Source: Cytophagales bacterium | GTDB lineage: Bacteria; Bacteroidota; Bacteroidia; Cytophagales; Thermoflexibacteraceae | Direction of reading: 5' to 3' | Assembly (NCBI GenBank): GCA_013299115.1 | Contig: JAAFKA010000001.1 | Location: forward strand, 62,001-126,000 | DNA length: 64,000 bases | Part shown: piece after piece, positions 1 to 64,000 of the stretch | Layout of the letters: each line of letters opens with the position of its first letter | Position numbering within the stretch: position 1 is the first letter of the stretch | The notes under the pieces: generated by a model | The model's input: only the letters and a program-made list of their open reading frames with translations | The model's database searches: none | Told to the model about the DNA's origin: nothing | Translations under genes and position numbers: made by a program

Positions 1-431
1 ATAGGTTTGCTTCCCTTATTCGCCGCCAACTGAAACCCGAAGCTCGTTTGGATATTATTCACGAATTGGCAGAATTGGGCATCATACCAACGGCGATGAT
101 AGATATTTCAGATGGTTTAGCCTCCGAAGTGCTGCATCTTTGCAAAGAATCGGGGTTAGGGGCTGTTTTGTTTGAGGACAAACTGCCGATAGACAAAGAA
201 ACGTACAATGTGGCAATAGAGGAGTTTAAAATTTCGCCAACTACTTGTGCCTTAAATGGTGGCGAGGATTACGAACTGCTGTTTACTATCAAACAAGCTG
301 ATTTTGAGAAGATTAAAAATCACGAGGATATTTCGACCATTGGTTATATGCAAAAAGATACAGCCATTAATTTGGTCAGTCGCAATAATCAAGTCTTGCC
401 CTTAACAGCACAGGGCTGGAAACACTTTTAA
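1..431 (+). CDS. thiL: Thiamine-monophosphate kinase, C-terminal part
   Basis: ThiL phosphorylates thiamine monophosphate to thiamine pyrophosphate using ATP, the last step of cofactor synthesis. The reading frame is open from base 3, so the gene starts upstream of the window and only its C-terminal ~140 residues are seen. The conserved family motifs DISDGL and GGEDYELLF are present; they belong to the PurM-like C-terminal half that helps bind metal and nucleotide. The frame ends in an aromatic-rich tail (GWKHF), as is common in this family. A TTG at 48 is internal and not a start. Family assignment is secure; the start is not visible. Confidence 0.93.
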   Translation, partial: RFASLIRRQLKPEARLDIIHELAELGIIPTAMIDISDGLASEVLHLCKESGLGAVLFEDKLPIDKETYNVAIEEFKISPTTCALNGGEDYELLFTIKQADFEKIKNHEDISTIGYMQKDTAINLVSRNNQVLPLTAQGWKHF

Positions 432-532
432 TATTGTAATAGGTACTTTCACCCTCAATTTGACAAATAAATAGAGTTTTCAGAAGAAGATGCAAAAAGT
501 TTGTTTATATACAAATTGTTGTTATTTTTACA

Positions 533-548
533 TACTAATCATTCAGTA
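533..548. promoter_or_regulatory. Predicted TetR operator, upstream copy
   Basis: TACTAATCATTCAGTA is an imperfect 16-bp inverted repeat ending 2 bp before the regulator start codon. It matches the perfect palindrome at 1125-1140 at 12 of 16 positions. The two sites flank the regulator gene, as expected for an autoregulated TetR repressor that also controls the downstream hydrolase. Binding is inferred. Confidence 0.6.
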
Positions 549-550
549 TA

Positions 551-1105
551 ATGCCAACTCAAAAAACAACTCCAGAAAAAATTATCAAACAAAGTATCCA
601 AGTTTTTCGCACTAATGGATATTACAGAACCACGATGAATGATTTGGCAAAGGCAACAGGGCTGACCAAAGGTATTTTTTATCATCATTTTGAAAACAAG
701 GAGGAGGTAATGAAAAAATCGTTACAAGCCACTTCCTTATGGTTTGAAAAAAAAATATTTAGCCTTGCCTACAACGAAACTTTGCCTAAAAAAGAAAGGC
801 TGATACAAATGGCAGAAACTCTTTTTGCAGCTTTTACAGAAAATGCAGGTGGTTGTTTTTTTGCAAATACTATTTTGGAAACAGCCCATGTGGAGGATAC
901 TTTTTTAGAAGAAATAAATCATTTTTTTGAACTTTGGGAAAATGCACTCCTACACATTTATAAGGAGAAATATAATGAAAAAGAACTAAAAGAAGTTGTA
1001 CAGCAAACTATTGCAGATATTGAAGGGACAATTATTGTGATGCAATTAAAAAAGCAGCCTTTGTTATTAAAAAACGCATTGAATAGGGCTATAGAAAAAT
1101 TATAA
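551..1105 (+). CDS. TetR/AcrR family transcriptional regulator
   Basis: A 184-residue one-component repressor. Residues ~8-55 form the TetR helix-turn-helix, with the typical pattern T-x-x-D-L-A-K-x-T-G-L-T-K-G followed by FYHHFENKEEV. The C-terminal ~130 residues are the ligand-binding and dimerisation part, diverged as usual, so the effector cannot be told. The ATG at 551 follows an operator-like palindrome (533-548); a better copy lies between this gene and the next (1125-1140), suggesting that it represses itself and the adjacent alpha/beta hydrolase. The downstream partner hints at a small hydrophobic or ester-like ligand, but that is inference. Confidence 0.9.
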   Translation: MPTQKTTPEKIIKQSIQVFRTNGYYRTTMNDLAKATGLTKGIFYHHFENKEEVMKKSLQATSLWFEKKIFSLAYNETLPKKERLIQMAETLFAAFTENAGGCFFANTILETAHVEDTFLEEINHFFELWENALLHIYKEKYNEKELKEVVQQTIADIEGTIIVMQLKKQPLLLKNALNRAIEKL

Positions 1106-1124
1106 TTTTTTTTATTATAAAACT

Positions 1125-1140
1125 TACTGAATGTTCAGTA
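1125..1140. promoter_or_regulatory. Predicted TetR operator, perfect palindrome
   Basis: TACTGAATGTTCAGTA has perfect 7-bp arms (TACTGAA/TTCAGTA) around TG. It lies between the TetR gene and the hydrolase, 29 bp before the hydrolase ATG chosen here. An in-frame ATG at 1131 is inside this palindrome, which argues against its use as start codon. Confidence 0.65.
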
Positions 1141-1169
1141 TAATATTTTTCAAAAACAAACTAAAAAAG

Positions 1170-2072
1170 ATGACAAAAAATTCAATGAACAACAAAATCA
1201 ATATTGAAAAATTTGAAACCATTTGTGATGATGGCGTGGTGCTGAGAGGTATGCTGCTAATACCTGAAAATCCGAAGGCTGTCATTCAATTTAATGGGGG
1301 AACAGCTACCAAAAAGGAGTTTTATCTGCCTTTTGTGGAGTACCTCGCCCAACACAACTACATTTGTTGCCTGTGGGATTATAGAGGAAGTGGCGAATCT
1401 GCCCCTGACAAGTTGGCTACTTGTGCCTATAGTTTTAAAGAGTACGGTATAAAAGATATGCCTACTATCAAAAATTTTTTGACCCAAAAATATCCCAATA
1501 AACCCTTTCTATTTTTTGCTCATAGTGTAGGTGGGCAACAAATTGGCTTGATGAACAATTTAGAAGGTGTAAAAGGCATGGTAGGTTTTGCTATTTCTAC
1601 AGGTTATTCGCCTAATATGCCCTTGCGTTATAGGCTGCTTTCTTATTACTTTTTTTATCTTTTTACGCCCCTAAGTATTTTTTTAACAGGTTATTTGCAA
1701 GCAAAAAAATTTGGCTATATGGAAGATTTACCCCAAAATGTGGTTAGAGATTGGCGAGATTGGTGTTCAAAAAAAGATTATTTTTTTGATGAAAAATTTT
1801 ACGGAAAAACAATTCCGAAAGGTAATTTCAAGAATTTAGGCTTCCCTATTCATATTTTTTGGACACCAGACGATGATATTTCTAACGAAGCAAATACCAA
1901 AAATTTTTGGAAACACATCAAAAGTAGCAAAGAAATCAGTTTTACGAAGTTGATTCCTTCTCAATTCGCCTTGCAAACTATCAACCACTTTGGTTTTTTT
2001 AAAAAAGGGAACAAAGAAAAATTTTGGCATCAAGCCTTAGAAAAATTAGATGCTTTCTTAACAACTGAATGA
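1170..2072 (+). CDS. Alpha/beta hydrolase (COG4757-like)
   Basis: A ~300-residue cytoplasmic alpha/beta-fold hydrolase. Visible are the strand-turn DYRGSGES, the nucleophile elbow AHSVGG (Ser in a degenerate G-x-S-x-G, with His-Ser typical of this subgroup), a lid-like region rich in Phe, Tyr and Leu, and a late His in INHFGFF that fits the catalytic base position. The start is placed at ATG 1170, because the longer frame from 1131 begins inside the operator palindrome; ATG 1185 is also possible. It is probably co-regulated with the TetR gene 65 bp upstream. The substrate is unknown; a lipase, esterase or thioesterase role is possible. Confidence 0.8.
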   Translation: MTKNSMNNKINIEKFETICDDGVVLRGMLLIPENPKAVIQFNGGTATKKEFYLPFVEYLAQHNYICCLWDYRGSGESAPDKLATCAYSFKEYGIKDMPTIKNFLTQKYPNKPFLFFAHSVGGQQIGLMNNLEGVKGMVGFAISTGYSPNMPLRYRLLSYYFFYLFTPLSIFLTGYLQAKKFGYMEDLPQNVVRDWRDWCSKKDYFFDEKFYGKTIPKGNFKNLGFPIHIFWTPDDDISNEANTKNFWKHIKSSKEISFTKLIPSQFALQTINHFGFFKKGNKEKFWHQALEKLDAFLTTE

Positions 2073-2080
2073 AAAATTAA

Positions 2081-2119
2081 ACAACGCAAAAAACCTAATC
2101 ATTTTTGCGTTGTTTTTTT
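2081..2119 (+). terminator. Rho-independent terminator after the hydrolase
   Basis: Perfect 12-bp stem (2081-2092 with 2102-2113), 9-nt loop, then a run of seven T. It lies 9 bp after the hydrolase stop and directly before the ribBA promoter box. Confidence 0.85.
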
Positions 2120-2120
2120 G

Positions 2121-2128
2121 TATCTTTG
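2121..2128 (+). promoter_or_regulatory. Putative -7 box of ribBA
   Basis: TATCTTTG matches TAnnTTTG, 71 bp before the ribBA ATG. No TTTG is found at the ideal 19-bp spacing because the preceding terminator occupies that DNA, so support is partial. No FMN (RFN) riboswitch was recognisable in the 126-bp gap. Confidence 0.45.
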
Positions 2129-2198
2129 CAGCTAAAAGAACAAAAACCAGTTTTTTATTGTATTCATTGTAATACTTACCAAATCACAAGAAATTAAA

Positions 2199-3416
2199 AT
2201 GCAATCCATCAAATTAGATACGATAGAGGAAGCTATTGAGGACATCAAAAACGGCAAACTCATTATTGTGGTAGATGACGAAGACCGTGAAAACGAAGGA
2301 GATTTTATCTGTGCTGCCGATTGGATTAGCCCCGAAATTATCAATTTCATGAGCAAAGAAGGCAGAGGACTCATCTGCACCGCCCTGACCGAAAGCCGAT
2401 GCGAGGAATTAGGATTGGGCATGATGGTCGGCAATAACTCGGCGGTCTATGAAACGCCGTTTACCATTTCTGTAGACCTCATTGGGCATGGTTGCACGAC
2501 GGGAATTTCGGCAAGTGATAGGGCAAAAACTATCAAAGCCTTAGTTTCTCCGCACACCACACCCGAAGATTTGGGCAGACCAGGGCATATTTTCCCCCTC
2601 AAAGCCCGAAAAGAAGGGGTTTTACGCAGAGCAGGACATACGGAGGCAAGCGTGGACTTTGCAAGGTTGGCAGGACTTACACCCGCAGGTGTATTGGTAG
2701 AAATTTTGAAGGAAGATGGCGAAATGGCAAGGCTGCCCGACTTGCGAATAATTGCCGACAAATTTGGGTTTAAATTGGTTACAATCAAAGATTTGATTGC
2801 GTATAGAATGGAACAGGAAAGATTGATAAGCAAAGAGGAAACAGTGCAGATGCCTACGGCTTACGGAGATTTTATGCTCACTGCCTACAAACAAAAGGAT
2901 ACAGGTGATGTGCACCTGGCACTGGTCAAAGGAACTTGGGAGGAAAATGAGCCTATTTTAGTGCGTGTCCATTCGTCTTGTGTTACAGGTGATATTTTTG
3001 GCTCCTGCCGTTGCGACTGCGGCGAACAACTCCACGCAGCTATGCAAAAAGTGGAACAAGCTGGCAAAGGTGTGGTGCTTTATATGAACCAAGAAGGGCG
3101 AGGAATTGGCTTAGTCAATAAACTAAAAGCCTACAAATTGCAAGAAGAAGGGCTGGATACGGTAGATGCCAATTTGAAATTAGGTTTCAAAATGGACGCA
3201 AGGGAATATGGCGTGGGGGCGCAGATACTGCACGAATTGGGTGTACGCAAAATCAAACTCATGTCTAACAATCCGAAAAAGAGAGTAGGCTTAATCAGCT
3301 ACGGATTGGAAATAGTGGAAAATGTGGCTTTGGAGATTGCACCCAACCAACACAACGAAAAATATTTGCAAACCAAACGTGATAAAATGGGACACGCCAT
3401 TCTAAATAAAAACTAA
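2199..3416 (+). CDS. ribBA: Bifunctional 3,4-dihydroxy-2-butanone-4-phosphate synthase / GTP cyclohydrolase II
   Basis: A 405-residue fusion that makes both precursors of riboflavin: DHBP from ribulose 5-phosphate and the pyrimidine precursor from GTP. The N-terminal RibB domain (~1-200) has the acidic loop [11 protein letters not shown] and [10 protein letters not shown]. The C-terminal RibA domain (~205-400) has the zinc-binding cysteines in VHSSCVTGD and SCRCDCGEQ and the NQEGRGIGL motif. Both active sites look intact; the usual VHSEC reads VHSSC here. The length is normal for a fusion enzyme. It stands alone, with other rib genes outside the window, and has its own promoter box upstream. 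Confidence 0.96.
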
Positions 3417-3439
3417 AAATTCAAAATTAAACATTCTTT

Positions 3440-4048
3440 ATGGCTTACAAAAAATATAATTCGCTGTTGATAAACAACCAATTAGGCTTACAAGTCAAAA
3501 AGAGCAAATTGTTTGAAAACATAATTATTCAACCTGTTATGGCAGGTCAGCGGCTGTTGCTTGCCTTAGAATTGGCAGAAAAAATGGCTGTTACCACCGA
3601 AAAAGCTGTTTGTGAATATATTGTTTCTCCGATTTTATCTGAAATTGCGTTAGCAAATGCACAAATTGTTTTGTTTTCTGGTGAGCAACTGAATGTAGAT
3701 AGATTAAAAAACTTAAATGGAGAAGTTGATTTTTTGTTTACCAAAACAGCAAATCATTTGGAGGTACAAACACCAATATTTTGTGTGGTTGAGGCAAAAA
3801 TTGGTTTTATAGACAAAGGAATACCACAAGCAGCAGCCCAGATGTATGCAGCAAGGTTGAAAAATGAGCAAGAGGGCAAACCTATAGACATTATTCACGG
3901 GGCTGTAACAGATGGCAAAACTTGGCGGTTTTTGCGTTTGGAAGAGCAAATTTTATACACAGATTTAACTATTTTATACCTCGATAATTTGCCTTTGTTG
4001 CTTGGAACTTTGCAATGGGTCATTGATTTTTATGACAAGTACGACTAA
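3440..4048 (+). CDS. Predicted PD-(D/E)XK nuclease-like protein
   Basis: A 202-residue cytoplasmic protein of no recognised name. The central region reads as a PD-(D/E)XK core: Glu59 in a helix (CEYIVSPIL), Asp97 in GEVDFLF, the E-x-K pair Glu118 and Lys120 in VVEAK, then a helix with Gln130 and Gln134. Spacing and order resemble HsdR N-terminal-like nuclease folds. It begins 23 bp after ribBA on the same strand and may be read through from it. No methylase or helicase partner is adjacent, so a restriction role is not supported; it may be a stand-alone nuclease or an inactive fold member. The motif is seen; the function is inferred. Confidence 0.6.
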   Translation: MAYKKYNSLLINNQLGLQVKKSKLFENIIIQPVMAGQRLLLALELAEKMAVTTEKAVCEYIVSPILSEIALANAQIVLFSGEQLNVDRLKNLNGEVDFLFTKTANHLEVQTPIFCVVEAKIGFIDKGIPQAAAQMYAARLKNEQEGKPIDIIHGAVTDGKTWRFLRLEEQILYTDLTILYLDNLPLLLGTLQWVIDFYDKYD

Positions 4049-4058
4049 GATTTTATCA

Positions 4059-4607
4059 TTAGTTTTTGTTTTTCAACATAAATAGCTTCAATGCGAGCAT
4101 GGTTTCTTTGATTTCTTTGTCTATATTGTTTCTCAGAAAGTTCCAAACCTGCAAATAGCCTTCTGTTAGATATTCATCTGCTTTAAAAGGCTGTGCCTCT
4201 CCCAAATCTGTCCCCAACAAATCAGGCAGAGCATTAGAAGCATATTGAATTTCATTAATAAGGCATTTATACTTTGTGTCTTTGCAGTGAATGGACAAGA
4301 TGTAAGTAAAATGCCCTATTTTGGTGTCTTTCCCTTTAAAACGGTAACGATATTTTTCGGTATTTAACTTTACTACAATTACCCACTCCGTTTGGTTTTT
4401 GATTTTGGTAGCTTTGCCCACCGAACTATACTCATTTGCCAACCATGCCATTGCTTTATCAAATAAAATTTCTTTGGAGGTGCTATCTACAAAAACCAAA
4501 TTTACATATTCCGCTTGTTGTTTAATATTTTTTGGTATATCTTGACCATGCAAGGTTGTAAATCCCCACCCAACCCAAAAATAAAAAAAAAGAAAGAGTT
4601 TTTTCAT
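4059..4607 (-). CDS. Secreted DUF4468-like protein
   Basis: A 182-residue protein with an N-terminal signal peptide (hydrophobic core ~4-18, cleavage after HGQ). The mature part has a pattern typical of DUF4468 (TBP-like fold) proteins of Bacteroidota: a K-x-x-x-x-x-A-x-x-W-L-A segment, alternating strands with YRYRFKG, and a C-terminal amphipathic helix. A likely periplasmic protein of unknown role. Its stop is 10 bp from the convergent nuclease-like gene. A promoter ATTG-N19-TATTTTTG lies upstream at 4657-4687. Family assignment is by eye. Confidence 0.6.
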   Translation of the reverse strand: MKKLFLFFYFWVGWGFTTLHGQDIPKNIKQQAEYVNLVFVDSTSKEILFDKAMAWLANEYSSVGKATKIKNQTEWVIVVKLNTEKYRYRFKGKDTKIGHFTYILSIHCKDTKYKCLINEIQYASNALPDLLGTDLGEAQPFKADEYLTEGYLQVWNFLRNNIDKEIKETMLALKLFMLKNKN

Positions 4608-4656
4608 GTCTGCTTACAAATTTTAAAACTATTTGCAATAGTTATACCATTGGTAG

Positions 4657-4687
4657 CAAAAATAATAATTTGATGCAATCTCGCAAT
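4657..4687 (-). promoter_or_regulatory. Promoter of the DUF4468-like gene
   Basis: On the minus strand ATTG (4687-4684), 19 bp, TATTTTTG (4664-4657), matching the Bacteroidota consensus except for the first base of the -33 box. About 50 bp before the start codon at 4607. Confidence 0.55.
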
Positions 4688-4727
4688 GAATTGAAGTCAT
4701 AGTGGAGTTGTATCATAACTAAATTGC

Positions 4728-5414
4728 CTAATCTTCTTTCAAAACATAGCCCATGCCTACTACAGTGTGCAACAATTTGGGTGTAAAATCTTTATCTATC
4801 TTCTTGCGTAAATAGTTAATATACACCTCTATCACGTTTGTCCCTGTATCAAAGTCTATGTCCCATACTTTTTCTGAAATATCTATCTTAGATAAAACTT
4901 TGCCTTTGTTGAGTAGCAAATACTCGAGCAGAGTATATTCGCGGTGCGTCAAATCTATTTTTTTGCCATTTCTGGTAACTATTTTGGCATCTCTGTCCAT
5001 TTCCAAATCTGCAATCTTCAATATATCTATCTTGGCTACATGTTGAAAATGTTGTATTCTTTTGGTCAAAGACCTCACCCGCATGAGTAGTTCTTTAAAC
5101 TCAAAAGGTTTTACCAAATAGTCGTCTGCCCCACTATCAAAACCTGATGTTTTATCGTCTATGCTGTCTAAGGCAGTAAGCATCATTATAGGCACATCAG
5201 GTTGTTTTTTGCGAATTAATGTACACAACTCAAAGCCATTGATGTGGGGTAGATTAACATCAAGAATAATAACTTCGTATTTGTGCATATAGGCAAGTCG
5301 TTTGCCCTCTAATCCATCAGCTGCCACTTCCACGTCCATACCCTCTTGTTGGAACCCTTTTTTAATAAACTGAGCTAATTTTGGCTCGTCTTCTACCAAA
5401 AGCACTTTTATCAT
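4728..5414 (-). CDS. OmpR/PhoB-family response regulator
   Basis: A 228-residue DNA-binding response regulator. The receiver domain (~1-115) starts MIKVLLVEDE, with phosphoacceptor Asp in VIILDVNLP, Thr in MMLTA and Lys in YLVKPF. The winged-helix effector (~130-226) has the LTHREYTLLEYLL helix and ends GMGYVLKED. The start is ATG 5414; a longer frame to 5474 adds 20 residues unlike the family. No histidine kinase gene adjoins it, so it is an orphan here. A canonical promoter (5583-5612) lies inside the 3' end of cysS, and a 24-bp hairpin occupies the start of the leader. Confidence 0.92.
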   Translation of the reverse strand: MIKVLLVEDEPKLAQFIKKGFQQEGMDVEVAADGLEGKRLAYMHKYEVIILDVNLPHINGFELCTLIRKKQPDVPIMMLTALDSIDDKTSGFDSGADDYLVKPFEFKELLMRVRSLTKRIQHFQHVAKIDILKIADLEMDRDAKIVTRNGKKIDLTHREYTLLEYLLLNKGKVLSKIDISEKVWDIDFDTGTNVIEVYINYLRKKIDKDFTPKLLHTVVGMGYVLKED

Positions 5415-5522
5415 AGCTGTCGAAGTATATGGTTGAAAAGCAAACAATGTAGAACTTTTGACGGTAGCATACAAATTTTGAGATTAAAATTCTGTTAAAC
5501 CTTTTAACCAATAAGAAATATT

Positions 5523-5577
5523 TAAACGATAGCTGTCAAGTTTTGTGAGAAATACAAAACTTGACAGCTATCGTTTA
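5523..5577. repeat. Long hairpin in the 5' leader of the response regulator
   Basis: Inverted repeat with 24-bp arms (5523-5546 and 5554-5577), perfect, with a 7-nt loop GAGAAAT. The -7 box on the minus strand ends at 5583, so transcription of the regulator should begin at or just before this stem, placing it at the extreme 5' end of the mRNA, ~110 nt before the ATG. Confidence 0.85.
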
Positions 5578-5582
5578 GCTTG

Positions 5583-5612
5583 CAAAAGTACCTTTATGAA
5601 AAAAGCAACAAA
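5583..5612 (-). promoter_or_regulatory. Promoter of the response regulator gene
   Basis: Minus strand TTTG (5612-5609), 18 bp, TACTTTTG (5590-5583). It starts just past the cysS stop codon side of the gap, giving the regulator its own transcription start near 5576. Confidence 0.75.
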
Positions 5613-5615
5613 CTA

Positions 5616-7118
5616 TTACACCTCATCATACGCCCAACCAATCCCTGTTTTCATATCTTTGACCACTATTCCCAAAGACTTCATACTTGTCCGCAATTTA
5701 TCTACTTGTTCGTAGTTTTTGTTGTGTTTAGCCTCTTGATACAATCCCAACAAAACATTCAGTACCGCAGCCAAGTCTGTTAATCCTTCCTCGCGTAAGC
5801 CCAGCACGTCCTCCACAAAACTAATGTAGGTTGCAAGCAAAGTATCAAAACTTTCTTTGTCCCACGTCGCAATGGTTTGCTGTTGCGTGTGCAACGTATT
5901 AATCTTTTTCAACAAATTAAACAAGCCAGCTATTGCCATTGCTGTATTAAAATCGTCATCCATTCCCTCATAAACCGCAGCAATCAATTCTTGTACCTCT
6001 GTTTTCAGTTTGTCATCACTCGTAGCAAATGTAAAAGTTGCTTGATTGGCTTGCAATTCTTTGGCATTTTTCAAGCCATTCATCATTTTCAGATAGCCTT
6101 TTTGTGCAGCTTTCAACGCATCATTGGTAATATCCATTGTGCCACGATAATGCGTTTGCAACATAAAAAACCGCAAAGTCATCGGACTATAAGGTTGTTC
6201 CAATAAGGCATGATTGCCTGTAAACAACTCGGCAGGTAAAATAGAATTACCAACCGACTTACCCATCCGTTGCCCATTCACAGTGAGCATATTCGTGTGC
6301 AGCCAATACTTGACAGCCTCTGTTCCGTATGCCCCTACTGATTGTGCCACCTCGCACTCGTGATGCGGAAACTTCAAATCCATTCCTCCTCCATGAATAT
6401 CAAACCTTTCGCCCAGATATTTCATACTCATTACCGAACATTCTAAATGCCAACCGGGAAAACCATCACCCCAAGGAGATTTCCAACGCATCAGGTGTGT
6501 AGGCAAAGCATTTTTCCACAAAGCAAAATCCTCCTTGTTTCGTTTTTCCTCTTGTCCATCAAGTTCTCTCTGCCCCGCCAATAGTTCGTCAAGCACCCTG
6601 CCCGATAGTTTGCCGTATTCATATTTTTCAGCATATTTTTTTACATCGAAATAGACTGAACCATTTGCCACATAACCATAACCATTGTTTATAATTTGTT
6701 GGGTCATTTCCAACTGCTCGACTATGTGCCCTGTTGCTGTAGGTTCTATACTTGGTGGTGTATTATTAAGTTGTTGCATCACAAAATGAAAACCATTTGT
6801 ATAGCGTTGCACAATTTCCATTGGTTCTAAATTTTCCAATTTGGCTTTTTTACCTATCTTGTCCTCGCCTTCATCTGCGTCACCTACCAAATGCCCCACA
6901 TCTGTAATGTTACGCACATAACGTACCTTGTAACCCAAGTGCGTCAAATACCTATACACTATATCAAAACTTGTGAATGTTCTGCAATTCCCCAAATGCA
7001 CATCACTATACACCGTAGGACCACAGACATACATACCCACATAAGGAGGTTTTAGTGGCTCAAATAATTCTTTTGCTCTTGTTAAAGTGTTGTATAATTT
7101 TAATTGGTGCTTTTTCAT
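5616..7118 (-). CDS. cysS: Cysteinyl-tRNA synthetase
   Basis: A 500-residue class Ia synthetase that charges tRNA-Cys. The N-terminal catalytic core has [13 protein letters not shown] (HIGH-like signature with the first zinc cysteine), the further zinc ligands in WHLECS and HHECE, and the activation loop [11 protein letters not shown] in place of KMSKS. The C-terminal half is helical (DALR-like, anticodon-binding). Length is normal and no break is seen. It is bounded by hairpins on both sides (7145-7182 upstream, 5523-5577 downstream). Confidence 0.97.
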
Positions 7119-7144
7119 TCAGATAGAGGTTAGCATATAAAAAT

Positions 7145-7182
7145 CAAAAGTTCGTAAATATGAAAATATTTACGAACTTTTG
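7145..7182. terminator. Perfect hairpin between lipoprotein gene and cysS
   Basis: 17-bp perfect stem (7145-7161 with 7166-7182) with a GAAA tetraloop. It lies 22 bp past the stop of the lipoprotein gene and 27 bp before the cysS start. On the minus strand it is followed by TGATTTTTA, a modest T tract, so terminator or repeat hairpin are both possible. Confidence 0.6.
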
Positions 7183-7203
7183 CAAGTATTAAAATAAGTT
7201 TAC

Positions 7204-7653
7204 TTAATTTTCACTCACACCAGAAGAAGGAGGAATATCGTCAGTTAACCTCACAAAACGCATTTCTTTCAATCCTGTTTTTACCCAAAGTTCTTCGGGA
7301 GTCAAATACTGAATAGACCACGTACCGGGAAACTCTATCGTAGCATCTCTAAAATCTACACTCACATAACCTCCATCTTTGCTCAACTTCCATGTGCCAT
7401 GATACATTACTCCTTTGCGACGAGCCACTGCTGTAAAGTCTTCATAAAACCATATTGCAGCATCAGCTATAGGTTTATGGTCTTTGGGTGCAGATGGCGA
7501 GTCTATATAATACAACTGCCATGCACCAACAAGGTCTGAACCTTTTGCCTCCACCGAAGAAACAGGTAACACTTCATCGCCTTGCTCAAAACAAGAAGAG
7601 AGAGTTATCATCAATACTAATACTAATAGACTAAAAATTCGTAAGTTTTTCAT
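7204..7653 (-). CDS. Lipocalin-like lipoprotein
   Basis: A 149-residue protein with a type II signal peptide: hydrophobic stretch ~5-18 and lipobox LSSC (Cys21). The mature part begins with GAWQLYYIDSP, continues with an F-x-x-x-x-x-A-V-A-R-R strand, YHGTWKLSKDGGY and a C-terminal strand, the pattern of small lipocalin-like (DUF4923-type) Bacteroidota lipoproteins. Role unknown. It lies downstream of a second lipoprotein of similar layout (7802-8236) and of the giant protease, all on the same strand, though terminator-like hairpins separate them. Confidence 0.7.
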   Translation of the reverse strand: MKNLRIFSLLVLVLMITLSSCFEQGDEVLPVSSVEAKGSDLVGAWQLYYIDSPSAPKDHKPIADAAIWFYEDFTAVARRKGVMYHGTWKLSKDGGYVSVDFRDATIEFPGTWSIQYLTPEELWVKTGLKEMRFVRLTDDIPPSSGVSEN

Positions 7654-7748
7654 AACTTAAAACAGATTAAGGTGAAACAAGTTTGATACTACAATTAACA
7701 ATGTAAAATTTGATATTACAAGTTTTTTAACAAAAAAATATAAAAAAA

Positions 7749-7778
7749 AAGCAACGAATAAAGTATTATTCGTTGCTT
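7749..7778 (-). terminator. Rho-independent terminator of the 7802-8236 lipoprotein gene
   Basis: 13-bp stem (7749-7761 with 7766-7778), 4-nt loop, and on the minus strand a run of nine T directly after the stem (plus-strand A run 7742-7750). Confidence 0.88.
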
Positions 7779-7801
7779 CAAAACTATACAAATAGCTTTT
7801 A

Positions 7802-8236
7802 TTATTGTGGTACTAAAACATAAGTGTATTTGGTAGCAGGCTTACCTGTTTCAGTTGCAGTATATTCCAAAGTTAAACTATTTGGAGATAAAAAACGACT
7901 TACCTCTTTTACTTTCCATATTCTCAAATCATTGCTAAACGTGATGCCCTGCTCGTTGCTAGTTTCTACCCATGTACCAGCAGGAGGAGAATTTAATCCC
8001 AAGAACACAGCATTATCTGGGTTAATTACACCAAATTGTTTATCTGTAAAAGTAATACGAAGATTATCGTAATAATTTGGCGGAGGTACTTCTGTTCCAT
8101 GTGTAGCAGATTGTATTCTCCAAGTTTTTCCACCCAAAAGAATACCTGTAATGGTAAGTCTTACCGCAGGTGCTTCTTTACAAGCCGATAAAGTTGCAAT
8201 AAAAGCAACAAAGAATAAGATGATGTATTTTTTCAT
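7802..8236 (-). CDS. Lipocalin-like lipoprotein
   Basis: A 144-residue protein. The start is ATG 8236, giving MKKYIILFFVAFIATLSAC, a clean lipoprotein signal with the lipobox Cys at ~19; the longer frame to 8284 runs into the terminator hairpin of the preceding gene. The mature part has GKTWRIQSATHG, a NLRITFTDKQFGV strand, a PAGTWVETSNE segment and a YTATE tail, like short lipocalin-fold Bacteroidota lipoproteins. It follows the giant protease gene by 70 bp. No function can be named. Confidence 0.65.
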   Translation of the reverse strand: MKKYIILFFVAFIATLSACKEAPAVRLTITGILLGGKTWRIQSATHGTEVPPPNYYDNLRITFTDKQFGVINPDNAVFLGLNSPPAGTWVETSNEQGITFSNDLRIWKVKEVSRFLSPNSLTLEYTATETGKPATKYTYVLVPQ

Positions 8237-8266
8237 AATTTTTTTTAGAAGTAAAAATAACACAAG

Positions 8267-8299
8267 ATTTAAAGAGTTGCACAAGGCAACTCTTTAAAT
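8267..8299 (-). terminator. Hairpin terminator after the giant protease
   Basis: 14-bp perfect stem (8267-8280 with 8286-8299), 5-nt loop, 8 bp beyond the protease stop on the minus strand, then CTTGTGTTATTTTT. Confidence 0.75.
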
Positions 8300-8306
8300 A
8301 TTACAT

Positions 8307-11300
8307 TTATCGGATAACTTGAAGACGTTTCTGATAAGAACCATTTTCAGTTTCTACACGAACTACATACACGCCAGAAGCTACACCATTTAATTTAATA
8401 GTTTCGTTTCCACTAAACTCATTGAATTTCTGTGCATAAACAGTCTGACCTGTTACATTGACCACCTCTATTGACAATGGTTTGTTAGTTTGTGTAAACT
8501 TCAAGGTAAATTCACTTGCTGTTGGATTTGGATATACTTCAAATACTTCAGCAGTCAAGTTATCTTCTGCACCCAAAACGATAGAAGGTCTTAACTCCAC
8601 TCTATTAGAATAATCACTGTATAAACCAGCAGTATTTACAGCTCTAACTCTAAACCAATGCGTAACGCCATTTTCTAAGCCTGTAATAACAGTCTGATTA
8701 GTCGTTACTGTGACAGCTAAGGTATTAATTCTGTTTTCAGAGAAATACCATACTTCATACCTTACGCCAGGTATAGGTGTAGCAGTCCAATTCAAATTAG
8801 CAGAAGCATTGCCAGCAGTTCCCGTCAAATTCAAAGGTACTGGAGGTGCACCTAAACGAGTTGTTGCATTAACTACATTTGAAGGCAATGATGAAACAGT
8901 ATTTCTTATTGCTCTCACACGATAGTAATAAATTACATTGTTTGCAAGATTCAGATTAGTAAATGTGGTAACATTTGCTCCTACATTACCAACTGCTTCA
9001 AAAGCAATAGCTACGTTATTCTCTGTTCTTGTAGTTCTTTCAATGATAAAACCTGTTTCATCTGACGTATTATCAACCCATTCCAAACCAATACGGTCTG
9101 TACCAGCAAAAGTAACACTTAATATTGGTGCAGGGAATATAGTAGTAGCATTAGCAGGATTACTAAAGAAAGAAAACTCTCCTATTAATCTGTCACGATA
9201 AGCTCTTACTTGATAGAAATAAGGCGTATTTACAACAGCCGTTGGATCTACATAAGTTGTACCATTTACGCGAGGAACCCTGTCTATTAAAACAAAAGGA
9301 CCCGTTACAGCCAAACTACGATAGACTTCTACACCCAAATCAGTAGTAGAATTATCTACCCAACTCAATCTAATTTCCGTAGAAGAAATAGGTGTTGCAT
9401 TTAAGTTAGTTGGTGCAGCAGGAAAAGTTGTTGCAGAAGTTTCATTAGAAAATGCAGGTATCTCCCCTAACAAACCAACAGGCATCACACGATAAAACAA
9501 TCTTACATCAGGATTCAAACCAGCATGAACAAAAGAAGTGCTATTAGCAGGAGCAAAACCAGCAGAGTAGAAACCTACACCACCACCTACTGCTGATGCC
9601 TCTATTCTATAACCAGATTCTGCGTTTGAATTATCTCTCCAACGAATAATATTTGCATTAGGAGAGAAACCTGCAGCCGTTGCATCAGAAGGAGCTGTTA
9701 AACCAGTAACTCCGCTTCCTGTATTGGTATATGCAGACAAGAAGTTATTGGTAATAGCTGCCACTCTATAAAAATAACGAGTATTTTCAGCAGTGGTTGT
9801 AAAATCAAGATGTGAAGTTGAGTTTGCAGGCAAAGTAGCAATTGCTGCAAAACCAGTTGCAAGGCTTAAGCTACGCTCAACTACATAACCACCTTCATTA
9901 TTCGCATTATCAGTCCAAGTTAAGGTAAAACCAAAAGGATTTGCACCACTCGGTGTTACTACCAAGTTGGTAGGAGCAGCTACAGTAGTAACAGAAGCCA
10001 CATTAGAATAGTCTGTTAAAAGAGTAGGGTTTATTCTAGCTCTAACTCTATACCAATTCACTGCACCAGCTACCAAACCATTAGTATGTGTAAAGGTTGT
10101 AGCATTCGCAGCAGCAGTACCTACTACTGTAAAACCTGTAGATGCAGAAGTTGTACTCCTTTCTATCTCATAACCTGTTTCACCAGTCGTATTATCTGTC
10201 CACGCTAAATTTGCATCAGCACCAGCAGCCGTAGCAGTTAAATTTATAGGACCCGTTATTACATTAAACACTGCCACATTATCAATAGCAACTCCTATAG
10301 AGAAATTTCCTGTCCAACGGAAACGAATACGACCAGTAAGACTATTAGCTATCTCAGGTAAAGGTATATTTAAGTTGAAAGCATTGTTACCCGTTGCAAC
10401 ACTACTGAACTTATTAGTCCAGTTAGTGCCGTTGTCATTGGATACATCTACTCTGATACGTCCGCCAAAAGATCCATTAAATACCATGTTACAAGTAAAG
10501 AATACATTATTCATACCTGTTGTATTGATGGTAGGAGATACTAATGAAACATCTTCCGCTAAATTATTATCACTAGCATCACTATCAAAGAAAGCATAAC
10601 AACCACTAAAAGCTGGGTTAACTGTAAATACAGGTATTGCAGCAAAGGCAGTCAAAGTTGGTGAGTTACCAAATTGCCATGTATCACCAGCTGCTACCGC
10701 ATCTACATTTGTCCATCCAGCAGGCATCGCACAACCAGTAAATGGCTCAGAAACTAAAGAACCACCAGGAGGCACAGCACCTGCATTTGTAGTTGCTCTT
10801 GCAATCAAAGCAAATGCTTCTGTACCTGCAACAGGTGCAGCAATAGGTAAGTTACTAACAGCAGCACTTGAAACTTCTGCACCATTTAAAGCAAATAAAC
10901 GATAAGTATAAGCTGTACCATTAGCCAAACCACCGTCAATGAATGAACTTGTATTAGGAGGCAAAATAGCTATTGTTGTGTAAGATGCTGCCAGACCAGG
11001 CGTAGTAGTTCTTTGTAACAACAACCCAGTTTCACTTGGTGAGTTATCTGCCCAAGTAAGACGCATTGTTGTTCCTGAAATAGGATCTGCTACAAAAGGA
11101 GCAGTCGTAGCATTTCCAAATACATTTACTGCACCTGGTGGTATCACGTTAGTAACATTGATGTCATCAACAAAAACATTATTTCCATTATCACTAATAC
11201 CAACAAAACGCACTCTCACACCATCACGACCCGCAGCTGTTGGCAAGGGTACTACCTCACGTCTCCATTGGTTAGCATTTTGTGGTCTAAATTCAGTGCC

Positions 11301-14138
11301 TGTAACACCAGGTACAGTTGCTAAGCTCAAATTAGGGTCAGCATTTACACTTTGTTTGTCATAAACAGTAGTCCATGTAGCACCACAATCAGTAGAAACC
11401 TGTACTTGTAATCTATCCTGAAAAGCTGTCAAAGAACCACCTGCTTGGTGTGCCAAATTAAACACTAAGTTTGGAGTATTCATGGCAGTCATGTTAATTG
11501 GCGGAGAAATAAACTCAGCACGAGCTCCAACAGGAAAATTACCTCCAAAAAATGCCAAAAATGCAATAGCTCTTTGCGTTTCTGCAAAACCACCACCTCT
11601 TGCCAATACAGGCGTACCTGATTGGGTCAACCATGTATTCCCCGTTGCTGGATTAGTAGTCCAACCTGGTGGATTGCCTGGTATAGGAAAAGTTTCTGTA
11701 AAAGGCGCAGGCGTTGAACTTAATACACTAATCAGATTAGCTTTTGTAACAACTGTATTGCCACCAGGACCTACTAAAGTCAAAGTAACAGTTTTAGCAC
11801 CTGGTGTAGTATAAGTAGCTGTTACAGGCTGAATAGAAGTAGTTGAAGCTGTTTGTGGCACAGCACCCACACCAAAATCCCAGCGAAATTCATTGACTGT
11901 ACTCAAGGGAACCACACTTGGCGTAAAAGTAAAATTATTGCCCACACAACCAGAAGTTGTATTAACAGTAAAATCTCCATCTGGTCTATCATCAGCTCTG
12001 TAGCAGACTGACCAACCTGCAGCCATAGGGCTATTAGGTGCTGTGATAAAACGGAAAGTCATTGCACCTGTGGCAACAGCTAAATTAGTACCAGGATTAG
12101 TGCTTGTAAATCTTCTGATGGGAATACCCGTACCAGCAGAGTTGTCATAAACCTCTAATACATCTCCCGCAGCCAAAGCAAAAGAAGAGAAACTTGCTGA
12201 AATACGAGTAGTATTTGGAATAGCAATCGTATATAAACAGTTTTGATTTCTTCTGTAATTATCAGAGAAACTTCCATCGTCAAAAGAACTTACAGGAGCA
12301 GAATAGAATTGCTGCACACAAACAGGGTTATTTACTCTGGATGCAGCTTGACGGCAAGCTTCATAAGCATCAACAATGCCATAGCCTAACTGTTGTCCCC
12401 AACCACCATTAGGTTCTGCACCGCAGACATAAGGGCCACCGCCAGCTACTTTACGACCTGTGCCTTCTATAAATGCTCTAACTTCTGTTCTTGTCAAGTT
12501 TGGACCTATGCCAAGCACTAATGCAGCAACACCTGCAGTATTTGGACAGGAGAATGAAGTACCATCTATCAAACAATATTCTCCAGATGTCCAACCTTGA
12601 AACGGTGCTACGTCTCTGCGGTCAGTTGTCAAAATTTGGTTACCTGGGGCTGCAATATCTGCACCTCCGCCAAATTGACTAAAACCAGCACGAGTTGCAC
12701 CTGCATTAGAAGCAATAGAAGAGATGATACCAGGAATACGACCAGGGTAACCTGAAATAGGCACGTTTGCATTACCAGCAGAAGCTATAATAACTTGTCC
12801 TTTACCACCTCTGCCTTGTGCCAAAGCTCTATTGAAAGCAGCTGTAACAATGGGAATGTCAAAATTAGGATTATTATTCGCAGCAGGAAAGCCATACGAG
12901 TTTGAAGATACATCAGCATCAGCAACTTGCCAAGACCAATCAACTGCCTGCGCCAAACCAGCATTATTAGTAGTAAAAATTTGAATAGGAACAATGGTTG
13001 CTCTATGTGCCACACCAGCAATACCAACACCATTATTAGCCATAGCAGCAGTAACCCCTGCACAAGTAGTGCCATGGTCACCTGCTACTGTACCTACTGC
13101 GTCTCCCAAGTTTGTAGGATTTGCAGGGTCAAAGCCAAGTGGCGATATATTAGCTATTAAATCTGGGTGGTTTCTATCAACGCCATTATCAATTATGGCT
13201 ACTTTAATACCTTGACCAGCTGTAGTTGCAATATCCCATGCTTCATCTACACGCATAGAAGCATCTGTGTTCCACGGCATATCAGAGGCTATAGGACCTG
13301 GGGCACCAGGGAATGCAGCACGAGAATCTCTTACAGATGCAGGATACTGACCACCAGGAATACCAGTAGCAGCTATTCTATGCGAGTACTGCCAAGGCCA
13401 CAAAGGGTCATTTACTGTAGCTTGTACACCTCTTACACCTTTTATGTCTTTCAATTTTACAGGCGTAGGATTAAAGCCATCGAAAGTAGGACGCAAGTGG
13501 AAATCTACAGCTGCATATTCAAATTTTGTAGATTCAAAAAACAAATTAGCCATTTCTAAGGAATTACCTCTGGCTGTTTTATCAGCAATCAAGATATAAG
13601 TACCAGCATCATAAGGATACTGATTTTTTATTCTTGTGTTAGAAACAGCAACCAAAGCCCTTAGTTCATCTAAGGTTGTGTTGGCTTTGAGTTTTACATA
13701 AAACTCGTCTGTGATGCCCATTTGGTTTGCATCTCCTTTTCTCTCGCCACTCCAAACAATGAAAGGATTGGCAGCTACTACTTTACTGTTTGCCTCCAAT
13801 TTGGTTAAAACCGTTTTGATAGCCGCAGGTGTAGTAATGCCTGCAATAGAAGGTCTTACATAACCATCAGTGTTCACAGCACGATTGAGGGTGTATTCCC
13901 CGTCTTCTACTTTTAGACCAGCCCCTCTCAAAATAGATGCAATTTCTGCATCTGTTGTGTTAGGCTGAAATCTAACGAAAATATTGGAATAAGACAAACG
14001 ATAAGGTGTTTTCTGCCTCCCAATAGATGAATAATCGTAAAGCTCACCAGTAATGTTTCGCTGTGCTAATGTTGGAAACGCAGCCAACAAGAACAGCAAA
14101 AAAGCTGATAGTTTTACGTGAAGAAAATTAATTTTCAT
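8307..14138 (-). CDS. Giant secreted subtilisin-like protease with CUB, PKD and seven FnIII domains and a T9SS tail
   Basis: A 1943-residue secreted serine protease (S8). A signal peptide (~1-25, ending TLAQ) is followed by an N-terminal propeptide. The catalytic triad is Asp ~317 in IIDNGVD, His ~355 in DHGTTCAG and Ser ~527 in DGTSFSCP. Next come a CUB-like module (~610-720), a PKD domain (~730-815), two jelly-roll/MAM-like modules (~820-1000 and ~1120-1260, each ending in a DNxxV strand), and about seven fibronectin type III repeats with the recurrent W-x-D-N-x-x-x-E-x-G core. The last ~80 residues (YPNPTASEF to the terminal KRLQVIR) are a type IX sorting domain, so it should be exported by T9SS and attached to the surface or released. 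Probably digests extracellular protein or peptides. Confidence 0.93.
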   Translation of the reverse strand: MKINFLHVKLSAFLLFLLAAFPTLAQRNITGELYDYSSIGRQKTPYRLSYSNIFVRFQPNTTDAEIASILRGAGLKVEDGEYTLNRAVNTDGYVRPSIAGITTPAAIKTVLTKLEANSKVVAANPFIVWSGERKGDANQMGITDEFYVKLKANTTLDELRALVAVSNTRIKNQYPYDAGTYILIADKTARGNSLEMANLFFESTKFEYAAVDFHLRPTFDGFNPTPVKLKDIKGVRGVQATVNDPLWPWQYSHRIAATGIPGGQYPASVRDSRAAFPGAPGPIASDMPWNTDASMRVDEAWDIATTAGQGIKVAIIDNGVDRNHPDLIANISPLGFDPANPTNLGDAVGTVAGDHGTTCAGVTAAMANNGVGIAGVAHRATIVPIQIFTTNNAGLAQAVDWSWQVADADVSSNSYGFPAANNNPNFDIPIVTAAFNRALAQGRGGKGQVIIASAGNANVPISGYPGRIPGIISSIASNAGATRAGFSQFGGGADIAAPGNQILTTDRRDVAPFQGWTSGEYCLIDGTSFSCPNTAGVAALVLGIGPNLTRTEVRAFIEGTGRKVAGGGPYVCGAEPNGGWGQQLGYGIVDAYEACRQAASRVNNPVCVQQFYSAPVSSFDDGSFSDNYRRNQNCLYTIAIPNTTRISASFSSFALAAGDVLEVYDNSAGTGIPIRRFTSTNPGTNLAVATGAMTFRFITAPNSPMAAGWSVCYRADDRPDGDFTVNTTSGCVGNNFTFTPSVVPLSTVNEFRWDFGVGAVPQTASTTSIQPVTATYTTPGAKTVTLTLVGPGGNTVVTKANLISVLSSTPAPFTETFPIPGNPPGWTTNPATGNTWLTQSGTPVLARGGGFAETQRAIAFLAFFGGNFPVGARAEFISPPINMTAMNTPNLVFNLAHQAGGSLTAFQDRLQVQVSTDCGATWTTVYDKQSVNADPNLSLATVPGVTGTEFRPQNANQWRREVVPLPTAAGRDGVRVRFVGISDNGNNVFVDDINVTNVIPPGAVNVFGNATTAPFVADPISGTTMRLTWADNSPSETGLLLQRTTTPGLAASYTTIAILPPNTSSFIDGGLANGTAYTYRLFALNGAEVSSAAVSNLPIAAPVAGTEAFALIARATTNAGAVPPGGSLVSEPFTGCAMPAGWTNVDAVAAGDTWQFGNSPTLTAFAAIPVFTVNPAFSGCYAFFDSDASDNNLAEDVSLVSPTINTTGMNNVFFTCNMVFNGSFGGRIRVDVSNDNGTNWTNKFSSVATGNNAFNLNIPLPEIANSLTGRIRFRWTGNFSIGVAIDNVAVFNVITGPINLTATAAGADANLAWTDNTTGETGYEIERSTTSASTGFTVVGTAAANATTFTHTNGLVAGAVNWYRVRARINPTLLTDYSNVASVTTVAAPTNLVVTPSGANPFGFTLTWTDNANNEGGYVVERSLSLATGFAAIATLPANSTSHLDFTTTAENTRYFYRVAAITNNFLSAYTNTGSGVTGLTAPSDATAAGFSPNANIIRWRDNSNAESGYRIEASAVGGGVGFYSAGFAPANSTSFVHAGLNPDVRLFYRVMPVGLLGEIPAFSNETSATTFPAAPTNLNATPISSTEIRLSWVDNSTTDLGVEVYRSLAVTGPFVLIDRVPRVNGTTYVDPTAVVNTPYFYQVRAYRDRLIGEFSFFSNPANATTIFPAPILSVTFAGTDRIGLEWVDNTSDETGFIIERTTRTENNVAIAFEAVGNVGANVTTFTNLNLANNVIYYYRVRAIRNTVSSLPSNVVNATTRLGAPPVPLNLTGTAGNASANLNWTATPIPGVRYEVWYFSENRINTLAVTVTTNQTVITGLENGVTHWFRVRAVNTAGLYSDYSNRVELRPSIVLGAEDNLTAEVFEVYPNPTASEFTLKFTQTNKPLSIEVVNVTGQTVYAQKFNEFSGNETIKLNGVASGVYVVRVETENGSYQKRLQVIR

Positions 14139-14271
14139 AAATGTTAGAATAATAAAGTTAAAAACATTACAAAATTAAGTTGTATAAATAAACATAATAG
14201 ATAAGAGCAGTTTATGAAATACTTTTTGCTCTTTCTATTATTGAATAGCTGCCAACTAATACGATAACTGC

Positions 14272-14631
14272 TTACTGTCTTTGCACAGTATTTTTACTTT
14301 CAATAAAAGCATCAAGCTTTTCAGCTTGTTGAGGGGTAATGGTAGATTTCAAGGCTTTCTTGATTTCTACTAAGGCTTTGGTAGTTTTTACCTCGCCTTT
14401 CCGCATACGTTCTAAAATAGGTTGTAGAGTTTGCATTTGCGCGTCTGTCAACCCTAACTCTGCTTTTATATTTGCATTAAACTTGTTTCTCTCTCCTTCG
14501 CGAGTTGCTTCATTTATCACAGGCACATCAGCATTTGTGAATGTGCTTGCACTTTGTTTAGGGGCAACCTGAGCAGAAGCAATAAAAGAACTCAGGGCAA
14601 GAAATACTGTTAAAAATGCCAGTTTTTTCAT
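14272..14631 (-). CDS. Secreted Spy/CpxP-like small protein
   Basis: A 119-residue periplasmic protein. Signal peptide ~1-20 (cleavage after ASAQ). The mature part is all-helical and contains LGLTDAQMQ and STITPQQAEKL, the paired L-T-x-x-Q motifs of the Spy/CpxP envelope-stress chaperone family. The order and spacing (two motifs ~45 residues apart) fit. It is 133 bp upstream of the giant protease on the same strand, so it could be co-transcribed; a role in envelope protein folding is an inference. Confidence 0.7.
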   Translation of the reverse strand: MKKLAFLTVFLALSSFIASAQVAPKQSASTFTNADVPVINEATREGERNKFNANIKAELGLTDAQMQTLQPILERMRKGEVKTTKALVEIKKALKSTITPQQAEKLDAFIESKNTVQRQ

Positions 14632-14931
14632 AAAGTTAGTTCTTAGGTTTATTTAGGTTTCTAATGAATGTAAAGCTATGATTACCAAAATCTTAAAAAT
14701 AGCAATCTAAGTTATTGATTTTCAAGACTTTAAGTAATGATACACCTTTTGAATGTTGCAAATTAGATAATAATTCGATATTAAAAAAAAATATTGCAAG
14801 AAATTTAGCTAAAAGTACAAAAACTAAAAAAATGCTTATTGACAAAACTTTGTTACTTTTGCAGCATTAGCTTACAATAAAAGTTTTAGAGGGGCAGAAG
14901 TCTATACTACAAACCATAATTTATCAGCCTT
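14632..14931. other. AT-rich intergenic region, divergent genes
   Basis: 300 bp between the Spy-like gene (minus) and the next gene (plus). Very AT-rich. The only recognisable signal is TACTTTTG at 14853-14860, a plus-strand -7 box 71 bp before the ATG at 14932, without a well-spaced -33 element. No repeat family member was seen. Confidence 0.5.
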
Positions 14932-15777
14932 ATGCAATTAATCAGAACATTAGGAACACCTATTTGGAATCGTCAAGAATTGCTCGATACCTTGCCCGAT
15001 TTTGCTGTTTTGTATGAACAAAAATTTGCACAAGCAACAAATAGACAAAATCAAGCAAAGCACTATCCTATTGCTACTTTATTTATGCTTTGGTTTACTA
15101 CCAAAAAATTGCAACCTAAACACCTCATTATAAGTACCGCTATTGAGAAAATAGCTATTGAGCCCTTGATTGATTTGTTCAAAGAAGCTTCGCCTGCAAT
15201 TAGTTTTATTTTAACGAATACAACGAGCAAGTCAATAGCACAACTACCAAACTTGGTAGCTTATAAAAAAGATTTTGCCAAACTCAATAAAGCTACATGG
15301 AAAGATTTAGATAAAAAGCAAACCTTGATAGTATTTGACGACCACCAAAACGGATTGAAAAGATTGCAGTTATGCAAAAAGTTAGGTTTTAAGTATTTGG
15401 TATTTCCAACCAACTATCCTGCTGCACGTGGGGATTATTATTCACTTAAAAAGGTGTTCATGCATACAGGATTTACAGGCACTGCCCCCTCTCCTATTGG
15501 TTGGTGGGAAAAATTAAAGGCAATGATTAGCCCACCCAAAGCCGAAATCATACCTCCCAATGCTGATGATGCCACTTATTTGAAGGAAGTTTGCAAAGTA
15601 TATGACGAATTTCCACCAATTTTTAGGGCAAACAACACGCAATGGGGAGATGCTTGGATAGATTTTAACTACCCCTCTCCCCTACCCTTGCTAACTTCGG
15701 TTGCAGCCCCCTACCAACAACTGTTTAAAGATACTGCTGAATGGTATGATTGGGCTTGTTATGTGGAATTGAAATGA
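14932..15777 (+). CDS. Hypothetical protein, possible methyltransferase-like fold
   Basis: A 281-residue protein not confidently recognised. The central part has alternating strands and helices: a strand with LIVFDDHQN, a helix, then KYLVFPTNYPAARGDYYSL. A strand ending DDH followed by a F-P-x-N-Y-P-x-x-R-G-D-x-Y-S segment recalls Rossmann-type methyltransferases or hydroxylases of the CmcI kind, but no SAM-binding glycine motif is evident. No signal peptide or membrane segment. It stands alone, divergent from the Spy-like gene and convergent with the terC gene. Confidence 0.45.
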   Translation: MQLIRTLGTPIWNRQELLDTLPDFAVLYEQKFAQATNRQNQAKHYPIATLFMLWFTTKKLQPKHLIISTAIEKIAIEPLIDLFKEASPAISFILTNTTSKSIAQLPNLVAYKKDFAKLNKATWKDLDKKQTLIVFDDHQNGLKRLQLCKKLGFKYLVFPTNYPAARGDYYSLKKVFMHTGFTGTAPSPIGWWEKLKAMISPPKAEIIPPNADDATYLKEVCKVYDEFPPIFRANNTQWGDAWIDFNYPSPLPLLTSVAAPYQQLFKDTAEWYDWACYVELK

Positions 15778-15806
15778 AAGTAAGCAATACAATTTCCTCA
15801 TAAAAC

Positions 15807-16562
15807 TTACCCTTGTTTAGCTATTTGTTTTTTGTTTTCGGCTCTTTTTCTCATCTGAATATTGAGCAACTCTACAGCAAAGGAAAACGCCATAGAAAAG
15901 TATACGTAGCCCTTCGGCACTGCCTTGTGAAAACCCTCTAACAAAAGCAAAAAACCAATCATAATTAAGAAAGACAATGCTAACATTTTTACTGTTGGGT
16001 GTTTGTTCACAAAAGCATTGACTTTGTGAATAAAAAGCAACATCACAATCAAGGACAAAATAACAGACACCATCATAATAGGTACGTTATTGGTAAGTCC
16101 GATGGCGGTGAGGATAGAGTCAAATGAAAAGACAATATTGATAAACACAATTTGTACGATAATCCAACTCAGTAGCTGTTGGGCAGCTTTGGCTTTGTCG
16201 GCAGCATTGAGTTCGGCTTCGTCGTGTCCTTCTATTTTTTCGTGAATTTCGGAGGTGCTTTTGCCTATGAGAAACAAACCGCCAATGATTAGAATAATTT
16301 GTTTGCCACTGAAACCTTGCCCAAATACAGTAAAGAGAGGCTTGTCTAAGCCTATAATCCAACCAATGACAAAAAGCAAAGCTATGCGAATGACTGTGGC
16401 TGCTGCTAAACCTACATTGGTGGCAAATTGTTGCTTGTGGACAGGCAACCGTCCTGCAATGATGGAAACAAAAATGATATTGTCTATGCCCAAAACAACC
16501 TCTAAGGCTGTGAGAGTTATCAAACTAATAATACCTTCTTGGGTAAGTAATGCGTCAAACAT
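15807..16562 (-). CDS. TerC family integral membrane protein
   Basis: A 251-residue inner-membrane protein with about seven transmembrane segments. The family signature is clear: ALEVVLGIDNIIF in the first membrane helix (acidic residues in the membrane, proposed metal site), a GGLFLIGKSTSEIHEK motif before a charged cytoplasmic loop (~105-130), and FSFDSILTAIGL mirroring the first half. TerC proteins are linked to metal (Mn) efflux and to tellurite resistance when with other ter genes, which are absent here, so a metal homeostasis role is more likely. Confidence 0.93.
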   Translation of the reverse strand: MFDALLTQEGIISLITLTALEVVLGIDNIIFVSIIAGRLPVHKQQFATNVGLAAATVIRIALLFVIGWIIGLDKPLFTVFGQGFSGKQIILIIGGLFLIGKSTSEIHEKIEGHDEAELNAADKAKAAQQLLSWIIVQIVFINIVFSFDSILTAIGLTNNVPIMMVSVILSLIVMLLFIHKVNAFVNKHPTVKMLALSFLIMIGFLLLLEGFHKAVPKGYVYFSMAFSFAVELLNIQMRKRAENKKQIAKQG

Positions 16563-16915
16563 AAGTATTTTGATATGATACTAAGGTAAAGCTGTTTGCA
16601 AAATCAAAAAATCTTACAATGTTAATCAATTTTTCAAAAACCTTACCATTTTGAATAAAAAAAATAAGTTTTATTTTTTTATTCTTGTCAGGTATAGTTA
16701 TTTCAAGCAATGAATTTGATTAAAACTTGGTAGCAATATTAGTCATATTACCATTTATTTACAACCTAAGCCCTATTTTTTACGAAACAGCGAAATTTTA
16801 TGTTTCAAAACCTATTGGCACTTTACTTTTGGAGTTTTTCCAATAAAATAATTTGATTCAAATTGCGTAGTTTCAATTTTTTTTTTACCTTTGCAGCCTA
16901 AAAAGCAATTTAGTC
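16563..16915. other. AT-rich divergent intergenic region
   Basis: 353 bp between terC (minus) and the TPR protein (plus). It contains a low-complexity near-palindrome of A and T runs around 16653-16684 and the plus-strand promoter at 16863-16893. No small gene or repeat family member was found in the remainder. Confidence 0.5.
16863..16893 (+). promoter_or_regulatory. Promoter of the TPR membrane protein gene
   Basis: TTG (16863-16865), 20 bp, TACCTTTG (16886-16893), 22 bp before the ATG at 16916. Fits the Bacteroidota consensus. Confidence 0.6.
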
Positions 16916-17668
16916 ATGGCAAAGATAAAAGAAAACGAAGAAGTTGTAAAACCACAAACACCAGAAAGCATTGAAAATGAGGCAAATGTATTGGAAGATG
17001 CAGACCTCTTGCAAGATAAATTAGCCCAAACCGAAGACTTTGCTAAAAACAACGGCAAATTGTTGTTAGGTGCAGCAGCCGTTTTGGTGCTTATCGTAGG
17101 TGGATTTGTATTTTTTCAGTGGAACAAACAAAAAGACAACGAAAAAGCTCAAGTAGAGTTGTTTCCCACACAATTTTACATAGAAAAAGACAGTTTGGTA
17201 AACAAAGCCTTGCAAGGAGATAACAATAACTCCACGATAGGTATGTTGGCTATTGCAGACAAATACAGTGGCACAAAAGCAGCCGACTTGTCTAATCTTT
17301 ATATTGGCGTTGCCAAATTAAAAGAAGGCAAATATGACGAAGCCATCAGTGCCTTAGAAAACTTCAAGGCAGATGATTATTTGCTCCAAGCACGTGCTTT
17401 TTCTCTCATTGGCGATGCGTACAGCGAAAAGAAAGAATACAGCACAGCAGCCAAACACTACGAAAAAGCAGCAAATTTTTACCCTAACGAGCAATTTACG
17501 CCTATTTACTTGCTAAAATTAGGACAAGTACAAGAAGCTAACAACAATCCAGCAGAGGCAATCAAAGCATACGACCAAATTATAGAAAAATTTGAGTTGG
17601 CAGCCGAAAAACCATTAGCCGAAAAATTGAAAGTGAAGGCAATGACTGCAATGGAAACTAAAAAATAA
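16916..17668 (+). CDS. TPR protein with one membrane anchor
   Basis: A 250-residue protein: an acidic cytoplasmic N terminus (~1-48), one transmembrane helix (~49-68, LLLGAAAVLVLIVGGFVFF), then a periplasmic region of tetratricopeptide-like helices (~105-245) with A-x-x-x-Y-x-x-A spacing, for example KYDEAISALENF and EYSTAAKHYEKA. The layout is that of YfgM-like/TPR_21 proteins, which associate with the Sec machinery or act as periplasmic scaffolds; such a role here is inference. It has its own promoter upstream and faces a repeat element and the convergent kinase gene downstream. Confidence 0.8.
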   Translation: MAKIKENEEVVKPQTPESIENEANVLEDADLLQDKLAQTEDFAKNNGKLLLGAAAVLVLIVGGFVFFQWNKQKDNEKAQVELFPTQFYIEKDSLVNKALQGDNNNSTIGMLAIADKYSGTKAADLSNLYIGVAKLKEGKYDEAISALENFKADDYLLQARAFSLIGDAYSEKKEYSTAAKHYEKAANFYPNEQFTPIYLLKLGQVQEANNNPAEAIKAYDQIIEKFELAAEKPLAEKLKVKAMTAMETKK

Positions 17669-17689
17669 TCAGCGTAAAAATGTAGAACA

Positions 17690-17984
17690 GACTTTAGTCC
17701 AATGCTGTTAAGCTAAGAAGTTCCAAAACAACCTCGAAGAGCAATTCCATTGTGGGTTAAACAAGAATAGCCCTGCGTGCAACGCAGGGTAAAAGATAAG
17801 AGAGTATCCCAACCTCGATAGAGGTTGAACATTCTTGCACCTACCCTGTGTCATTGTTCAACCTCTTCGAGGTTGGATTGAAAAACTGCTTTGTTTCTCC
17901 TACGTTTCACGTAGGGCTATTGACGTTCAACCTCTTCGAGGTTGTAAATATAGTTTCTTAGCTTAATAGCATTGGACTCAAGTC
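17690..17984. mobile_element. ~275-bp palindromic mobile element, copy 1
   Basis: Core 17700-17974 with 20-bp terminal inverted repeats (CAATGCTGTTAAGCTAAGAA and its near-complement ending GCATTG), flanked by 10-bp sequences GACTTTAGTC (17690-17699) and GACTCAAGTC (17975-17984), 8/10 alike. The interior holds repeated palindromes AACCTCTTCGAGGTT and inner inverted repeats at 17768-17789 and 17899-17919. It carries no open reading frame of note. Same ends as the copies at 38143-38433 and 58296-58582; the interior matches the latter, with the segment between the inner repeats reversed. It sits between convergent genes. Confidence 0.8.
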
Positions 17985-19963
17985 TATGCTACATTTAATT
18001 TTGTCTTGTTGCTTACCAACGAAAAGAAAAACGTACTTCCTTTGCCTTCTGTACTTTTTACCCAAATTGTCCCCCCATTTTTTTCTATAAAGTCTTTGCA
18101 AAGCAACAAGCCAAAACCACTGCCTTTTTCTTGGGCTGTACCACTTGACGAATAATGCTCTAAACCAAACAGCCTTTCTATATTTTTTTCGCTAATTCCT
18201 TTGCCAAAATCTCGAACAGCTATCATTACTTGCTGCTCATTATCAGGCATTTGAGTAGAAAAAACAATAATTTTGTTATTCTCAAAGGAATATTTGTTGG
18301 CGTTGTGTAGCAAGTTTCTGAACACAATGGTTAGCATTTCTTTGTCTGCCTCCACCCACAAAGATTCTTGTATTTGATTGATTAATTGAATTTGTTTTTT
18401 GCTTGCTTGGGGCTGCAAAAGGTCAAAAGTATTTTTTATAATCTCCTGAAAATCAAATACTTCTTTCTTTATTACATTGTCTTTCATTTGTCGTAAAGAC
18501 CAATGCAGTAGATTATCTAACAAGTTAGCCGTTTGGTCTAATTCGTTTTTGAGGGCTACTACGGCTATTTCTCTGTCCTCTTTGCCAAAATCATCACTTT
18601 CAAAAATAATCAAAGAACCATACAAAGAAATTAAAGGATTTTTAAAATCGTGAGAAATAATAGAAAACAACTTGTTTTGTACCTGCGTAAGTTGTTTGAG
18701 TTCTTGGTTTGTCCTTTCCACCTGCAAATTTCGTTGGCTTAATTCCTCATTGAGCATTGTAAGGCTAAAATTGGTTTCTTGCACTTGTTTAGCTTGCGAT
18801 TCTAATTTCATTGTGATTCTTTTTTTGTCCTTTGCATTGCGAAACATCAAGAAAATGGCAAAGCCCAAACTAACCAACACCACTAAGAGCAAAGCTACTA
18901 TAATTTGTTGTTGTTTATTGGCAGATTCCAATTTATCAATGAGTATCGCATCTTTTTCTTTACTATATTTTTGTTGCAATTCGGCAAATTGTTGGCTTTT
19001 TTGTTGATTGAATAAACTATCTCCGTAAATAAAAAACTTTACTTGGTAGGTATAAGCATTTTCGAAGTCCTTTTGTTGAGCATAAATAGTGGCTAATTGT
19101 TGATAACATTGCTTGATAAACTCCAAATTGCCCGACTTTTCAGAAAATTCTAAGGCTTTGTGCGTATGTGTGAGGGCTTCGGTTAGTTTATTTTGTGCCA
19201 AATAGTTTTCTGCCAATCGGTAATAAGCCAAAGCTGCCCCTCTATAATCTTGTGCTTGTTCAAATTCTTTTTCAGCTTTTCCTAAAAAAACAATAGCCTG
19301 CCCGTATTCTTTCTGTTTGTAAGCCACTTCTCCCAAATTAGAATGACAAGCTGCCATACCTGCCAAATCTTTCAGTTCTTCTCTGATTTTCAACGACTTA
19401 TTAAAAAAATCCGTAGCTGCATAGTATTCTTTTTTGTTGTTGTGTATCAATCCTAATGAAAAAAAACAATAAGCAATTCCTCTCTTGTCTTTAATTTGCC
19501 TAAATACGCCCAATGCTCTTTGCACATAAATTTGTGCTACATTATGCTGTTTTTGGCGGTTGTTAATATCGCCAATACTTTGCAGGGCATAAGCCACCTG
19601 CTCGAAATTGCCAACCTCCTGAGCTTTTTTTTCGGTTTCAATAAAGTAGGTCAATGCTTCCTGATAACTACCTCTGTTGCGATAAGATACACCCAAAAAA
19701 TTCAGTAGTTTAGGTTGTAAAGTATCAAATTTGTTGTTGTTTGCCAATGCCAACCCTCGCAAACCAAAACTTATGGATTTATCGACATCTTTGTTGCGAT
19801 AGAGCCAAGTCAATTCGGTTAAAAGCAAAACTTTTTTTCTCTCATTTTTTTCAGTTTCCAATAGACGCAACAAACTGTCTTCTTTATTTTGGGCTGCACA
19901 AGGTTGCACCAGAGCCAAAATAAGAAACAAGAGGAAAAATTTATAAATAGTTTGTGTCTGCAT
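17984..19963 (-). CDS. TPR-containing sensor histidine kinase
   Basis: A 659-residue membrane sensor kinase. Signal peptide ~1-23; periplasmic tetratricopeptide repeats ~50-320 (recurring A-x-x-Y-x-x-A-L helices); one transmembrane helix ~350-372; coiled coil ~375-430; HisKA domain with His ~439 in ISHDFKNPLISL; HATPase_c domain ~545-655 with N-box LLHNANKYS, DFGKGIS and GSGFGL. The class is common in Bacteroidota. No response regulator is adjacent; the orphan regulator at 4728-5414 is one candidate. Its TAG stop is formed at the very edge of the mobile element (last base 17984), so the insertion is immediately 3' of the gene. Confidence 0.92.
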   Translation of the reverse strand: MQTQTIYKFFLLFLILALVQPCAAQNKEDSLLRLLETEKNERKKVLLLTELTWLYRNKDVDKSISFGLRGLALANNNKFDTLQPKLLNFLGVSYRNRGSYQEALTYFIETEKKAQEVGNFEQVAYALQSIGDINNRQKQHNVAQIYVQRALGVFRQIKDKRGIAYCFFSLGLIHNNKKEYYAATDFFNKSLKIREELKDLAGMAACHSNLGEVAYKQKEYGQAIVFLGKAEKEFEQAQDYRGAALAYYRLAENYLAQNKLTEALTHTHKALEFSEKSGNLEFIKQCYQQLATIYAQQKDFENAYTYQVKFFIYGDSLFNQQKSQQFAELQQKYSKEKDAILIDKLESANKQQQIIVALLLVVLVSLGFAIFLMFRNAKDKKRITMKLESQAKQVQETNFSLTMLNEELSQRNLQVERTNQELKQLTQVQNKLFSIISHDFKNPLISLYGSLIIFESDDFGKEDREIAVVALKNELDQTANLLDNLLHWSLRQMKDNVIKKEVFDFQEIIKNTFDLLQPQASKKQIQLINQIQESLWVEADKEMLTIVFRNLLHNANKYSFENNKIIVFSTQMPDNEQQVMIAVRDFGKGISEKNIERLFGLEHYSSSGTAQEKGSGFGLLLCKDFIEKNGGTIWVKSTEGKGSTFFFSLVSNKTKLNVA

Positions 19964-19996
19964 CTTTTTGAAATGAATACCCTTTGCAGTATAACA

Positions 19997-20034
19997 AAAA
20001 AATCCTATTTCTTTTACAGAAATAGGATTTTTTT
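19997..20034 (-). terminator. Terminator of the tRNA gene
   Basis: Stem of ~15 bp (AAAAATCCTATTTC paired with GAAATAGGATTTTT), 7-nt loop, immediately 3' of the tRNA on the minus strand and followed there by a T run. Confidence 0.85.
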
Positions 20035-20036
20035 AG

Positions 20037-20110
20037 TAGCGGAGACGGGATTTGAACCCGTGACCTCAGGGTTATGAATCCTGTGCTCTAACCAACTGAG
20101 CTACCCCGCC
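20037..20110 (-). tRNA. tRNA-Met (anticodon CAT)
   Basis: Minus-strand cloverleaf of 74 nt: acceptor GGCGGGG pairing with CTCCGCT (two G-U pairs), D arm with GCTCAGTTGGTTAGAGC, anticodon loop TTCATAA with anticodon CAT, T arm ACGGG-TTCAAAT-CCCGT, discriminator A, CCA not encoded. The last pair of the anticodon stem is A-C. The paired first acceptor position (G-U) and the D loop argue for elongator rather than initiator Met; an Ile2 (lysidine) identity cannot be fully excluded by eye. It has a promoter at 20192-20222 and a terminator at 19997-20034. Confidence 0.92.
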
Positions 20111-20191
20111 GAGTAAAACTTTGAAAACTATGTATTCAACAAGCACATACAGACTTGTGCTTTAATACACTGCATACAATCAATTATTGTG

Positions 20192-20222
20192 CAAAGGTAA
20201 TTTGTTTTTTTGAAACTACAAA
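20192..20222 (-). promoter_or_regulatory. Promoter of the tRNA gene
   Basis: Minus strand TTTG (20222-20219), exactly 19 bp, TACCTTTG (20199-20192): a perfect match to the Bacteroidota consensus, ~75 bp before the mature tRNA 5' end. Confidence 0.8.
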
Positions 20223-20404
20223 ACAAATTGGCAAAAAAGTTTTTTTTTTCAATCAAAATCTTAAATTGCAAGCAGCTAAGTAGTTGTAAGTTTTGGCTTA
20301 CAAAATGTTAAGTTTAGCTACTAATTTGGCACTACTACTTGTGAGCATACATTAGCCTTTGCAATTTGTATAGGCAAATAATATTACCATAAACAACTAC
20401 TACC

Positions 20405-20827
20405 ATGAAAAACAAGAGAAAAAAATATAAATACATAGCCGAATATGAAATCAATGCTTCGATAAAAATGCTGTTTCCTTACTTTGCTACTCCGCAGGGC
20501 TTGACCCAATGGTTTGCCGAAGATGTGCATACAGTCGTGCAGGGGCAAGAAAGGCTATACGACATTGTGTGGGACGGCACAAGCCACTTGGCACAGTTGG
20601 CACATATCCGCAGCAACAGCTACGTAAAATATGTGTTTATAGATGCAGAGGAAACAGACGAGCATAACCTTTCTTTCATTGAGTTTAAACTCACGCACAG
20701 CGACATGACCGACACCACTTTCCTGAAAATAGCAGACTACTCCGAAATGAACAATGCTGCCGACCTCAAAGAACTCTGGGATAGTTTGGTGGCACACCTC
20801 AAAGAAAATGTAGGTGACCACCGTTAA
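20405..20827 (+). CDS. START-like/SRPBCC domain protein
   Basis: A 140-residue cytoplasmic protein. The N-terminal strand KYIAEYEINAS, then MLFPYFATPQGLTQWFAEDV, a wide antiparallel sheet and a long C-terminal helix (LKELWDSLVAHLKENV) define the helix-grip (SRPBCC, AHSA1-like) fold; the L-x-x-W-F-A-D/E motif is typical of the Bacteroidota START-like family. It probably binds a hydrophobic ligand or acts as a co-chaperone-like protein; the ligand is unknown. Monocistronic, convergent with the DUF1697 gene 31 bp downstream. Confidence 0.85.
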   Translation: MKNKRKKYKYIAEYEINASIKMLFPYFATPQGLTQWFAEDVHTVVQGQERLYDIVWDGTSHLAQLAHIRSNSYVKYVFIDAEETDEHNLSFIEFKLTHSDMTDTTFLKIADYSEMNNAADLKELWDSLVAHLKENVGDHR

Positions 20828-20857
20828 TGTTGAATGTCTAATGTTTAATCTGCGAAA

Positions 20858-21403
20858 TTAAACATTCAATAGTAAGTTTTTCAAATGCAAAGTCGTTTTG
20901 TAATTGCGTGTCGTAGCCACCACTTTTAGTTTTTTTTCTATAAAATTGTTGCTCATTACGGCTTTTCCGTAGTCGGCAGGGCTGTAAAAATAAGCAACTT
21001 TTTCTATGCAGTGCAGTTCTTCGGGTGCATAATTGTTTGCGAGCAAAGCTGTAACTAAATCTGGGGCAGGAATAGCAGCCAAAAAAGTAAAATAAGTTCT
21101 TTCTGTTTTGCTACTATCCGCAGCAAAAGGATTTTGGTTTATGGCTTTTTCCAATTCCACCAAAGTCAAGACCACCACCTCCACCTGAAAGGCGTAAACT
21201 TCGGCAATTTTGGCACTGATTTGAGTAGCCAATAGTTGCTGGTCGGTTTGGGTTGTCTTAAACAGCACATTGCCCGACTGAATATAGGTGCTGACCTCCG
21301 CAAGACCTAAGTTTTCGTAGAGTTTTTTAAGGTCTTGCATCTTAATAAGTTTTTGCCCACTCACGTTGATGCCCCGCAAGAGAGAAAGATAAGAGATTTG
21401 CAT
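20858..21403 (-). CDS. DUF1697 family protein
   Basis: A 181-residue cytoplasmic protein. The opening YLSLLRGINVSGQKLIKMQDLK, then TYIQSGNVLF, is diagnostic of DUF1697, a two-domain alpha/beta family of unknown biochemical role found widely in bacteria. Length is normal. It is a single gene, convergent with the START-like gene and divergent from the propeller-SpoIIE gene. Confidence 0.92.
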   Translation of the reverse strand: MQISYLSLLRGINVSGQKLIKMQDLKKLYENLGLAEVSTYIQSGNVLFKTTQTDQQLLATQISAKIAEVYAFQVEVVVLTLVELEKAINQNPFAADSSKTERTYFTFLAAIPAPDLVTALLANNYAPEELHCIEKVAYFYSPADYGKAVMSNNFIEKKLKVVATTRNYKTTLHLKNLLLNV

Positions 21404-21570
21404 AGATTTAAAATTTTATCGATAAAATAGCACACTTTGTCGGCAAATTGGTGCTGTTCGTCTGAAAAAGTCTTTGCACACAAGAAAGTAAATTTAATTT
21501 GTATTTGTAAGTAAAATAAGATAAACTTGAATAGTTTTTGCAAGTTTCATAAAAATTCGTACATTTTACT

Positions 21571-21578
21571 TACATTTG
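21571..21578 (+). promoter_or_regulatory. Putative -7 box of the propeller-SpoIIE gene
   Basis: TACATTTG fits TAnnTTTG, but no TTTG is found at 19 bp. If used, the start point lies ~25 bp before the hairpin repeat at 21614-21646, which would then be in the 5' leader. Confidence 0.4.
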
Positions 21579-21613
21579 CCGTAGTGCCACACAAATAGTG
21601 CTGTAGCCTCGTT

Positions 21614-21646
21614 AGAATTAGCATTTCTCAAAGAAATGTTAGTTCT
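21614..21646. repeat. Small hairpin repeat, ACATTTCT-CAA-AGAAATGT family
   Basis: Arms of 15 bp (13 paired) around the loop CAA, ending AGAAATGTTAGTTCT. Same core as repeats at 36964-37042, 56270-56300 and 57251-57283. It lies in the leader of the propeller-SpoIIE gene; an in-frame ATG at 21636 lies inside the right arm. Confidence 0.75.
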
Positions 21647-21683
21647 GTGCATTATCAAATTTGCTTTTGTCTTTATTCGAACT

Positions 21684-24600
21684 ATGTTTTTACGATTTCT
21701 GATACTATGTTGTCTAAGTTTGCTGGGAAGTAGGCAGTTGTTAGCCCAATTCAATGCCTTAAACCCCGACAAGCCTATTGGCAAATACATTTTAGACCAC
21801 TGGACTACCGAACAAGGCTTGCCCGCCAATGCCCTTATCGATATTGTGCAGACTTCTGACGGTTATATTTGGATTTCGAGTTACAACGGCTTGATTAGGT
21901 TTGACGGCGTGAGTTTTATGTTGTTCAACAAGGCTAATGTGCCTGCGTTTAAGGCTAATCCTGTGGCTTTTATTTGCGAAACTACACAAAAAGAACTTTT
22001 AATTAGTGCAGAAAATAGTGGCATAGTTCGTTTTTATAAAAACCGTTTTGATGTTTTGTTGTCCAATAATCAAATCAATGCTCCTGTGCAGGCTATTTTG
22101 GAAGGACAAAACCAAAAACTTTGGTTAGGCACGCAAGGCAAAGGTTTGTGGCTCTTTGACCGCAAAACAAATTCCTTGCAAGCCATAGAAGGACATAAAC
22201 TATTGAGCAAAGCAAGCATTACTGCCTTAACCTTTGACAACGAGGGCGGCGTGTGGATTGGAACAGAAAAAGGATTGCTACTCCACAAAAACGGGGCTAC
22301 CATAGATTTCCCACCCGACTCGCACAAAGGTTTGTTTAGTGATGTCATTCAATCGTTGTTTCGCAGCCAAGACGGTCGAGTATGGATAGGCACTTCCAAT
22401 GGATTGAGTTATTGGAATGGTAAGGAGTTCAACAAGGTGGCGGAAACCGAAAATATCCCTGTGCGTGATTTGGTGCAAGACAAAACAGGAAGTTTGTGGA
22501 TTTCGACCCAAAAAGGCATTTTTCGTTACCACGAGGGCTACCAAAAAATAGAATATTTTACTGACAAAGACGGATTGCCCCACCCCGATATGCGAAACTT
22601 GCTGGTCGACCACGAGCAAAGCCTTTGGCTGACCTCTTACCGAATGGGCTTAATTCGTTTTAAAAACGGCAAATTTACCAACTACACCAAACACGACGGA
22701 CTGGCTACTGTGGTGGCAAACCATATTTGTGAGTGGCAACCTAATAAATTGTTGGTAGGTACAGATTTAGGCACTGTTCATTGGATAGATAGTGGCAAAG
22801 TCAAGCCTTTTCCTATCCAAACACCGCTGGTGGGAGATAAAAGAGTGAAACATCTCTACAAAGACTCCCAAAACAACTTATGGGTGAGTACCTACGTGGG
22901 CGTACTCAAAATAGCACCCGATGGCAAAGAAGAACTCCTCAAACCTTTGACTGCCCAATATATTCGTTTGGTATTTGAGTCCAGAGATGGCACAATTTGG
23001 ATTGGCACAAGGGGCAACGGCTTGATTAGTTATCGCAGTGGCGTTTTCAAAGCCTATAACAAACGCAATGGTTTTCCTTCGGATTTTATTATGTCGATAA
23101 CCGAAGACCAAGAGGGCAACATTTGGGCAGGAACAAACGAAGCGGGGCTGCTCTGCATAGACAAAAATGCAAACGTCAAACAACGCTATACGCTGGCAGA
23201 TGGTTTGGGTAGCAATTTGGTGTTTAACACCTATATAGACTCGCAAAAAATGGTCTGGATTGCCTCCAACAATGGTTTTTCGGTCATAGACCTCAACGCC
23301 AAAAAAATAAAGGCTTTTTCCCTGAAACAAGGGTTACCAGACGAAAACATTTTTGATATTTTAGAAGACAATTCGGGCAATTTTTGGTTTGCTTCGGGCA
23401 AAGGCATATTGAAAATAGACAAAAAATCCTTGCTACAATACGACACTGCCAAACACCAAGAACTCAATTTTGTACTCTACGACAAGCACGATGGTATGGC
23501 ACAATCTGAATGTACTGGTGCTACTGCCTCATTAAAAACTTCAAACGGCGACCTCTATTTTCCTACGTTGGGCGGCGTGGTGATGATAAATCCTCAAGAA
23601 ATACCGACCAATACCATAAAACCTCCTGTTTATACGGAGGATATTGTGATAGATTACGAAACTTTTAATATGCCCGACTCTGTTTTGGCTATTCCTGCGG
23701 GCAAGCAACGGTTTGTTATCGAATATACGGCTTTGAGTTACATTGCCCCTCGCAAAATAAAGTTCAAGTACAAATTAGAAAAATTCGACCAGCAATGGGT
23801 CGATGCCCATGGCGAAAGGAAGGCTGTTTACACCAACATAGCCCCTGGTACGTATCAGTTTAAGGTCATAGCCAGCAATAACGATGGAGTCTGGAACGAA
23901 GAAGGTGCTACCCTAACCATTCGGGTCTTGCCTTACTTTTGGCAAACCACTTGGTTTAGACTCTTGGCAGTTTCAGGATTTTTGTTAGTCTTGGCAGGAC
24001 TTATTTATTGGCAGTTGGGCAAAGTGCAAAGCAAAAATGCCGAGTTAGAAAAAATGGTAGCAGCCCGAACTGTTGAGATTCAACGGAAAAGTGATGAGAT
24101 TTTGCTCAAAAATTCGGCTTTGGAACAAAAGCAAGAGGAAATATTGACCCAACAGGAGATAGTGGCAGAAAGTACCCAAAAGTTGAAAGTAGCTTTTGAC
24201 GAAATCCAAAACAAAAACCTCAACATTGCAGCCAGTATTCAGTATGCCAAAAGAATACAAGATGCCATGTTGCCCGTAGAAAGTTATATCAACCAATATT
24301 TGCCCGAAAGTTTTGTGCTTTTTGAGCCAAGAGATGTGGTAAGTGGAGATTTTTATTGGTTTGCAGCCATTCAAAATGAAGCCACGCAAACCGCAGACAA
24401 GTTGATAGTGGCTGCTGCCGACTGCACAGGGCATGGCGTGCCTGGGGCTTTTATGGCTATGGCGGGCAATGCTTTTTTAAACCAAATTGTGAATATTCAA
24501 AACATCACAGAAACAGGCAATATTCTCCGCATCTTGCATTTGAGTATTCGCAATGCCCTCAAACAAGGAGATTCGGATAATAGAGATGGTATGGACATTG

Positions 24601-25031
24601 CCATTTGCAGCATAGATTTGCAAGAAAGAGTTTTGCAATTTTCAGGAGCCCAAAATCCACTGTTGTATGTGCAGTTGCCCGAAAACCAGACTGAAACCCC
24701 TACAAACATAGAAATTCAGGAAATCAAAGGTAATAAATTCCCGATTGGGGGTAATTGGGGCAAAAACAACGAGGAAAGGAATTTTGAAACCCACACCATT
24801 AACTTAGGCAAGCAAAGGACTATTTGCTACTTGTTTTCAGACGGCTATCAAGACCAATTTGGTGGGGCAGAAGACAAAAAATTCAGCAAAAAAAGGTTAT
24901 TGGCTCTCTTCAATGAGATTTGTACCTTGCCCCTACCAGTCCAAAGAGGAAAATTGCTTGCTACGCTACACTATTGGAAGGGCAACCAACAACAACTTGA
25001 CGATATTTTGATAGTGGGGTTTGCGATATAA
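21684..25031 (+). CDS. Two-component propeller / SpoIIE-type sensor phosphatase
   Basis: An ~1115-residue one-piece transmembrane sensor. The start is ATG 21684 (signal peptide MFLRFLILCC..., ending LLAQ); the ATG at 21636 lies in a repeat hairpin. The periplasmic part is a multi-blade beta-propeller of Reg_prop repeats (~30-670; recurring W-I-G-T-x-x-G-L units), followed by a Y_Y_Y domain (~680-750), one transmembrane helix (~760-780), coiled coil (~785-855) and a SpoIIE PP2C phosphatase domain (~860-1115) with SGDFYWF, ADCTGHGVPGAFM, DGMDIAIC and FSDGYQDQ metal-ligand motifs. It likely dephosphorylates an anti-sigma antagonist in response to an extracellular (glycan-like) signal; the partner is not nearby. 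Confidence 0.93.
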   Translation: MFLRFLILCCLSLLGSRQLLAQFNALNPDKPIGKYILDHWTTEQGLPANALIDIVQTSDGYIWISSYNGLIRFDGVSFMLFNKANVPAFKANPVAFICETTQKELLISAENSGIVRFYKNRFDVLLSNNQINAPVQAILEGQNQKLWLGTQGKGLWLFDRKTNSLQAIEGHKLLSKASITALTFDNEGGVWIGTEKGLLLHKNGATIDFPPDSHKGLFSDVIQSLFRSQDGRVWIGTSNGLSYWNGKEFNKVAETENIPVRDLVQDKTGSLWISTQKGIFRYHEGYQKIEYFTDKDGLPHPDMRNLLVDHEQSLWLTSYRMGLIRFKNGKFTNYTKHDGLATVVANHICEWQPNKLLVGTDLGTVHWIDSGKVKPFPIQTPLVGDKRVKHLYKDSQNNLWVSTYVGVLKIAPDGKEELLKPLTAQYIRLVFESRDGTIWIGTRGNGLISYRSGVFKAYNKRNGFPSDFIMSITEDQEGNIWAGTNEAGLLCIDKNANVKQRYTLADGLGSNLVFNTYIDSQKMVWIASNNGFSVIDLNAKKIKAFSLKQGLPDENIFDILEDNSGNFWFASGKGILKIDKKSLLQYDTAKHQELNFVLYDKHDGMAQSECTGATASLKTSNGDLYFPTLGGVVMINPQEIPTNTIKPPVYTEDIVIDYETFNMPDSVLAIPAGKQRFVIEYTALSYIAPRKIKFKYKLEKFDQQWVDAHGERKAVYTNIAPGTYQFKVIASNNDGVWNEEGATLTIRVLPYFWQTTWFRLLAVSGFLLVLAGLIYWQLGKVQSKNAELEKMVAARTVEIQRKSDEILLKNSALEQKQEEILTQQEIVAESTQKLKVAFDEIQNKNLNIAASIQYAKRIQDAMLPVESYINQYLPESFVLFEPRDVVSGDFYWFAAIQNEATQTADKLIVAAADCTGHGVPGAFMAMAGNAFLNQIVNIQNITETGNILRILHLSIRNALKQGDSDNRDGMDIAICSIDLQERVLQFSGAQNPLLYVQLPENQTETPTNIEIQEIKGNKFPIGGNWGKNNEERNFETHTINLGKQRTICYLFSDGYQDQFGGAEDKKFSKKRLLALFNEICTLPLPVQRGKLLATLHYWKGNQQQLDDILIVGFAI

Positions 25032-25077
25032 CCCAACTGAAATTGTTTGTGTCCTCACATTCCTCTAAAGCTATTTT

Positions 25078-25140
25078 AACCGCAAAATACACAAAGTTCG
25101 CAGCGTATTTTCTCTGCAAACTTTACGTGTTTTCTTTGCG
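25078..25140. repeat. Imperfect ~27-bp-arm palindrome
   Basis: CGCAAAATACACAAAGTTCG near 25080 is answered by a near-complement around 25115-25140 (CTGCAAACTTTACGTG then TTTTCTTTGCG). Located in the gap between the propeller-SpoIIE gene and cca; possibly a terminator-like interspersed repeat. Confidence 0.5.
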
Positions 25141-25148
25141 ATAAAAAA

Positions 25149-25172
25149 GTTTTGGTTTTAAGAAACCAAAAC
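25149..25172. repeat. GGTTT-AAACC hairpin repeat
   Basis: GTTTTGGTTT, TAAG, AAACCAAAAC: a perfect 10-bp stem. It belongs to the GGTTTTGAGAAACC repeat family also seen at 31732-31786, 38436-38580 and 59980-60134. Confidence 0.6.
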
Positions 25173-25199
25173 CACATGGTACCTAAATAATCTTGTTTT

Positions 25200-25232
25200 T
25201 TTGGTTTTGCCCCAAAGTTTTCAGTACATTTG
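25200..25232 (+). promoter_or_regulatory. Promoter of cca
   Basis: TTTG (25200-25203), 21 bp, TACATTTG (25225-25232), 43 bp before the ATG at 25276. Confidence 0.55.
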
Positions 25233-25275
25233 CAAAGTTATTTTGTATGCTTATTTCGTATAGTCGTTTTGTATT

Positions 25276-26706
25276 ATGGATTTTGCCGATATTATTCACC
25301 AACACCCCGTTTTGCCTCTCTTAGCACAGGCTGCCAAAGAAAAAAATTACAAAAGCTACGTCATTGGTGGTTTTGTACGTGATTTGTTGCTCAAAAGACC
25401 TTCCAAAGACATAGACGTGGTTTGTTTGGGCAGTGGCATTGCGTTGGCAGAACACGTAGCCAAATTGGTGGGCAAGGCAGGCGAAGTTACCACTTTCAAA
25501 AATTTCGGTACGGCTATGCTCAAAATTGGCGACTGGGAAGTAGAGTTTGTCGGGGCAAGGAAAGAGTCGTACAGGCAAGAATCTCGCAAGCCTATTGTGG
25601 AAGATGGCACATTGGAAGACGACCAAAACCGTAGAGATTTTACGATTAATGCTTTGGCTATCAGCCTCAATGCCAATGATTTAGGCACATTGATAGACCC
25701 TTTTGGTGGTTTGCAACACCTGAAAAAGAAAACTATCAAAACGCCGCTCAATCCTGACATCACTTTTTCTGACGACCCTCTGCGAATGATGCGGGCTATT
25801 CGGTTTGCTACGCAACTCAATTTTGATATAGAACCCGATACCTTTGAGGCTATTCTCCGCAACAAAGAAAGGCTGCAAATTGTGTCGCAAGAGAGAATAA
25901 CAGACGAACTAAACAAAATTATTATGGCAAAAACTCCTTCTTATGGCTTTAAAATGCTGTTTACTTCGGGGTTGTTGCATTTATTTTTCCCAGAAATGTG
26001 CAATTTGTATGGCGTGGACACCATCGATGGCAAGTCGCACAAAGATAATTTTTACCACACCCTCAAAGTTTTAGACAACCTAACGGCTTACAGCGACGAC
26101 CTTTGGCTGCGTTGGGGAGCTATTTTGCACGACATAGCCAAACCTGCCACTAAAAAATTTCACCCCAAATTTGGCTGGACTTTTCATGGGCATGAGGACA
26201 GAGGCGAAAAAATGGTTGCCCCTATTTTCAGGCGGTTGAAGTTGCCGATGAACGAAAAAATGAAGTTCGTAGAGAAAATGGTCAAGTTGCACCTTCGCCC
26301 CATTGCCCTTATCAAAGAAACCGTAACCGACTCGGCACTTCGCCGTCTGCTTTTCGACACAGGTGATGACATAGATGCGTTGATGAAATTGGTACGTGCA
26401 GATATAACTTCCAAAGACGACATCAAAGTAAAAAAATACCTCGAAAATTACACTCGTGTAGAGGCAAAACTGAAAGAGGTGGAGGAAAGAGACCACATTC
26501 GCAACTTTCAGCCCATTATCACAGGCGAATTGATTATGGAAACCTTTGGGCTTGCACCCACACGCGAAGTTGGTGTGATTAAGTTGCAAGTTCGTGAGGC
26601 TATTTTAGACGGTATCATTCGCAATGAACTACCCGAAGCCTACGATTATATGCTGGAAAAAGGCAAGGAATTGGGGTTGCAGGTGGTGGAAAAGAGCAAC
26701 AAATAA
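25276..26706 (+). CDS. cca: CCA tRNA nucleotidyltransferase (HD-domain type)
   Basis: A 476-residue enzyme that adds or repairs the 3' CCA of tRNAs. The nucleotidyltransferase head has VIGGFVRDLLL, the catalytic pair in DIDVV, and RRDFTINALA; the RNA-binding neck follows with DPLRMMRAIRFATQL. The C-terminal half carries an HD phosphohydrolase domain (HTLKVLDNL, LHDIAKP, FHGHEDRG). The tRNA in this window indeed lacks an encoded CCA. Its stop is 24 bp before the promoter of the HEPN operon, so it ends the conserved region before that accessory pair. Confidence 0.94.
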   Translation: MDFADIIHQHPVLPLLAQAAKEKNYKSYVIGGFVRDLLLKRPSKDIDVVCLGSGIALAEHVAKLVGKAGEVTTFKNFGTAMLKIGDWEVEFVGARKESYRQESRKPIVEDGTLEDDQNRRDFTINALAISLNANDLGTLIDPFGGLQHLKKKTIKTPLNPDITFSDDPLRMMRAIRFATQLNFDIEPDTFEAILRNKERLQIVSQERITDELNKIIMAKTPSYGFKMLFTSGLLHLFFPEMCNLYGVDTIDGKSHKDNFYHTLKVLDNLTAYSDDLWLRWGAILHDIAKPATKKFHPKFGWTFHGHEDRGEKMVAPIFRRLKLPMNEKMKFVEKMVKLHLRPIALIKETVTDSALRRLLFDTGDDIDALMKLVRADITSKDDIKVKKYLENYTRVEAKLKEVEERDHIRNFQPIITGELIMETFGLAPTREVGVIKLQVREAILDGIIRNELPEAYDYMLEKGKELGLQVVEKSNK

Positions 26707-26729
26707 ACATAATTTTGCTCTAATAAAAC

Positions 26730-26760
26730 TTTGGAGAGTACAAAATATTAGCTAAATTTG
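26730..26760 (+). promoter_or_regulatory. Promoter of the HEPN/double-NTPase operon
   Basis: TTTG (26730-26733), exactly 19 bp, TAAATTTG (26753-26760), a perfect consensus match. The predicted start point near 26767 is ~10 nt before the ATG at 26777, giving a very short leader. Confidence 0.8.
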
Positions 26761-26776
26761 GCAAAAAACTTATGCT

Positions 26777-27379
26777 ATGACTTATCCTGAATATAAAACA
26801 GCAGCAGAAAGGCATTTGGAAACTTGTTGGCAGTTGCTTTTCGTTCTCGAAGAGTACAAAAGAAAACAGCAAGCTAATACTCTTCTCCCACATGAAATAA
26901 AGAGTAGGAACAAGATTTTGGGAGATTTGTATTATTTGGCAGGGTATATTATAGAGTGTAGTTACTCTTGTTCCATATTTCATAAAATCGGATTTCCTAA
27001 CGATATTGATGTTAGAGAATTAGAGCCTGCAAAGTGGAGTTTGTACAGTATTAGCTATGATGTAACTTACAGGAAGACTTCTGGTGGCGGAACAAGCAAT
27101 ACTTTTGTTATAGCAAATAGTACTCATACATTAAGTGGGAGAATGGACTTTTTTATAAGCAAAATGGGATTTACGCCTCCTATTGTGTTACTTAATGGTT
27201 ATAATTTACTTGATAGCAACAACAATATTAGACCTGCAAGCATATTGTTTGATAATTGGAATGCAGAAATCCGTTACACCATTGATAGTGCATTGAATTT
27301 GAACTATGACAATGTTTCTGATTTTTTTTATTTAGCAACCGAAGTCTATGAAGGACTTGTAACAAACTCAATGATATGA
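26777..27379 (+). CDS. HEPN-like protein, first gene of a putative conflict operon
   Basis: A 200-residue cytoplasmic protein. The first part reads like an HEPN helical bundle: A-x-R-H-L-x-x-C-x-x-L-L at 9-21, then LYYLAGYIIECSYSCSI (51-67), the hallmark helix of HEPN proteins. A C-terminal segment WNAEIRYTI (161-169) followed by a helix ending ATEVYEGL is also typical. A strict R-x4-6-H RNase motif is not visible, so catalytic activity is uncertain. The middle (~85-125) is Ser/Thr/Gly-rich. The stop overlaps the start of the next gene by 4 bp (ATGA), meaning tight coupling. HEPN proteins often are RNase toxins or effectors of defence systems. The fold call is by eye; the function is inferred. 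Confidence 0.6.
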   Translation: MTYPEYKTAAERHLETCWQLLFVLEEYKRKQQANTLLPHEIKSRNKILGDLYYLAGYIIECSYSCSIFHKIGFPNDIDVRELEPAKWSLYSISYDVTYRKTSGGGTSNTFVIANSTHTLSGRMDFFISKMGFTPPIVLLNGYNLLDSNNNIRPASILFDNWNAEIRYTIDSALNLNYDNVSDFFYLATEVYEGLVTNSMI

Positions 27380-30360
27380 ATAGTAGCATCTTAGCCATAG
27401 AAAAAATTAATAGCATAGATAAGTTTCTTTCAACTATAGAAAATATACTTAACTATAAAATTGTACTTCAATTAGCCATGCGAATTGAGGTTATTCTACT
27501 TGTAAAAACTCCCAATGGTAAAAATTGGTATTTTTCACAAGAGGTATTCAAAGGATTGGAAAAAGATATATTGATACGAGAAATAGAGTTTGAAGAGGAT
27601 GAGGATAGCAAAAAGGAATATAATTTAATTTTTACTACCAAAATTGATTTAAGACTTCGCCGCCGTTTGTCTAACTTAATAGAGCCTACCAAACAAAACA
27701 TAGCCAAACCTTGCCCCATTCTTACTTTTTATAGTTACAAAGGCGGCGTGGGCAGAACCACCACCTTAGCTTTTTTTGCAAGTTGGTTGGCACAAAAATA
27801 TGAGAAAAATGTAGTCATTTTAGATTGTGATTTTGAAGCCCCAGGTTTTAGCAGTGGAAACTATTTTACTGCCGAACAACCAACCAATCAGGTCAGAAAA
27901 GCTACCAATGGCGTGATAGAATATTTGCTCAACAAAGAATATGCGGTATTGGCAAACCAAACCTTAGACATAGCCAATGATTATGCGTACAGGGCAGACA
28001 AAGAATTTGAGGGAAATGGCAAAATCTATGTGATACCTGCGGGCAATTTGAGTGTAGAAAGCACCGAAGATGGGCAGTTGGGGTATAATCACCGCAAAGA
28101 TTATTTGGAGGGTCTGGCACGCATAGACATCACAGGCACGCATCATATTACCAAACAATTTGAAACTTTTTTTGCAGATTTAGCAGCCCAATTAGCCGAT
28201 TTTAGCTACGAAAATAGTGTTATTCTCATAGACTCACGCACAGGTTTCAATGACACCTTTGCAGCCTTAGCCACTTTGTCTGATGCTATGGTGGGCATTT
28301 TTGGCGATAATGAGCAAAACAAAGTAGGTTTGTATGAATTTATAGACAGTTTTGGAGTTTTGGGCAGCGAAAAAGATATTCTAATTGCCAATACTTATTC
28401 TGTTCTCCAAGCACGTGAAACTTTTGAGAATTTCAAAAAAATTGTGCATGAGCATATCAATAACAACAAAGAAAAATTTGAAGACGAGCAAATGGGCATG
28501 AAAGCCTTTGTCAATACGATTTGCAAATTAGAATATTCTCCTTATTTGGCTAATTGGGGAACAAACCGCCAAGAAATGGACAGAATTATCCGCCTGATTG
28601 GAAATCCTTACTCTTTATTTGACACCGAAATTTTGTTAGAAAAACTATTTGACCTTTTAGACAAAAGAGTGAAGGAGTACCAAATTCGGGAAGACGAAAA
28701 AAAAAAAGATAACCTAACCAACGAAGTAACACCACAAAACCCAGTGGAGGACAATGAAAACCTTGCAATTTTTTTGGAAAACAGCAAAGACAAGGTAAGC
28801 CCTGTTGCAGCAAGAGAACAGTTGTTAAAAAAACTATCTAATAACTTGCCGACTAATTATGCTTTGGAAATTCCCGAAATTGGAGATTTCTTTTTTAGGG
28901 ATTGTATGAAAGATTTGTTTAAAAAAGATAAATTTTTGTTGGTTGGATACAAAGGCACAGGCAAAACTTTGTTATACCTTGCCTTTCAAAATCCAGCCAT
29001 TACCCAAAAAATTTGCGAATATTATCAAGAGAGAAAAGATAAATACCTGTTTGTCAATGTAGTGCCTGTTCATAACCAAGAACAAAGAAACTTGTATTTT
29101 ACGATTGAAACTAATTTTTCGCAAACCATTGTGAATAATTTGGGCAAAGAATATTTTTATAAAAGTTTTTGGTTATTGTATAGTTGGAATGCTATTTTTT
29201 CTCACCCTGAAATCAAAAATTTGGCAACGACTAAACCCATAATAGAAACCTTTGCTTTTGATATTCACAACGCCCAAAAGATAGCCAACTTGATAGCTGA
29301 CAATAACAAAATTTTTGAAATACAGGAAAACTTAAATTTGTTGGATAAAGAAATAGCCAAAAAAGGCAAAATAATAATCTTGTCTTACGACCAAATAGAT
29401 TTTATCACAGCCCCTCACCATTGGAAAGAAACAGTTTCACCCTTGATAAACTATTGGCGTATCAATCCTTTTGCAGCCATTTATCCAAAAATATTTTTAC
29501 GAACAGATATTTATGAGCAAGGCATTGGCAATATTACCAACAGCAAGGAATTAGCCAATTATGAACTTAATTTGGCGTGGTCAAGAGAAGAATTATTTTC
29601 TTATTGGTTTAAATTTGTTTTCAAAACAGATAAAAAAACATTTATGATGTTGTGTTACCAATACAGTGAGTATTTAGAAAGTGCAAAGCAACGTCTATTA
29701 AGCATAGATAAAATGTTAGAAAAAGACAACCAGCTACCTGTTTCCAAAGAGGCGGAAATTAAATTTTTGGTTGAAAACTTTTTTGGCAAATACGCAAATA
29801 AATTTAATACAGGAGAAAACTATGGTACAAGTTATGAATGGTTTAACAACAACTTGACAGACGGCAAAGGCATGATAAGCATCAGACCTTTTAGGGATTT
29901 AATGCTAAAAAGTATGGAAATAGCCTTGCAAGAAACTAACTTGCAAAATGAAATTCGTCATTATCATTCTTCAAAACAAGTGCTTTCTGCTTTTTTTTAT
30001 GCCCACAAAGAAGCTACTACTTTCTATTCTGAAGCTTATTACAATGATTTGGCAGGTGGTGATAATAACAATTCCTCTTTGTTTGTGTTCTATGACTATG
30101 TAACAAGAGTAGCCAAAAGGTATGAACAGGTCTATGAATTTACCGATTCTGAATTTGATAATTTATTGAAGCAAGTGATAAACAAAAATATCCAAGACAG
30201 CCGTTTAACTGTAAAAACTGTTGATGGACTTAAAGTATTATTAACAAGCAACGGCATTTTTAAGGTAGAGAAAAACAAGGGCAAACAGAAATTTATCATG
30301 CCTTTTCTCTACCGCAATTATTTTAAAGTGGGTAAACCAGAAATGAGTGTAGTAATATGA
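27376..30360 (+). CDS. 994-residue double NTPase: KGGVGR-variant ATPase fused to a STAND/Sll1717-like P-loop NTPase
   Basis: A large cytoplasmic protein with two nucleotide-binding modules. After an ~110-residue N-terminal domain comes a SIMIBI (MinD/ParA-like) ATPase with deviant Walker A YKGGVGRTTT at 121-130, LDCDFEAPG (149-157) and IDSRTGFND (~283-291). A charged linker (~430-480) leads to a second ATPase: Walker A GYKGTGKT (~524-531), Walker B-like IIILSYDQIDF (~667-677), sensor-like KIFLRTDIYE (~706-715), LNLAWSREEL (~730-739), then a C-terminal winged-helix-like end. This matches the KGGVGR-variant and Sll1717-type ATPases known from predicted biological-conflict loci. Coupled to the HEPN-like gene. 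Probably senses a trigger and gates the HEPN effector. Confidence 0.7.
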   Translation: MNSSILAIEKINSIDKFLSTIENILNYKIVLQLAMRIEVILLVKTPNGKNWYFSQEVFKGLEKDILIREIEFEEDEDSKKEYNLIFTTKIDLRLRRRLSNLIEPTKQNIAKPCPILTFYSYKGGVGRTTTLAFFASWLAQKYEKNVVILDCDFEAPGFSSGNYFTAEQPTNQVRKATNGVIEYLLNKEYAVLANQTLDIANDYAYRADKEFEGNGKIYVIPAGNLSVESTEDGQLGYNHRKDYLEGLARIDITGTHHITKQFETFFADLAAQLADFSYENSVILIDSRTGFNDTFAALATLSDAMVGIFGDNEQNKVGLYEFIDSFGVLGSEKDILIANTYSVLQARETFENFKKIVHEHINNNKEKFEDEQMGMKAFVNTICKLEYSPYLANWGTNRQEMDRIIRLIGNPYSLFDTEILLEKLFDLLDKRVKEYQIREDEKKKDNLTNEVTPQNPVEDNENLAIFLENSKDKVSPVAAREQLLKKLSNNLPTNYALEIPEIGDFFFRDCMKDLFKKDKFLLVGYKGTGKTLLYLAFQNPAITQKICEYYQERKDKYLFVNVVPVHNQEQRNLYFTIETNFSQTIVNNLGKEYFYKSFWLLYSWNAIFSHPEIKNLATTKPIIETFAFDIHNAQKIANLIADNNKIFEIQENLNLLDKEIAKKGKIIILSYDQIDFITAPHHWKETVSPLINYWRINPFAAIYPKIFLRTDIYEQGIGNITNSKELANYELNLAWSREELFSYWFKFVFKTDKKTFMMLCYQYSEYLESAKQRLLSIDKMLEKDNQLPVSKEAEIKFLVENFFGKYANKFNTGENYGTSYEWFNNNLTDGKGMISIRPFRDLMLKSMEIALQETNLQNEIRHYHSSKQVLSAFFYAHKEATTFYSEAYYNDLAGGDNNNSSLFVFYDYVTRVAKRYEQVYEFTDSEFDNLLKQVINKNIQDSRLTVKTVDGLKVLLTSNGIFKVEKNKGKQKFIMPFLYRNYFKVGKPEMSVVI

Positions 30361-30384
30361 TGAATAGATTTTATACATAGCAAA

Positions 30385-31677
30385 CTACACCAATTTCTTA
30401 CTTTTTACCTGTATCATCAGCACCAAACCTACCAAAAAAAACAAGGACAAAGCCACTAAACTATTTCGCATACCGCCTAAATATTGGGTGATTAAGCCGT
30501 AGCAAAGTGTGCCGAAAAAGGTAGAAAATTTGTCTAACACATCATACAAACTGAAATAGGAGGCTGTTTCGGTAGTATTTTCAGGAAATAACTTGCAATA
30601 GGTGGCTCTGGACAAAGATTGTATGCCACCCATCACAATGCCCACACCCGCAGCTAAGGCGTAAAAATGATATTCGTTTTGCACAAAGTAGCCACAAACG
30701 CAGTCTATAATCCAAACGCAAAGGATAAAAATAATGGCAAATTGGTTGCCTTTTTTCTCCGAAACTTTGGCAAAAATTGTAGCACCCACAATGGCAACCA
30801 ACTGCAAAATTAAAATCGTAACAATCAATTTGGCTTGGGGCAGATGCAATTCTTCGGAGGCAAATAGAGATGCTAAGTAGATAATGGTTTGCACGCCTGC
30901 ATTGTAAAAGAAAAAAGCAGCCAAAAACTTTTTGGTAGCTGGTTGTTGGCTGATTTGTGCCAAAACTTCTTTTAACTGCACAAAACCTTTGGACAATACG
31001 CTGAAATTAATAGCTTTTGTCTGCACAGGTTTGGGCAAATAATAAAATGTGATTTGCGAAAAACCTATCCACCACAAGCCCACCAAAATAAAAGAAACTC
31101 GAATATTTAGGGCAGAGTCCACTGCTTCTGCACCAAAACCGAAGGTAGCAGGGGTTAAAGCCATTGCCAAATTGAGCAAGAGCAACAGCACACTACCAAT
31201 GTAACCGAAGGCAAAACCCTTCGCACTAACGGCATCATACTGGTCGGGGCTGGCTATTTCGGGTAAATAGGCATTGTAAAACACAATACTGCCCCCAAAA
31301 CCTATGCTGGCAAGTACCGAACAAACTATACCCCACTCCACATTTGCCCCTGAAAAACTAAACAAGCCCATGCAAGCCAAAGCCCCCAAAATGGTGAAAA
31401 ACTGCATAAAAGGTTTTTTACGCCCACTGTAATCTGCTATGCCCGACAAAACGGGCAACAAAAAACTCAAAACTAAAAATGAAAACGACAAGGAATAACT
31501 ATACAAAACCGTATTATTGAACGCAAACCCAAAAAATTTAATTTCATTGCCACCAAAAGCCTTAGCCGTCATGCTTTGGTAAAAGGCGGGGAAAACGGCA
31601 ACAGTTATCACTAAGGAATAAACCGAATTTGCCCAGTCGAACAAACACCAAGCATTGATTATTTTTTTGTTGTTCAT
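30385..31677 (-). CDS. MFS transporter, UMF1 family
   Basis: A 430-residue inner-membrane transporter with about twelve transmembrane helices. The opening INAWCLFDWANSVYSLVI is the signature of UMF1 (Atg22-like) proteins; a central basic loop separates two six-helix halves, and GIQSLSRATYCKLFPEN in the second half is another conserved family segment. Atg22 proteins export amino acids from yeast vacuoles; bacterial substrates are not established. Convergent with the double-NTPase gene (24 bp apart). Confidence 0.92.
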   Translation of the reverse strand: MNNKKIINAWCLFDWANSVYSLVITVAVFPAFYQSMTAKAFGGNEIKFFGFAFNNTVLYSYSLSFSFLVLSFLLPVLSGIADYSGRKKPFMQFFTILGALACMGLFSFSGANVEWGIVCSVLASIGFGGSIVFYNAYLPEIASPDQYDAVSAKGFAFGYIGSVLLLLLNLAMALTPATFGFGAEAVDSALNIRVSFILVGLWWIGFSQITFYYLPKPVQTKAINFSVLSKGFVQLKEVLAQISQQPATKKFLAAFFFYNAGVQTIIYLASLFASEELHLPQAKLIVTILILQLVAIVGATIFAKVSEKKGNQFAIIFILCVWIIDCVCGYFVQNEYHFYALAAGVGIVMGGIQSLSRATYCKLFPENTTETASYFSLYDVLDKFSTFFGTLCYGLITQYLGGMRNSLVALSLFFLVGLVLMIQVKSKKLV

Positions 31678-31731
31678 AATAGTCTAAAATTGAATTGGTT
31701 TCGTAAATTTACAACTTATTGTTATTTAAGT

Positions 31732-31786
31732 GCTTGTGGTTTCTCAAAACCGCAAGCCTTTCGGTTGTAAGCAACCGAAAGCACGT
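31732..31786. repeat. Composite of two hairpins in a divergent gap
   Basis: GCTTGTGGTTTCTCAAAACCGCAAGC-type hairpin (31732-31757, given here by shape) followed by TTTCGGTTG-TAAG-CAACCGAAA (31759-31780), framed by GTGC/GCAC. Related to the GGTTTTGAGAAACC family. Confidence 0.55.
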
Positions 31787-31821
31787 TTTGTTATTTTTAC
31801 CTTTAAACTTATGCTAAATTG

Positions 31822-32202
31822 ATGAAACTTTGTAATTATTTATCGTTTTGTTATGTTTTTTTATTGTTAAGTTGTCAAAAAAGTATTGATTTGCAAGGAT
31901 TTGATAACCAAGCGTGGAAACAAGATGCCAAAGGTTGCCAAAATAAAAGATTGGCACTGTTTGCTGAGTTTGAGCAAAAAATAAAACCTCAGCTCAAAGG
32001 ATTAACTGAAAAAGAATTGATAGATTTGCTCGGCAGGGCAGACAAGCAAGAACTGTTTAAACGCAGCCAAAAATTTTATTCTTATTACATAGAGGCAGGC
32101 AATCAATGTGGGCAGGCAGCACAAGCCAACACAGCACGCCGTTTGCAAATTCGGATTGATGCCATTAATCAAGTGAGTGAAATTGTATTATTGACACAGT
32201 AA
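31822..32202 (+). CDS. Small hypothetical lipoprotein
   Basis: A 126-residue protein starting at ATG 31822 (preceded by an in-frame TTG). Signal peptide with core CYVFLLL and lipobox LLSC, so a predicted lipoprotein. The mature part is helical and charged, with LTEKELIDLLGRADKQELF, which resembles the SmpA/OmlA-like 'lipoprotein of fixed motif' L-x-x-x-L-G-x-P/A-D, common in small Bacteroidota lipoproteins. It precedes the nucleoside transporter by 12 bp, so they form an operon. Role unknown. Confidence 0.65.
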   Translation: MKLCNYLSFCYVFLLLSCQKSIDLQGFDNQAWKQDAKGCQNKRLALFAEFEQKIKPQLKGLTEKELIDLLGRADKQELFKRSQKFYSYYIEAGNQCGQAAQANTARRLQIRIDAINQVSEIVLLTQ

Positions 32203-32214
32203 ACAACTTTTTAC

Positions 32215-33495
32215 ATGGAAAAATTGACAGGACTTTTAGGTATTACCCTTATTTTGGGTATTGCATTTTTACTTTCTAACAACAAAAAGCACATCAACCT
32301 TCGGTTGGTGCTTACAGGATTGGGCTTACAAGTTTTGCTGGCTATTTTTATCCTAAAAACCGAACTTGGCAAAACTATTTTTGGTACAGTAGGCGAGTTT
32401 ATTACTCATATTTTAGATTATGCCAATCAAGGGGGAGATTTTGTGTTTGGGGTCTTGGTACGTCAAGATGTATTGGCACAGCATTTAGGCGGTGCTAACA
32501 GCTTTATTTTTATGTTTAAGTTGATACCCACCATTATTTTTGTGGCTGTTTTAGTTAATATAGCCTATCATATTGGCATTATGCAAAGAGTAATTTCGGG
32601 CATAGCTTGGGCAGTTTACAAACTGATGCGGGTAAGTGGCAGCGAGGCTTTGTCTAATGTGGCAAGTGCCTTTGTGGGGCAAGTAGAAGCACAAATTATG
32701 ATAAAACCTTACATTAACTCGATGACAAAATCTGAACTGTTGGCTTCTATGACAGGCAGCATGGCGTGCATTGCAGGTGGCGTGATGGCGGTATATATAG
32801 GTATGGGTGTGCAGGCAGAGTATTTGATAGCTGCAAGTCTGATGGCTGCGCCGGGTGCTTTGGTTATTTCCAAAATTGTTTATCCTGAAACCGAAGTATC
32901 TGCTACACAAGGCACTATCAAATTGGAAGTGAAAAAAAGCTACACCAACCTACTCGATGCCATTTCGCATGGGGCAAGTGATGGGTTAAAAATTTCTCTC
33001 AACGTGATAGCTATGTTGATTGGTTTTATTGCCCTCATTGCCTTAGTCGATGGGCTGTTAGGTTGGGTGGGTTCAAGTTTGGCACAAATGGGAATGTCTT
33101 TGGATTTTGTAGGTATCAACCTCGCCAAACTAAGTATGAAAGAAATTTTGGGTGCTGTGTTCTCCATTTTTGCTTGGACTATGGGTGTGCCAGCCGATGA
33201 AACCTTAAAAGTTGGCGGTTTGTTGGGTACAAAAATTGTGATTAATGAATTTATGGCGTACAACGACTTAACGGCTTTGGTAAAAGCAAATGCCCTAAGC
33301 CCCAAAGCAACGGCTATTGTTACCTTTGCCCTTTGCGGTTTTGCCAATTTGAGTTCTATTGCCATTCAAGTCGGAGGCATTGGCGAACTTGCCCCCCAAA
33401 GACGTGCAGACTTGGCTACATTGGGCATAAGGGCTTTGATTTGTGGTACCTTAGCCTCTTACCTGTCGGCTACTATTGCGGGGATAATGTTTTAG
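32215..33495 (+). CDS. Concentrative nucleoside transporter (NupC/CNT family)
   Basis: A 426-residue inner-membrane symporter. The family-typical regions are present: an N-terminal membrane trio, GGANSFIFMFKLIPTIIFVA, the re-entrant segment VASAFVGQVEAQIMIKPY (conserved Q-x-E in the transport core), TGSMACIAGGVMAVYIGMG, and the C-terminal FALCGFANLSSIAIQVGG. It imports nucleosides with Na+ or H+. Full length. It follows the small lipoprotein at 12 bp. The stop is 3 bp from the stop of the convergent DoxX-like gene, with no room for a separate terminator. Confidence 0.94.
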   Translation: MEKLTGLLGITLILGIAFLLSNNKKHINLRLVLTGLGLQVLLAIFILKTELGKTIFGTVGEFITHILDYANQGGDFVFGVLVRQDVLAQHLGGANSFIFMFKLIPTIIFVAVLVNIAYHIGIMQRVISGIAWAVYKLMRVSGSEALSNVASAFVGQVEAQIMIKPYINSMTKSELLASMTGSMACIAGGVMAVYIGMGVQAEYLIAASLMAAPGALVISKIVYPETEVSATQGTIKLEVKKSYTNLLDAISHGASDGLKISLNVIAMLIGFIALIALVDGLLGWVGSSLAQMGMSLDFVGINLAKLSMKEILGAVFSIFAWTMGVPADETLKVGGLLGTKIVINEFMAYNDLTALVKANALSPKATAIVTFALCGFANLSSIAIQVGGIGELAPQRRADLATLGIRALICGTLASYLSATIAGIMF

Positions 33496-33498
33496 TTT

Positions 33499-33864
33499 TT
33501 AGGCTTTTTTCCACTCTACTGTTGCCACTATTGCCACAAAAAAACAAGCTACTAACAAATTCAATTTGCCAAAGAGCAACAAATGCGGGACTACGAAAAA
33601 CTCAATTACATTCATTATCAGCACTAAGGCTATTTGTGTAACCATACACCAGCGTCTAAAAAGTCCACTCAATACCCAAATAGACAGCCCAACTTCCCCC
33701 CAACCTATCAGCATAGTAAGTGGGGCTGCGTAGGTCTTGCCCAAAATAGTGGCTACTATTTCGGCATGGCGTGGTACACCATTTAACACTTTGCAATACA
33801 GACCGTTGATTAACCAAACAGTTGCCAACAGAATAATATAAAATTGATAAACCAGACGCAACAT
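33499..33864 (-). CDS. DoxX-like four-helix membrane protein
   Basis: A 121-residue membrane protein with four hydrophobic helices (~7-22, ~48-65, ~75-92, ~97-115). WLINGLYCKVLNGVPRH in the first helix and IGWGEVGLSIWVLSG in the second resemble the DoxX-like/DUF4345 group, small proteins of unclear role in redox or membrane stress. It overlaps no other gene, ends 3 bp from nupC and starts 27 bp before a hairpin that separates it from leuS. Confidence 0.65.
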   Translation of the reverse strand: MLRLVYQFYIILLATVWLINGLYCKVLNGVPRHAEIVATILGKTYAAPLTMLIGWGEVGLSIWVLSGLFRRWCMVTQIALVLIMNVIEFFVVPHLLLFGKLNLLVACFFVAIVATVEWKKA

Positions 33865-33890
33865 ATCGAATAGAAAATTATTTGAGGAAT

Positions 33891-33925
33891 AAATCGTAGT
33901 ACGACTGAAAGCCGTACTACGATTT
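33891..33925 (-). terminator. Hairpin terminator after leuS
   Basis: 13-bp stem (AAATCGTAGTACG with CGTACTACGATTT), 9-nt loop, beginning 4 bp beyond the leuS stop on the minus strand. The T tract after it is weak (ATTTATTCC). Confidence 0.65.
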
Positions 33926-33929
33926 TCAA

Positions 33930-36902
33930 TTACAACACCACATTCACAATTTTGCCCACCACCACAATCATTTTTTTAGGTTGCTTACCTTCCAGCCATT
34001 TCTGCACAATTTCCTCCGCCAGCACCTGTTTTTCTATATCAGCCACAGGCATATCGAGGGCAAAAGTCATTTTGTGTCGCATTTTGCCGTTGATAGAAAT
34101 TGGATACTCATAACTACTTTCAGTCAAATAAGTTTCGTTGAATATTGGAAAAGCCTGATTAACAACACTTTGTGTAGGTTGCCAATTTTCGATATTGAGT
34201 TGCGGATAGTTTAATTTAAACCACAATTCTTCGGCTATGTGCGGAGCAAAAGGCGACAAAATAATGAGCAAATCCTTGATAATTGCCAATTTATTGCATT
34301 TCAAATCTGTCAATTCATTCACACAAATCATAAACGTACTCACAGGCGTATTGAAAGCATGGTTTTCAATATCCTCTTGCACTTTTTTGATAGTTTTGTG
34401 CAAAGTTTTGTACTCCTCTTTTGTTGGTTCTCCCTCCACCAATCTCGAATTTCCCTTGTCGTCTATACACAAACGCCAAAGTTTTTTCAAAAACTTGTGT
34501 GTGCCGTCAATTCCTTGCGTATTCCAAGGCTTAAACTGTTCCAATGGTCCCAAAAACATTTCGTACAACCGCAAGGTATCTGCACTGTACCTGTCCACCA
34601 CATCATCAGGATTGACTACGTTGTACCACCGTTTCGACATTTTTTCGACTTGCGACCCACAATCAAATCTGCCTTCGTTCAACACAAATTCTGAGTCTGC
34701 AAACTCCGGTCGCCATTGTTTAAATGCCTGAATATCAAGCACATCATTCTCCACAATGTTTACATCAACGTGCAATTCTACCAACTCTTGCGCAGTGTAC
34801 TGGTCTTTTAAAGAAGTTGCAACAAACTTATTTTGGTCTTTCAACTTGTAAATCAGGCTCGACCTACCTTGTATCATACCTTGATTTATCAGTTTTTTGA
34901 AAGGCTCAACAGCCGAAACATAGCCCAAATCATACAAAAATTTATTCCAAAAACGACTATACAACAAGTGTCCTGTGGCGTGTTCTGACCCACCAATGTA
35001 TAAATCTACTTGTTTCCAATATTGCTCTGCCGTTTTGCTCACAAATTCGTTGGTATTTTGGTTGTCCATATATCGCAACCAATACCAAGACGACCCCGCC
35101 CAACCGGGCATGGTGCTGAGTTCGTAAAGCCCCCCAGACGTAAGCCCCCCACCCCCCAAAGGGGGAGTTTGACGTACTTCTGACTCCCCCTTTGGGGGCT
35201 GGGGGGCTGTCCCCCCTTTGGGGGTTAGGGGGTTGTACTTCCAATCTTTTGCCCTGCCCAATGGCGGCTCCCCTGTTTCAGTAGGTTTGTATTGGTCTAT
35301 TTCAGGCAAAAGTAAAGGCAAAGTGTCTGTTGGCAGCAAGTGCGGAATTTCTTGCTCGTCATAATAAATAGGTACAGGCTCACCCCAATAGCGTTGTCTT
35401 GCAAACACAGCATCACGCAATTTGTAGTTGATTTTTGCTTTGCCAAAACCACCTTTTTCTGCAAATTCAACAGCTTTTTTGATTGCCTCCTCCGTTTCCA
35501 AACCATTCAGAAAACCCGAATTAATCATTTTGCCTTTTTTAATTTCGGTTGGGTTTTCCAATTCCTCCGTACCAGCTATGACGTTGATAATAGGCAAATT
35601 ATAATGTGTAGCAAAACGAAAATCTCTATCATCAGAACTTGGCACAGCCATCACCACGCCTGTACCATAACCCGCCAGCACGTAGTCTGCAATCCACAAA
35701 GGCACTTTTTCACCTGTAAACGGATTGACCACATAGCTACCTGTAAACACACCCGAAACAGTTTTGACATCACTCATTCTATCTCTTTCGCTGCGGTTTT
35801 TTGCCTTCTCCACATATTCCTCTACAGCTTGTTTTTGGTCTGCAGTCGTTAGTTGGGGTATCAATTCGTGTTCAGGGGCAATGGAAAGATAAGTAACGCC
35901 AAAAATTGTGTCGATGCGGGTCGTGAAAACGGTAAGGGAAAGCCCACTAAAAGCCCCCCCGCCCCCAAAGGGGGAGTTTGACGTTATTTCGTCAGTTCCC
36001 CCTTTGGGGGTTAGGGGGCTTGTGCTTACTTCAAACGTAAGTTCTGCCCCCAAACTTTTGCCTATCCAATTTCGCTGCATTTCTTTGATAGACTCCGACC
36101 AATCCAAACTTTCTATGTCATGCAGCAACCTCTCGGCATAAGCCGTAATTCGCATCATCCATTGACGCATTTTTTTTCTTTCCACAGGATGCCCACCTCT
36201 TTCCGAAACGCCGTCTTTCACCTCGTCATTTGCCAATGCCATGCCCAAAGCAGGACACCAATTTACATAGGCATCAGCCAAATAAGTCAGCCTATAATTG
36301 AGTAAAATATCAGCTTGTTGTTTTGGAGAAAAGGCCAACCATTCGGCAGCCGAAAACTGCGGAGTTTCTTCATCACAAGTTGCATCGACTTGCAAGTTGC
36401 CATTTTTTGCAAATTCGGCAAGTAAAGTAGCAATTTTTTCAGCTTTTTTGGTTTTATTGTTGTACCAAGACTCAAACAATTCGCCAAAAATCCACTGCGT
36501 CCATCGGTAGTAATCGGGGCTTGAAGTCCGCACCTCTCTGCTCCAATCATAGCAAAAACCAATTTTGTTTAGCTGCCTTTTAAAAGTTGCAATATTTTTT
36601 TCAGTCGTAATTTTTGGGTGCTGCCCAGTATCTATGGCGTATTGTTCAGCAGGCAAGCCAAAAGAATCGAAACCCATTGGGTGCAGCACATTAAAACCTT
36701 TCAGTCTTTTGTAACGAGCCACAATATCGGAGGCTATGTAGCCCAGCGGATGCCCCACGTGCAGCCCCGCCCCCGAAGGGTAAGGAAACATATCGAGGAC
36801 ATAATATTTTGGCTTAGTCGATTGATTTTCAACCTTATATAATTGGTGTTGTTCCCAAATTTGTTGCCATTTGGGTTCTATATTTTTGGGTAGATATTCC
36901 AT
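33930..36902 (-). CDS. leuS: Leucyl-tRNA synthetase with two in-frame repeat insertions
   Basis: A 990-residue class Ia synthetase charging tRNA-Leu. HIGH-like motif in PSGAGLHVGHPLGY, an editing (CP1) domain with FTTRIDTIFG, TMPGWAGSSWYWLRY, and the activation loop VEKMSKRWYNVVNPDD. It is ~60 residues longer than typical homologues because two palindromic GC-rich repeats are read through in frame: ~26 residues before LTVFTTR (DNA 35950-36030) and ~38 residues before ELSTMPGW (DNA 35128-35240). Both lie in loops between conserved blocks, and no conserved motif is damaged, so the enzyme should work. It has a perfect consensus promoter at 36923-36953 and lies on its own. Confidence 0.96.
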   Translation of the reverse strand: MEYLPKNIEPKWQQIWEQHQLYKVENQSTKPKYYVLDMFPYPSGAGLHVGHPLGYIASDIVARYKRLKGFNVLHPMGFDSFGLPAEQYAIDTGQHPKITTEKNIATFKRQLNKIGFCYDWSREVRTSSPDYYRWTQWIFGELFESWYNNKTKKAEKIATLLAEFAKNGNLQVDATCDEETPQFSAAEWLAFSPKQQADILLNYRLTYLADAYVNWCPALGMALANDEVKDGVSERGGHPVERKKMRQWMMRITAYAERLLHDIESLDWSESIKEMQRNWIGKSLGAELTFEVSTSPLTPKGGTDEITSNSPFGGGGAFSGLSLTVFTTRIDTIFGVTYLSIAPEHELIPQLTTADQKQAVEEYVEKAKNRSERDRMSDVKTVSGVFTGSYVVNPFTGEKVPLWIADYVLAGYGTGVVMAVPSSDDRDFRFATHYNLPIINVIAGTEELENPTEIKKGKMINSGFLNGLETEEAIKKAVEFAEKGGFGKAKINYKLRDAVFARQRYWGEPVPIYYDEQEIPHLLPTDTLPLLLPEIDQYKPTETGEPPLGRAKDWKYNPLTPKGGTAPQPPKGESEVRQTPPLGGGGLTSGGLYELSTMPGWAGSSWYWLRYMDNQNTNEFVSKTAEQYWKQVDLYIGGSEHATGHLLYSRFWNKFLYDLGYVSAVEPFKKLINQGMIQGRSSLIYKLKDQNKFVATSLKDQYTAQELVELHVDVNIVENDVLDIQAFKQWRPEFADSEFVLNEGRFDCGSQVEKMSKRWYNVVNPDDVVDRYSADTLRLYEMFLGPLEQFKPWNTQGIDGTHKFLKKLWRLCIDDKGNSRLVEGEPTKEEYKTLHKTIKKVQEDIENHAFNTPVSTFMICVNELTDLKCNKLAIIKDLLIILSPFAPHIAEELWFKLNYPQLNIENWQPTQSVVNQAFPIFNETYLTESSYEYPISINGKMRHKMTFALDMPVADIEKQVLAEEIVQKWLEGKQPKKMIVVVGKIVNVVL
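35128..35240. repeat. GC-rich palindromic repeat inside leuS, insert A
   Basis: A run of CCCCCAAAGGGGG and CCCCCTTTGGGGG palindromes with GGGGTTAGGGGG arms, in a gene otherwise ~40% GC. On the coding strand it gives a Pro/Gly-rich peptide (LTPKGG, PPKGES, PPLGGGG). The reading frame is kept through it. A related unit stands at 35950-36030 and a half unit at 63475-63500. Confidence 0.85.
35950..36030. repeat. GC-rich palindromic repeat inside leuS, insert B
   Basis: AGCCCCCC...CCCCCAAAGGGGG and CCCCCTTTGGGGGTTAGG around a short centre, forming a long inverted repeat of ~75 bp. It encodes LTPKGGTDE and NSPFGGGG in frame, just before the conserved FTTRIDTIFG of the editing domain. Confidence 0.85.
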
Positions 36903-36922
36903 TCCTTAGATTTTTTAGTGGG

Positions 36923-36953
36923 CAAAAATAGCAAATTTGCTATAAATTACAAA
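36923..36953 (-). promoter_or_regulatory. Promoter of leuS
   Basis: Minus strand TTTG (36953-36950), exactly 19 bp, TATTTTTG (36930-36923), 20 bp before the leuS ATG. A large hairpin ends 11 bp upstream of the -33 box. Confidence 0.7.
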
Positions 36954-36963
36954 TAAAAAATTA

Positions 36964-37042
36964 GTAATGCCACAGACGTAACACTTAGGACTAACATTTC
37001 TTTGAGAAATGTTAGTCCTAAGTGTTACGTCTGTGGCATTAC
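36964..37042. repeat. Perfect 38-bp hairpin between leuS and the glycogen-synthase homologue
   Basis: Arms 36964-37001 and 37005-37042 are perfectly complementary over 38 bp with a 3-nt loop TTG. The centre is the ACATTTCT...AGAAATGT core of the small hairpin family, extended outward by GTAATGCCACAGACGTAACA. It starts 22 bp after the stop of the upstream gene and may terminate it, but has no T tract. Confidence 0.9.
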
Positions 37043-37063
37043 CAAAAATTTTATACTGTTACC

Positions 37064-37876
37064 CTATCTTTTCAATTCTGTGTATAATTTGTAGTAAAAT
37101 TCTGTAAAACTTGCTTCGGTGGGAGCTTCAATGGGCAACGGAATAGCATTGTTTTTTGCGGGGTCAAAATGGTCATCAGTTACGGCATCATTTGCCTTGA
37201 TAACTGTATCGGAAAATCTTGCACCAGTGCGTATAAAACCAGAATAATCTCCTGTTTGTAAGTTTGACATGGCATCATCATCTACATCGAGCATCCGCAC
37301 TTTGCCCAGCATCATACTGGTATCGAATTTGTGTGAAAAATAGCTATCATAAACAGTAAATACGGTTTTGGTATCTTTAAAAACGGGGTCGTTTTTGTAG
37401 GTGGTTTTTAAGTACATAGGGATAAGGCTTGTCATCCAGTCGTTGCAATGCACAATGTCGGGAGCCCAGCCCAATTTTTTTACAGTTTCTATTACACCTT
37501 TACAGAAAAATATGGCTCTTTCGTCATTGTCTTCGTGAAAACGGTCTTCCTTGTCTGTAAACACCGACTTTCGTTGAAAATAATCGTCATTGTCTATAAA
37601 ATAAACTTGCAAACGAGCATTAGGCACCGAAGCCACTTTAATTTGGAGGGGTTTTTCTTCTTCTCCTACCGAAATATTGATGCCCGACAGACGCACAACC
37701 TCATGTAAACGGTTTTTTCTTTCGTTGATTAGCCCAAAACGAGGAACTAAAATTCTGATTTCCATACCCATTTCTTGCATAGCCTGTGGCAATTTGAGTA
37801 CGTAGTTTGCAACATCAGACGTTTTGAGAAATGGATTGATTTCACTTGCAACGTAGAGAATTTTCAATTTCGACAT
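37064..37876 (-). CDS. Glycogen/starch synthase N-terminal domain homologue (GT5 only)
   Basis: A 270-residue cytoplasmic protein matching only the N-terminal Rossmann domain of GT5 glycogen synthases: KILYVASEINPFLKT, LRILVPRFG-like segment, ERAIFFCKGV and PDIVHCNDWMTSLIP are recognisable. The ADP-glucose-binding K-T-G-G motif reads K-T-S-D, and the entire C-terminal catalytic domain is absent although the frame ends cleanly at ELKR. Such short homologues next to panC are a recurrent arrangement in Bacteroidota; here panC is divergent, 773 bp away. It is unlikely to be an active synthase; a regulatory or sugar-nucleotide-binding role is possible. Confidence 0.85.
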   Translation of the reverse strand: MSKLKILYVASEINPFLKTSDVANYVLKLPQAMQEMGMEIRILVPRFGLINERKNRLHEVVRLSGINISVGEEEKPLQIKVASVPNARLQVYFIDNDDYFQRKSVFTDKEDRFHEDNDERAIFFCKGVIETVKKLGWAPDIVHCNDWMTSLIPMYLKTTYKNDPVFKDTKTVFTVYDSYFSHKFDTSMMLGKVRMLDVDDDAMSNLQTGDYSGFIRTGARFSDTVIKANDAVTDDHFDPAKNNAIPLPIEAPTEASFTEFYYKLYTELKR

Positions 37877-37937
37877 AATGAATTAAAAATTAGAAGGTGT
37901 GGAGGAAACTATTGAAAAGAACTTTGGTAATTTTTTA

Positions 37938-37968
37938 CAAAAATAGATAAAAAAAAATTAAAAAACAA
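37938..37968 (-). promoter_or_regulatory. Putative promoter of the GT5 homologue
   Basis: Minus strand TTG (37968-37966), 20 bp, TATTTTTG (37945-37938), 62 bp before the start codon at 37876. Confidence 0.45.
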
Positions 37969-38035
37969 TGCTTTTCTAAAAAAAAGACTATTATTGCATT
38001 TAAATTTGGGCGGATTCTATGCCTTCTACTGTGAT

Positions 38036-38142
38036 ATAAGTAGTTGAACCTAATTATCCGACACCTTTGAGGTATCGGATAATTCTGATAATCAGATACT
38101 TAGTACTTGAAATATTATCGATTATTTAAGTCTAACTACTTA
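38036..38142. repeat. Nested hairpin
   Basis: Inner stem AATTATCCGACACCT with AGGTATCGGATAATT (one mismatch, loop TTG) lies between outer arms TAAGTAGTTGAAC and GTCTAACTACTTA (11/13 paired). It directly abuts mobile element copy 2. Confidence 0.6.
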
Positions 38143-38433
38143 GGCTTTAGTCCAATGCTGTTAAGCTAAGAAATTGTTTTTAAGTGGGGCTGCCTAAGTG
38201 CCGTTAGGCACGAAATATTTATAGCAAGTCATATTCCTACACTTCAAAGTGCCGTAGGCACGATATATTTTGCCCGCAGTGGAACTGCTACGACACTTAG
38301 GGGAGTAGAGTCGCACTTTTTCTATAAATATTGCAGTCCTACGGACTTAAAAAGAAATTTAATTGATTGATAACCAATTAATTAAAACTTTACTTGTTTT
38401 ACTTTCTTAGCTTAATAGCATTGGGCTTTAGTC
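38143..38433. mobile_element. ~271-bp palindromic mobile element, copy 2
   Basis: Core 38153-38423 with 20-bp terminal inverted repeats (CAATGCTGTTAAGCTAAGAA and its complement, 19/20), flanked by an identical 10-bp direct repeat GGCTTTAGTC (38143-38152 and 38424-38433). The interior is unrelated to copies 1 and 3 and contains other palindromes, GTGCCGTTAGGCAC (38199-38212), GTGCCGTAGGCAC (38249-38261) and AGTCCTACGGACT. No coding capacity. Confidence 0.8.
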
Positions 38434-38435
38434 TG

Positions 38436-38577
38436 TGTGTTTTGGTTTTTGAGAAATCAAAGTACTTGGGTTTTGAGAAACCCTAAGCACTTTGATTTAG
38501 TACTTGGGGTTTTGAGAAACCCTAAGCACTTTGGTTTAGTACTTGGGGTTTTGAGAAGCCCCAAGTACTTCGTTTAA
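38436..38577. repeat. Tandem GAGAAACC hairpin units
   Basis: Three consecutive ~38-39-bp units starting at 38462, 38500 and 38539, each GTACTTGGGGTTTTGAGAAA then CCCTAAGCACTTTG or CCCCAAGTACTTCG, able to fold as hairpins. They fill the DNA just after mobile element copy 2 and before panC. Confidence 0.75.
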
Positions 38578-38649
38578 AAGTCCATTATATCAAACACTAA
38601 GTTATATATTACATTACAAAGTTAAGCACTAAAAAAACTAACAACTACC

Positions 38650-39495
38650 ATGTTACTTTTTACCCAACCCGCTGAACTTAAACAATACTTTCGCCAGCTA
38701 CCTCCTACGGCTACCATTGGTTTTGTGCCTACAATGGGTGCTTTGCACGAAGGGCATTTGACCTTAGTTCGTTTGGCGAAACAGCAATGTACGGTGGTGA
38801 TATGCAGCATTTTTGTCAATCCTACACAGTTTAATAATCCAGAAGATTTGGCAAAATACCCTCGTACCATAGAGGCAGACAGCCAAATGCTGGAAAGTGT
38901 GGGTTGTGATGTGCTGTTTTTGCCCGAAGTAACTACTATGTACCCAACGCCAGTGCGAACTACCTTAGATTTTGGGGACTTGGAGAAAGTTTTGGAGGGC
39001 AAATTTAGGGCAGGACATTTCAATGGTGTAGGTTTGGTCGTATCCAAATTGTTTCACTTAGTCAAGCCTGATGTTGCATTTTTTGGACAAAAAGATTTGC
39101 AACAGTGCCTGATAATCAAACAGTTAGTTAGAGATTATTCTTTTGACTTAAAGTTGGTCATTGTGCCTACCATGAGAGAAACCGATGGCTTGGCTATGTC
39201 ATCGCGAAACCGCAGATTAACCAAAGCCCAACGCCAATTAGCCCCGCAACTCTACAAAGCCTTACAAACAGCCCAAACGGAACTGCAAAATGGACAAGCT
39301 GTTCAAACTGTGCAGGAAAATTTTACAACTTATTTGCACCAGTGGGCAGCTTTTCGGGTGGAGTATTTTGAAGTAGCCAATACTCTTGATTTACAGTCTG
39401 TTATGCACTGCACACATGGGCAGGAAATAGCCTTAGTAACAGCTGTTTTCTTAGGAGAAATCCGTTTGATAGATAATTTGGTGTTTACTTTTTAA
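38650..39495 (+). CDS. panC: Pantoate-beta-alanine ligase (pantothenate synthetase)
   Basis: A 281-residue cytoplasmic enzyme joining pantoate and beta-alanine with ATP, the last step of pantothenate (vitamin B5) synthesis. The signature PTMGALHEGHLTLVRLA (HIGH-like nucleotide-binding motif), CSIFVNPTQFN, GHFNGVGLVVSKLF, FGQKDLQQ and MSSRNRRL (KMSK-like loop) are all intact. Full length. panD is not adjacent. A hairpin at 39610-39642 may end transcription from both sides, since rpsT is convergent. Confidence 0.96.
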   Translation: MLLFTQPAELKQYFRQLPPTATIGFVPTMGALHEGHLTLVRLAKQQCTVVICSIFVNPTQFNNPEDLAKYPRTIEADSQMLESVGCDVLFLPEVTTMYPTPVRTTLDFGDLEKVLEGKFRAGHFNGVGLVVSKLFHLVKPDVAFFGQKDLQQCLIIKQLVRDYSFDLKLVIVPTMRETDGLAMSSRNRRLTKAQRQLAPQLYKALQTAQTELQNGQAVQTVQENFTTYLHQWAAFRVEYFEVANTLDLQSVMHCTHGQEIALVTAVFLGEIRLIDNLVFTF

Positions 39496-39609
39496 AAAAT
39501 GACCTATAAAAAAATTCTCTATGTTCTTTTTGTGGAACAGTTTTCTCGCAACCTATGGCATTTCCACGAACACGAAATTCTACACTCAATAAGAGTTGTA
39601 TAAATAATT

Positions 39610-39642
39610 AAACCTATAAGGTTTTGTAAGTCTTATAGGTTT
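39610..39642. terminator. Hairpin terminator between panC and rpsT
   Basis: 11-bp stem (AAACCTATAAG with CTTATAGGTTT) and loop of 11 nt, then TT(T)C on the plus strand and AATTAT on the minus side. Convergent genes make a shared terminator plausible. Confidence 0.6.
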
Positions 39643-39680
39643 TCTGACTCTACAAGAAAGACGCAGAAGTTTTGCAAAAA

Positions 39681-39938
39681 CTAAGCAGCCAATCTATTTA
39701 CAAATTTAGTCAATTTAGATTTTTTGTTAGCAGCATTATTTTTGTGAATAACATTTTTCTTTGCTAACCTGTCCAACATAGAACTCACTTTTTTCAACAA
39801 CTCTTGAGCTTCAGATTTGCTTTCAGTGTTGCGAAGACGTTTAACAAAAGTCCTTGCTGTTTTAGCCTGATAACGATTTCTTAGACGTTTTGCGTTATTG
39901 GCACGTATTCTTTTAATTGCAGATTTATGATTTGCCAT
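39681..39938 (-). CDS. rpsT: 30S ribosomal protein S20
   Basis: An 85-residue very basic protein that binds 16S rRNA in the small subunit. It opens with ANHKSAIKRIRANNAKRLRN, the usual S20 start, and ends with KKNVIHKNNAANKKSKLTKFV, the conserved C-terminal helix. Length is normal. A perfect consensus promoter (40028-40058) gives it an ~83-nt leader, long enough for the translational control known for S20 in other bacteria, although no specific structure was identified. Confidence 0.97.
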   Translation of the reverse strand: MANHKSAIKRIRANNAKRLRNRYQAKTARTFVKRLRNTESKSEAQELLKKVSSMLDRLAKKNVIHKNNAANKKSKLTKFVNRLAA

Positions 39939-40027
39939 TGTATTATTATTTTTGTATTTTTAAAAACAAGTTGTATTGGTTTTCCATTTGTTATCAACAG
40001 TTCTTGTCAATTTCACCAAACGGGCTG

Positions 40028-40058
40028 CAAATCTATAAATTCTTTTTATTTTAGCAAA
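40028..40058 (-). promoter_or_regulatory. Promoter of rpsT
   Basis: Minus strand TTTG (40058-40055), exactly 19 bp, TAGATTTG (40035-40028). Perfect consensus match, in front of a ribosomal protein gene. Confidence 0.8.
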
Positions 40059-40107
40059 ATAAAAATAGAAATTGTTTTCTATTTTGTAAGCTAATAATCA
40101 AAATAAC

Positions 40108-40824
40108 TTACAATTCGTCTGAAACTTTTTGTTGTCTGTATTTCTCAGCTTCCCAAATCAATCGCAAGTATTTGATGGTCAAACCCTGTGCAAGTGCAGC
40201 TTTTTCATATTTAGTTTGGATTTGGTGATGCTCTGCCAATAAAAGAGATTGGTGCAAATCTTTGGTAAAAACTAATTCCTGAGTATATGGCTGCATTTCA
40301 GGACTTTGAAATAAGTCCAATGAATAGTCAAAAAGCAAATTGCTGTCTGTTTTCAACCTAATAATGCCTTGTGGTTGCATGATTCGGCTGTAAATCCCCA
40401 AAAAACGTGGGCTGGTCAGTCTTCTACGGGCATCTCTTAACTTTGGGCGAGGGTCAGGGTGAATAATCCAAATTTCGGCTACTTCACCTGCACCAAAGAA
40501 TTTTTCGAGTTCCTCTATCTTGGTTCTCAAAAAAGCTATATGATGCAGTCCTTTTTCTATAGCTACTTGGCTGCCTTTCCAGAGTCTATCTCCTTTGATG
40601 TCTATGCCAATAAAATTTTTGTCAGGGTAAACAGCAGCCAATCCTGTTGTGTATTCTCCTCTACCACAAGCTACTTCTATCACAATTGGATTCCTGTTTT
40701 TAAAATACAATTCGTGCCATTTTCCTTTGATAGTTTCATACAAAGGTTTGCCCTCCTCCAATACGTTATCGGCTTGGGTGTTTTGGTCAAATCTGAAAAG
40801 TTTGCTACGAGCCATGTGGAGCAT
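40108..40824 (-). CDS. trmB: tRNA (guanine-46-N7)-methyltransferase
   Basis: A 238-residue SAM-dependent enzyme that methylates G46 of tRNAs. VIEVACGRGEYTTGLA is the SAM-binding motif I, followed by NFIGIDIKGDRLWKG, and IWIIHPDPRPKLRDARRRLTSP, which is the TrmB catalytic signature (usually FPDPWPKKRHxKRR, here HPDPRPKLRDARRR). ATG 40824 is used; ATG 40815 (MARSKLF) would also fit. It starts 8 bp after the stop of the small membrane protein gene, so the two are co-transcribed. Confidence 0.94.
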   Translation of the reverse strand: MLHMARSKLFRFDQNTQADNVLEEGKPLYETIKGKWHELYFKNRNPIVIEVACGRGEYTTGLAAVYPDKNFIGIDIKGDRLWKGSQVAIEKGLHHIAFLRTKIEELEKFFGAGEVAEIWIIHPDPRPKLRDARRRLTSPRFLGIYSRIMQPQGIIRLKTDSNLLFDYSLDLFQSPEMQPYTQELVFTKDLHQSLLLAEHHQIQTKYEKAALAQGLTIKYLRLIWEAEKYRQQKVSDEL

Positions 40825-40832
40825 TTTTTTAG

Positions 40833-41072
40833 TTATTTCTTTTTCCCTTCCTCCAACAACGTCGTTTCGTGCATAATTAATTCTATGTTTTCCATGCGTT
40901 TGCGTAGCTCTTGATTTTCTGCTACCAACTGTTTGACAGCCTCTATTTCTTGAGCAGACAAGATTTGCCCTTGTTTTAATTGGGCTTTTTTGAGGTTATA
41001 ATACATTGTCATACCTGTAATAGAAATTGGCAGGATACCAAACATAGTAATAATTGCAATGATGCCTTCCAT
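40833..41072 (-). CDS. Small membrane protein with coiled coil
   Basis: A 79-residue protein: one N-terminal transmembrane helix (~4-24, IIAIITMFGILPISITGMTMYY) and a cytoplasmic helix rich in Gln, Glu and Lys (~28-70) likely to form a coiled coil. The architecture recalls PspB-like or LapA-like small proteins, but no family signature is seen. It is the first gene of a pair with trmB, 8 bp apart. Confidence 0.7.
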   Translation of the reverse strand: MEGIIAIITMFGILPISITGMTMYYNLKKAQLKQGQILSAQEIEAVKQLVAENQELRKRMENIELIMHETTLLEEGKKK

Positions 41073-41111
41073 AAATAAGAAATTTTAGGTGTTAGAGTTT
41101 ATAAATAGAAT

Positions 41112-42008
41112 TTAAATCTTTTTCAAGACATAAATCACTGAACTTGCTTTTTTGGGATTTTGCCATGCTTGCAATAAAGACCAAGCCCCATGCCAAAAGC
41201 CAGACAAGATACTCCACGAATTATTTTTGTATTTTTCACTCAAAAGGCTAACATAAAAAGAGTCAAAAGGCATCAAGTGGCGTTGCACTACACGCAATTC
41301 GTGGCGTTGGGCTAAGATATCTATTGAAGTTGGGCAAAAGTGCCACAAATGACGCGGCACGTCCCAGCCTGCCCACTCTTTGCCATAGTGCTTGGCATCA
41401 TAAGAATCGTAGTTTGGTACGGCTATAATCAGTGTGCCTTGTGGTTGCAGCAGTTGCAAGAGTTGGTTGAGGTAGCTATTGAGATTGTGCAAATGTTCCA
41501 AGACGTGCCAAAGGGTAATGACATCAAAACTTTCGGGTTGTAAAGTTGGTAGCACTTCAGGACTATTTACCTGTAAACCAAAGGATTGAATAGCAAAATT
41601 TCGGGCTTTTTCCTCTACTTCTATGCCTTGTACTTGCCAACCTGTTTGCTGCATAGTATCCAAAAAATAACCTGTGCCACAACCTATATCTAATAACTTG
41701 CCTTCTTTGACAGCAGTTACTTGTTCGGTCAAGGTTTTTTTTCTGCCCAACATATAGTTGCGGACTATGTGATACAAGTTGTTTATCAACCCCTTGCGTG
41801 TGTTGCTGTGCGAAATATAACTTTCGGCTTGATAATACTGCCCAATATTTGCGACGTCGGGAGAATTTTGGGTTAGGGCTGTTTTGCACTGCTCACAACG
41901 CACTATTTGGTAAGTTTCTCCTGATACTGCATAGTCTTTGCTGGTAACAAAAGGTTGTAATTGCGTATACTGGCAAACAGGACAAGATGAATAATAGACA
42001 ACAGCCAT
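41112..42008 (-). CDS. Class I SAM-dependent methyltransferase with N-terminal zinc ribbon
   Basis: A ~298-residue enzyme. The start is ATG 42008 (MAVVYYSSCPVCQ); an upstream in-frame ATG at 42047 would add a low-complexity leader. The N-terminal C-P-V-C...C-E-Q-C pairs (~8-40) form a zinc ribbon, followed by motif I LLDIGCGTGYFL, IEVEEKARNFA, and DVITLWHVLEHLHN of Methyltransf_11/23 enzymes. A Y-D-S-Y-D-A-K-H-Y-G-x-x-W-A-G-W-D-V-P-R-H segment is shared with methyltransferases near polysaccharide or O-antigen synthesis genes. The substrate is unknown. Confidence 0.88.
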   Translation of the reverse strand: MAVVYYSSCPVCQYTQLQPFVTSKDYAVSGETYQIVRCEQCKTALTQNSPDVANIGQYYQAESYISHSNTRKGLINNLYHIVRNYMLGRKKTLTEQVTAVKEGKLLDIGCGTGYFLDTMQQTGWQVQGIEVEEKARNFAIQSFGLQVNSPEVLPTLQPESFDVITLWHVLEHLHNLNSYLNQLLQLLQPQGTLIIAVPNYDSYDAKHYGKEWAGWDVPRHLWHFCPTSIDILAQRHELRVVQRHLMPFDSFYVSLLSEKYKNNSWSILSGFWHGAWSLLQAWQNPKKASSVIYVLKKI

Positions 42009-42153
42009 GTTTTTTGTTTTTGGACTTTGTGGACTTTTCGGTTGCAAAAATACGTTATTTTTGGAAACTGCCCACCAAATTACATCTTTTTTAAAAAATA
42101 CTTGTTAGCTTTGTACAGGACAAGTGATTTTTATTTAGCAATGAATCAGAAAT

Positions 42154-44130
42154 TTACACTTGTATTCCCAGCACAAACACATCATCAGTCTGCTCGCCTA
42201 ATCCTTGCCATAGATTTTTTTCACGCACCATCAGGCGGCGTTGGTCTGCAAACTCTGCCATTTGCAGCCTCACAAACAATGTTTTGAGTTGCGTAGCCAT
42301 AAACTTCTTGTTTTTTGCCCCACCAAATTGGTCTTGGTAGCCGTCAGATGCCAAATAAATGGTTGTACCTTTTTCGAGTTGAATAGTTTGGTCTTGGTAG
42401 TTTTTTTCAGCCAACGAAGTATCGCCAATAGAAACCCTATGTGGTTTGAGCATAGTCAGCACACCAGCTTGGTAATAATACAAAGGAATTTTTGCACCCG
42501 AATAAGTCAATTCTTGGCTCTGCGAGTCGTACAGGCAAAGGGCAATATCCAAACCTTCGTTGGAATACTCTTGTTTTTCGAATAATTTGTTAAATTTTTC
42601 GTGCAACTGTTTCAGCACAAAAGCAGGAGTTTCGTCGGCGTGGTCTTTTAAGATGTCGGTCAAAATATCGTTAGCAAGCAAGGTGAGAAACGCAGCAGGT
42701 ACGCCATGCCCTGTGCAGTCGCCTACGGCAAAAAAGAGTTTGTTTTTGGCACTTGTTTTTGGCTTTTCGTGCCAGCAAAAGTCGCCACTTACTATATCTC
42801 TTGGCAAATTTAAGACAAAATAAGCCGAAAAAACATCAAATTCATTGATTTTGGTAGGCAATAAAGCATTTTGGATTCTTTTGGCAGCACTCATGCCATC
42901 TACCATACTCACATTAATAGCTTGTATCAAGTCGTGTTGTTTCTCTATTTTATCAGACTGAATTTGCAGTTGTCCGTTGGCAGCCAAAAGTTGTTTATTA
43001 TAATTATTTTTGAGTTGATATCTGTTAATGAGCAGTAGCAAAGCAATGATTATCAGAAAGATACTTCCTGCCAAAATATACACTTGTAATTGTTTTGCCT
43101 GTTCTTGTGCAGTCATCAAAAGCAGTTGTTGGCGTTGTTTTTCGCCTGCATATTTGGCTTCTAAGGCTGTAAGATTTTGCTTGCTGTTGCGGTCAGCCAA
43201 ACTATCTTCTATCGTTTTATACAATTTCTGAAAATACAAGGCTTTGGCATAATTGCCCGATAGTTCGTGCAGTTGGCTGCAAAGACCGTAACTATTGCGG
43301 AGCAAAGGCAGAGATTGAATTTCAGTAGCCACCCTGATAGCCTCCTCTTGCGAAACAATGGCTTTGGGATAGTTTTTTTCGAGCATATACGCCTTCGCCA
43401 TATTGACCGCAGCAGCAGCCAAACCTACTTTGTTGCCCGTTTTTTCACAAATCTTGCGACTCCTTTCTATGTATAAAATAGCTTTTTTGCTATCGCCCAT
43501 CTTATAATACAAATCTCCCAAATTCACTAAGGGTTTGTAAATCAGTTCAGGGTCTTGCGTTTTTTCACCAATTTCGAGGGCTGCAAAAAACTTTCTTTCG
43601 GCTATGTCGTACTCTTTGAGGTTGCTATGTGCCAAACCAGCAAGGTTAAGAGCTGCCGATGACCCTTTTTCGTCTTTGAGTTCCTTCCAGATTATTTCCT
43701 CCCTCTTGGCAAAGTTGATAGCCTCTTTAAATTCTTTGATAAATAAATGTGTTACGCCTACTTTGTGCAAAATATCGGCTTGCATGTGCTTGTTGCCCAT
43801 TTTATCTGCCAACAGCAACGCATTAAGAAAATACTCTAAGGCACGTTTAGAATTGCCTTTGTTGCGGTGTGTAACTCCCGCATTGAGATAAGCCGTAGCA
43901 TTTTGCAGTTCAGTACCTTTCTTTTCGGCAAGTTTAATGGCTTGGTCAGCAAAAAGCACAGAAGAATCAGCATCGATGTTGCGATACAACTCCGATAGTT
44001 GATTATAAATATCAATTTTTTCTTTGTCTGCTGCCTTTGTTAGCAAATTCTTTAGATTTTGTGTGCTTTGCTGGGCATGGGCAGTCGAAAGAATAAAAAT
44101 AGCTATTAAAAATAAAAATAGTCTGGTCAT
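42154..44130 (-). CDS. TPR-containing SpoIIE-type PP2C phosphatase
   Basis: A 658-residue membrane sensor phosphatase. Signal peptide ~1-19 (ending AHAQ); periplasmic tetratricopeptide repeats ~30-320; one transmembrane helix ~352-370; coiled coil ~372-405; SpoIIE domain ~410-655 with SGDFCWHE, VGDCTGHGVPAAFL, EGLDIALC and ASDGYQDQFGG metal-binding motifs. Its phosphatase half is a close counterpart of that at 21684-25031, so the two are paralogous outputs fed by different sensors. A serine-phosphorylated anti-sigma antagonist is the usual target in this family; none is nearby. Confidence 0.93.
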   Translation of the reverse strand: MTRLFLFLIAIFILSTAHAQQSTQNLKNLLTKAADKEKIDIYNQLSELYRNIDADSSVLFADQAIKLAEKKGTELQNATAYLNAGVTHRNKGNSKRALEYFLNALLLADKMGNKHMQADILHKVGVTHLFIKEFKEAINFAKREEIIWKELKDEKGSSAALNLAGLAHSNLKEYDIAERKFFAALEIGEKTQDPELIYKPLVNLGDLYYKMGDSKKAILYIERSRKICEKTGNKVGLAAAAVNMAKAYMLEKNYPKAIVSQEEAIRVATEIQSLPLLRNSYGLCSQLHELSGNYAKALYFQKLYKTIEDSLADRNSKQNLTALEAKYAGEKQRQQLLLMTAQEQAKQLQVYILAGSIFLIIIALLLLINRYQLKNNYNKQLLAANGQLQIQSDKIEKQHDLIQAINVSMVDGMSAAKRIQNALLPTKINEFDVFSAYFVLNLPRDIVSGDFCWHEKPKTSAKNKLFFAVGDCTGHGVPAAFLTLLANDILTDILKDHADETPAFVLKQLHEKFNKLFEKQEYSNEGLDIALCLYDSQSQELTYSGAKIPLYYYQAGVLTMLKPHRVSIGDTSLAEKNYQDQTIQLEKGTTIYLASDGYQDQFGGAKNKKFMATQLKTLFVRLQMAEFADQRRLMVREKNLWQGLGEQTDDVFVLGIQV

Positions 44131-44337
44131 TTAGCTTATTGATACCGAAAAATTGTACCAAAGAGTGCGATATATTTATTCTAACAACAAACTTACTAAG
44201 AAAAAATTAGTTTCCAAATTTTCCATCGCCTTTGGAAACATCAAGTGGAGAAGCCCTGTTAAATCCGAATGAAACACTAACAAAAATTTTATAACATCAG
44301 AAAGTACTTTGTTGGTACAAATAATTATCATCAACAA

Positions 44338-44370
44338 AAAAACCCCACAAAGGTTATCTTTGCAGAGTTT
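44338..44370 (-). terminator. Rho-independent terminator of the 44397-45422 gene
   Basis: On the minus strand AAACTCTGCAAAG, ATAAC, CTTTGTGGGGTTTTTTT: a stem with several G-U pairs followed by seven T. Confidence 0.75.
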
Positions 44371-44396
44371 TTTGCATTTTGTACTATTTACAAAAT

Positions 44397-45422
44397 TTAT
44401 TTTGCGTTAGCCGTTGCGTTAGCTACTGCTTCGTCGTAGGCTTCTTTGGTCAATTTGTTTCCTGCTAAGAAATCTTGATACATTTTTTTGTACTTTTCTT
44501 GGTTAGGATTTGCTTTGATTACTTCTTCGTACATAGCAATAGCATCTACAAACAAACCGTTTTCCTCAAAATAACGAGCAGCAATCAATTTGTTTACTGT
44601 TTCGTCAGGATTAACACAAATTTGTTTCAAATCAGCAGCAATTTGTTTGGCTTTGTCCTCTTCTATTTTGTGAATGACAATACCTTTTTCATTTTGAAAC
44701 AATTTTTCATTGCTTGGATTTGTACCCAAATCTTTTGTGATAGGCACAACTTTGATAAGCAAAGTAGATTGTTGTGCTGCTTCACCTGTAAGATTAAAAG
44801 AAACACTATTTACGTTATTTGCAGCATCTTGTGTCATATAAATTTTTTCTGACATATCTGTTACAAAAACTCTATAACCTTTCACATCTTCAGGTTTAGT
44901 ATCACTCGAACTTGGTTTTAAGAACCAACGAAATGCAACATGAGTACCATAAAACTTCGTGCTGTGTTCGTCTTGGTTTGTGCTTTCTGCTGAACCAACT
45001 TGCGGCACCATAGCCACCATATCAGGACTTCTATCTACCGAACCTGTTTTGTTCATGTATTTAGACCTGTTTTGCGTTGGGCTTTCCCCATCATCTTTGG
45101 TCAGTTCGTTTACAACGAAGGCTGCATATTTACTTGTAAGGCTTGAATTGGCTTGTTTTAGAGCCTGTCCTACAAGGTCTTTGATTTTATATGTGCCTTT
45201 GGTTGTAATTTCTACTGTCTTCCCGTTGGTATTAGCCAAACCCAAATAGGCTCCATCTACTGTTACGGCTTCACTATCTTTCAATTTAGCACCAACTTTT
45301 AAAGGCATACCATTAGCTGTGTTGTTGCCTTTGCTACCAAATACTTTGAAAGAATAATCTTGTGCATACATCGCATTGCCAGCTAAGAGAAATGCAGAAC
45401 AGACTAATAATTTGAATTTCAT
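44397..45422 (-). CDS. Secreted hypothetical protein with TPR-like end
   Basis: A 341-residue protein starting at ATG 45422 (MKFKLLVCSAFLLAGNAMYAQ, a clear signal peptide); the frame continues 38 codons upstream but without coding character. The N-terminal third (SFKVFGSKGNNTANGMPLKVG, then a DSEAVTVDGAYLGLANTNGK strand set) is FecR-like/beta-rich and common in Bacteroidota periplasmic proteins. The C-terminal ~90 residues are TPR-like (AARYFEENGLFVDAIAMYEE). Probably periplasmic; function unknown. It ends in a good terminator. Confidence 0.75.
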   Translation of the reverse strand: MKFKLLVCSAFLLAGNAMYAQDYSFKVFGSKGNNTANGMPLKVGAKLKDSEAVTVDGAYLGLANTNGKTVEITTKGTYKIKDLVGQALKQANSSLTSKYAAFVVNELTKDDGESPTQNRSKYMNKTGSVDRSPDMVAMVPQVGSAESTNQDEHSTKFYGTHVAFRWFLKPSSSDTKPEDVKGYRVFVTDMSEKIYMTQDAANNVNSVSFNLTGEAAQQSTLLIKVVPITKDLGTNPSNEKLFQNEKGIVIHKIEEDKAKQIAADLKQICVNPDETVNKLIAARYFEENGLFVDAIAMYEEVIKANPNQEKYKKMYQDFLAGNKLTKEAYDEAVANATANAK

Positions 45423-45657
45423 GAGTTTTGTTATTTTAAAAGTAAAAATTGAGGTGTAAGATTTCGAGCAAACTTTATGCTGTTTAAGTGTTTTACTTTC
45501 ATACGTAAAGTTATAAAAAATTGTTGTTATTTTCAAACTTTTTTTATTTTTTCTTACAAGTTTGCCTAATGCAAAAAAAATTTAAACCAAATTTGCGTAA
45601 TAAAGTAACTATAAAATTGATAATCATTGAAAAGTATTTATTTTTAATGCTGTGCAC

Positions 45658-45689
45658 TTGGTTAAGTTTTTATATGTTCCATATATTTG
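45658..45689 (+). promoter_or_regulatory. Promoter of the LuxE-like gene
   Basis: TTG (45658-45660), 21 bp, TATATTTG (45682-45689), 51 bp before the ATG at 45740. Confidence 0.5.
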
Positions 45690-45739
45690 TGTAACATGGG
45701 AATGCAAAATGATAACTAAAATCCTTGTAATTCTGTTCT

Positions 45740-46753
45740 ATGTCCAATATTATTCAATCATTTAAAGAGCAACTATTTACTCTCCGTCCACAAGATTTTG
45801 AGGAGGCTGCCCTTACTTTGTTTCGTTTTCAGGCTATTCATAACCCTACTTACGCCTATTATCTATATGGTTTGCGTGTCAAAATAGATAAAATCAATAA
45901 ATTGCATCAAATTCCTTTTATGCCCATAGAGTTTTTTAAGACTCAACTTGTGCTAACTGCTTACAACCAACAAATCCCAGCAGGTTGCCCACTGGTAGAA
46001 TTTGAAAGTAGTGGCACTACGGGGCAACAACCCAGTAGGCACACTGTCCTTGATTCGCATTTTTATTTGCGCATAGCCCAAGATTTATTTGAAAGAAAAT
46101 ATGGCAAATTAGAAAATTATCACATTTTGGCTTTGTTGCCTTCTTATTTAGAGAGGCAGACTTCGTCTTTGGTTTATATGATACAACATTTTATCAATCA
46201 AAGCCCCAAAGAGTCTGATTTTTTCCTCCATGACTACGAAGCATTGGCAGAAAAACTAAAAAAATTGGCAAATAGTCCAAAAAAAATACTCTTAATTGGT
46301 GTTACTTTTGCCCTCTTAGATTTTGCCGAATCACACCCCAAACCTCTCCAAAACACTATACTTATGGAAACAGGTGGCATGAAAGGCAGGAAAAAAGAAC
46401 TTTTACGAGAGGAAGTCCACCAAATTTTGCAAGCAGCTTTTGCTTTGCCTGCTATTCATTCAGAATATGGAATGACTGAACTATTATCGCAGGCTTATTC
46501 GCAAGGGCAGGGCATTTTTAGACCCTCCAAAACTATGCGAATATTTCTACGCAACCTACAAGACCCTTTCGAAGTAGGTACACCTACTTTGCGTGAGGGA
46601 GGAGTTAATATTATAGACTTGGCAAACGTGGAAAGCTGTGCTTTCATAGAAACTAAGGACATTGGTGCTTTTAACCTACGCCAAGATACTTTCCAAATTT
46701 TAGGTAGATATGACCACTCTGATACCAGAGGTTGTAACCTAATTGCAAGCTAA
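45740..46753 (+). CDS. LuxE-like acyl-protein synthetase / adenylate-forming enzyme
   Basis: A 337-residue cytoplasmic protein of the ANL-like LuxE family. PFMPIEFFKTQ is a family-typical opening; FESSGTTGQQPSRH is the nucleotide-binding loop; a conserved METGGMKGR segment and SEYGMTELLSQAY follow (adenylation motif). LuxE activates fatty acids for aldehyde synthesis in light-emitting bacteria; elsewhere the homologues serve surface polymer or lipid synthesis. No luxC partner is seen here, so the acyl substrate and acceptor are unknown. Confidence 0.88.
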   Translation: MSNIIQSFKEQLFTLRPQDFEEAALTLFRFQAIHNPTYAYYLYGLRVKIDKINKLHQIPFMPIEFFKTQLVLTAYNQQIPAGCPLVEFESSGTTGQQPSRHTVLDSHFYLRIAQDLFERKYGKLENYHILALLPSYLERQTSSLVYMIQHFINQSPKESDFFLHDYEALAEKLKKLANSPKKILLIGVTFALLDFAESHPKPLQNTILMETGGMKGRKKELLREEVHQILQAAFALPAIHSEYGMTELLSQAYSQGQGIFRPSKTMRIFLRNLQDPFEVGTPTLREGGVNIIDLANVESCAFIETKDIGAFNLRQDTFQILGRYDHSDTRGCNLIAS

Positions 46754-46886
46754 TGCTTTTACAAGCTGTTGATTTTTTTGCAACAAAAAATAAAATCCTA
46801 TTCATTTCAGCAAGGTATTTGTTTTTATGTAAATTTACAAAGTGTAACTATTGTTTACTTGCTAATTTAAAAATCTTCATCTTACC

Positions 46887-48554
46887 ATGACTTTCAGAAG
46901 TATCTTGCTCGTCGGCGGTTTAGTAGTCGGCAGTTTCCAAACTCTTTGGGCAGAAAATCTTTTATTGCCCACTCCTTCTATCTCTTTGCGAGATACCACC
47001 AAAAAAGCCCCCGAAAATTGGTTTAACCTCGATGGCACAACAGACAAAACCAGAGGCGTAAGCACCGAAAAAGCCTACCAAACTATCTTAAAAAATAGAA
47101 CTGCTAAACCCATCATAGTGGCAGTCATAGACTCAGGCGTGGACATAGCACACGAAGATTTGAAAGATAATTTGTGGATAAATGCAAAAGAAATTCCAAA
47201 CAACGGCATAGATGACGACAAAAACGGCTACATAGACGATATTTATGGTTGGAACTTCATTGGTGGCAAAGATGGCAAAAACGTAAGCAACGACACTTAC
47301 GAAATGACCCGACTCTATGTAAGCCTCAAAAAGAAATATGAAGGCAAAGGCGAAAGTGGACTTTCTGCCGAACAACAAGCCGAACAGAAACAATATCTCA
47401 AAATCAAAGATGCTTTTGAGAAAAAAACTACCCAAATTCGCCAACAATTAGCAGGGTACAAAAACTTTCAGACAAGTTTTATGAAAGCCAAAAAACTCAT
47501 CAGTGCCTATTTAGATACTGACGACATCACCATAGACGACCTGAAAGAAATAGATAGTTCAGACGAAAGAATACGCAGTGCAGCAGGTGCTTTGGGTTAT
47601 GCTCTCGAAAACAACATCACAGAGGAAAAACTAAACGAAGGTATCAAATATTTTGAAGGGCAAATCCAATACGGCTACAACACAGATTTTGACCCTCGCA
47701 CCATCGTTGGCGACAACTACGAAGACCTAACCGAAAAAGGCTACGGCAACAATGACGTGGCGGGAAAAGGAGCAGATGCCAAACATGGTACTCACGTGGC
47801 GGGCATTATTGCAGCCAACCGCAGCAACGGTTTGGGTATGATGGGCGTAGCAAACAACGTGAAAATTATGAGTTTGCGTGCCGTACCCGATGGCGACGAA
47901 AGAGATAAAGACATAGCCAACGCCATTCGCTATGCGGTGGACAACGGAGCAAAAATTATCAATATGAGTTTTGGCAAAAGTTATTCGCCACATAAAAAGA
48001 CAGTCGACGAGGCTATGCAATACGCCGAATCGAAAGGAGTTTTGTTGATTCACGCAGCAGGCAATGACGGCAAAAACTTAGACGAAGAAGAAAATTATCC
48101 AAATAAAACCACTAAATCTGGGGTTGTTGTCGGCTCTTGGGTGGAGGTAGGTGCATCTTCTTGGGGAGATGAGAAAAATTTTGTGGGAGATTTTTCAAAT
48201 TACGGCAAAAAATCAGTAGATTTATTTGCACCAGGCGTTGATATTTATTCAACTATACCTGAACAAAAGTATGAAAACAATAGTGGAACCAGCATGGCTG
48301 CCCCTGTAACTTCTGGTGTAGCTGCCACTATTTTGTCTTACTTCCCCGACTTATCGGCTGCACAACTCAAAGAGGTGCTAATGAAATCGGTGGTAAGATA
48401 CCCAAAAACCAAAGTCAATAAACCAGGGGCAACAGAGGAGGACAAAGAACCCATGATAGAATTTGAAAAACTATCGGTAAGTGGGGGCTTAGTCAATCTG
48501 TACGAAGCTGCAAAATTGGCAGAGGTGATGAGCAAAAAAATTAAGAAAAAATAG
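46887..48554 (+). CDS. Secreted S8 (subtilisin-like) serine protease
   Basis: A 555-residue secreted protease. N-terminal signal (~1-23). Catalytic triad: Asp82 in AVIDSGVD, His ~300 in KHGTHVAGI, Ser ~468 in NSGTSMAAP. Between Asp and His lies an unusually long ~200-residue insert that is highly charged and largely helical (~125-270), characteristic of one Bacteroidota S8 subgroup. Unlike the giant protease, it lacks a T9SS tail and ends KKIKKK, so it is likely periplasmic or Sec-exported only. The repeat array at 48562-48788 follows immediately. Confidence 0.93.
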   Translation: MTFRSILLVGGLVVGSFQTLWAENLLLPTPSISLRDTTKKAPENWFNLDGTTDKTRGVSTEKAYQTILKNRTAKPIIVAVIDSGVDIAHEDLKDNLWINAKEIPNNGIDDDKNGYIDDIYGWNFIGGKDGKNVSNDTYEMTRLYVSLKKKYEGKGESGLSAEQQAEQKQYLKIKDAFEKKTTQIRQQLAGYKNFQTSFMKAKKLISAYLDTDDITIDDLKEIDSSDERIRSAAGALGYALENNITEEKLNEGIKYFEGQIQYGYNTDFDPRTIVGDNYEDLTEKGYGNNDVAGKGADAKHGTHVAGIIAANRSNGLGMMGVANNVKIMSLRAVPDGDERDKDIANAIRYAVDNGAKIINMSFGKSYSPHKKTVDEAMQYAESKGVLLIHAAGNDGKNLDEEENYPNKTTKSGVVVGSWVEVGASSWGDEKNFVGDFSNYGKKSVDLFAPGVDIYSTIPEQKYENNSGTSMAAPVTSGVAATILSYFPDLSAAQLKEVLMKSVVRYPKTKVNKPGATEEDKEPMIEFEKLSVSGGLVNLYEAAKLAEVMSKKIKKK

Positions 48555-48561
48555 GTATTGA

Positions 48562-48788
48562 TTTTGTCCCGTAGGGACTGAATATTGGTAGAAAAAAGGT
48601 ATCCCATCATCTATTATGTCTCGTAGGGACTATACAAGACGAGGTAACTTTATTTTGCTACCAATATTCAGTCCCTATGGGACAAAGAAAAAACAGATTG
48701 CATTTTGCTACCAATATTCAGTCCCTATGGGACAAAGAAAAAACAGATTGCATTTTGCTACCAATATTCAGTCCCTACGGGACAAAGA
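48562..48788. repeat. 50-bp tandem repeat with an inverted partner
   Basis: Three copies of a 50-bp unit start at 48661, 48711 and 48761 (CCAATATTCAGTCCCTATGG, GACAAAGAAAAAACAG, ATTGCATTTTGCTA). Each includes the palindrome GTCCCTAYGGGAC. An inverted copy of the ~30-bp core lies at 48562-48592, so the block can fold as a large hairpin. A degenerate GTCTCGTAGGGAC stands between. Units 1 and 2 are identical, unit 3 differs by one base, so the duplication is recent. Confidence 0.88.
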
Positions 48789-48870
48789 ATTTAATAGCTA
48801 ATGCGTTGCAACTAAATTAATTATCAAATGATTAAACTCCTAATTCCTAACTGTTTAACTACTAACTAAA

Positions 48871-50865
48871 ATGAACAGCTTATCTTTTTTCATTTGCTGC
48901 GGACTATTTTGGTCGTTTGGCTCTTTTGCCCAAACGAAAGGGATAGACTATTCGCAAGAAATGAAAAAAATAAAGTCTGCTCAATTAACAGATACTGCCT
49001 TAGTCAATACGTGGTTGAGTATTTCGAATAGAATAGTAACCAAAAGACCCGACTCTGCTTTGTATTTTGCCAATCAAGCCCTGCTGGTGGCAGAAAAAAA
49101 AGAATGGTACAAGGGCATAGCCAACGCCCAATACCACAGTGGCATAGCCCTCCGCACCATAGGCAACTACCAACGAGCAATTACGGCACAGTTTAAAGCA
49201 TTGCAACTATACGAAAAACTGAAAGATAGCACAGGAGTTGGCAGCACTTACACAGAAATTGCTACGATTTATTGGTTTGATAAGGATTACAACAAAGCCA
49301 TAAATTATGATGCCAAAGCCTTAGCCTTAGCCGAAGCCCAAAAAGACAAAGACAAAATTTGCAGGACTCTCAACAATATTGGTGTGCTGAAATACCAAAA
49401 AAAGCAATACACCGAAGCCTTAGCCTATTACCGCCGTTCACAGAAAATGGCGGAGGAACTGAAAAACGAAAGGCGTATAGCTTCTGCCTACCACAACATA
49501 GGCGAGGCGTATGCAGCTTTGGGCAATGCCCAAGAAGGTTTGAACTTCTTGCAAAAAAGTTTGGAAATAGGCAAAAAATTGGAGGATAAAGACTTCACAG
49601 CCAATACTTTAATTGTGATGGCAAATATTTATTTCCAAAAAAATCAAATCACAGAATCCTTAGAATATGCCGAACAAGGTTTGGCTATTGCCAAAAATAT
49701 AGGCTCTAAGCAATATGTTCAAAACGCAAGTGAGATTCTCTATGCAGACCACAAAGCCTTGCAAAACATGAACAAAGCATTAGAGTATCACGAACTCTAT
49801 GTAAACTACAAAGACAGCCTATTCAGTGAAACCAATCACCGCCAAATAGCTCATATTCAGGCTACTTACGAATTGGAAAAAAAGCAAAGAGAAATAGAAG
49901 ACCTCGAAAAAGAATTTAAGTTGCAAGAAGCCAACGCCAAACTACACGAAGAAAAAGCCGAAAATCATTTGCTTATCAATTATTCTTTGTTGGGTTTGTT
50001 TTTAGGTGTTTCGCTAATTGTCTATATTTTGTATAAAAGCAATTCGCAAAATAAAGCTGCCAATGCTCAACTCATAGCCCAAAAAGCCGAAATAGAAAAG
50101 CAAAATCAGGTTTTGGCACGTCAAAAAGAACAAATTTCTCAGCAAAATCAAGAATTGTCTATCAAAAACGACAAACTCATGTTTCTCAATGCCGAAAAAG
50201 ATGGTTTGGTTGGCATAGTAGCCCACGATTTGCGGGCTCCGCTAAACAGAATTAAAGGCTTTGCCCAAATTTTGAGTTTTGAGGAAAATCTCAACGAGGA
50301 ACAACTTATGTTGCTCAAACGAATAGACAAAACTTGCAATGGAGGTATCTTTTTGATTAAAGACTTGCTGCTTATCAACAACATAGAGTATGAAAATGCT
50401 ACACTCAATCTTGTAGAATTTGATGTTTGTCTGTTTCTCAAAGGTTTTGTGGAGCAGTTTGAGGCACAAGCCAACAGCAAACAAATTGGTTTGCACCTTT
50501 CTTTTTCACGCCAACCCATTTTGCTAACAACAGACGAAACTTTTTTGACCCGAATTTTAGACAATCTTATTTCCAATGCCATTAAATTTACCGAAAGTGG
50601 CAAAAACGTATTTGTGCGTTGCGAAGAAACTCGAAGCCATGTTAGTTTTTCGATAAAAGACGAGGGACAAGGACTAAGCAAGCAAGACCAACAAAAATTG
50701 TTTATGAAATTCCAAAAGCTAAGTGCCAAGCCCACCGCAGGCGAAGACACCACAGGTTTAGGTTTAGCCATAGTCAAAGCCTTGATAGACAAACTCAAAG
50801 GCGAAATCACAGTGATTAGCGAAAAAGAACAAGGTGCAGAGTTTATTGTGAAATTGCCAAAATAA
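48871..50865 (+). CDS. TPR-containing sensor histidine kinase
   Basis: A 664-residue membrane kinase. Signal peptide ~1-20 (ending SFAQ); tetratricopeptide repeats ~45-330 (for example YEKLKDSTGVGSTYTEIA, YNKAINYDAKAL); a transmembrane helix ~369-388; coiled coil ~395-440; HisKA with His ~451 in VAHDLRAPLNRIKG; HATPase_c ~560-660 with N-box NLISNAIKF, DEGQGLS and TGLGLAIV. Same architecture as the kinase at 17984-19963, but the two diverge enough to sense different signals. No cognate regulator is adjacent. Confidence 0.93.
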   Translation: MNSLSFFICCGLFWSFGSFAQTKGIDYSQEMKKIKSAQLTDTALVNTWLSISNRIVTKRPDSALYFANQALLVAEKKEWYKGIANAQYHSGIALRTIGNYQRAITAQFKALQLYEKLKDSTGVGSTYTEIATIYWFDKDYNKAINYDAKALALAEAQKDKDKICRTLNNIGVLKYQKKQYTEALAYYRRSQKMAEELKNERRIASAYHNIGEAYAALGNAQEGLNFLQKSLEIGKKLEDKDFTANTLIVMANIYFQKNQITESLEYAEQGLAIAKNIGSKQYVQNASEILYADHKALQNMNKALEYHELYVNYKDSLFSETNHRQIAHIQATYELEKKQREIEDLEKEFKLQEANAKLHEEKAENHLLINYSLLGLFLGVSLIVYILYKSNSQNKAANAQLIAQKAEIEKQNQVLARQKEQISQQNQELSIKNDKLMFLNAEKDGLVGIVAHDLRAPLNRIKGFAQILSFEENLNEEQLMLLKRIDKTCNGGIFLIKDLLLINNIEYENATLNLVEFDVCLFLKGFVEQFEAQANSKQIGLHLSFSRQPILLTTDETFLTRILDNLISNAIKFTESGKNVFVRCEETRSHVSFSIKDEGQGLSKQDQQKLFMKFQKLSAKPTAGEDTTGLGLAIVKALIDKLKGEITVISEKEQGAEFIVKLPK

Positions 50866-50873
50866 ATTTTATT

Positions 50874-50940
50874 AGAACTAATATTTTTATACGTTGGCAA
50901 TGGTCGCAGACCTTGACAATCGTATAAAAATGTTAGTTCT
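50874..50940. repeat. ACGTTGGCAATGG repeat nested in a small hairpin
   Basis: Outer arms AGAACTAATATTTTT and AAAAATGTTAGTTCT are those of the small hairpin family (compare 56270-56300), but the 3-nt loop is replaced by a unit ATACGTTGGCAATGGTCGCA ... CCTTGACAATCGTAT, itself an imperfect hairpin. It lies right after the kinase gene and could act as its terminator. Confidence 0.8.
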
Positions 50941-50965
50941 TTTTTTATAAAAAATACCCAAAAAC

Positions 50966-50996
50966 TTTGTAACCTTCAATCATTTGCCTATCTTTG
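50966..50996 (+). promoter_or_regulatory. Promoter of rpsO
   Basis: TTTG (50966-50969), exactly 19 bp, TATCTTTG (50989-50996), perfect consensus. It gives a ~130-nt leader before the rpsO ATG. Confidence 0.8.
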
Positions 50997-51132
50997 CACC
51001 TCAAAACTGATGACGTACAAGCTACACAAATTTGTTAGTTGCTAAGAAAGTACCAAAAAAGTACACCAAAAGCACTACTCCTTGTCTGCTGGTCGTTTAT
51101 TGTATCTCAAAAACCATAAAACAAATACTGAA

Positions 51133-51405
51133 ATGGTAACGAATGAAAAAAAAGTAGAACTGTTTGCAAAACATGGCTTTGCTAAAAGCACAAAAGATAC
51201 AGGTTCTCCAGAATCTCAAATTGCGTTGTTCACACACCGCATCAATGAATTGACCGAACACTTAAAAGTTCACAAAAAAGACCACTCAACTCGTTTAGGT
51301 TTAGTTAAGTTAGTTGGTAAACGCAAAAGGTTATTGACTTACTTGCACGACAAAGATATTACTCGTTACAGAGCTGTATTGGCAGACTTGAATTTGAGAA
51401 AATAA
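51133..51405 (+). CDS. rpsO: 30S ribosomal protein S15
   Basis: A 90-residue small-subunit protein binding 16S rRNA. The start is ATG 51133 ([11 protein letters not shown]); the in-frame upstream extension to 51082 is not part of the S15 family. The conserved core [40 protein letters not shown] and LLTYL..RY are intact. The ~130-nt leader is of a size seen for S15 autoregulation, but the known regulatory structure was not identified. Followed by two hairpins, the second a strong terminator. Confidence 0.97.
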
Positions 51406-51422
51406 TCTCTATGTATTCAGTC

Positions 51423-51455
51423 AAACTTGCTAAGTTTTTAAAACTTAGCAAGTTT
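51423..51455. repeat. Hairpin after rpsO
   Basis: AAACTTGCTAAGTTTT, T, AAAACTTAGCAAGTTT: perfect 16-bp arms. Located 17 bp after the rpsO stop, before the stronger terminator. Confidence 0.75.
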
Positions 51456-51485
51456 AGCCTTGAAAACCTTACTTGTCTTTTTTGC

Positions 51486-51527
51486 AAACTCCTATTGTGT
51501 CCTGTCGGCTGCAATAGGAGTTTTTTT
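51486..51527 (+). terminator. Rho-independent terminator of rpsO
   Basis: 12-bp stem (AAACTCCTATTG with CAATAGGAGTTT), 14-nt loop, then a run of seven T. Confidence 0.88.
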
Positions 51528-51571
51528 GTATATAAGTGAATTAAAAATTTAATTTTTTTTGCCTATTCTTT

Positions 51572-52978
51572 CTATAAACATTCCAACATTAGCTGCCAAA
51601 GAATTTCCACGTGCTGTTGCGTTACGTTGCTCTGCCCTATCACTATGCGAATTACATACTTGCCGTTGAGTTTGGTATGGGTCAAAAAAGCCTTGCCTGT
51701 TTGGTTAATCCGTTGCAGCCAAGCAGCATTTAGACTGTCGAGGGTGGCTTCGTCCTGTAGGTGAGCAGGTTTGTACCGAAAACAAATCAAGTTGAAAGGC
51801 ACAGGAGCAAGGATTTCCATGTCGTTTCGAGCATTGATTTTGGCAAGCAAGCCTTGTGTCCATTCCAAATGATTGCGAATGTAAGTTTGCAACCCTTCTA
51901 CGCCATAACTCCGCAAGACAAACCACAATTTCAAAGCCCTGAAACGTCTGCCGAGTTGGATTCCCCAATCTCTGTAATTGTTTACTTGGCTGTCGTTTTG
52001 TGTTTTTAGGTATTCGGGCAAAATCTCAAAGGTGCGTATCAGACTTGTTTTGTCCTTCACATAATAGGCTGTGCAGTCAAAGTTTGTCAAAAGCCACTTG
52101 TGCGGATTGAAAACATAGCTGTCGGCTTGGTCTATTCCTGCAAATAAATGGCGTTTTTCGGGCAACAATGCAGCCGTACCCGCATAAGCAGCATCTACGT
52201 GCAGCCAAACTCCCCAACGCTGGCAAATTTCGGCTACTTGGGTTACGTTATCAACGGCTGTCGAGCTGGTCGTGCCTATGTTGGCAACCACACAAAGAGG
52301 CAAAATTCCCGCCGCCTTGTCTTTGCGAATAGCCTCCTCCAACTGTTCGGGGATAATGGCAAAGTCTTGATTGACAGCTATTTTTCGCAAATATTTTTTG
52401 CCCATACCTGCAATTTTTACGGCTTTGTCTATCGAAGAATGAGTTTCGGTAGAGCAATAAACCGCCATAGGAGGTTGTTTTTCAAATCCAACTTCGTTGG
52501 TAGCATAATTGGTAGCTTTTTCTCTTGCCGTCAAGATAGCACATAACGTAGCCGTAGAAGCCGTATCTTGAATAACGCCATGCCACGCAGCAGGCAAACC
52601 ACATAAGTTTGCCAACCACTGCATCATCATTTCCTCCAATTCGGCAGCAGCAGGTGATGTTTGCCACACCATACATTGGGCAGCTAAGGTGGCGGTAAGC
52701 ATTTCGGCAAGCAAAGCAGGCGGACTACTGTTAGCAGGAAAATAAGCACAAAACAAAGGGTGCTGCCAATGGGTCATATTCGGCACTATCAGCCGTTGAA
52801 AATCCGCAAAAATAGTTTCAAAATTTTCGCCTTGTGCGGGGGCTTGCTTAGGAAGTTGGTTGTAAACCTCTTGCGGTTGGGTGCTGGGGACAACTTTTTG
52901 CTGTTCTATATTTTGCAAATAGTCTGCCATCCAGTCTACCAATTCGTGGGCGTATTTTCTAAAATTTTCGGGTTGCAT
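51572..52978 (-). CDS. PLP-dependent aromatic-L-amino-acid decarboxylase family protein
   Basis: A 468-residue group II decarboxylase. It opens FRKYAHELVDWMADYL, typical of this class; the PLP lysine is Lys ~290 in FNPHKWLLTNFDC; HVDAAYAGTAALLP carries the Asp that contacts the cofactor; TETHSSIDKA and the NIGTTSSTAVD segment are conserved too. Family members make biogenic amines such as tryptamine or phenylethylamine from aromatic amino acids; the specific substrate cannot be read. It has no obvious operon partner, and a nested hairpin lies upstream (53000-53091). Confidence 0.92.
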   Translation of the reverse strand: MQPENFRKYAHELVDWMADYLQNIEQQKVVPSTQPQEVYNQLPKQAPAQGENFETIFADFQRLIVPNMTHWQHPLFCAYFPANSSPPALLAEMLTATLAAQCMVWQTSPAAAELEEMMMQWLANLCGLPAAWHGVIQDTASTATLCAILTAREKATNYATNEVGFEKQPPMAVYCSTETHSSIDKAVKIAGMGKKYLRKIAVNQDFAIIPEQLEEAIRKDKAAGILPLCVVANIGTTSSTAVDNVTQVAEICQRWGVWLHVDAAYAGTAALLPEKRHLFAGIDQADSYVFNPHKWLLTNFDCTAYYVKDKTSLIRTFEILPEYLKTQNDSQVNNYRDWGIQLGRRFRALKLWFVLRSYGVEGLQTYIRNHLEWTQGLLAKINARNDMEILAPVPFNLICFRYKPAHLQDEATLDSLNAAWLQRINQTGKAFLTHTKLNGKYVIRIVIGQSNVTQQHVEILWQLMLECL

Positions 52979-52999
52979 TTCAAAGTTAAGTCTGTGTAT

Positions 53000-53091
53000 T
53001 AGAGTTTATGAATAATTACCCAAAGATGTCATTTTTCAAAAAATGACATCTTTTGCCAAGCCTCTTAACAAAAAATTATTCATAAACTCTA
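53000..53091. repeat. Nested double hairpin
   Basis: Outer arms of 18 bp (TAGAGTTTATGAATAATT, 53000-53017, with 53074-53091) enclose an inner 15-bp hairpin AAAGATGTCATTTTT-CA-AAAAATGACATCTTT (53022-53053). The inner core recurs at 62731-62767. It lies upstream of the decarboxylase gene. Confidence 0.8.
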
Positions 53092-53230
53092 TTTAGTTTT
53101 TAAAATTTACTTTTTTATTGCTTGCAATTGTTGCTATTAATTGTATTTGAACAATCAACTAAAATACAAAACTTTTTGTGGCAAGCTCAACAAAAGTAAT
53201 AAAGGTCTTTACATAACCAAAAATTACAAA

Positions 53231-54073
53231 TTAATTATGCAACAATTTCAGCAATCTTGTCAAGGTATTTTTCAGCAACCTTCTGTCGACAATAAAGTCT
53301 AAAAAGCCATGTTCTTGCACAAATTCAGCCGTTTGGAAACCTTTGGGGAGGTCTTTGCCTATGGTTTCACGTATGACGCGTGGACCCGCAAAACCAATCA
53401 AAGCCTCTGGTTCGGCTATGTTGAAGTCGCCAAGCATGGCATAAGAGGCTGTTACGCCGCCTGTGGTGGGGTCTGTCATCAGCGAAATGTAGGGCAGTCC
53501 TTCCTCGGCAAGCAGAGCTAATTTGGCAGAGGTCTTAGCCATTTGCATCAATGAAAACCCTGCTTCCATCATTCTTGCCCCGCCAGAACGTGAAATAATG
53601 ACCATTGGCGTTTTGTGCTGGCGAGCATGGTCTATTGCCATTGCTATTTTTTCGCCTACCACTGCCCCCATAGACCCGCCAATGAAGTCGAAATCCATAC
53701 AGGCAACCGTAATTTCCATGCCACTCATCTTGCCCGAAGCTGCTCTGAGGGCATCTTTTAGCCCACTTTTGGCTTGGGTTTCTTTTATCCTTCGACTGTA
53801 CGGCTTGCTGTCGGTAAAAGCCAAGGGGTCGGCTGCATACATTTCGGCTGCTATTTCGGTATATTCGTTGTTGTCAAACAAAATTTCGAAATATTCCTTA
53901 GAACCTATCCTTGCGTGGTGGTTGTCTTCAGGACAAACATAGACGTTGTTTTTCAACTCCCTAACGTGAATAATGTTTCCGTTGGGGGTTTTATACCAAA
54001 GTCCGTTGGGGGTATCTTTTTTTTCGGTGGTGGGCGTGGTAATGCCCTTTTCCTGTCTGTTAAACCAACTCAT
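53231..54073 (-). CDS. accD: Acetyl-CoA carboxylase carboxyltransferase beta subunit
   Basis: A 280-residue subunit of acetyl-CoA carboxylase, first committed step of fatty acid synthesis. The carboxyltransferase crotonase-like core is intact ([64 protein letters not shown]). The N-terminal zinc ribbon is degenerate: of the four expected cysteines only Cys47 (YVCPED) remains, the others reading Thr29, Gly32 and Asp50. Zinc binding through the usual four cysteines is therefore unlikely. Possibly last gene of an operon with Rpn, OsmC and SirB1-like genes (63-bp gap). Confidence 0.94.
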
Positions 54074-54136
54074 GAGTTTCTTAATAGTTTTGTACGTTAT
54101 TTGTCTTACGAAATTTGCAGACTGTTTTAGGCATAG

Positions 54137-54952
54137 TTATTCATTCATTTCATTGCGAAAAAACTCTATTTGTTCAGTTCCCAATCCAGTAATATCCGCA
54201 ATTTCATCATTTGTTAAATTAGTTTTGATGAGTTTTTTTACTATTTTTTCCACAACAAGCATTTCTCTTGCTATGTCATCTGTTTCACGCATACGTGCGT
54301 ATTCGTAAGCCTCCAAATCTTCTTTTTTCCAAAGATGACGGTCTGCTTCGGTGTAAGCACTTCTTAAACCTTCATCATCTAAATTTGGTGGCAAAACAGT
54401 TAAACTTTCCGCATTTTTAATAAAATACACCCATTTCTCTACCAAAGTTTGCAACTCTTGTTCAGTTTTATTGAATTTAGGTAGTTCAATAAAATTGAAA
54501 TCCAAATCCTTCAATTTGTGTTCTTTGGTTTCTGCATCTAAGATTAAGTGCCTTGATAAGTAATTTTCGGTTTCCAAAAAAACAAAATTCAAGATACCAA
54601 TAAAAATAGTAGGTTTTAGCTTGTAATATTGCTCGCCCACATTGAGTTGAGCCGAATAGCTTTTGGCACTATAATAAACCACTCTTTTGGCAAAACCAAC
54701 TTTATCCGTAACCTGCATCTCGACAATATACTCATTGCCTATCTTGTCTTTTGCTTTCACATCTAAAATAGTAGATTTTGCACCTAAGACAATAGGTACT
54801 TGATAAGGGTTTAAAATGGCAACCCAAATAATTTTTTTATTGCCTTCCAATTTCAAAACAGCATTAAGAAAAGAAATCAAAATTTCTGTCTTATTCTCAT
54901 TGCCAAAGATTTTGCGGAAGGCAATATCATTTTTAATATCTGCAAATTGCAT
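54137..54952 (-). CDS. Rpn family PD-(D/E)XK nuclease / transposase-like protein
   Basis: A 271-residue protein of the Rpn (recombination-promoting nuclease) family. Typical opening DIKNDIAFRKIFGNEN, LISFLNAVL, then the nuclease core D-x-K-A-K-D (TILDVKAKD) and EYIVEMQV, with RVVYYSAKSYS after it. The C-terminal region has LEAYEYARMRETDD and a KLIKTNLTNDEIADITGL stretch, as in this family. Such genes are often numerous per genome and may be mobile or linked to conflict; this copy is intact, 9 bp after the OsmC gene, so it appears to be carried in a housekeeping operon. Confidence 0.92.
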   Translation of the reverse strand: MQFADIKNDIAFRKIFGNENKTEILISFLNAVLKLEGNKKIIWVAILNPYQVPIVLGAKSTILDVKAKDKIGNEYIVEMQVTDKVGFAKRVVYYSAKSYSAQLNVGEQYYKLKPTIFIGILNFVFLETENYLSRHLILDAETKEHKLKDLDFNFIELPKFNKTEQELQTLVEKWVYFIKNAESLTVLPPNLDDEGLRSAYTEADRHLWKKEDLEAYEYARMRETDDIAREMLVVEKIVKKLIKTNLTNDEIADITGLGTEQIEFFRNEMNE

Positions 54953-54961
54953 AATTGTTTC

Positions 54962-55372
54962 TTACCAATTAAAAGTAAAACTTTGTTTGACCTCTGGCGA
55001 CAAGCTGCGAGAAACAGGGCAAGTTGAAGCTGTATTTTTGAGCAAAACTTTTTGTTTTTCGTCTAAACTATTTACCTGTGGCAAAGTCAAATTAACAACA
55101 ATTTCGGCTATTCTGCGCGGATTGTTTGCCATAATTTTTTGAATTTCGCAATTCATACCTGCCAAATCTATATTTTCCCTTTGGGCTACTATGCCCATAG
55201 TGGTCATGACGCAAGTGGCTAAGGAAACGCAAAGCAAATCCGTAGGCGAAAAAGCCTCTCCTTTGCCGAAGTTATCTGTGGGGGCATCAGTAATAATTTG
55301 GTTGCCCGACTGCAAATGTAAGTTTTCTGTTCGAAGTTCACCTACATAAGTGCTTTTCATTTGAAATGTCAT
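54962..55372 (-). CDS. OsmC family protein
   Basis: A 136-residue cytoplasmic protein of the OsmC/Ohr superfamily. FSPTDLLCVSLATCVMTTMG carries the C-terminal-half cysteine, and a later TASTCPVSRSLSP supplies the second Cys, the pair that reduces organic hydroperoxides. An N-terminal strand YVGELRTE and the G-x-G segment fit. Either ATG at 55372 or 55360 could start translation. Second gene of the operon after the SirB1-like gene (24-bp gap). Confidence 0.93.
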   Translation of the reverse strand: MTFQMKSTYVGELRTENLHLQSGNQIITDAPTDNFGKGEAFSPTDLLCVSLATCVMTTMGIVAQRENIDLAGMNCEIQKIMANNPRRIAEIVVNLTLPQVNSLDEKQKVLLKNTASTCPVSRSLSPEVKQSFTFNW

Positions 55373-55396
55373 CTGAATTTTGTTTTTTTATTGTTA

Positions 55397-56227
55397 TTAC
55401 ACTTCCAAGACTGTCAACATTCGCCTTACTTCTTTCATCTTTTCGTGGTCTTCTATTTTTTCGAAACTAAAAGACAAGTTTCGCAAAATCCTTTTGAGCA
55501 TATCTAAGTGCGTACAAGGCTGATAAAACACATCAGATGCAGGCAAATTGAGTTGTTCTATGTAATTATCTATGTCCGATTTATTGAAAATAATCCCTTT
55601 GTTAGTTGGATTGATATAAAACTGCATCAAATCACTTTTATAGGTAAGTATAAAAATATTGGGCAAATTTACGCCATAAATTGGTATTTTAAACTTGGCA
55701 GCCACCAATAAGTAAACGCAACACAAGGCAATAGGGTTTCCCATACGGGTTTCCAACACCATGTTAATCATAGAGTTATTGATAGCCTGATAGTCAGGAT
55801 TGGGTTTAAAGCGGAGTTTGCCAAAAAAAATGCTGTTCATTATCCGCACTGTATCGTGGGGGTGCAGGTCTTCTCTGAACACTTGCCACACTTCATAATA
55901 AATTTGCTCTATCTGGATTTGCAAGTTCTTGATTTCTAAACTTGGGTATTCATAAGTTGCCAATATCCACAATCCTTTGAGTAGGTCGTCTTGTTCGGCT
56001 TGTTTCCATACTTGCAATTTTTCTAATACAGTTTCAAAACGAAGATGATGCACAATGTTGTCTATCCGTTTCTGCACTTTTTGGTTAGTCTGCTGCTGCG
56101 ATTCTTCTTCGAGATAAGGTATCATTTGCGACCCCAGCATATAAATTTGCTTTTCTACGAGGTGCAATATCTCCTTGTCGTCTTCGTCTATTAGTGAAGC
56201 TAAGGCTTTTAGTTCGTTGGTTGTCAT
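55397..56227 (-). CDS. SirB1/transglutaminase-like family protein
   Basis: A 276-residue cytoplasmic protein. The N-terminal part is helical; the central part contains the family segment RMGNPIALCCVYLLVAAKFKIPIYGVNLPNIF (positions ~150-190), where the transglutaminase-type Cys falls in LCCVY; then INPTNKGIIFNKSDI. In other bacteria this gene type sits near prmC and has a tetratricopeptide end; its reaction is unknown. First gene of an operon with osmC and rpn genes. Its promoter (56328-56358) is divergent with that of the Crp/Fnr gene, and a small hairpin repeat sits in its leader. Confidence 0.85.
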   Translation of the reverse strand: MTTNELKALASLIDEDDKEILHLVEKQIYMLGSQMIPYLEEESQQQTNQKVQKRIDNIVHHLRFETVLEKLQVWKQAEQDDLLKGLWILATYEYPSLEIKNLQIQIEQIYYEVWQVFREDLHPHDTVRIMNSIFFGKLRFKPNPDYQAINNSMINMVLETRMGNPIALCCVYLLVAAKFKIPIYGVNLPNIFILTYKSDLMQFYINPTNKGIIFNKSDIDNYIEQLNLPASDVFYQPCTHLDMLKRILRNLSFSFEKIEDHEKMKEVRRMLTVLEV

Positions 56228-56269
56228 ACACTTAGGTCTTGTCAGGGTTATTTAACCATTACCTTTTGG

Positions 56270-56300
56270 GAACTAACATTTTTCAAAAAAATGTTAGTTC
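56270..56300. repeat. Small hairpin repeat in the SirB1-like leader
   Basis: GAACTAACATTTTT, CAA, AAAAATGTTAGTTC: perfect 14-bp stem, 3-nt loop. It lies ~20-50 nt after the predicted start point of the minus-strand promoter at 56328-56358. Confidence 0.85.
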
Positions 56301-56327
56301 TTAAAATTTATTTTGTGGTACTGTCTG

Positions 56328-56358
56328 CAAAGTTAATCATTTTGCAATATTGCACAAA
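56328..56358 (-). promoter_or_regulatory. Promoter of the SirB1-like operon
   Basis: Minus strand TTTG (56358-56355), exactly 19 bp, TAACTTTG (56335-56328). Perfect consensus, back to back with the plus-strand promoter at 56361-56391. Confidence 0.78.
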
Positions 56359-56360
56359 AT

Positions 56361-56391
56361 TTTGGAATAGTTTAAAAATACTATAAATTTG
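56361..56391 (+). promoter_or_regulatory. Promoter of the Crp/Fnr-like gene
   Basis: TTTG (56361-56364), exactly 19 bp, TAAATTTG (56384-56391). Perfect consensus; its -33 box is only 2 bp from that of the divergent promoter, and together they form CAAAATTTTG, a palindrome. Confidence 0.78.
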
Positions 56392-56450
56392 TAAGTAGGC
56401 TTTCTGCCATAAAGAGAAGAATAGTTACCTCAAAGTTCAAATAAACTATT

Positions 56451-57137
56451 ATGACCGTAGATTTAAAATATTGGTATTTAAGAACACAATCACTATTCTC
56501 ACAGCTAAGCAAACAAGAAATTTCTGACCTCAATGTTTTGTCTTGTTTCAAGACTGCCAAAAAAAATGAATACATCTATTTTGGTGGCGATGACCTTGAC
56601 AGGTTATATTTTTTGAAACAAGGAAGAATTAAAATAGCTTTTCAGAACGAAAATGGTGAGGAAATCGTATGCGAAATATTGAAAGAAGATGATGTTTTTG
56701 GGGCAATTAGCCTCCAAAATCAAAAAAATACTTGTAATGAATATGCACAGGCTTTGTCTGACGTATCGTTGTGTAGTTTTACTATTGCTGATTTCGAAAG
56801 AATTTTGGAAAACAAGCCACACTTAGCCATTCAGTATGCAAAAAAAATGGGCGAAAAAGTAAATGTTGTCCAAAATAAATTTGCTGATATTGTTTTTAAA
56901 GACAGTAGACAAAGAATTATCAATTTTTTTAAACTCCACGCCGAACACGAAGGCAAACTCCAAGCCAATGGTTCTTATCTGATTGAAATGTATTTGACCC
57001 ACCAAGATATAGCTCACTTTACGGCAATTTCTCGCCAAACGACCACCAAAATTATCAATGAATTGATTGCAGAGCAAAAGGTTATTTACCTCAACCGCAA
57101 AAAAGTTATTATCCCTGATTTGAAAAGTTTATGGTAA
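56451..57137 (+). CDS. Crp/Fnr family transcriptional regulator
   Basis: A 228-residue regulator. N-terminal cyclic-nucleotide-type sensor domain (~20-115) with YIYFGGDDLDRLYFLKQGRIKI and EDDVFGAISL; a dimerisation helix (~118-145); and a C-terminal HTH_Crp domain (~150-225) with LTHQDIAHFTAISRQTTTKI as the recognition helix. No cysteine cluster suggests an Fe-S sensor like FNR. It may control the adjacent run of small stress-type genes (YceI, YHS, DoxX); that is inference from position only. Two repeats follow its stop. Confidence 0.93.
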   Translation: MTVDLKYWYLRTQSLFSQLSKQEISDLNVLSCFKTAKKNEYIYFGGDDLDRLYFLKQGRIKIAFQNENGEEIVCEILKEDDVFGAISLQNQKNTCNEYAQALSDVSLCSFTIADFERILENKPHLAIQYAKKMGEKVNVVQNKFADIVFKDSRQRIINFFKLHAEHEGKLQANGSYLIEMYLTHQDIAHFTAISRQTTTKIINELIAEQKVIYLNRKKVIIPDLKSLW

Positions 57138-57163
57138 GGAATGCAAATAGAGGTTATTACGAT

Positions 57164-57232
57164 TTGTACCGTAGCCTTTAGGCTGCAAGGTTGTTACCAA
57201 AAAGACCTTGCAGCCTAAAGGCTACGGTACAA
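57164..57232. repeat. Perfect 28-bp hairpin after the Crp/Fnr gene
   Basis: Arms 57164-57191 and 57205-57232 pair perfectly over 28 bp (TTGTACCGTAGCCTTTAGGC...), loop of 13 nt. Located 27 bp after the regulator stop. No T tract, so a repeat rather than a typical terminator. Confidence 0.85.
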
Positions 57233-57295
57233 TGCAACGGAAAATTGTTCAGAAGTAACATTTCTCAAAGAAATGTTACTTCTAATAGCGTTGCA
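57233..57295. repeat. Nested hairpin, ACATTTCT-CAA-AGAAATGT family
   Basis: Outer TGCAACG and CGTTGCA (57233-57239, 57289-57295) enclose the perfect 15-bp stem AGAAGTAACATTTCT-CAA-AGAAATGTTACTTCT (57251-57283). It starts right after the 28-bp hairpin. Confidence 0.8.
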
Positions 57296-57414
57296 AACAA
57301 CTTGTGTGGCACGCCAAGAAATTTTAAAAAAAATTTGGGTTTTGTCATATAGCTGACAATTCGTGAGTTTGCTATAAGCTATTTTTGCTAAAACAATTTG
57401 GCACAAACAAACTT

Positions 57415-58176
57415 ATGAAACTCAAAAATTTATTTATCCTATTCATTATCAGCTTGTTAGCTACCAATGCAATAGCACAAAACACAACACCTGCAAATGG
57501 TACAGCCACCCCTGCCAAAGGCTTCAAATACAACAATAATTTTGATGTAGCCCTCAATGTTGGTGGTGGCGAATTTGCCTCAGCTTTCTCGTGGGTAAAG
57601 TTTCACGGAATTGGGAAAAAGCAAAAGTTTAAAATTGGCTATGGTTTGCGACTATCAAACTATTTTGGCTCTGACAAAAAATATATCACCGCACCTGCAA
57701 GCCTGACCACAGGCAGCACAGGCGTAGGCGTAATTTTTCAGGACAATATCGAGAAAAATTTTGATACTTTGAGCCTTGCCTCTGCCCAAGCAAACAGCCT
57801 AAATGCTTCAATCAACCTGCAATACAGTTTTTCACAAAAATTTGAAATTGGTTTTAACATCGATGCCATCGGTTTTAGTTTTGGTGGCAAACAGACAGGA
57901 GTTTTACAAAGCACCTTGACAAATCCAAACAAAACCGCAGCCGCAGCCACACCAACAAGTTTTAATGCTTTATTGATTAGCGACAATGATTTAGGCAGTT
58001 TAAACTCCGAATTTTATGCTCGTTATTGGTTTAATCCAAAGTTTGCTATACGTGCAGGCGTAGGTTTTATGTTTACCGAATACACAACCGACAAAAAATA
58101 TGTGCTGGACAATGACCGTTATCGGTATAAATCTTTGATGGGCTTGCTTGCTTTTACTTATTCTCCGTTTAGATAA
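57415..58176 (+). CDS. Predicted outer-membrane beta-barrel protein
   Basis: A 253-residue protein starting at ATG 57415, with a signal peptide (MKLKNLFILFIISLLATNAIAQ). After a Thr/Pro/Ala-rich linker (QNTTPANGTATPAKG) the sequence alternates in a strand pattern with aromatic residues at strand ends (FKIGYGLRLSNYF, FEIGFNIDAIGFSFGG, FYARYWFNPKFAIRAGVGFMF) and ends LAFTYSPFR, a terminal Phe/Tyr strand as in outer-membrane barrels. Function unknown. A -7-like TATTTTTG lies at 57380-57387. The repeat array and mobile element copy 3 follow the stop. Confidence 0.75.
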   Translation: MKLKNLFILFIISLLATNAIAQNTTPANGTATPAKGFKYNNNFDVALNVGGGEFASAFSWVKFHGIGKKQKFKIGYGLRLSNYFGSDKKYITAPASLTTGSTGVGVIFQDNIEKNFDTLSLASAQANSLNASINLQYSFSQKFEIGFNIDAIGFSFGGKQTGVLQSTLTNPNKTAAAATPTSFNALLISDNDLGSLNSEFYARYWFNPKFAIRAGVGFMFTEYTTDKKYVLDNDRYRYKSLMGLLAFTYSPFR

Positions 58177-58185
58177 CCTGTAGAA

Positions 58186-58645
58186 CGGACTTTAGTCCGT
58201 TTCCGAAGTATAGACGATAAACGGACTAAAGTCTGTTTCTGAAGTATAGACGACAAACGGACTTTAGTCCGTTTCCGAAGTATAGATGACAAACGGACTA
58301 AAGTCCAATGCTATTAAGCTAAGAAAACTTGCAACCTCGAGGAGCAATTCCATTGTGGGTTAAACAATAATAGCCCTACATGAAACGTAGGGGAATATTT
58401 GCAAATTTGCATCCAACCTCGAAGAGGTTGAACAATGGCACAGGGTAAGTAAGGTTGTTCAACCTCTTCGAGGTTGTGGCGTACTCTCTTATCTTTTCCC
58501 TACGTTGCACGTAGGGCTATTGCTGTTCAACCTCTTCGAGGTTGTAAAAAAACTCTTAGCTTAATAGCATTGGACTAAAGTCTGTTTCTGAAGTATAGAC
58601 GACAAACGGACTAAAGTCCGTTCTACAGGACTAAAGTCCGTTTTA
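58186..58645. repeat. 36-bp tandem repeat array interrupted by a mobile element
   Basis: Units start at 58186, 58222, 58258 and 58294, each exactly 36 bp, CGGACTnnAGTCnGTTTCnG, AAGTATAGAnGAnAAA. Unit 4 is split: its first 12 bp (58294-58305) are followed by the 267-bp element and a repeated GACTAAAGTC, then its remaining 24 bp (58583-58606). Unit 5 begins at 58607. Without the 277 bp, unit 4 equals unit 2 exactly. Units 1/3 and 2/4 alternate in the centre (TTT or AAA). Confidence 0.92.
58296..58582. mobile_element. ~267-bp palindromic mobile element, copy 3, with 10-bp target duplication
   Basis: Core 58306-58572 with 20-bp terminal inverted repeats CAATGCTATTAAGCTAAGAA and its complement, flanked by identical 10-bp direct repeats GACTAAAGTC (58296-58305, 58573-58582). 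The interior matches copy 1, but the segment between inner inverted repeats (58371-58392 and 58498-58519) is reversed. No open reading frame, so it must be mobilised in trans, if mobile at all now. Confidence 0.9.
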
Positions 58646-58662
58646 CAAAAAAACACAACAAA

Positions 58663-59205
58663 ATGAAAAAACTCTTCATTATTATTTGCTTTAACTTGTT
58701 GTTTTTCAATGCTTTAGCACAAACCGAATGGAAAGTGGCAACAGGCTCTGCGGTTACATTTGTGATTAAAAACGCAGGACTAAAAGTAGATGGAAAACTC
58801 GAAGGTTTGCAGACCACTATCAAATTTGATAGCCAAAACTTAGCCACTTCGAGCATAGAGGCAAGTGTAGAAACGCAAACTATCAATACAGACAATAAAA
58901 GCAGAGATGGACATTTGCGAAAAGAGGAATATTTTGATGTTGCCAAATTTCCAAAAATAACCCTCAAAAGCATAAGTTTTTCGAAAGATGGCAACAGTGG
59001 AAACAACTACAAAGGTAAATTCAAATTGACCATAAAAGGTGTAACAAAAGAGATAGAAATTCCTTTTTCATACGTTGAAAATGGCAATGCTGCAACCTTT
59101 AAAGGCAGTTTTACTATCAACCGTTTAGACCATAAAGTGGGTGGAAATAGCTGGGTTTTGGCTGATAATGTGATAATTAGCTTGAATATTTTAGCAATAA
59201 AATAA
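58663..59205 (+). CDS. YceI family periplasmic protein
   Basis: A 180-residue protein with signal peptide (~1-18, ending ALAQ). The mature part is the YceI lipocalin-like barrel: TEWKVATGSAVTFVIKN at the start, GLQTTIKFDSQNLATSSIEASV, RDGHLRKEEYFDVAKFPKI (the family signature with H-L-x-x-x-x-F/Y-x-D-x-x-x-F-P), KGVTKEIEIPF. YceI proteins bind isoprenoid or amide lipids and are induced by stress or base. It starts the run of small same-strand genes. Confidence 0.94.
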   Translation: MKKLFIIICFNLLFFNALAQTEWKVATGSAVTFVIKNAGLKVDGKLEGLQTTIKFDSQNLATSSIEASVETQTINTDNKSRDGHLRKEEYFDVAKFPKITLKSISFSKDGNSGNNYKGKFKLTIKGVTKEIEIPFSYVENGNAATFKGSFTINRLDHKVGGNSWVLADNVIISLNILAIK

Positions 59206-59213
59206 TTTTTTTA

Positions 59214-59317
59214 TACGTTGGCAATGGTGCTTTTCGCACCTTGACAAGCGTATAAAAAACAGTTTACGCATATAAAATTACGCTTGTCAAGGTGCGAAAA
59301 GCACCATTGCCAACGTA
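59214..59317. repeat. Double ACGTTGGCAATGG repeat, perfect 39-bp inverted repeat
   Basis: Left arm 59214-59252 (TACGTTGGCAATGGTGC, TTTTC, GCACCTTGACAAGCGTA) and right arm 59279-59317 are perfect reverse complements over 39 bp, spaced by 26 bp. Each arm is itself an imperfect hairpin of the same family as 50874-50940. It stands between the YceI and LysE-like genes. Confidence 0.92.
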
Positions 59318-59344
59318 ATTTTATATTTTAAAAAAAATAATTTA

Positions 59345-59977
59345 ATGATATTTTTGCTTTTTTTTATTTCTCTAGTTAGTGCTATTGGTTCTTTGCAACC
59401 GGGTTTAGTGAATTTGTCGGTTGTGCAGGCAGTTATGCAGCGAGGTTTAATGGCAGGTTTTTGTGTGGCTTTGGGTGGCAGTTTGCCCGAAATGCTATAT
59501 GCTTTTTTGGCAATACAAATTGTAGAAGTTGGCGAAAAATTTACTTTTATTACATCTTTTTTGCCTTCTCTCAAATGGTTTAGTGTGGTAATTTTAGTAG
59601 CAATAAGTGTCTATTTTTTCCTAAAAAAGGCATCAGAACATAAGTACTTATCGGGTGGCTTTGAGCCACCCGATAAGCACAATTACAAATCTTTTTTGAA
59701 AGGTTTCTTGATGGGATTAAGCAATTTTCAACTTGTGTTTTTCTGGTCTTTTGTGTTTTTGTATTGCAAAGAAATAAATAGCATAAATATGCAAAAGCCT
59801 GAAAATCAATTTGTTTTTATTGTTGCAACAGGTTTAGGTGCTTTAATATTCTTGTGTTTTTTGGCAATGCTAACCGCAAAATATCAACACAAATTTCAAA
59901 CAGTTTTTAACAAATCGGCAGACAAAATTATGGGGTTTTTATGTCTGTTTTTGGTAATAATAACTCTTTTTAACTAA
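59345..59977 (+). CDS. LysE-family transporter with an in-frame palindrome
   Basis: A 210-residue membrane protein with about six hydrophobic helices, typical of LysE/RhtB exporters: an opening hydrophobic helix ending SLQPGLVNLSVVQAV (family-like P-G-P/x-N), GGSLPEMLYAFL, then the loop and two long C-terminal helices. In the loop after helix 3 the DNA has a perfect 14-bp hairpin (59647-59677) of the same GGGTGGCT core as the intergenic repeat at 60650-60690; it is read in frame as YLSGGFEPPDK. Its last ~17 bp, including the stop, are duplicated downstream. Substrate unknown. Confidence 0.8.
   Translation: MIFLLFFISLVSAIGSLQPGLVNLSVVQAVMQRGLMAGFCVALGGSLPEMLYAFLAIQIVEVGEKFTFITSFLPSLKWFSVVILVAISVYFFLKKASEHKYLSGGFEPPDKHNYKSFLKGFLMGLSNFQLVFFWSFVFLYCKEINSINMQKPENQFVFIVATGLGALIFLCFLAMLTAKYQHKFQTVFNKSADKIMGFLCLFLVIITLFN
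59647..59677. repeat. Palindromic repeat inside the LysE-like gene
   Basis: CTTATCGGGTGGCT, TTG, AGCCACCCGATAAG: perfect 14-bp arms, extended by GT/AC after one mismatch. The core GGGTGGCT-nnn-AGCCACCC is shared with 60650-60690, there with loop CAA (the complementary orientation). Confidence 0.9.
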
Positions 59978-60134
59978 GGTGATTTCGGTTTCTCAACACC
60001 GAAACTCTATTGCGGGTTTTGGTTTTGAGAAACTGAAACCACAGAGGTAGTAACTCTTTTTAACTAAGGTGGTTTCGGTTTTTCAAAAACGAAACTACAT
60101 TACAGGTTTTGGTTTTGAGAAACCAAAACCACAT
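59961..60134. repeat. 90-bp tandem duplication with GGTTTTGAGAAACC hairpins
   Basis: TAACTCTTTTTAACTAAGGT at 59961 recurs at 60051 with a period of 90 bp. Unit 1 includes the last 17 bases of the LysE-like gene and its TAA stop; unit 2 carries a copy of them beyond the gene. Each unit holds two hairpins of the GGTTTCTCA/TTTTGAGAAACC type. Confidence 0.85.
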
Positions 60135-60166
60135 AAAAATATTACAAATTAACAAAAAACTTACAA

Positions 60167-60646
60167 ATGAAAACATCAAATTTTTTCTTCATTCTTTGCT
60201 TTTTCGCCTTGCTAATTTTTAGCAACACACAAGCAATGGCACAAGACGAAACAGCCTTACGCAAAACACATTTCTACATAGACGACAAAGTAGCTTTGCA
60301 GGGTTATGATGCGGTTTCTTATTTTGACAATAAGCCCCAAGAAGGTAGCAAAAAGTTTAGCTATACGCATTTGGGTATAACTTATTTGTTTGTAAATCAG
60401 GCAAATATGGAAAAATTTAAGCAAAATCCGAGCAAATATGAACCTGCTTATGGAGGTTGGTGTGCGTATGCAATAGGCAAAAATGCAGAGAAAGTAGAGC
60501 CAAATCCTAAAACTTTCAAAATAAAAGATGGTCGTTTGTTGCTGTTTTACAATGCTTTTTTTAACAATACCTTAGACAGTTGGAATAAAGATGAACCTGC
60601 ACTCTATAAAAAATCAGACGCAAATTGGAAAGTTATTTATAAATAA
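60167..60646 (+). CDS. Secreted YHS domain protein
   Basis: A 159-residue protein with signal peptide (~1-26, ending AMAQ). The YHS core is clear: ALQGYDAVSYFDNKPQEG, FSYTHLGITYLFVNQANMEKFKQNPSKYEPAYGGWCAYAI, where the usual metal-binding Tyr-His-Ser reading is diverged but Cys in GGWCAYA is kept. Such periplasmic YHS proteins are often near copper or stress genes; the bound ligand is unknown. It is followed by a 19-bp hairpin and then the DoxX gene. Confidence 0.9.
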   Translation: MKTSNFFFILCFFALLIFSNTQAMAQDETALRKTHFYIDDKVALQGYDAVSYFDNKPQEGSKKFSYTHLGITYLFVNQANMEKFKQNPSKYEPAYGGWCAYAIGKNAEKVEPNPKTFKIKDGRLLLFYNAFFNNTLDSWNKDEPALYKKSDANWKVIYK

Positions 60647-60649
60647 AAT

Positions 60650-60690
60650 TATTACCTATTGGGTGGCTCAAAGCCACCCAATAGGTAATA
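60650..60690. repeat. 19-bp hairpin with GGGTGGCT core
   Basis: TATTACCTATTGGGTGGCT, CAA, AGCCACCCAATAGGTAATA: perfect 19-bp stem with 3-nt loop, 4 bp after the YHS stop. Confidence 0.9.
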
Positions 60691-60711
60691 AAACTAAAAT
60701 TATTAAAAAAA

Positions 60712-61104
60712 ATGACAAAAACACAAAAAATAGTACATATAGCTTTGCGATTAATTGCTGCGATAATTTTGCTGCAAACCTTGTATTTTAAATTTACCGC
60801 AGCACCTGAGTCGGTGTATATTTTTAGCAAATTAGGCATTGAACCTGTTGGACGTATTGGTTCTGGTGTCGCTGAATTAATAGCTGCCATTTTGTTGCTT
60901 ATTCCTCGCACATCTTGGTTGGGTGCAGGTTTAAGTTTGGGTATTATGTCGGGTGCAATTTTTTCGCATCTTAGCAAATTAGGTATAGAAGTACAAGGTG
61001 ATGATGGTTTGCTGTTTGCTTTGGCTGCGGTGGTTTGGGTGGCTTGTGCGGGGGTTTTGTGGCTGCAAAAAGAGGAAATTAAAAGGTATTTAAAAATCAA
61101 CTAA
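60712..61104 (+). CDS. DoxX family membrane protein
   Basis: A 130-residue inner-membrane protein with four helices (~8-25, ~50-68, ~75-92, ~102-120). The first helix RLIAAIILLQTLYFKFTAAPESV and the second GSGVAELIAAILLLIPRT match the DoxX pattern (K-F after helix 1, E in helix 2). DoxX proteins affect membrane redox or sulfur compound stress. It overlaps no gene and is followed after 5 bp by the GNAT gene, so the two are translationally close. Confidence 0.88.
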   Translation: MTKTQKIVHIALRLIAAIILLQTLYFKFTAAPESVYIFSKLGIEPVGRIGSGVAELIAAILLLIPRTSWLGAGLSLGIMSGAIFSHLSKLGIEVQGDDGLLFALAAVVWVACAGVLWLQKEEIKRYLKIN

Positions 61105-61109
61105 AAAAA

Positions 61110-61580
61110 ATGACAAACAATCAGATTAGAAAAGTGCAAATGGAAGACCTAATTGGACTAAAAGAAGTTTTGGATTCCAGCGAATTATTCCCATCGGAAT
61201 ATTTTGATGAGATGATTTCCGATTATTTCAATAACGCCAATACGGAAGATATTTGGTTTACGTGCCTTGACAATAATAAACCTGTTGCCATAGGCTACTG
61301 TGTACCAGAAAAATTTACCGAAGGTACATATAATTTATTAGCAATTGGTGTTTCCAAAGATTTTCAAAGAAAGAGAATTGCAAGTGCAATGATAAAATAC
61401 ATAGAAGAATTGCTTAAACACAAAGAAGGCAGAATTCTAATTGTAGAAACATCAAGTAATGATGCGCAAATTGGTGCAAGAAATCTTTATCCAAAAATTG
61501 GTTACACCCAAGTAGGCGTCATTAAAGAGTTTTGGAAAGAAGGAGAGGATAAAGTAATATTCTGGAAAAAACTAAAATAG
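61110..61580 (+). CDS. GNAT family N-acetyltransferase
   Basis: A 156-residue acetyl-CoA-dependent acetyltransferase. Strands 1-4, then LLAIGVSKDFQRKRIASAMIKYIEE (motif A with Q/R-x-x-x-I/G-x-A variant of the pyrophosphate loop), LIVETSSNDAQIGARNLYPKIGYTQVGVIKEFWKEGEDKVIFWKKL, the motif B end. The acceptor substrate is not readable. It starts 5 bp after the DoxX gene. Followed by a hairpin that may terminate this pair. Confidence 0.92.
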   Translation: MTNNQIRKVQMEDLIGLKEVLDSSELFPSEYFDEMISDYFNNANTEDIWFTCLDNNKPVAIGYCVPEKFTEGTYNLLAIGVSKDFQRKRIASAMIKYIEELLKHKEGRILIVETSSNDAQIGARNLYPKIGYTQVGVIKEFWKEGEDKVIFWKKLK

Positions 61581-61581
61581 C

Positions 61582-61616
61582 AAAACCTCATAAGGTCTTA
61601 AAGACCTTATAAGGTT
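61582..61616 (+). terminator. Hairpin after the GNAT gene
   Basis: AAACCTCATAAGGTCT pairs with AGACCTTATAAGGTTT (15/16), loop TAA. It starts 1 bp after the stop and ends in TTTGATT, a weak T tract. Confidence 0.6.
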
Positions 61617-61645
61617 TGATTAGTCTTACATAAACTAAAAAAACT

Positions 61646-62155
61646 ATGCACTTTATACTAAAACAAACTTTTGCACAACTTTCAGATTTGCAACAATTAG
61701 TATCAGAACTTACACCAAAAATGTATGCCGAAAACTTAACTGTTTTGCACGAAAACAGTATTGGCAAGCACGTAAGACATATTATAGAGTTTTACGTTGA
61801 GTTGCTAAATGGTTTGGAAATTGGTGAGGTAGATTATGACAATCGTAGTCGTAACTTGTTGTTAGAGAATGATTTATCCATAGTTGCAAAAACTATTGGC
61901 ACAATTAATCAACGCATTGCAGCTATTCAAACCGATAAAGCAATCAATTTGCGTTTGCATTATAACGGTGAAACGGATTTGATACAAAGTTCTTACTTTC
62001 GTGAATTATTGTACAATATTGAGCATAACGTACATCACTTAGCAATTATAAAAATTGCAATGAAACAGGCTTTTCCCGAAGTCAAGACTGCCGAAAATTT
62101 GGGTGTGGCTGCTTCTACTTTGGAATTTAAGGCAAAGCAAGCAACTAAAAATTAA
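61646..62155 (+). CDS. DinB-like four-helix protein
   Basis: A 169-residue cytoplasmic protein with the DinB/YfiT four-helix plan. The metal triad can be placed: His in IGKHVRHIIEFYVEL, and HNVHHLAIIKIAMKQAF, with YDNRSRN after helix 2 as usual for DinB_2. The family includes thiol-dependent S-transferases (bacillithiol or mycothiol type) and damage-inducible proteins; the substrate is unknown. A 47-bp inverted repeat follows. Confidence 0.85.
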   Translation: MHFILKQTFAQLSDLQQLVSELTPKMYAENLTVLHENSIGKHVRHIIEFYVELLNGLEIGEVDYDNRSRNLLLENDLSIVAKTIGTINQRIAAIQTDKAINLRLHYNGETDLIQSSYFRELLYNIEHNVHHLAIIKIAMKQAFPEVKTAENLGVAASTLEFKAKQATKN

Positions 62156-62176
62156 ATATTTTGGTATTAGCTTTTA

Positions 62177-62277
62177 TACGTTGGCAATGGCTTAAGCAGC
62201 CCCGTCAGACCTTGACAAACGTATAAAAGGTACGATTGTCAAGGTCTGACGGGGCTGCCTAAGCCATTGCCAACGTA
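62177..62277. repeat. Double ACGTTGGCAATGG repeat, 47-bp inverted repeat
   Basis: Left 62177-62223 and right 62231-62277 are reverse complements at 45 of 47 positions. Ends are TACGTTGGCAATGG/CCATTGCCAACGTA as in the 59214-59317 element, but the variable centre is different (AGCAGCCCCGTCAGACC). Between DinB and YkgB-like genes. Confidence 0.92.
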
Positions 62278-62310
62278 CTCAAACAGTTACAAAAATTCAC
62301 AATTTCAAAT

Positions 62311-62721
62311 ATGAAAAAAACAGGTTATTGGTTGAGTGTTATAGCTACTGCGGTTGTGCTAATTTGGATAGGTTTGTTCAAATTTACACCAACAGAGGCA
62401 AAAGCTATAAAACCATTGGTAGAAAATCATTTTGCTATGGCTTGGCTATACCAAATTTTGTCGCAACAAGGAATTTCTAACCTCATTGGTATTGTCGAAA
62501 TTGTTGTGGGAATTGGTTTGTTATTGTCTGCAAAGTTCAAAATTATTGGCAAATATGCAGCTTTGGGTTCAATAATCATCTTTGCAACTACGTTAAGTTT
62601 TTTATTTACAACACCAAACGTATGGCGAATGATAGACGGATTTCCAATAACAGACTTTTTTATTATCAAAGACCTTGCTTTTTTAGGAATTTCGATAATG
62701 GCTTGGGAGGAAAATAAGTAA
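62311..62721 (+). CDS. YkgB/RclC-like membrane protein (DUF417)
   Basis: A 136-residue inner-membrane protein with four helices. LIWIGLFKFTPTEAKAIKPLVENHFAMAWLY is the DUF417 signature; then a GIVEIVVGIGLLL helix, LGSIIIFATTLSFLFTTPNVW and a C-terminal FIIKDLAFLGISIMAW. RclC, the best studied relative, belongs to the reactive-chlorine response. No rclA or rclB partner is visible here. A small hairpin repeat overlaps its end region (62731-62767). Confidence 0.9.
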   Translation: MKKTGYWLSVIATAVVLIWIGLFKFTPTEAKAIKPLVENHFAMAWLYQILSQQGISNLIGIVEIVVGIGLLLSAKFKIIGKYAALGSIIIFATTLSFLFTTPNVWRMIDGFPITDFFIIKDLAFLGISIMAWEENK

Positions 62722-62730
62722 TGAAGTTCC

Positions 62731-62767
62731 GTAAAGATGTCATCTTTTCGGAAAATGACATCTTTAC
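62731..62767. repeat. Small hairpin repeat, AAAGATGTCAT core
   Basis: GTAAAGATGTCATCTTTTC pairs with GAAAATGACATCTTTAC over all but one base. Same core as the inner hairpin at 53022-53053. It lies between the YkgB-like stop and the start of the metallopeptidase gene; an in-frame ATG at 62721 before it is not the start. Confidence 0.8.
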
Positions 62768-62786
62768 TACCAAAAATATAGAAATT

Positions 62787-63461
62787 ATGAAGTTTTTAAT
62801 TTATTTAGTTTTGCTTTTTATTTTCTCGCAACAAGCTGTTTCACAAGTAATTAGGAAAGAGTTTTTGTTAAGTGATACAATAAATTTTGAGGGATTGCAA
62901 GCCGAATTTGGGCAAAATAAAACCATTCCAAAGGAATTTGAAAAGCAAATTTTGTTGGCACTTTCGTTTTATGCTGAATTGCGAAATACAAAGATTGTGT
63001 TTAAAGTCAAAAATACATTAATTCCTTTGGCATCACGACCTACTTTTTGGAGTGTGTTTAAAAGGCGAAAAAATAGGACTTACAAAGTTACGATAAGTTC
63101 AAAAACCATTGCGTTTTTGACACCAATTTTACTTAAAAACTTGTCTTATAATGCACAAATTGGCGTTTTAGGACACGAAATAGCACATATTGCCGAATAT
63201 ATCAACAAAAATGCTTGGCAAATTATGGGTATGGGTTTTGGGCAATTATCGGGAAAATATATCGATAAATTTGAGTATGCAACAGATTTGCGTTGCATAG
63301 AACACGGTTTGGGTTATCAACTGCTGGCGTGGAGTGTGCAGGTGCGTGAGAAATTGCAAGTAAAAGAATGGAAAAATGTGTCGGCAAAATCAAGTTCAGA
63401 AAGGTATATGAACCCCGAAACCATAGAAAAATATATGAAGGAAAGTGAAAAGTATCAATGA
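62787..63461 (+). CDS. Secreted zincin-like metallopeptidase, unknown family
   Basis: A 224-residue protein with signal peptide (MKFLIYLVLLFIFSQQAVSQ) from ATG 62787; the longer frame to 62721 runs through the repeat hairpin. The HExxH motif is LGHEIAHIAEY, with a third ligand candidate in FEYATDLRCIEHG ~25 residues later (E-x-x-x-D), an arrangement similar to M48/M90-like or other gluzincins. It has no further transmembrane helix. Function in the periplasm is unknown; the peptidase call rests on the motif only. Confidence 0.65.
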   Translation: MKFLIYLVLLFIFSQQAVSQVIRKEFLLSDTINFEGLQAEFGQNKTIPKEFEKQILLALSFYAELRNTKIVFKVKNTLIPLASRPTFWSVFKRRKNRTYKVTISSKTIAFLTPILLKNLSYNAQIGVLGHEIAHIAEYINKNAWQIMGMGFGQLSGKYIDKFEYATDLRCIEHGLGYQLLAWSVQVREKLQVKEWKNVSAKSSSERYMNPETIEKYMKESEKYQ

Positions 63462-63474
63462 GTTGTAACAAAAA

Positions 63475-63500
63475 TTCCCCCTTCGGGGGTTAGGGGGCTT
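63475..63500. repeat. CCCCCTTCGGGGG repeat, half unit
   Basis: CCCCCTTCGGGGGTTAGG followed by GGGCTTAACC, a short member of the GC-rich repeat family found inside leuS. It lies between the zincin and DM13 genes. Confidence 0.75.
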
Positions 63501-63514
63501 AACCAAATAAAATT

Positions 63515-63970
63515 ATGAAATCAGCAAAATTAATAATCATTTATGGACTTATTTTAAGTCTATTTGTTGCTTGTAGCAGCGAAGTTATTGCACCACAAGC
63601 ACCACAAACCGCGGATTTAACCACTCGCAAAGGCGTAATTGTGAAAACAGGTGTTATTTCTGGTCGTCAAGGTGAAACCGCGAGTGGCACTGTCTATGTA
63701 AAAAAAGACGAAAAAGGCTTTTATGTAGAATTTGCTTCTGATTTTAAAGTCCAAGATGGTCCCGATTTGCGAGTTTACTTGTCCGCAGTTGAAGAAGGTA
63801 GCGGGGTGGCTACACAGGCAGAATTAGCTGCTTTTAAAGGAAGTGGTGCTTCTATTTATGAAGTTGCACCGAGTTTTGTGGCTACTGCTGCGGATTTGGC
63901 GAAATATTCTTTTGTGGTGATACATTGCAAAAAATATACGCATACATTTGGGGCTGCAAAATTGCAATAA
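63515..63970 (+). CDS. DM13 domain lipoprotein
   Basis: A 151-residue lipoprotein: signal with lipobox FVAC (Cys20). The DM13 fold follows: GVISGRQGETASGTVYVKKDEKGFYVEFASDFKVQDGPDLRVYLS and a C-terminal YSFVVIHCKKYTHTFGAAKL. DM13 proteins are predicted extracytoplasmic redox or electron-transfer domains, with a conserved late Cys (Cys in VIHCKKY). It is the last gene of the window; the next repeat begins 12 bp after its stop. Confidence 0.92.
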   Translation: MKSAKLIIIYGLILSLFVACSSEVIAPQAPQTADLTTRKGVIVKTGVISGRQGETASGTVYVKKDEKGFYVEFASDFKVQDGPDLRVYLSAVEEGSGVATQAELAAFKGSGASIYEVAPSFVATAADLAKYSFVVIHCKKYTHTFGAAKLQ

Positions 63971-63981
63971 TTTTAATTTGC

Positions 63982-64000
63982 TACGTTGGCAATGGTGCTT
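63982..64000. repeat. ACGTTGGCAATGG repeat, cut by the window end
   Basis: TACGTTGGCAATGGTGCTT is identical to the first 19 bases of the arm at 59214. The window ends within the unit. Confidence 0.75.

Follow-up and report, generated by a model that had tools for sequence, protein, structure and literature searches.

The 267-bp element at positions 58306-58572 of the window (the whole stretch of 64,000 nucleotides that was analysed) is very probably a hairpin-shaped, non-autonomous MITE whose ends are of the IS4-family type and which depends for its movement on an IS4-family transposase acting in trans, with a preference for palindromic targets. It has the traits by which a MITE is recognised: it is short and lacks a transposase gene, its end repeats recur in many copies, and it is flanked by a target-site duplication. 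The first-pass annotation of this DNA had already read it as a MITE with a target duplication, and that reading is borne out by the copies found in the genome, by direct flanks in excess of expectation, by asymmetric duplications, and by relatives in the IS4 family with 9-11-bp duplications.

Structure and insertion site of the element

The element ends in perfect terminal inverted repeats, CAATGCTATTAAGCTAAGA. These had been given as 20 bp long; the repeat is present and perfect, but it stops short of base 20, where the left end has A and the right end G, and its length is thus 19 bp. The element's coordinates and length, the copy of GACTAAAGTC on each side of it and the 36-bp tandem array that surrounds them are as described in the first-pass annotation (Table 1). 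When the element and one GACTAAAGTC are removed in silico, the rebuilt unit 4 of the array equals unit 2 at 36 of 36 bases, just as had been claimed; in the rebuilt array, units 1 and 3 each agree with unit 2 at 31/36 bases, and the last unit at 21/36. The units before the insertion carry the palindrome GGACTNNAGTC(C/T), and the remainder of the array contains two more palindromes, at 58608-58619 and 58628-58639. The element had been described as being without a gene, and no ORF of at least 60 aa overlaps it.

Table 1. Coordinates of the MITE copies in the window and of the features that surround them.
Feature	Position	Strand	Remark
MITE copy 1, interior family 1	17700..17974	.	275 bp
Target duplication GGCTTTAGTC of copy 2, left	38143..38152	.	
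MITE copy 2, interior family 2	38153..38423	.	271 bp
Target duplication GGCTTTAGTC of copy 2, right	38424..38433	.	
36-bp array, units 1-3 and start of unit 4	58186..58305	.	insertion host
Target duplication GACTAAAGTC, left copy	58296..58305	.	10 bp
MITE copy 3, interior family 1	58306..58572	.	267 bp
Left 19-bp terminal inverted repeat CAATGCTATTAAGCTAAGA	58306..58324	+	end-pattern match
Interior hairpin arms CAACCTCGAAGAGGTTGAACAA / TTGTTCAACCTCTTCGAGGTTG	58414..58476	.	
Right 19-bp terminal inverted repeat, exact match of left	58554..58572	-	end-pattern match
Target duplication GACTAAAGTC, right copy	58573..58582	.	10 bp
Array remainder: rest of unit 4 and divergent last unit	58573..58642	.	

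The ORF at 58663-59205, which we take to encode a YceI protein, is followed just beyond its end by a perfect 39-bp inverted repeat with arms 26 nt apart (59214-59317). Using this YceI-like neighbour gene as a guide, we sought an orthologous empty site in the sister species (genome G001); no clear orthologous position was found there, the matches being 33-34% identical. Elsewhere in the window, at 48652-48789, a 50-bp unit is repeated in tandem 2.8 times with 98% matches.

Copies in the window and in the host genome

With up to three mismatches allowed, the window contains six matches to the end pattern, where shuffled sequence has 0.06 on average, and the six matches are the ends of the three two-ended elements of Table 1. 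Copy 1 is flanked by GACTTTAGTC and GACTCAAGTC, which are identical at 8/10 positions. Directly after copy 2 lies a 39-bp tandem array (38442-38570, 2.8 copies) with GGTTTTGAGAAACC motifs, and a motif similar to GGTTTTGAGAAACC occurs in a 90-bp repeat at 59961-60133.

A genome-wide search with the terminal repeat, which the first-pass annotation had suggested, uncovers many copies. The assembly to which the window belongs (G000; 5.5 Mb, 74 contigs) has the end, with up to three mismatches, at 60 places on each of the two strands, against one on each for a reversed control pattern. The copies examined come from 100 of these 120 end places, supplemented with element-similarity matches. Pairing of ends at up to four mismatches per end gave 39 pairs, and the removal of two shorter than 100 bp left 37 elements of 100-700 bp; further ends that were seen without a partner enter only the target count for 105 ends given below. 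By their interiors, 28 of the 37 belong to one family (including those at 17700 and 58306), eight to a second (including that at 38153), and one stands alone. No predicted ORF runs across any of the 37, and in 7/37 one or both neighbours were not callable. In four relatives of the element in G000 (C37:23974-24490, C34:68526-68861, C11:50840-51372 and C10:70598-71062), a stretch of the interior, about 66-70 bp long, matches several times in a row, and at C67:184616-185138 (L082) two elements with unlike interior families stand in tandem with one 10-bp palindrome in common, the palindrome centres reading TT, AA and TT.

A single long hairpin is the predicted fold of the element at 58306-58572 (-159.9 kcal/mol; z -17.3 relative to shuffles), and the element at 38153 is also predicted to fold well (z -8.6, DNA parameters). 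One could imagine that such elements persist chiefly because their long hairpins serve the host, at transcript ends or in mRNA stability, and that their mobility is old or over. This explanation is compatible with a MITE origin, and the predicted folding of the whole element as one hairpin, the lack of any predicted ORF spanning the 37 elements and the failure to find an intact transposase on the contigs searched all speak for it. We nevertheless consider it improbable, as three observations point to transposition: look-alikes of the element lie at other sites (97% at C2:55905, 90% at C44:5140 and 92% at C12:1320), there are exact duplications, and unlike interior families stand behind the same ends.

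Transposase remnants and full-length relatives

For MITEs moved in trans, one looks for an autonomous partner with the same ends in the same genome. The search for a full-length transposase element that had been proposed was successful in part: relatives in the IS4 family with the same end type do exist elsewhere, but an intact transposase bounded by these ends was not found on the contigs of G000 that were searched. None of the nine PF01609 loci in G000 has a pair of ends, and an IS4-type transposase query from another genome, G594, has no match at E <=0.001 in G000 or G001. What G000 does contain are two contig ends, C39 and C33, at which the terminal repeat is followed by a transposase fragment, RKWQGYFLEAIDGTSLVLPQT, and two further contig ends, C27 and C66, which have another end in common. 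The flanks of C66 and C33 match (GACTAAAGTC), whereas those of C39 (GGCTTTAGTC) and C27 (GAGTTAAGTT) do not. Together, these look like parts of a repeated larger element whose interior is absent from the contigs searched. About 100-125 residues are missing from the start of the IS4 transposase in the remnant at C33/C39, so that this transposase-bearing copy is probably not autonomous. Outside the terminal repeat (up to about 42 nt), little is common to the MITE interiors and the transposase-bearing ends. Fragments of 29 aa and 22 aa gave no NCBIfam or Pfam match, and the 29-aa fragment had no match in the PDB or in plasmids. A decayed transposase at C17:7547-8026 (L062), presumably of Tn5 type, was considered as a partner and rejected, having a single end nearby and not lying in a paired element.

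Queried against 395 genomes, the 29-aa fragment matched 22 at E <=0.5, nearly all weakly. Six of the 26 loci were inspected: two, both of G594, are insertion sequences, and four (L188, L189, L192 and L206) are not; the other 20 include the host genome's own contig ends. The insertion sequence of G594 is 1440 bp long and present in two identical copies with ends CAATGTCATTAAGTTAAGG, one of them inside a 10-bp duplication, CGTGTTATCC, and the other with flanks that match at 8/10 positions. It has a frame of 435 aa, with matches to NF033592 (IS4 family, E 1.7e-53) and to PF01609. This transposase in turn found matches in 38/390 genomes of the order, and PF13006, the IS4 N-terminal domain, had none in 291 genomes of the order. 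Among 22 loci inspected for ends (the two of G594 and L213-L232), 14 have both; the other eight reach a contig edge, are without a long frame in the part that was searched, or show no clear pair. The remaining ten of the 30 loci from the G594 query, L233-L242, were scanned for end-like 19-mers and yielded no pair of good ends, the best single end matching at 17/19 positions (L241).

In twelve of the 14 two-ended loci the flanks form a duplication of 9-11 bp, at least 90% identical and of the length that was chosen as fitting best; in L210 the flanks agree at 8/10 positions, and L215 has no duplication. In the 12 duplicated cores, 30/59 opposite positions are complementary, compared with 15.7 +- 3.4 at random sites of the same loci, and 0/5000 random sets were as high. 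Since three of the 12 have only zero or one complementary position of five (CGTGTTATCC with 1/5, GGTACTACTA and GGAGAGGGTT with 0/5 each), there is a preference for palindromes but no requirement. The duplication of L217, whose frame is the nearest to the host remnant (67% identity to RKWQGYFLEAIDGTSLVLPQT over 21 aa), is GCCTTTAGGC, a palindrome of the same kind as the target in the host. L219 and L224 are of equal length with similar ends, and lie at different sites in two genomes.

The IS4 family is described as having duplications of about 10 bp and a YREK motif (PMC2266710), and its IS4 subgroup as having ends of the form -AATR--------WTW with 10-13-bp duplications (PMC2266710, Table 1). 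The MITE end contains AATR but, with C at position 14, not WTW (positions 14-16), for which reason we file it at the level of the IS4 family only. In the left ends of the relatives, AATR is present in 13/14 (not in L228) and WTW in 12/14 (not in L217 or L231). The YREK motif, as Y(2)R(3)E(6)K, is found in 13/14, the exception being L231, whose longest frame is only 276 aa. A simple motif search for D(60-110)D(100-150)E found both spacings in 6/14; in these six the first spacing is 74-81 and the second 106-109 in four, and 92, short of 100, in L219 and L224. On these sequence features, the full-length relatives fit the IS4 family, with the DDE spacing partly checked.

These relatives leave very little room for the view that a transposase of another family, which by chance uses a similar end, moves the elements. 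It would be in keeping with that view that an intact autonomous partner was not found on the contigs searched; however, the C33/C39 ends abut an IS4-type transposase fragment, 14 IS4-family loci in other genomes have the same end type, and a duplication of 10 bp fits what is tabulated for the IS4 family (PMC2266710, Table 1).

Distribution of the end

In the genome collection, the exact end is seldom met outside the genus: it occurs in 22 stretches, 14 of which are from the sister MAG. The other eight, each a short element, a single end or a fragment at a contig edge, come from records named Bacteroidetes, uncultured Bacteroidales, Cytophagales, Marivirga, Fulvivirga (two), Planctomycetota and Sulfurovum. 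A slightly looser pattern matched 6 of 395 genomes of the class, including the host's own. In G497 a 209-bp element lies inside a CCCnnnGGG hairpin (L185), and G485 has one intergenic end. End-like matches inside long frames, at L110 and L113 (both G034), L111 (G002), L181 (G559), L182 (G123) and L183 (G335), look like chance and were set aside. The element has no blastn match in plasmids and phages, the exact end is absent from the viral contigs, and our literature search turned up no MITE family with these ends in print.

Target duplication and palindromic target

The left and right flanks are alike across elements, so that the proper control for direct repeats is the random re-pairing of flanks. 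Exact 10-bp direct flanks are seen in 10/37 pairs, exact reverse complements in 6/37 and neither in 21/37, and no direct flank exceeds 10 bp. Random re-pairing gives a mean of 3.8 exact direct pairs and reaches at least 10 in 13/20000 shuffles; a smaller set of 2000 shuffles has a mean of 3.9 and a maximum of 10. The expectation that the copies would be flanked by a 10-bp direct repeat thus holds in that exact repeats exceed the shuffled number, but not for every copy, 27/37 being without an exact one. The outcome that the first-pass annotation had set against its own reading, namely the same inverted flank in all copies and no empty sites, was not seen. The sister species was added through 14 stretches of Cytophagales MAG RE-15aug16-245, which is probably genome G001, contig numbers and positions being in agreement; 18 pairs were listed there at up to five mismatches, and after one at a contig start was dropped, 17 remained. 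When the two genomes are pooled, direct pairs number 13/54 compared with 6.4 after shuffling (12/5000 shuffles reach 13), and reverse-complement pairs 7/54 compared with 6.1 (2051/5000), which is chance level. The flanks of the latter copies therefore show no sign of direct duplication, and the idea of a special conversion of direct into inverted flanks (quasi-palindrome correction), which the 6/37 had raised, was dropped for the same reason.

Two of the direct duplications, GGCTTTAGTC twice at 38153 and GTCTTCGACC twice at C39:18512, are asymmetric and hence cannot be parts of an inverted terminal repeat. In the outer arms beyond the core, 3.63/8 positions are complementary within elements, compared with 2.93 after shuffling and 2.12 at random sites (0/2000 shuffles were as high), as is expected if both flanks derive from one longer palindrome.

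The target preference is the core GRCTNNAGYC, itself a high-copy repeat: GRCTWWAGYC has 361 sites in G000, compared with 22 when the pattern is reversed. Of 105 ends counted at up to two mismatches, 59 stand next to GRCTNNAGYC and 75 next to a 10-mer in which 3/5 or more pairs are complementary, where random 10-mers average 1.2/5. Twenty-two of the first 50 palindrome sites were checked in sequence, and 14 adjoin an end (at up to four mismatches) while eight do not, five of the eight being in the array of the window. None of the 100 listed ends lies next to any of the other 28 sites, some of which may adjoin the remaining 20 of the 120. The palindromic repeats are thus a larger set, of which the element has filled only a part. 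It is barely credible, then, that the 10 bp are the outer part of a longer terminal inverted repeat of about 30 bp, with the palindrome travelling with the element: although the flanks are mostly alike, as the 59/105 ends show, and 6/37 pairs are exact reverse complements, asymmetric flanks repeat directly, direct pairs exceed the shuffled pairing where reverse-complement pairs do not, element-free palindromes exist (8 of 22 checked sites) and the 9-11-bp duplications of the full-length relatives are quite different, so that we rejected an extended terminal repeat on the asymmetric direct flanks and the shuffled pairing.

With a MITE and a true target duplication as the preferred reading, the following mechanism can be proposed. 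A transposase of the IS4-family group would cut the element out and paste it, in trans, into target DNA. Acting as a two-fold symmetric complex, it would prefer a target with dyad symmetry, and a 10-bp staggered cut around the dyad would make the duplicated stretch a palindrome. The palindrome core, present in hundreds of dispersed repeats, would provide landing sites between genes, and many flank pairs may later have diverged through mutation or exchange between copies.

Comparison with known systems

Palindromic repeats are also mobilised in the REP/REPIN system, in which a GTAG-tagged palindrome is moved by RAYT, a Y1 transposase; unlike it, the present family has DDE-type ends and duplications. 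The MITE resembles the IS4 family in its ends, which are of the CAATGC..TTAAG.TAAG type (those of E. coli IS4 match at 12/19 and 13/19 bases), and in a duplication of about one helix turn, whereas the IS4-family relatives carry a YREK and DDE transposase and the MITE has none. The IS4 copy of E. coli K-12 differs from the MITE in that its 12-bp duplication, ATCTTGGTTCTG, is not a palindrome.

The closest parallels for the target come from two other members of the IS4 family. ISRm22 of Sinorhizobium meliloti is described as having copies inside palindromic repeats, inserted at the symmetry axis, and imperfect duplications in some copies (PMC1525189), the imperfect pairs being attributed in that source to recombination; it differs from the MITE in being an autonomous IS with a 6-bp duplication, in another host group and another repeat (PMC1525189). 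The duplicated target of IS10/Tn10, NGCTNAGCN, is likewise a short palindrome, with a CT..AG core, but the duplication is 9 bp long and the ends are different (PMC4574204); the part of that account cited here mentions no tie to dispersed repeats. Among the Bacteroidota, BrickBuilt and other MITEs of Porphyromonas gingivalis are similar in having like ends, unlike interiors and internal tandem units (PMC4596501). Their ends, however, are nearest to ISPg1/ISPg9, their duplications are short and of varying length, and palindromes are not mentioned in the main text of that source (PMC4596501).

Implications

That insertion sequences, among them ISRm22 of the IS4 family, target palindromic repeats is already known; what is new is another, well-documented member. 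One type of hairpin module, GTCCCnnnGGGAC, found inside C2:95226 of the host genome, is also where a similar element has landed in the distant G497. A tentative and rather doubtful extension is that the IS4-family group forms a palindrome-seeking lineage across the Bacteroidota, in step with the hairpin repeats of its hosts, its MITEs both landing in such repeats and carrying hairpin modules of their own. If this were true, each insertion would bring new landing pads, and MITEs and hairpin repeats would feed each other.

The window offers a clean comparison of empty and filled site within one locus, together with hundreds of ready-made target sites in one genome and a set of full-length relatives with duplicated targets biased to palindromes. 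The recognition of symmetric or hairpin-forming targets by DDE transposases thereby becomes directly testable, and the palindromic target repeats offer a reason for the location of these MITEs between genes.
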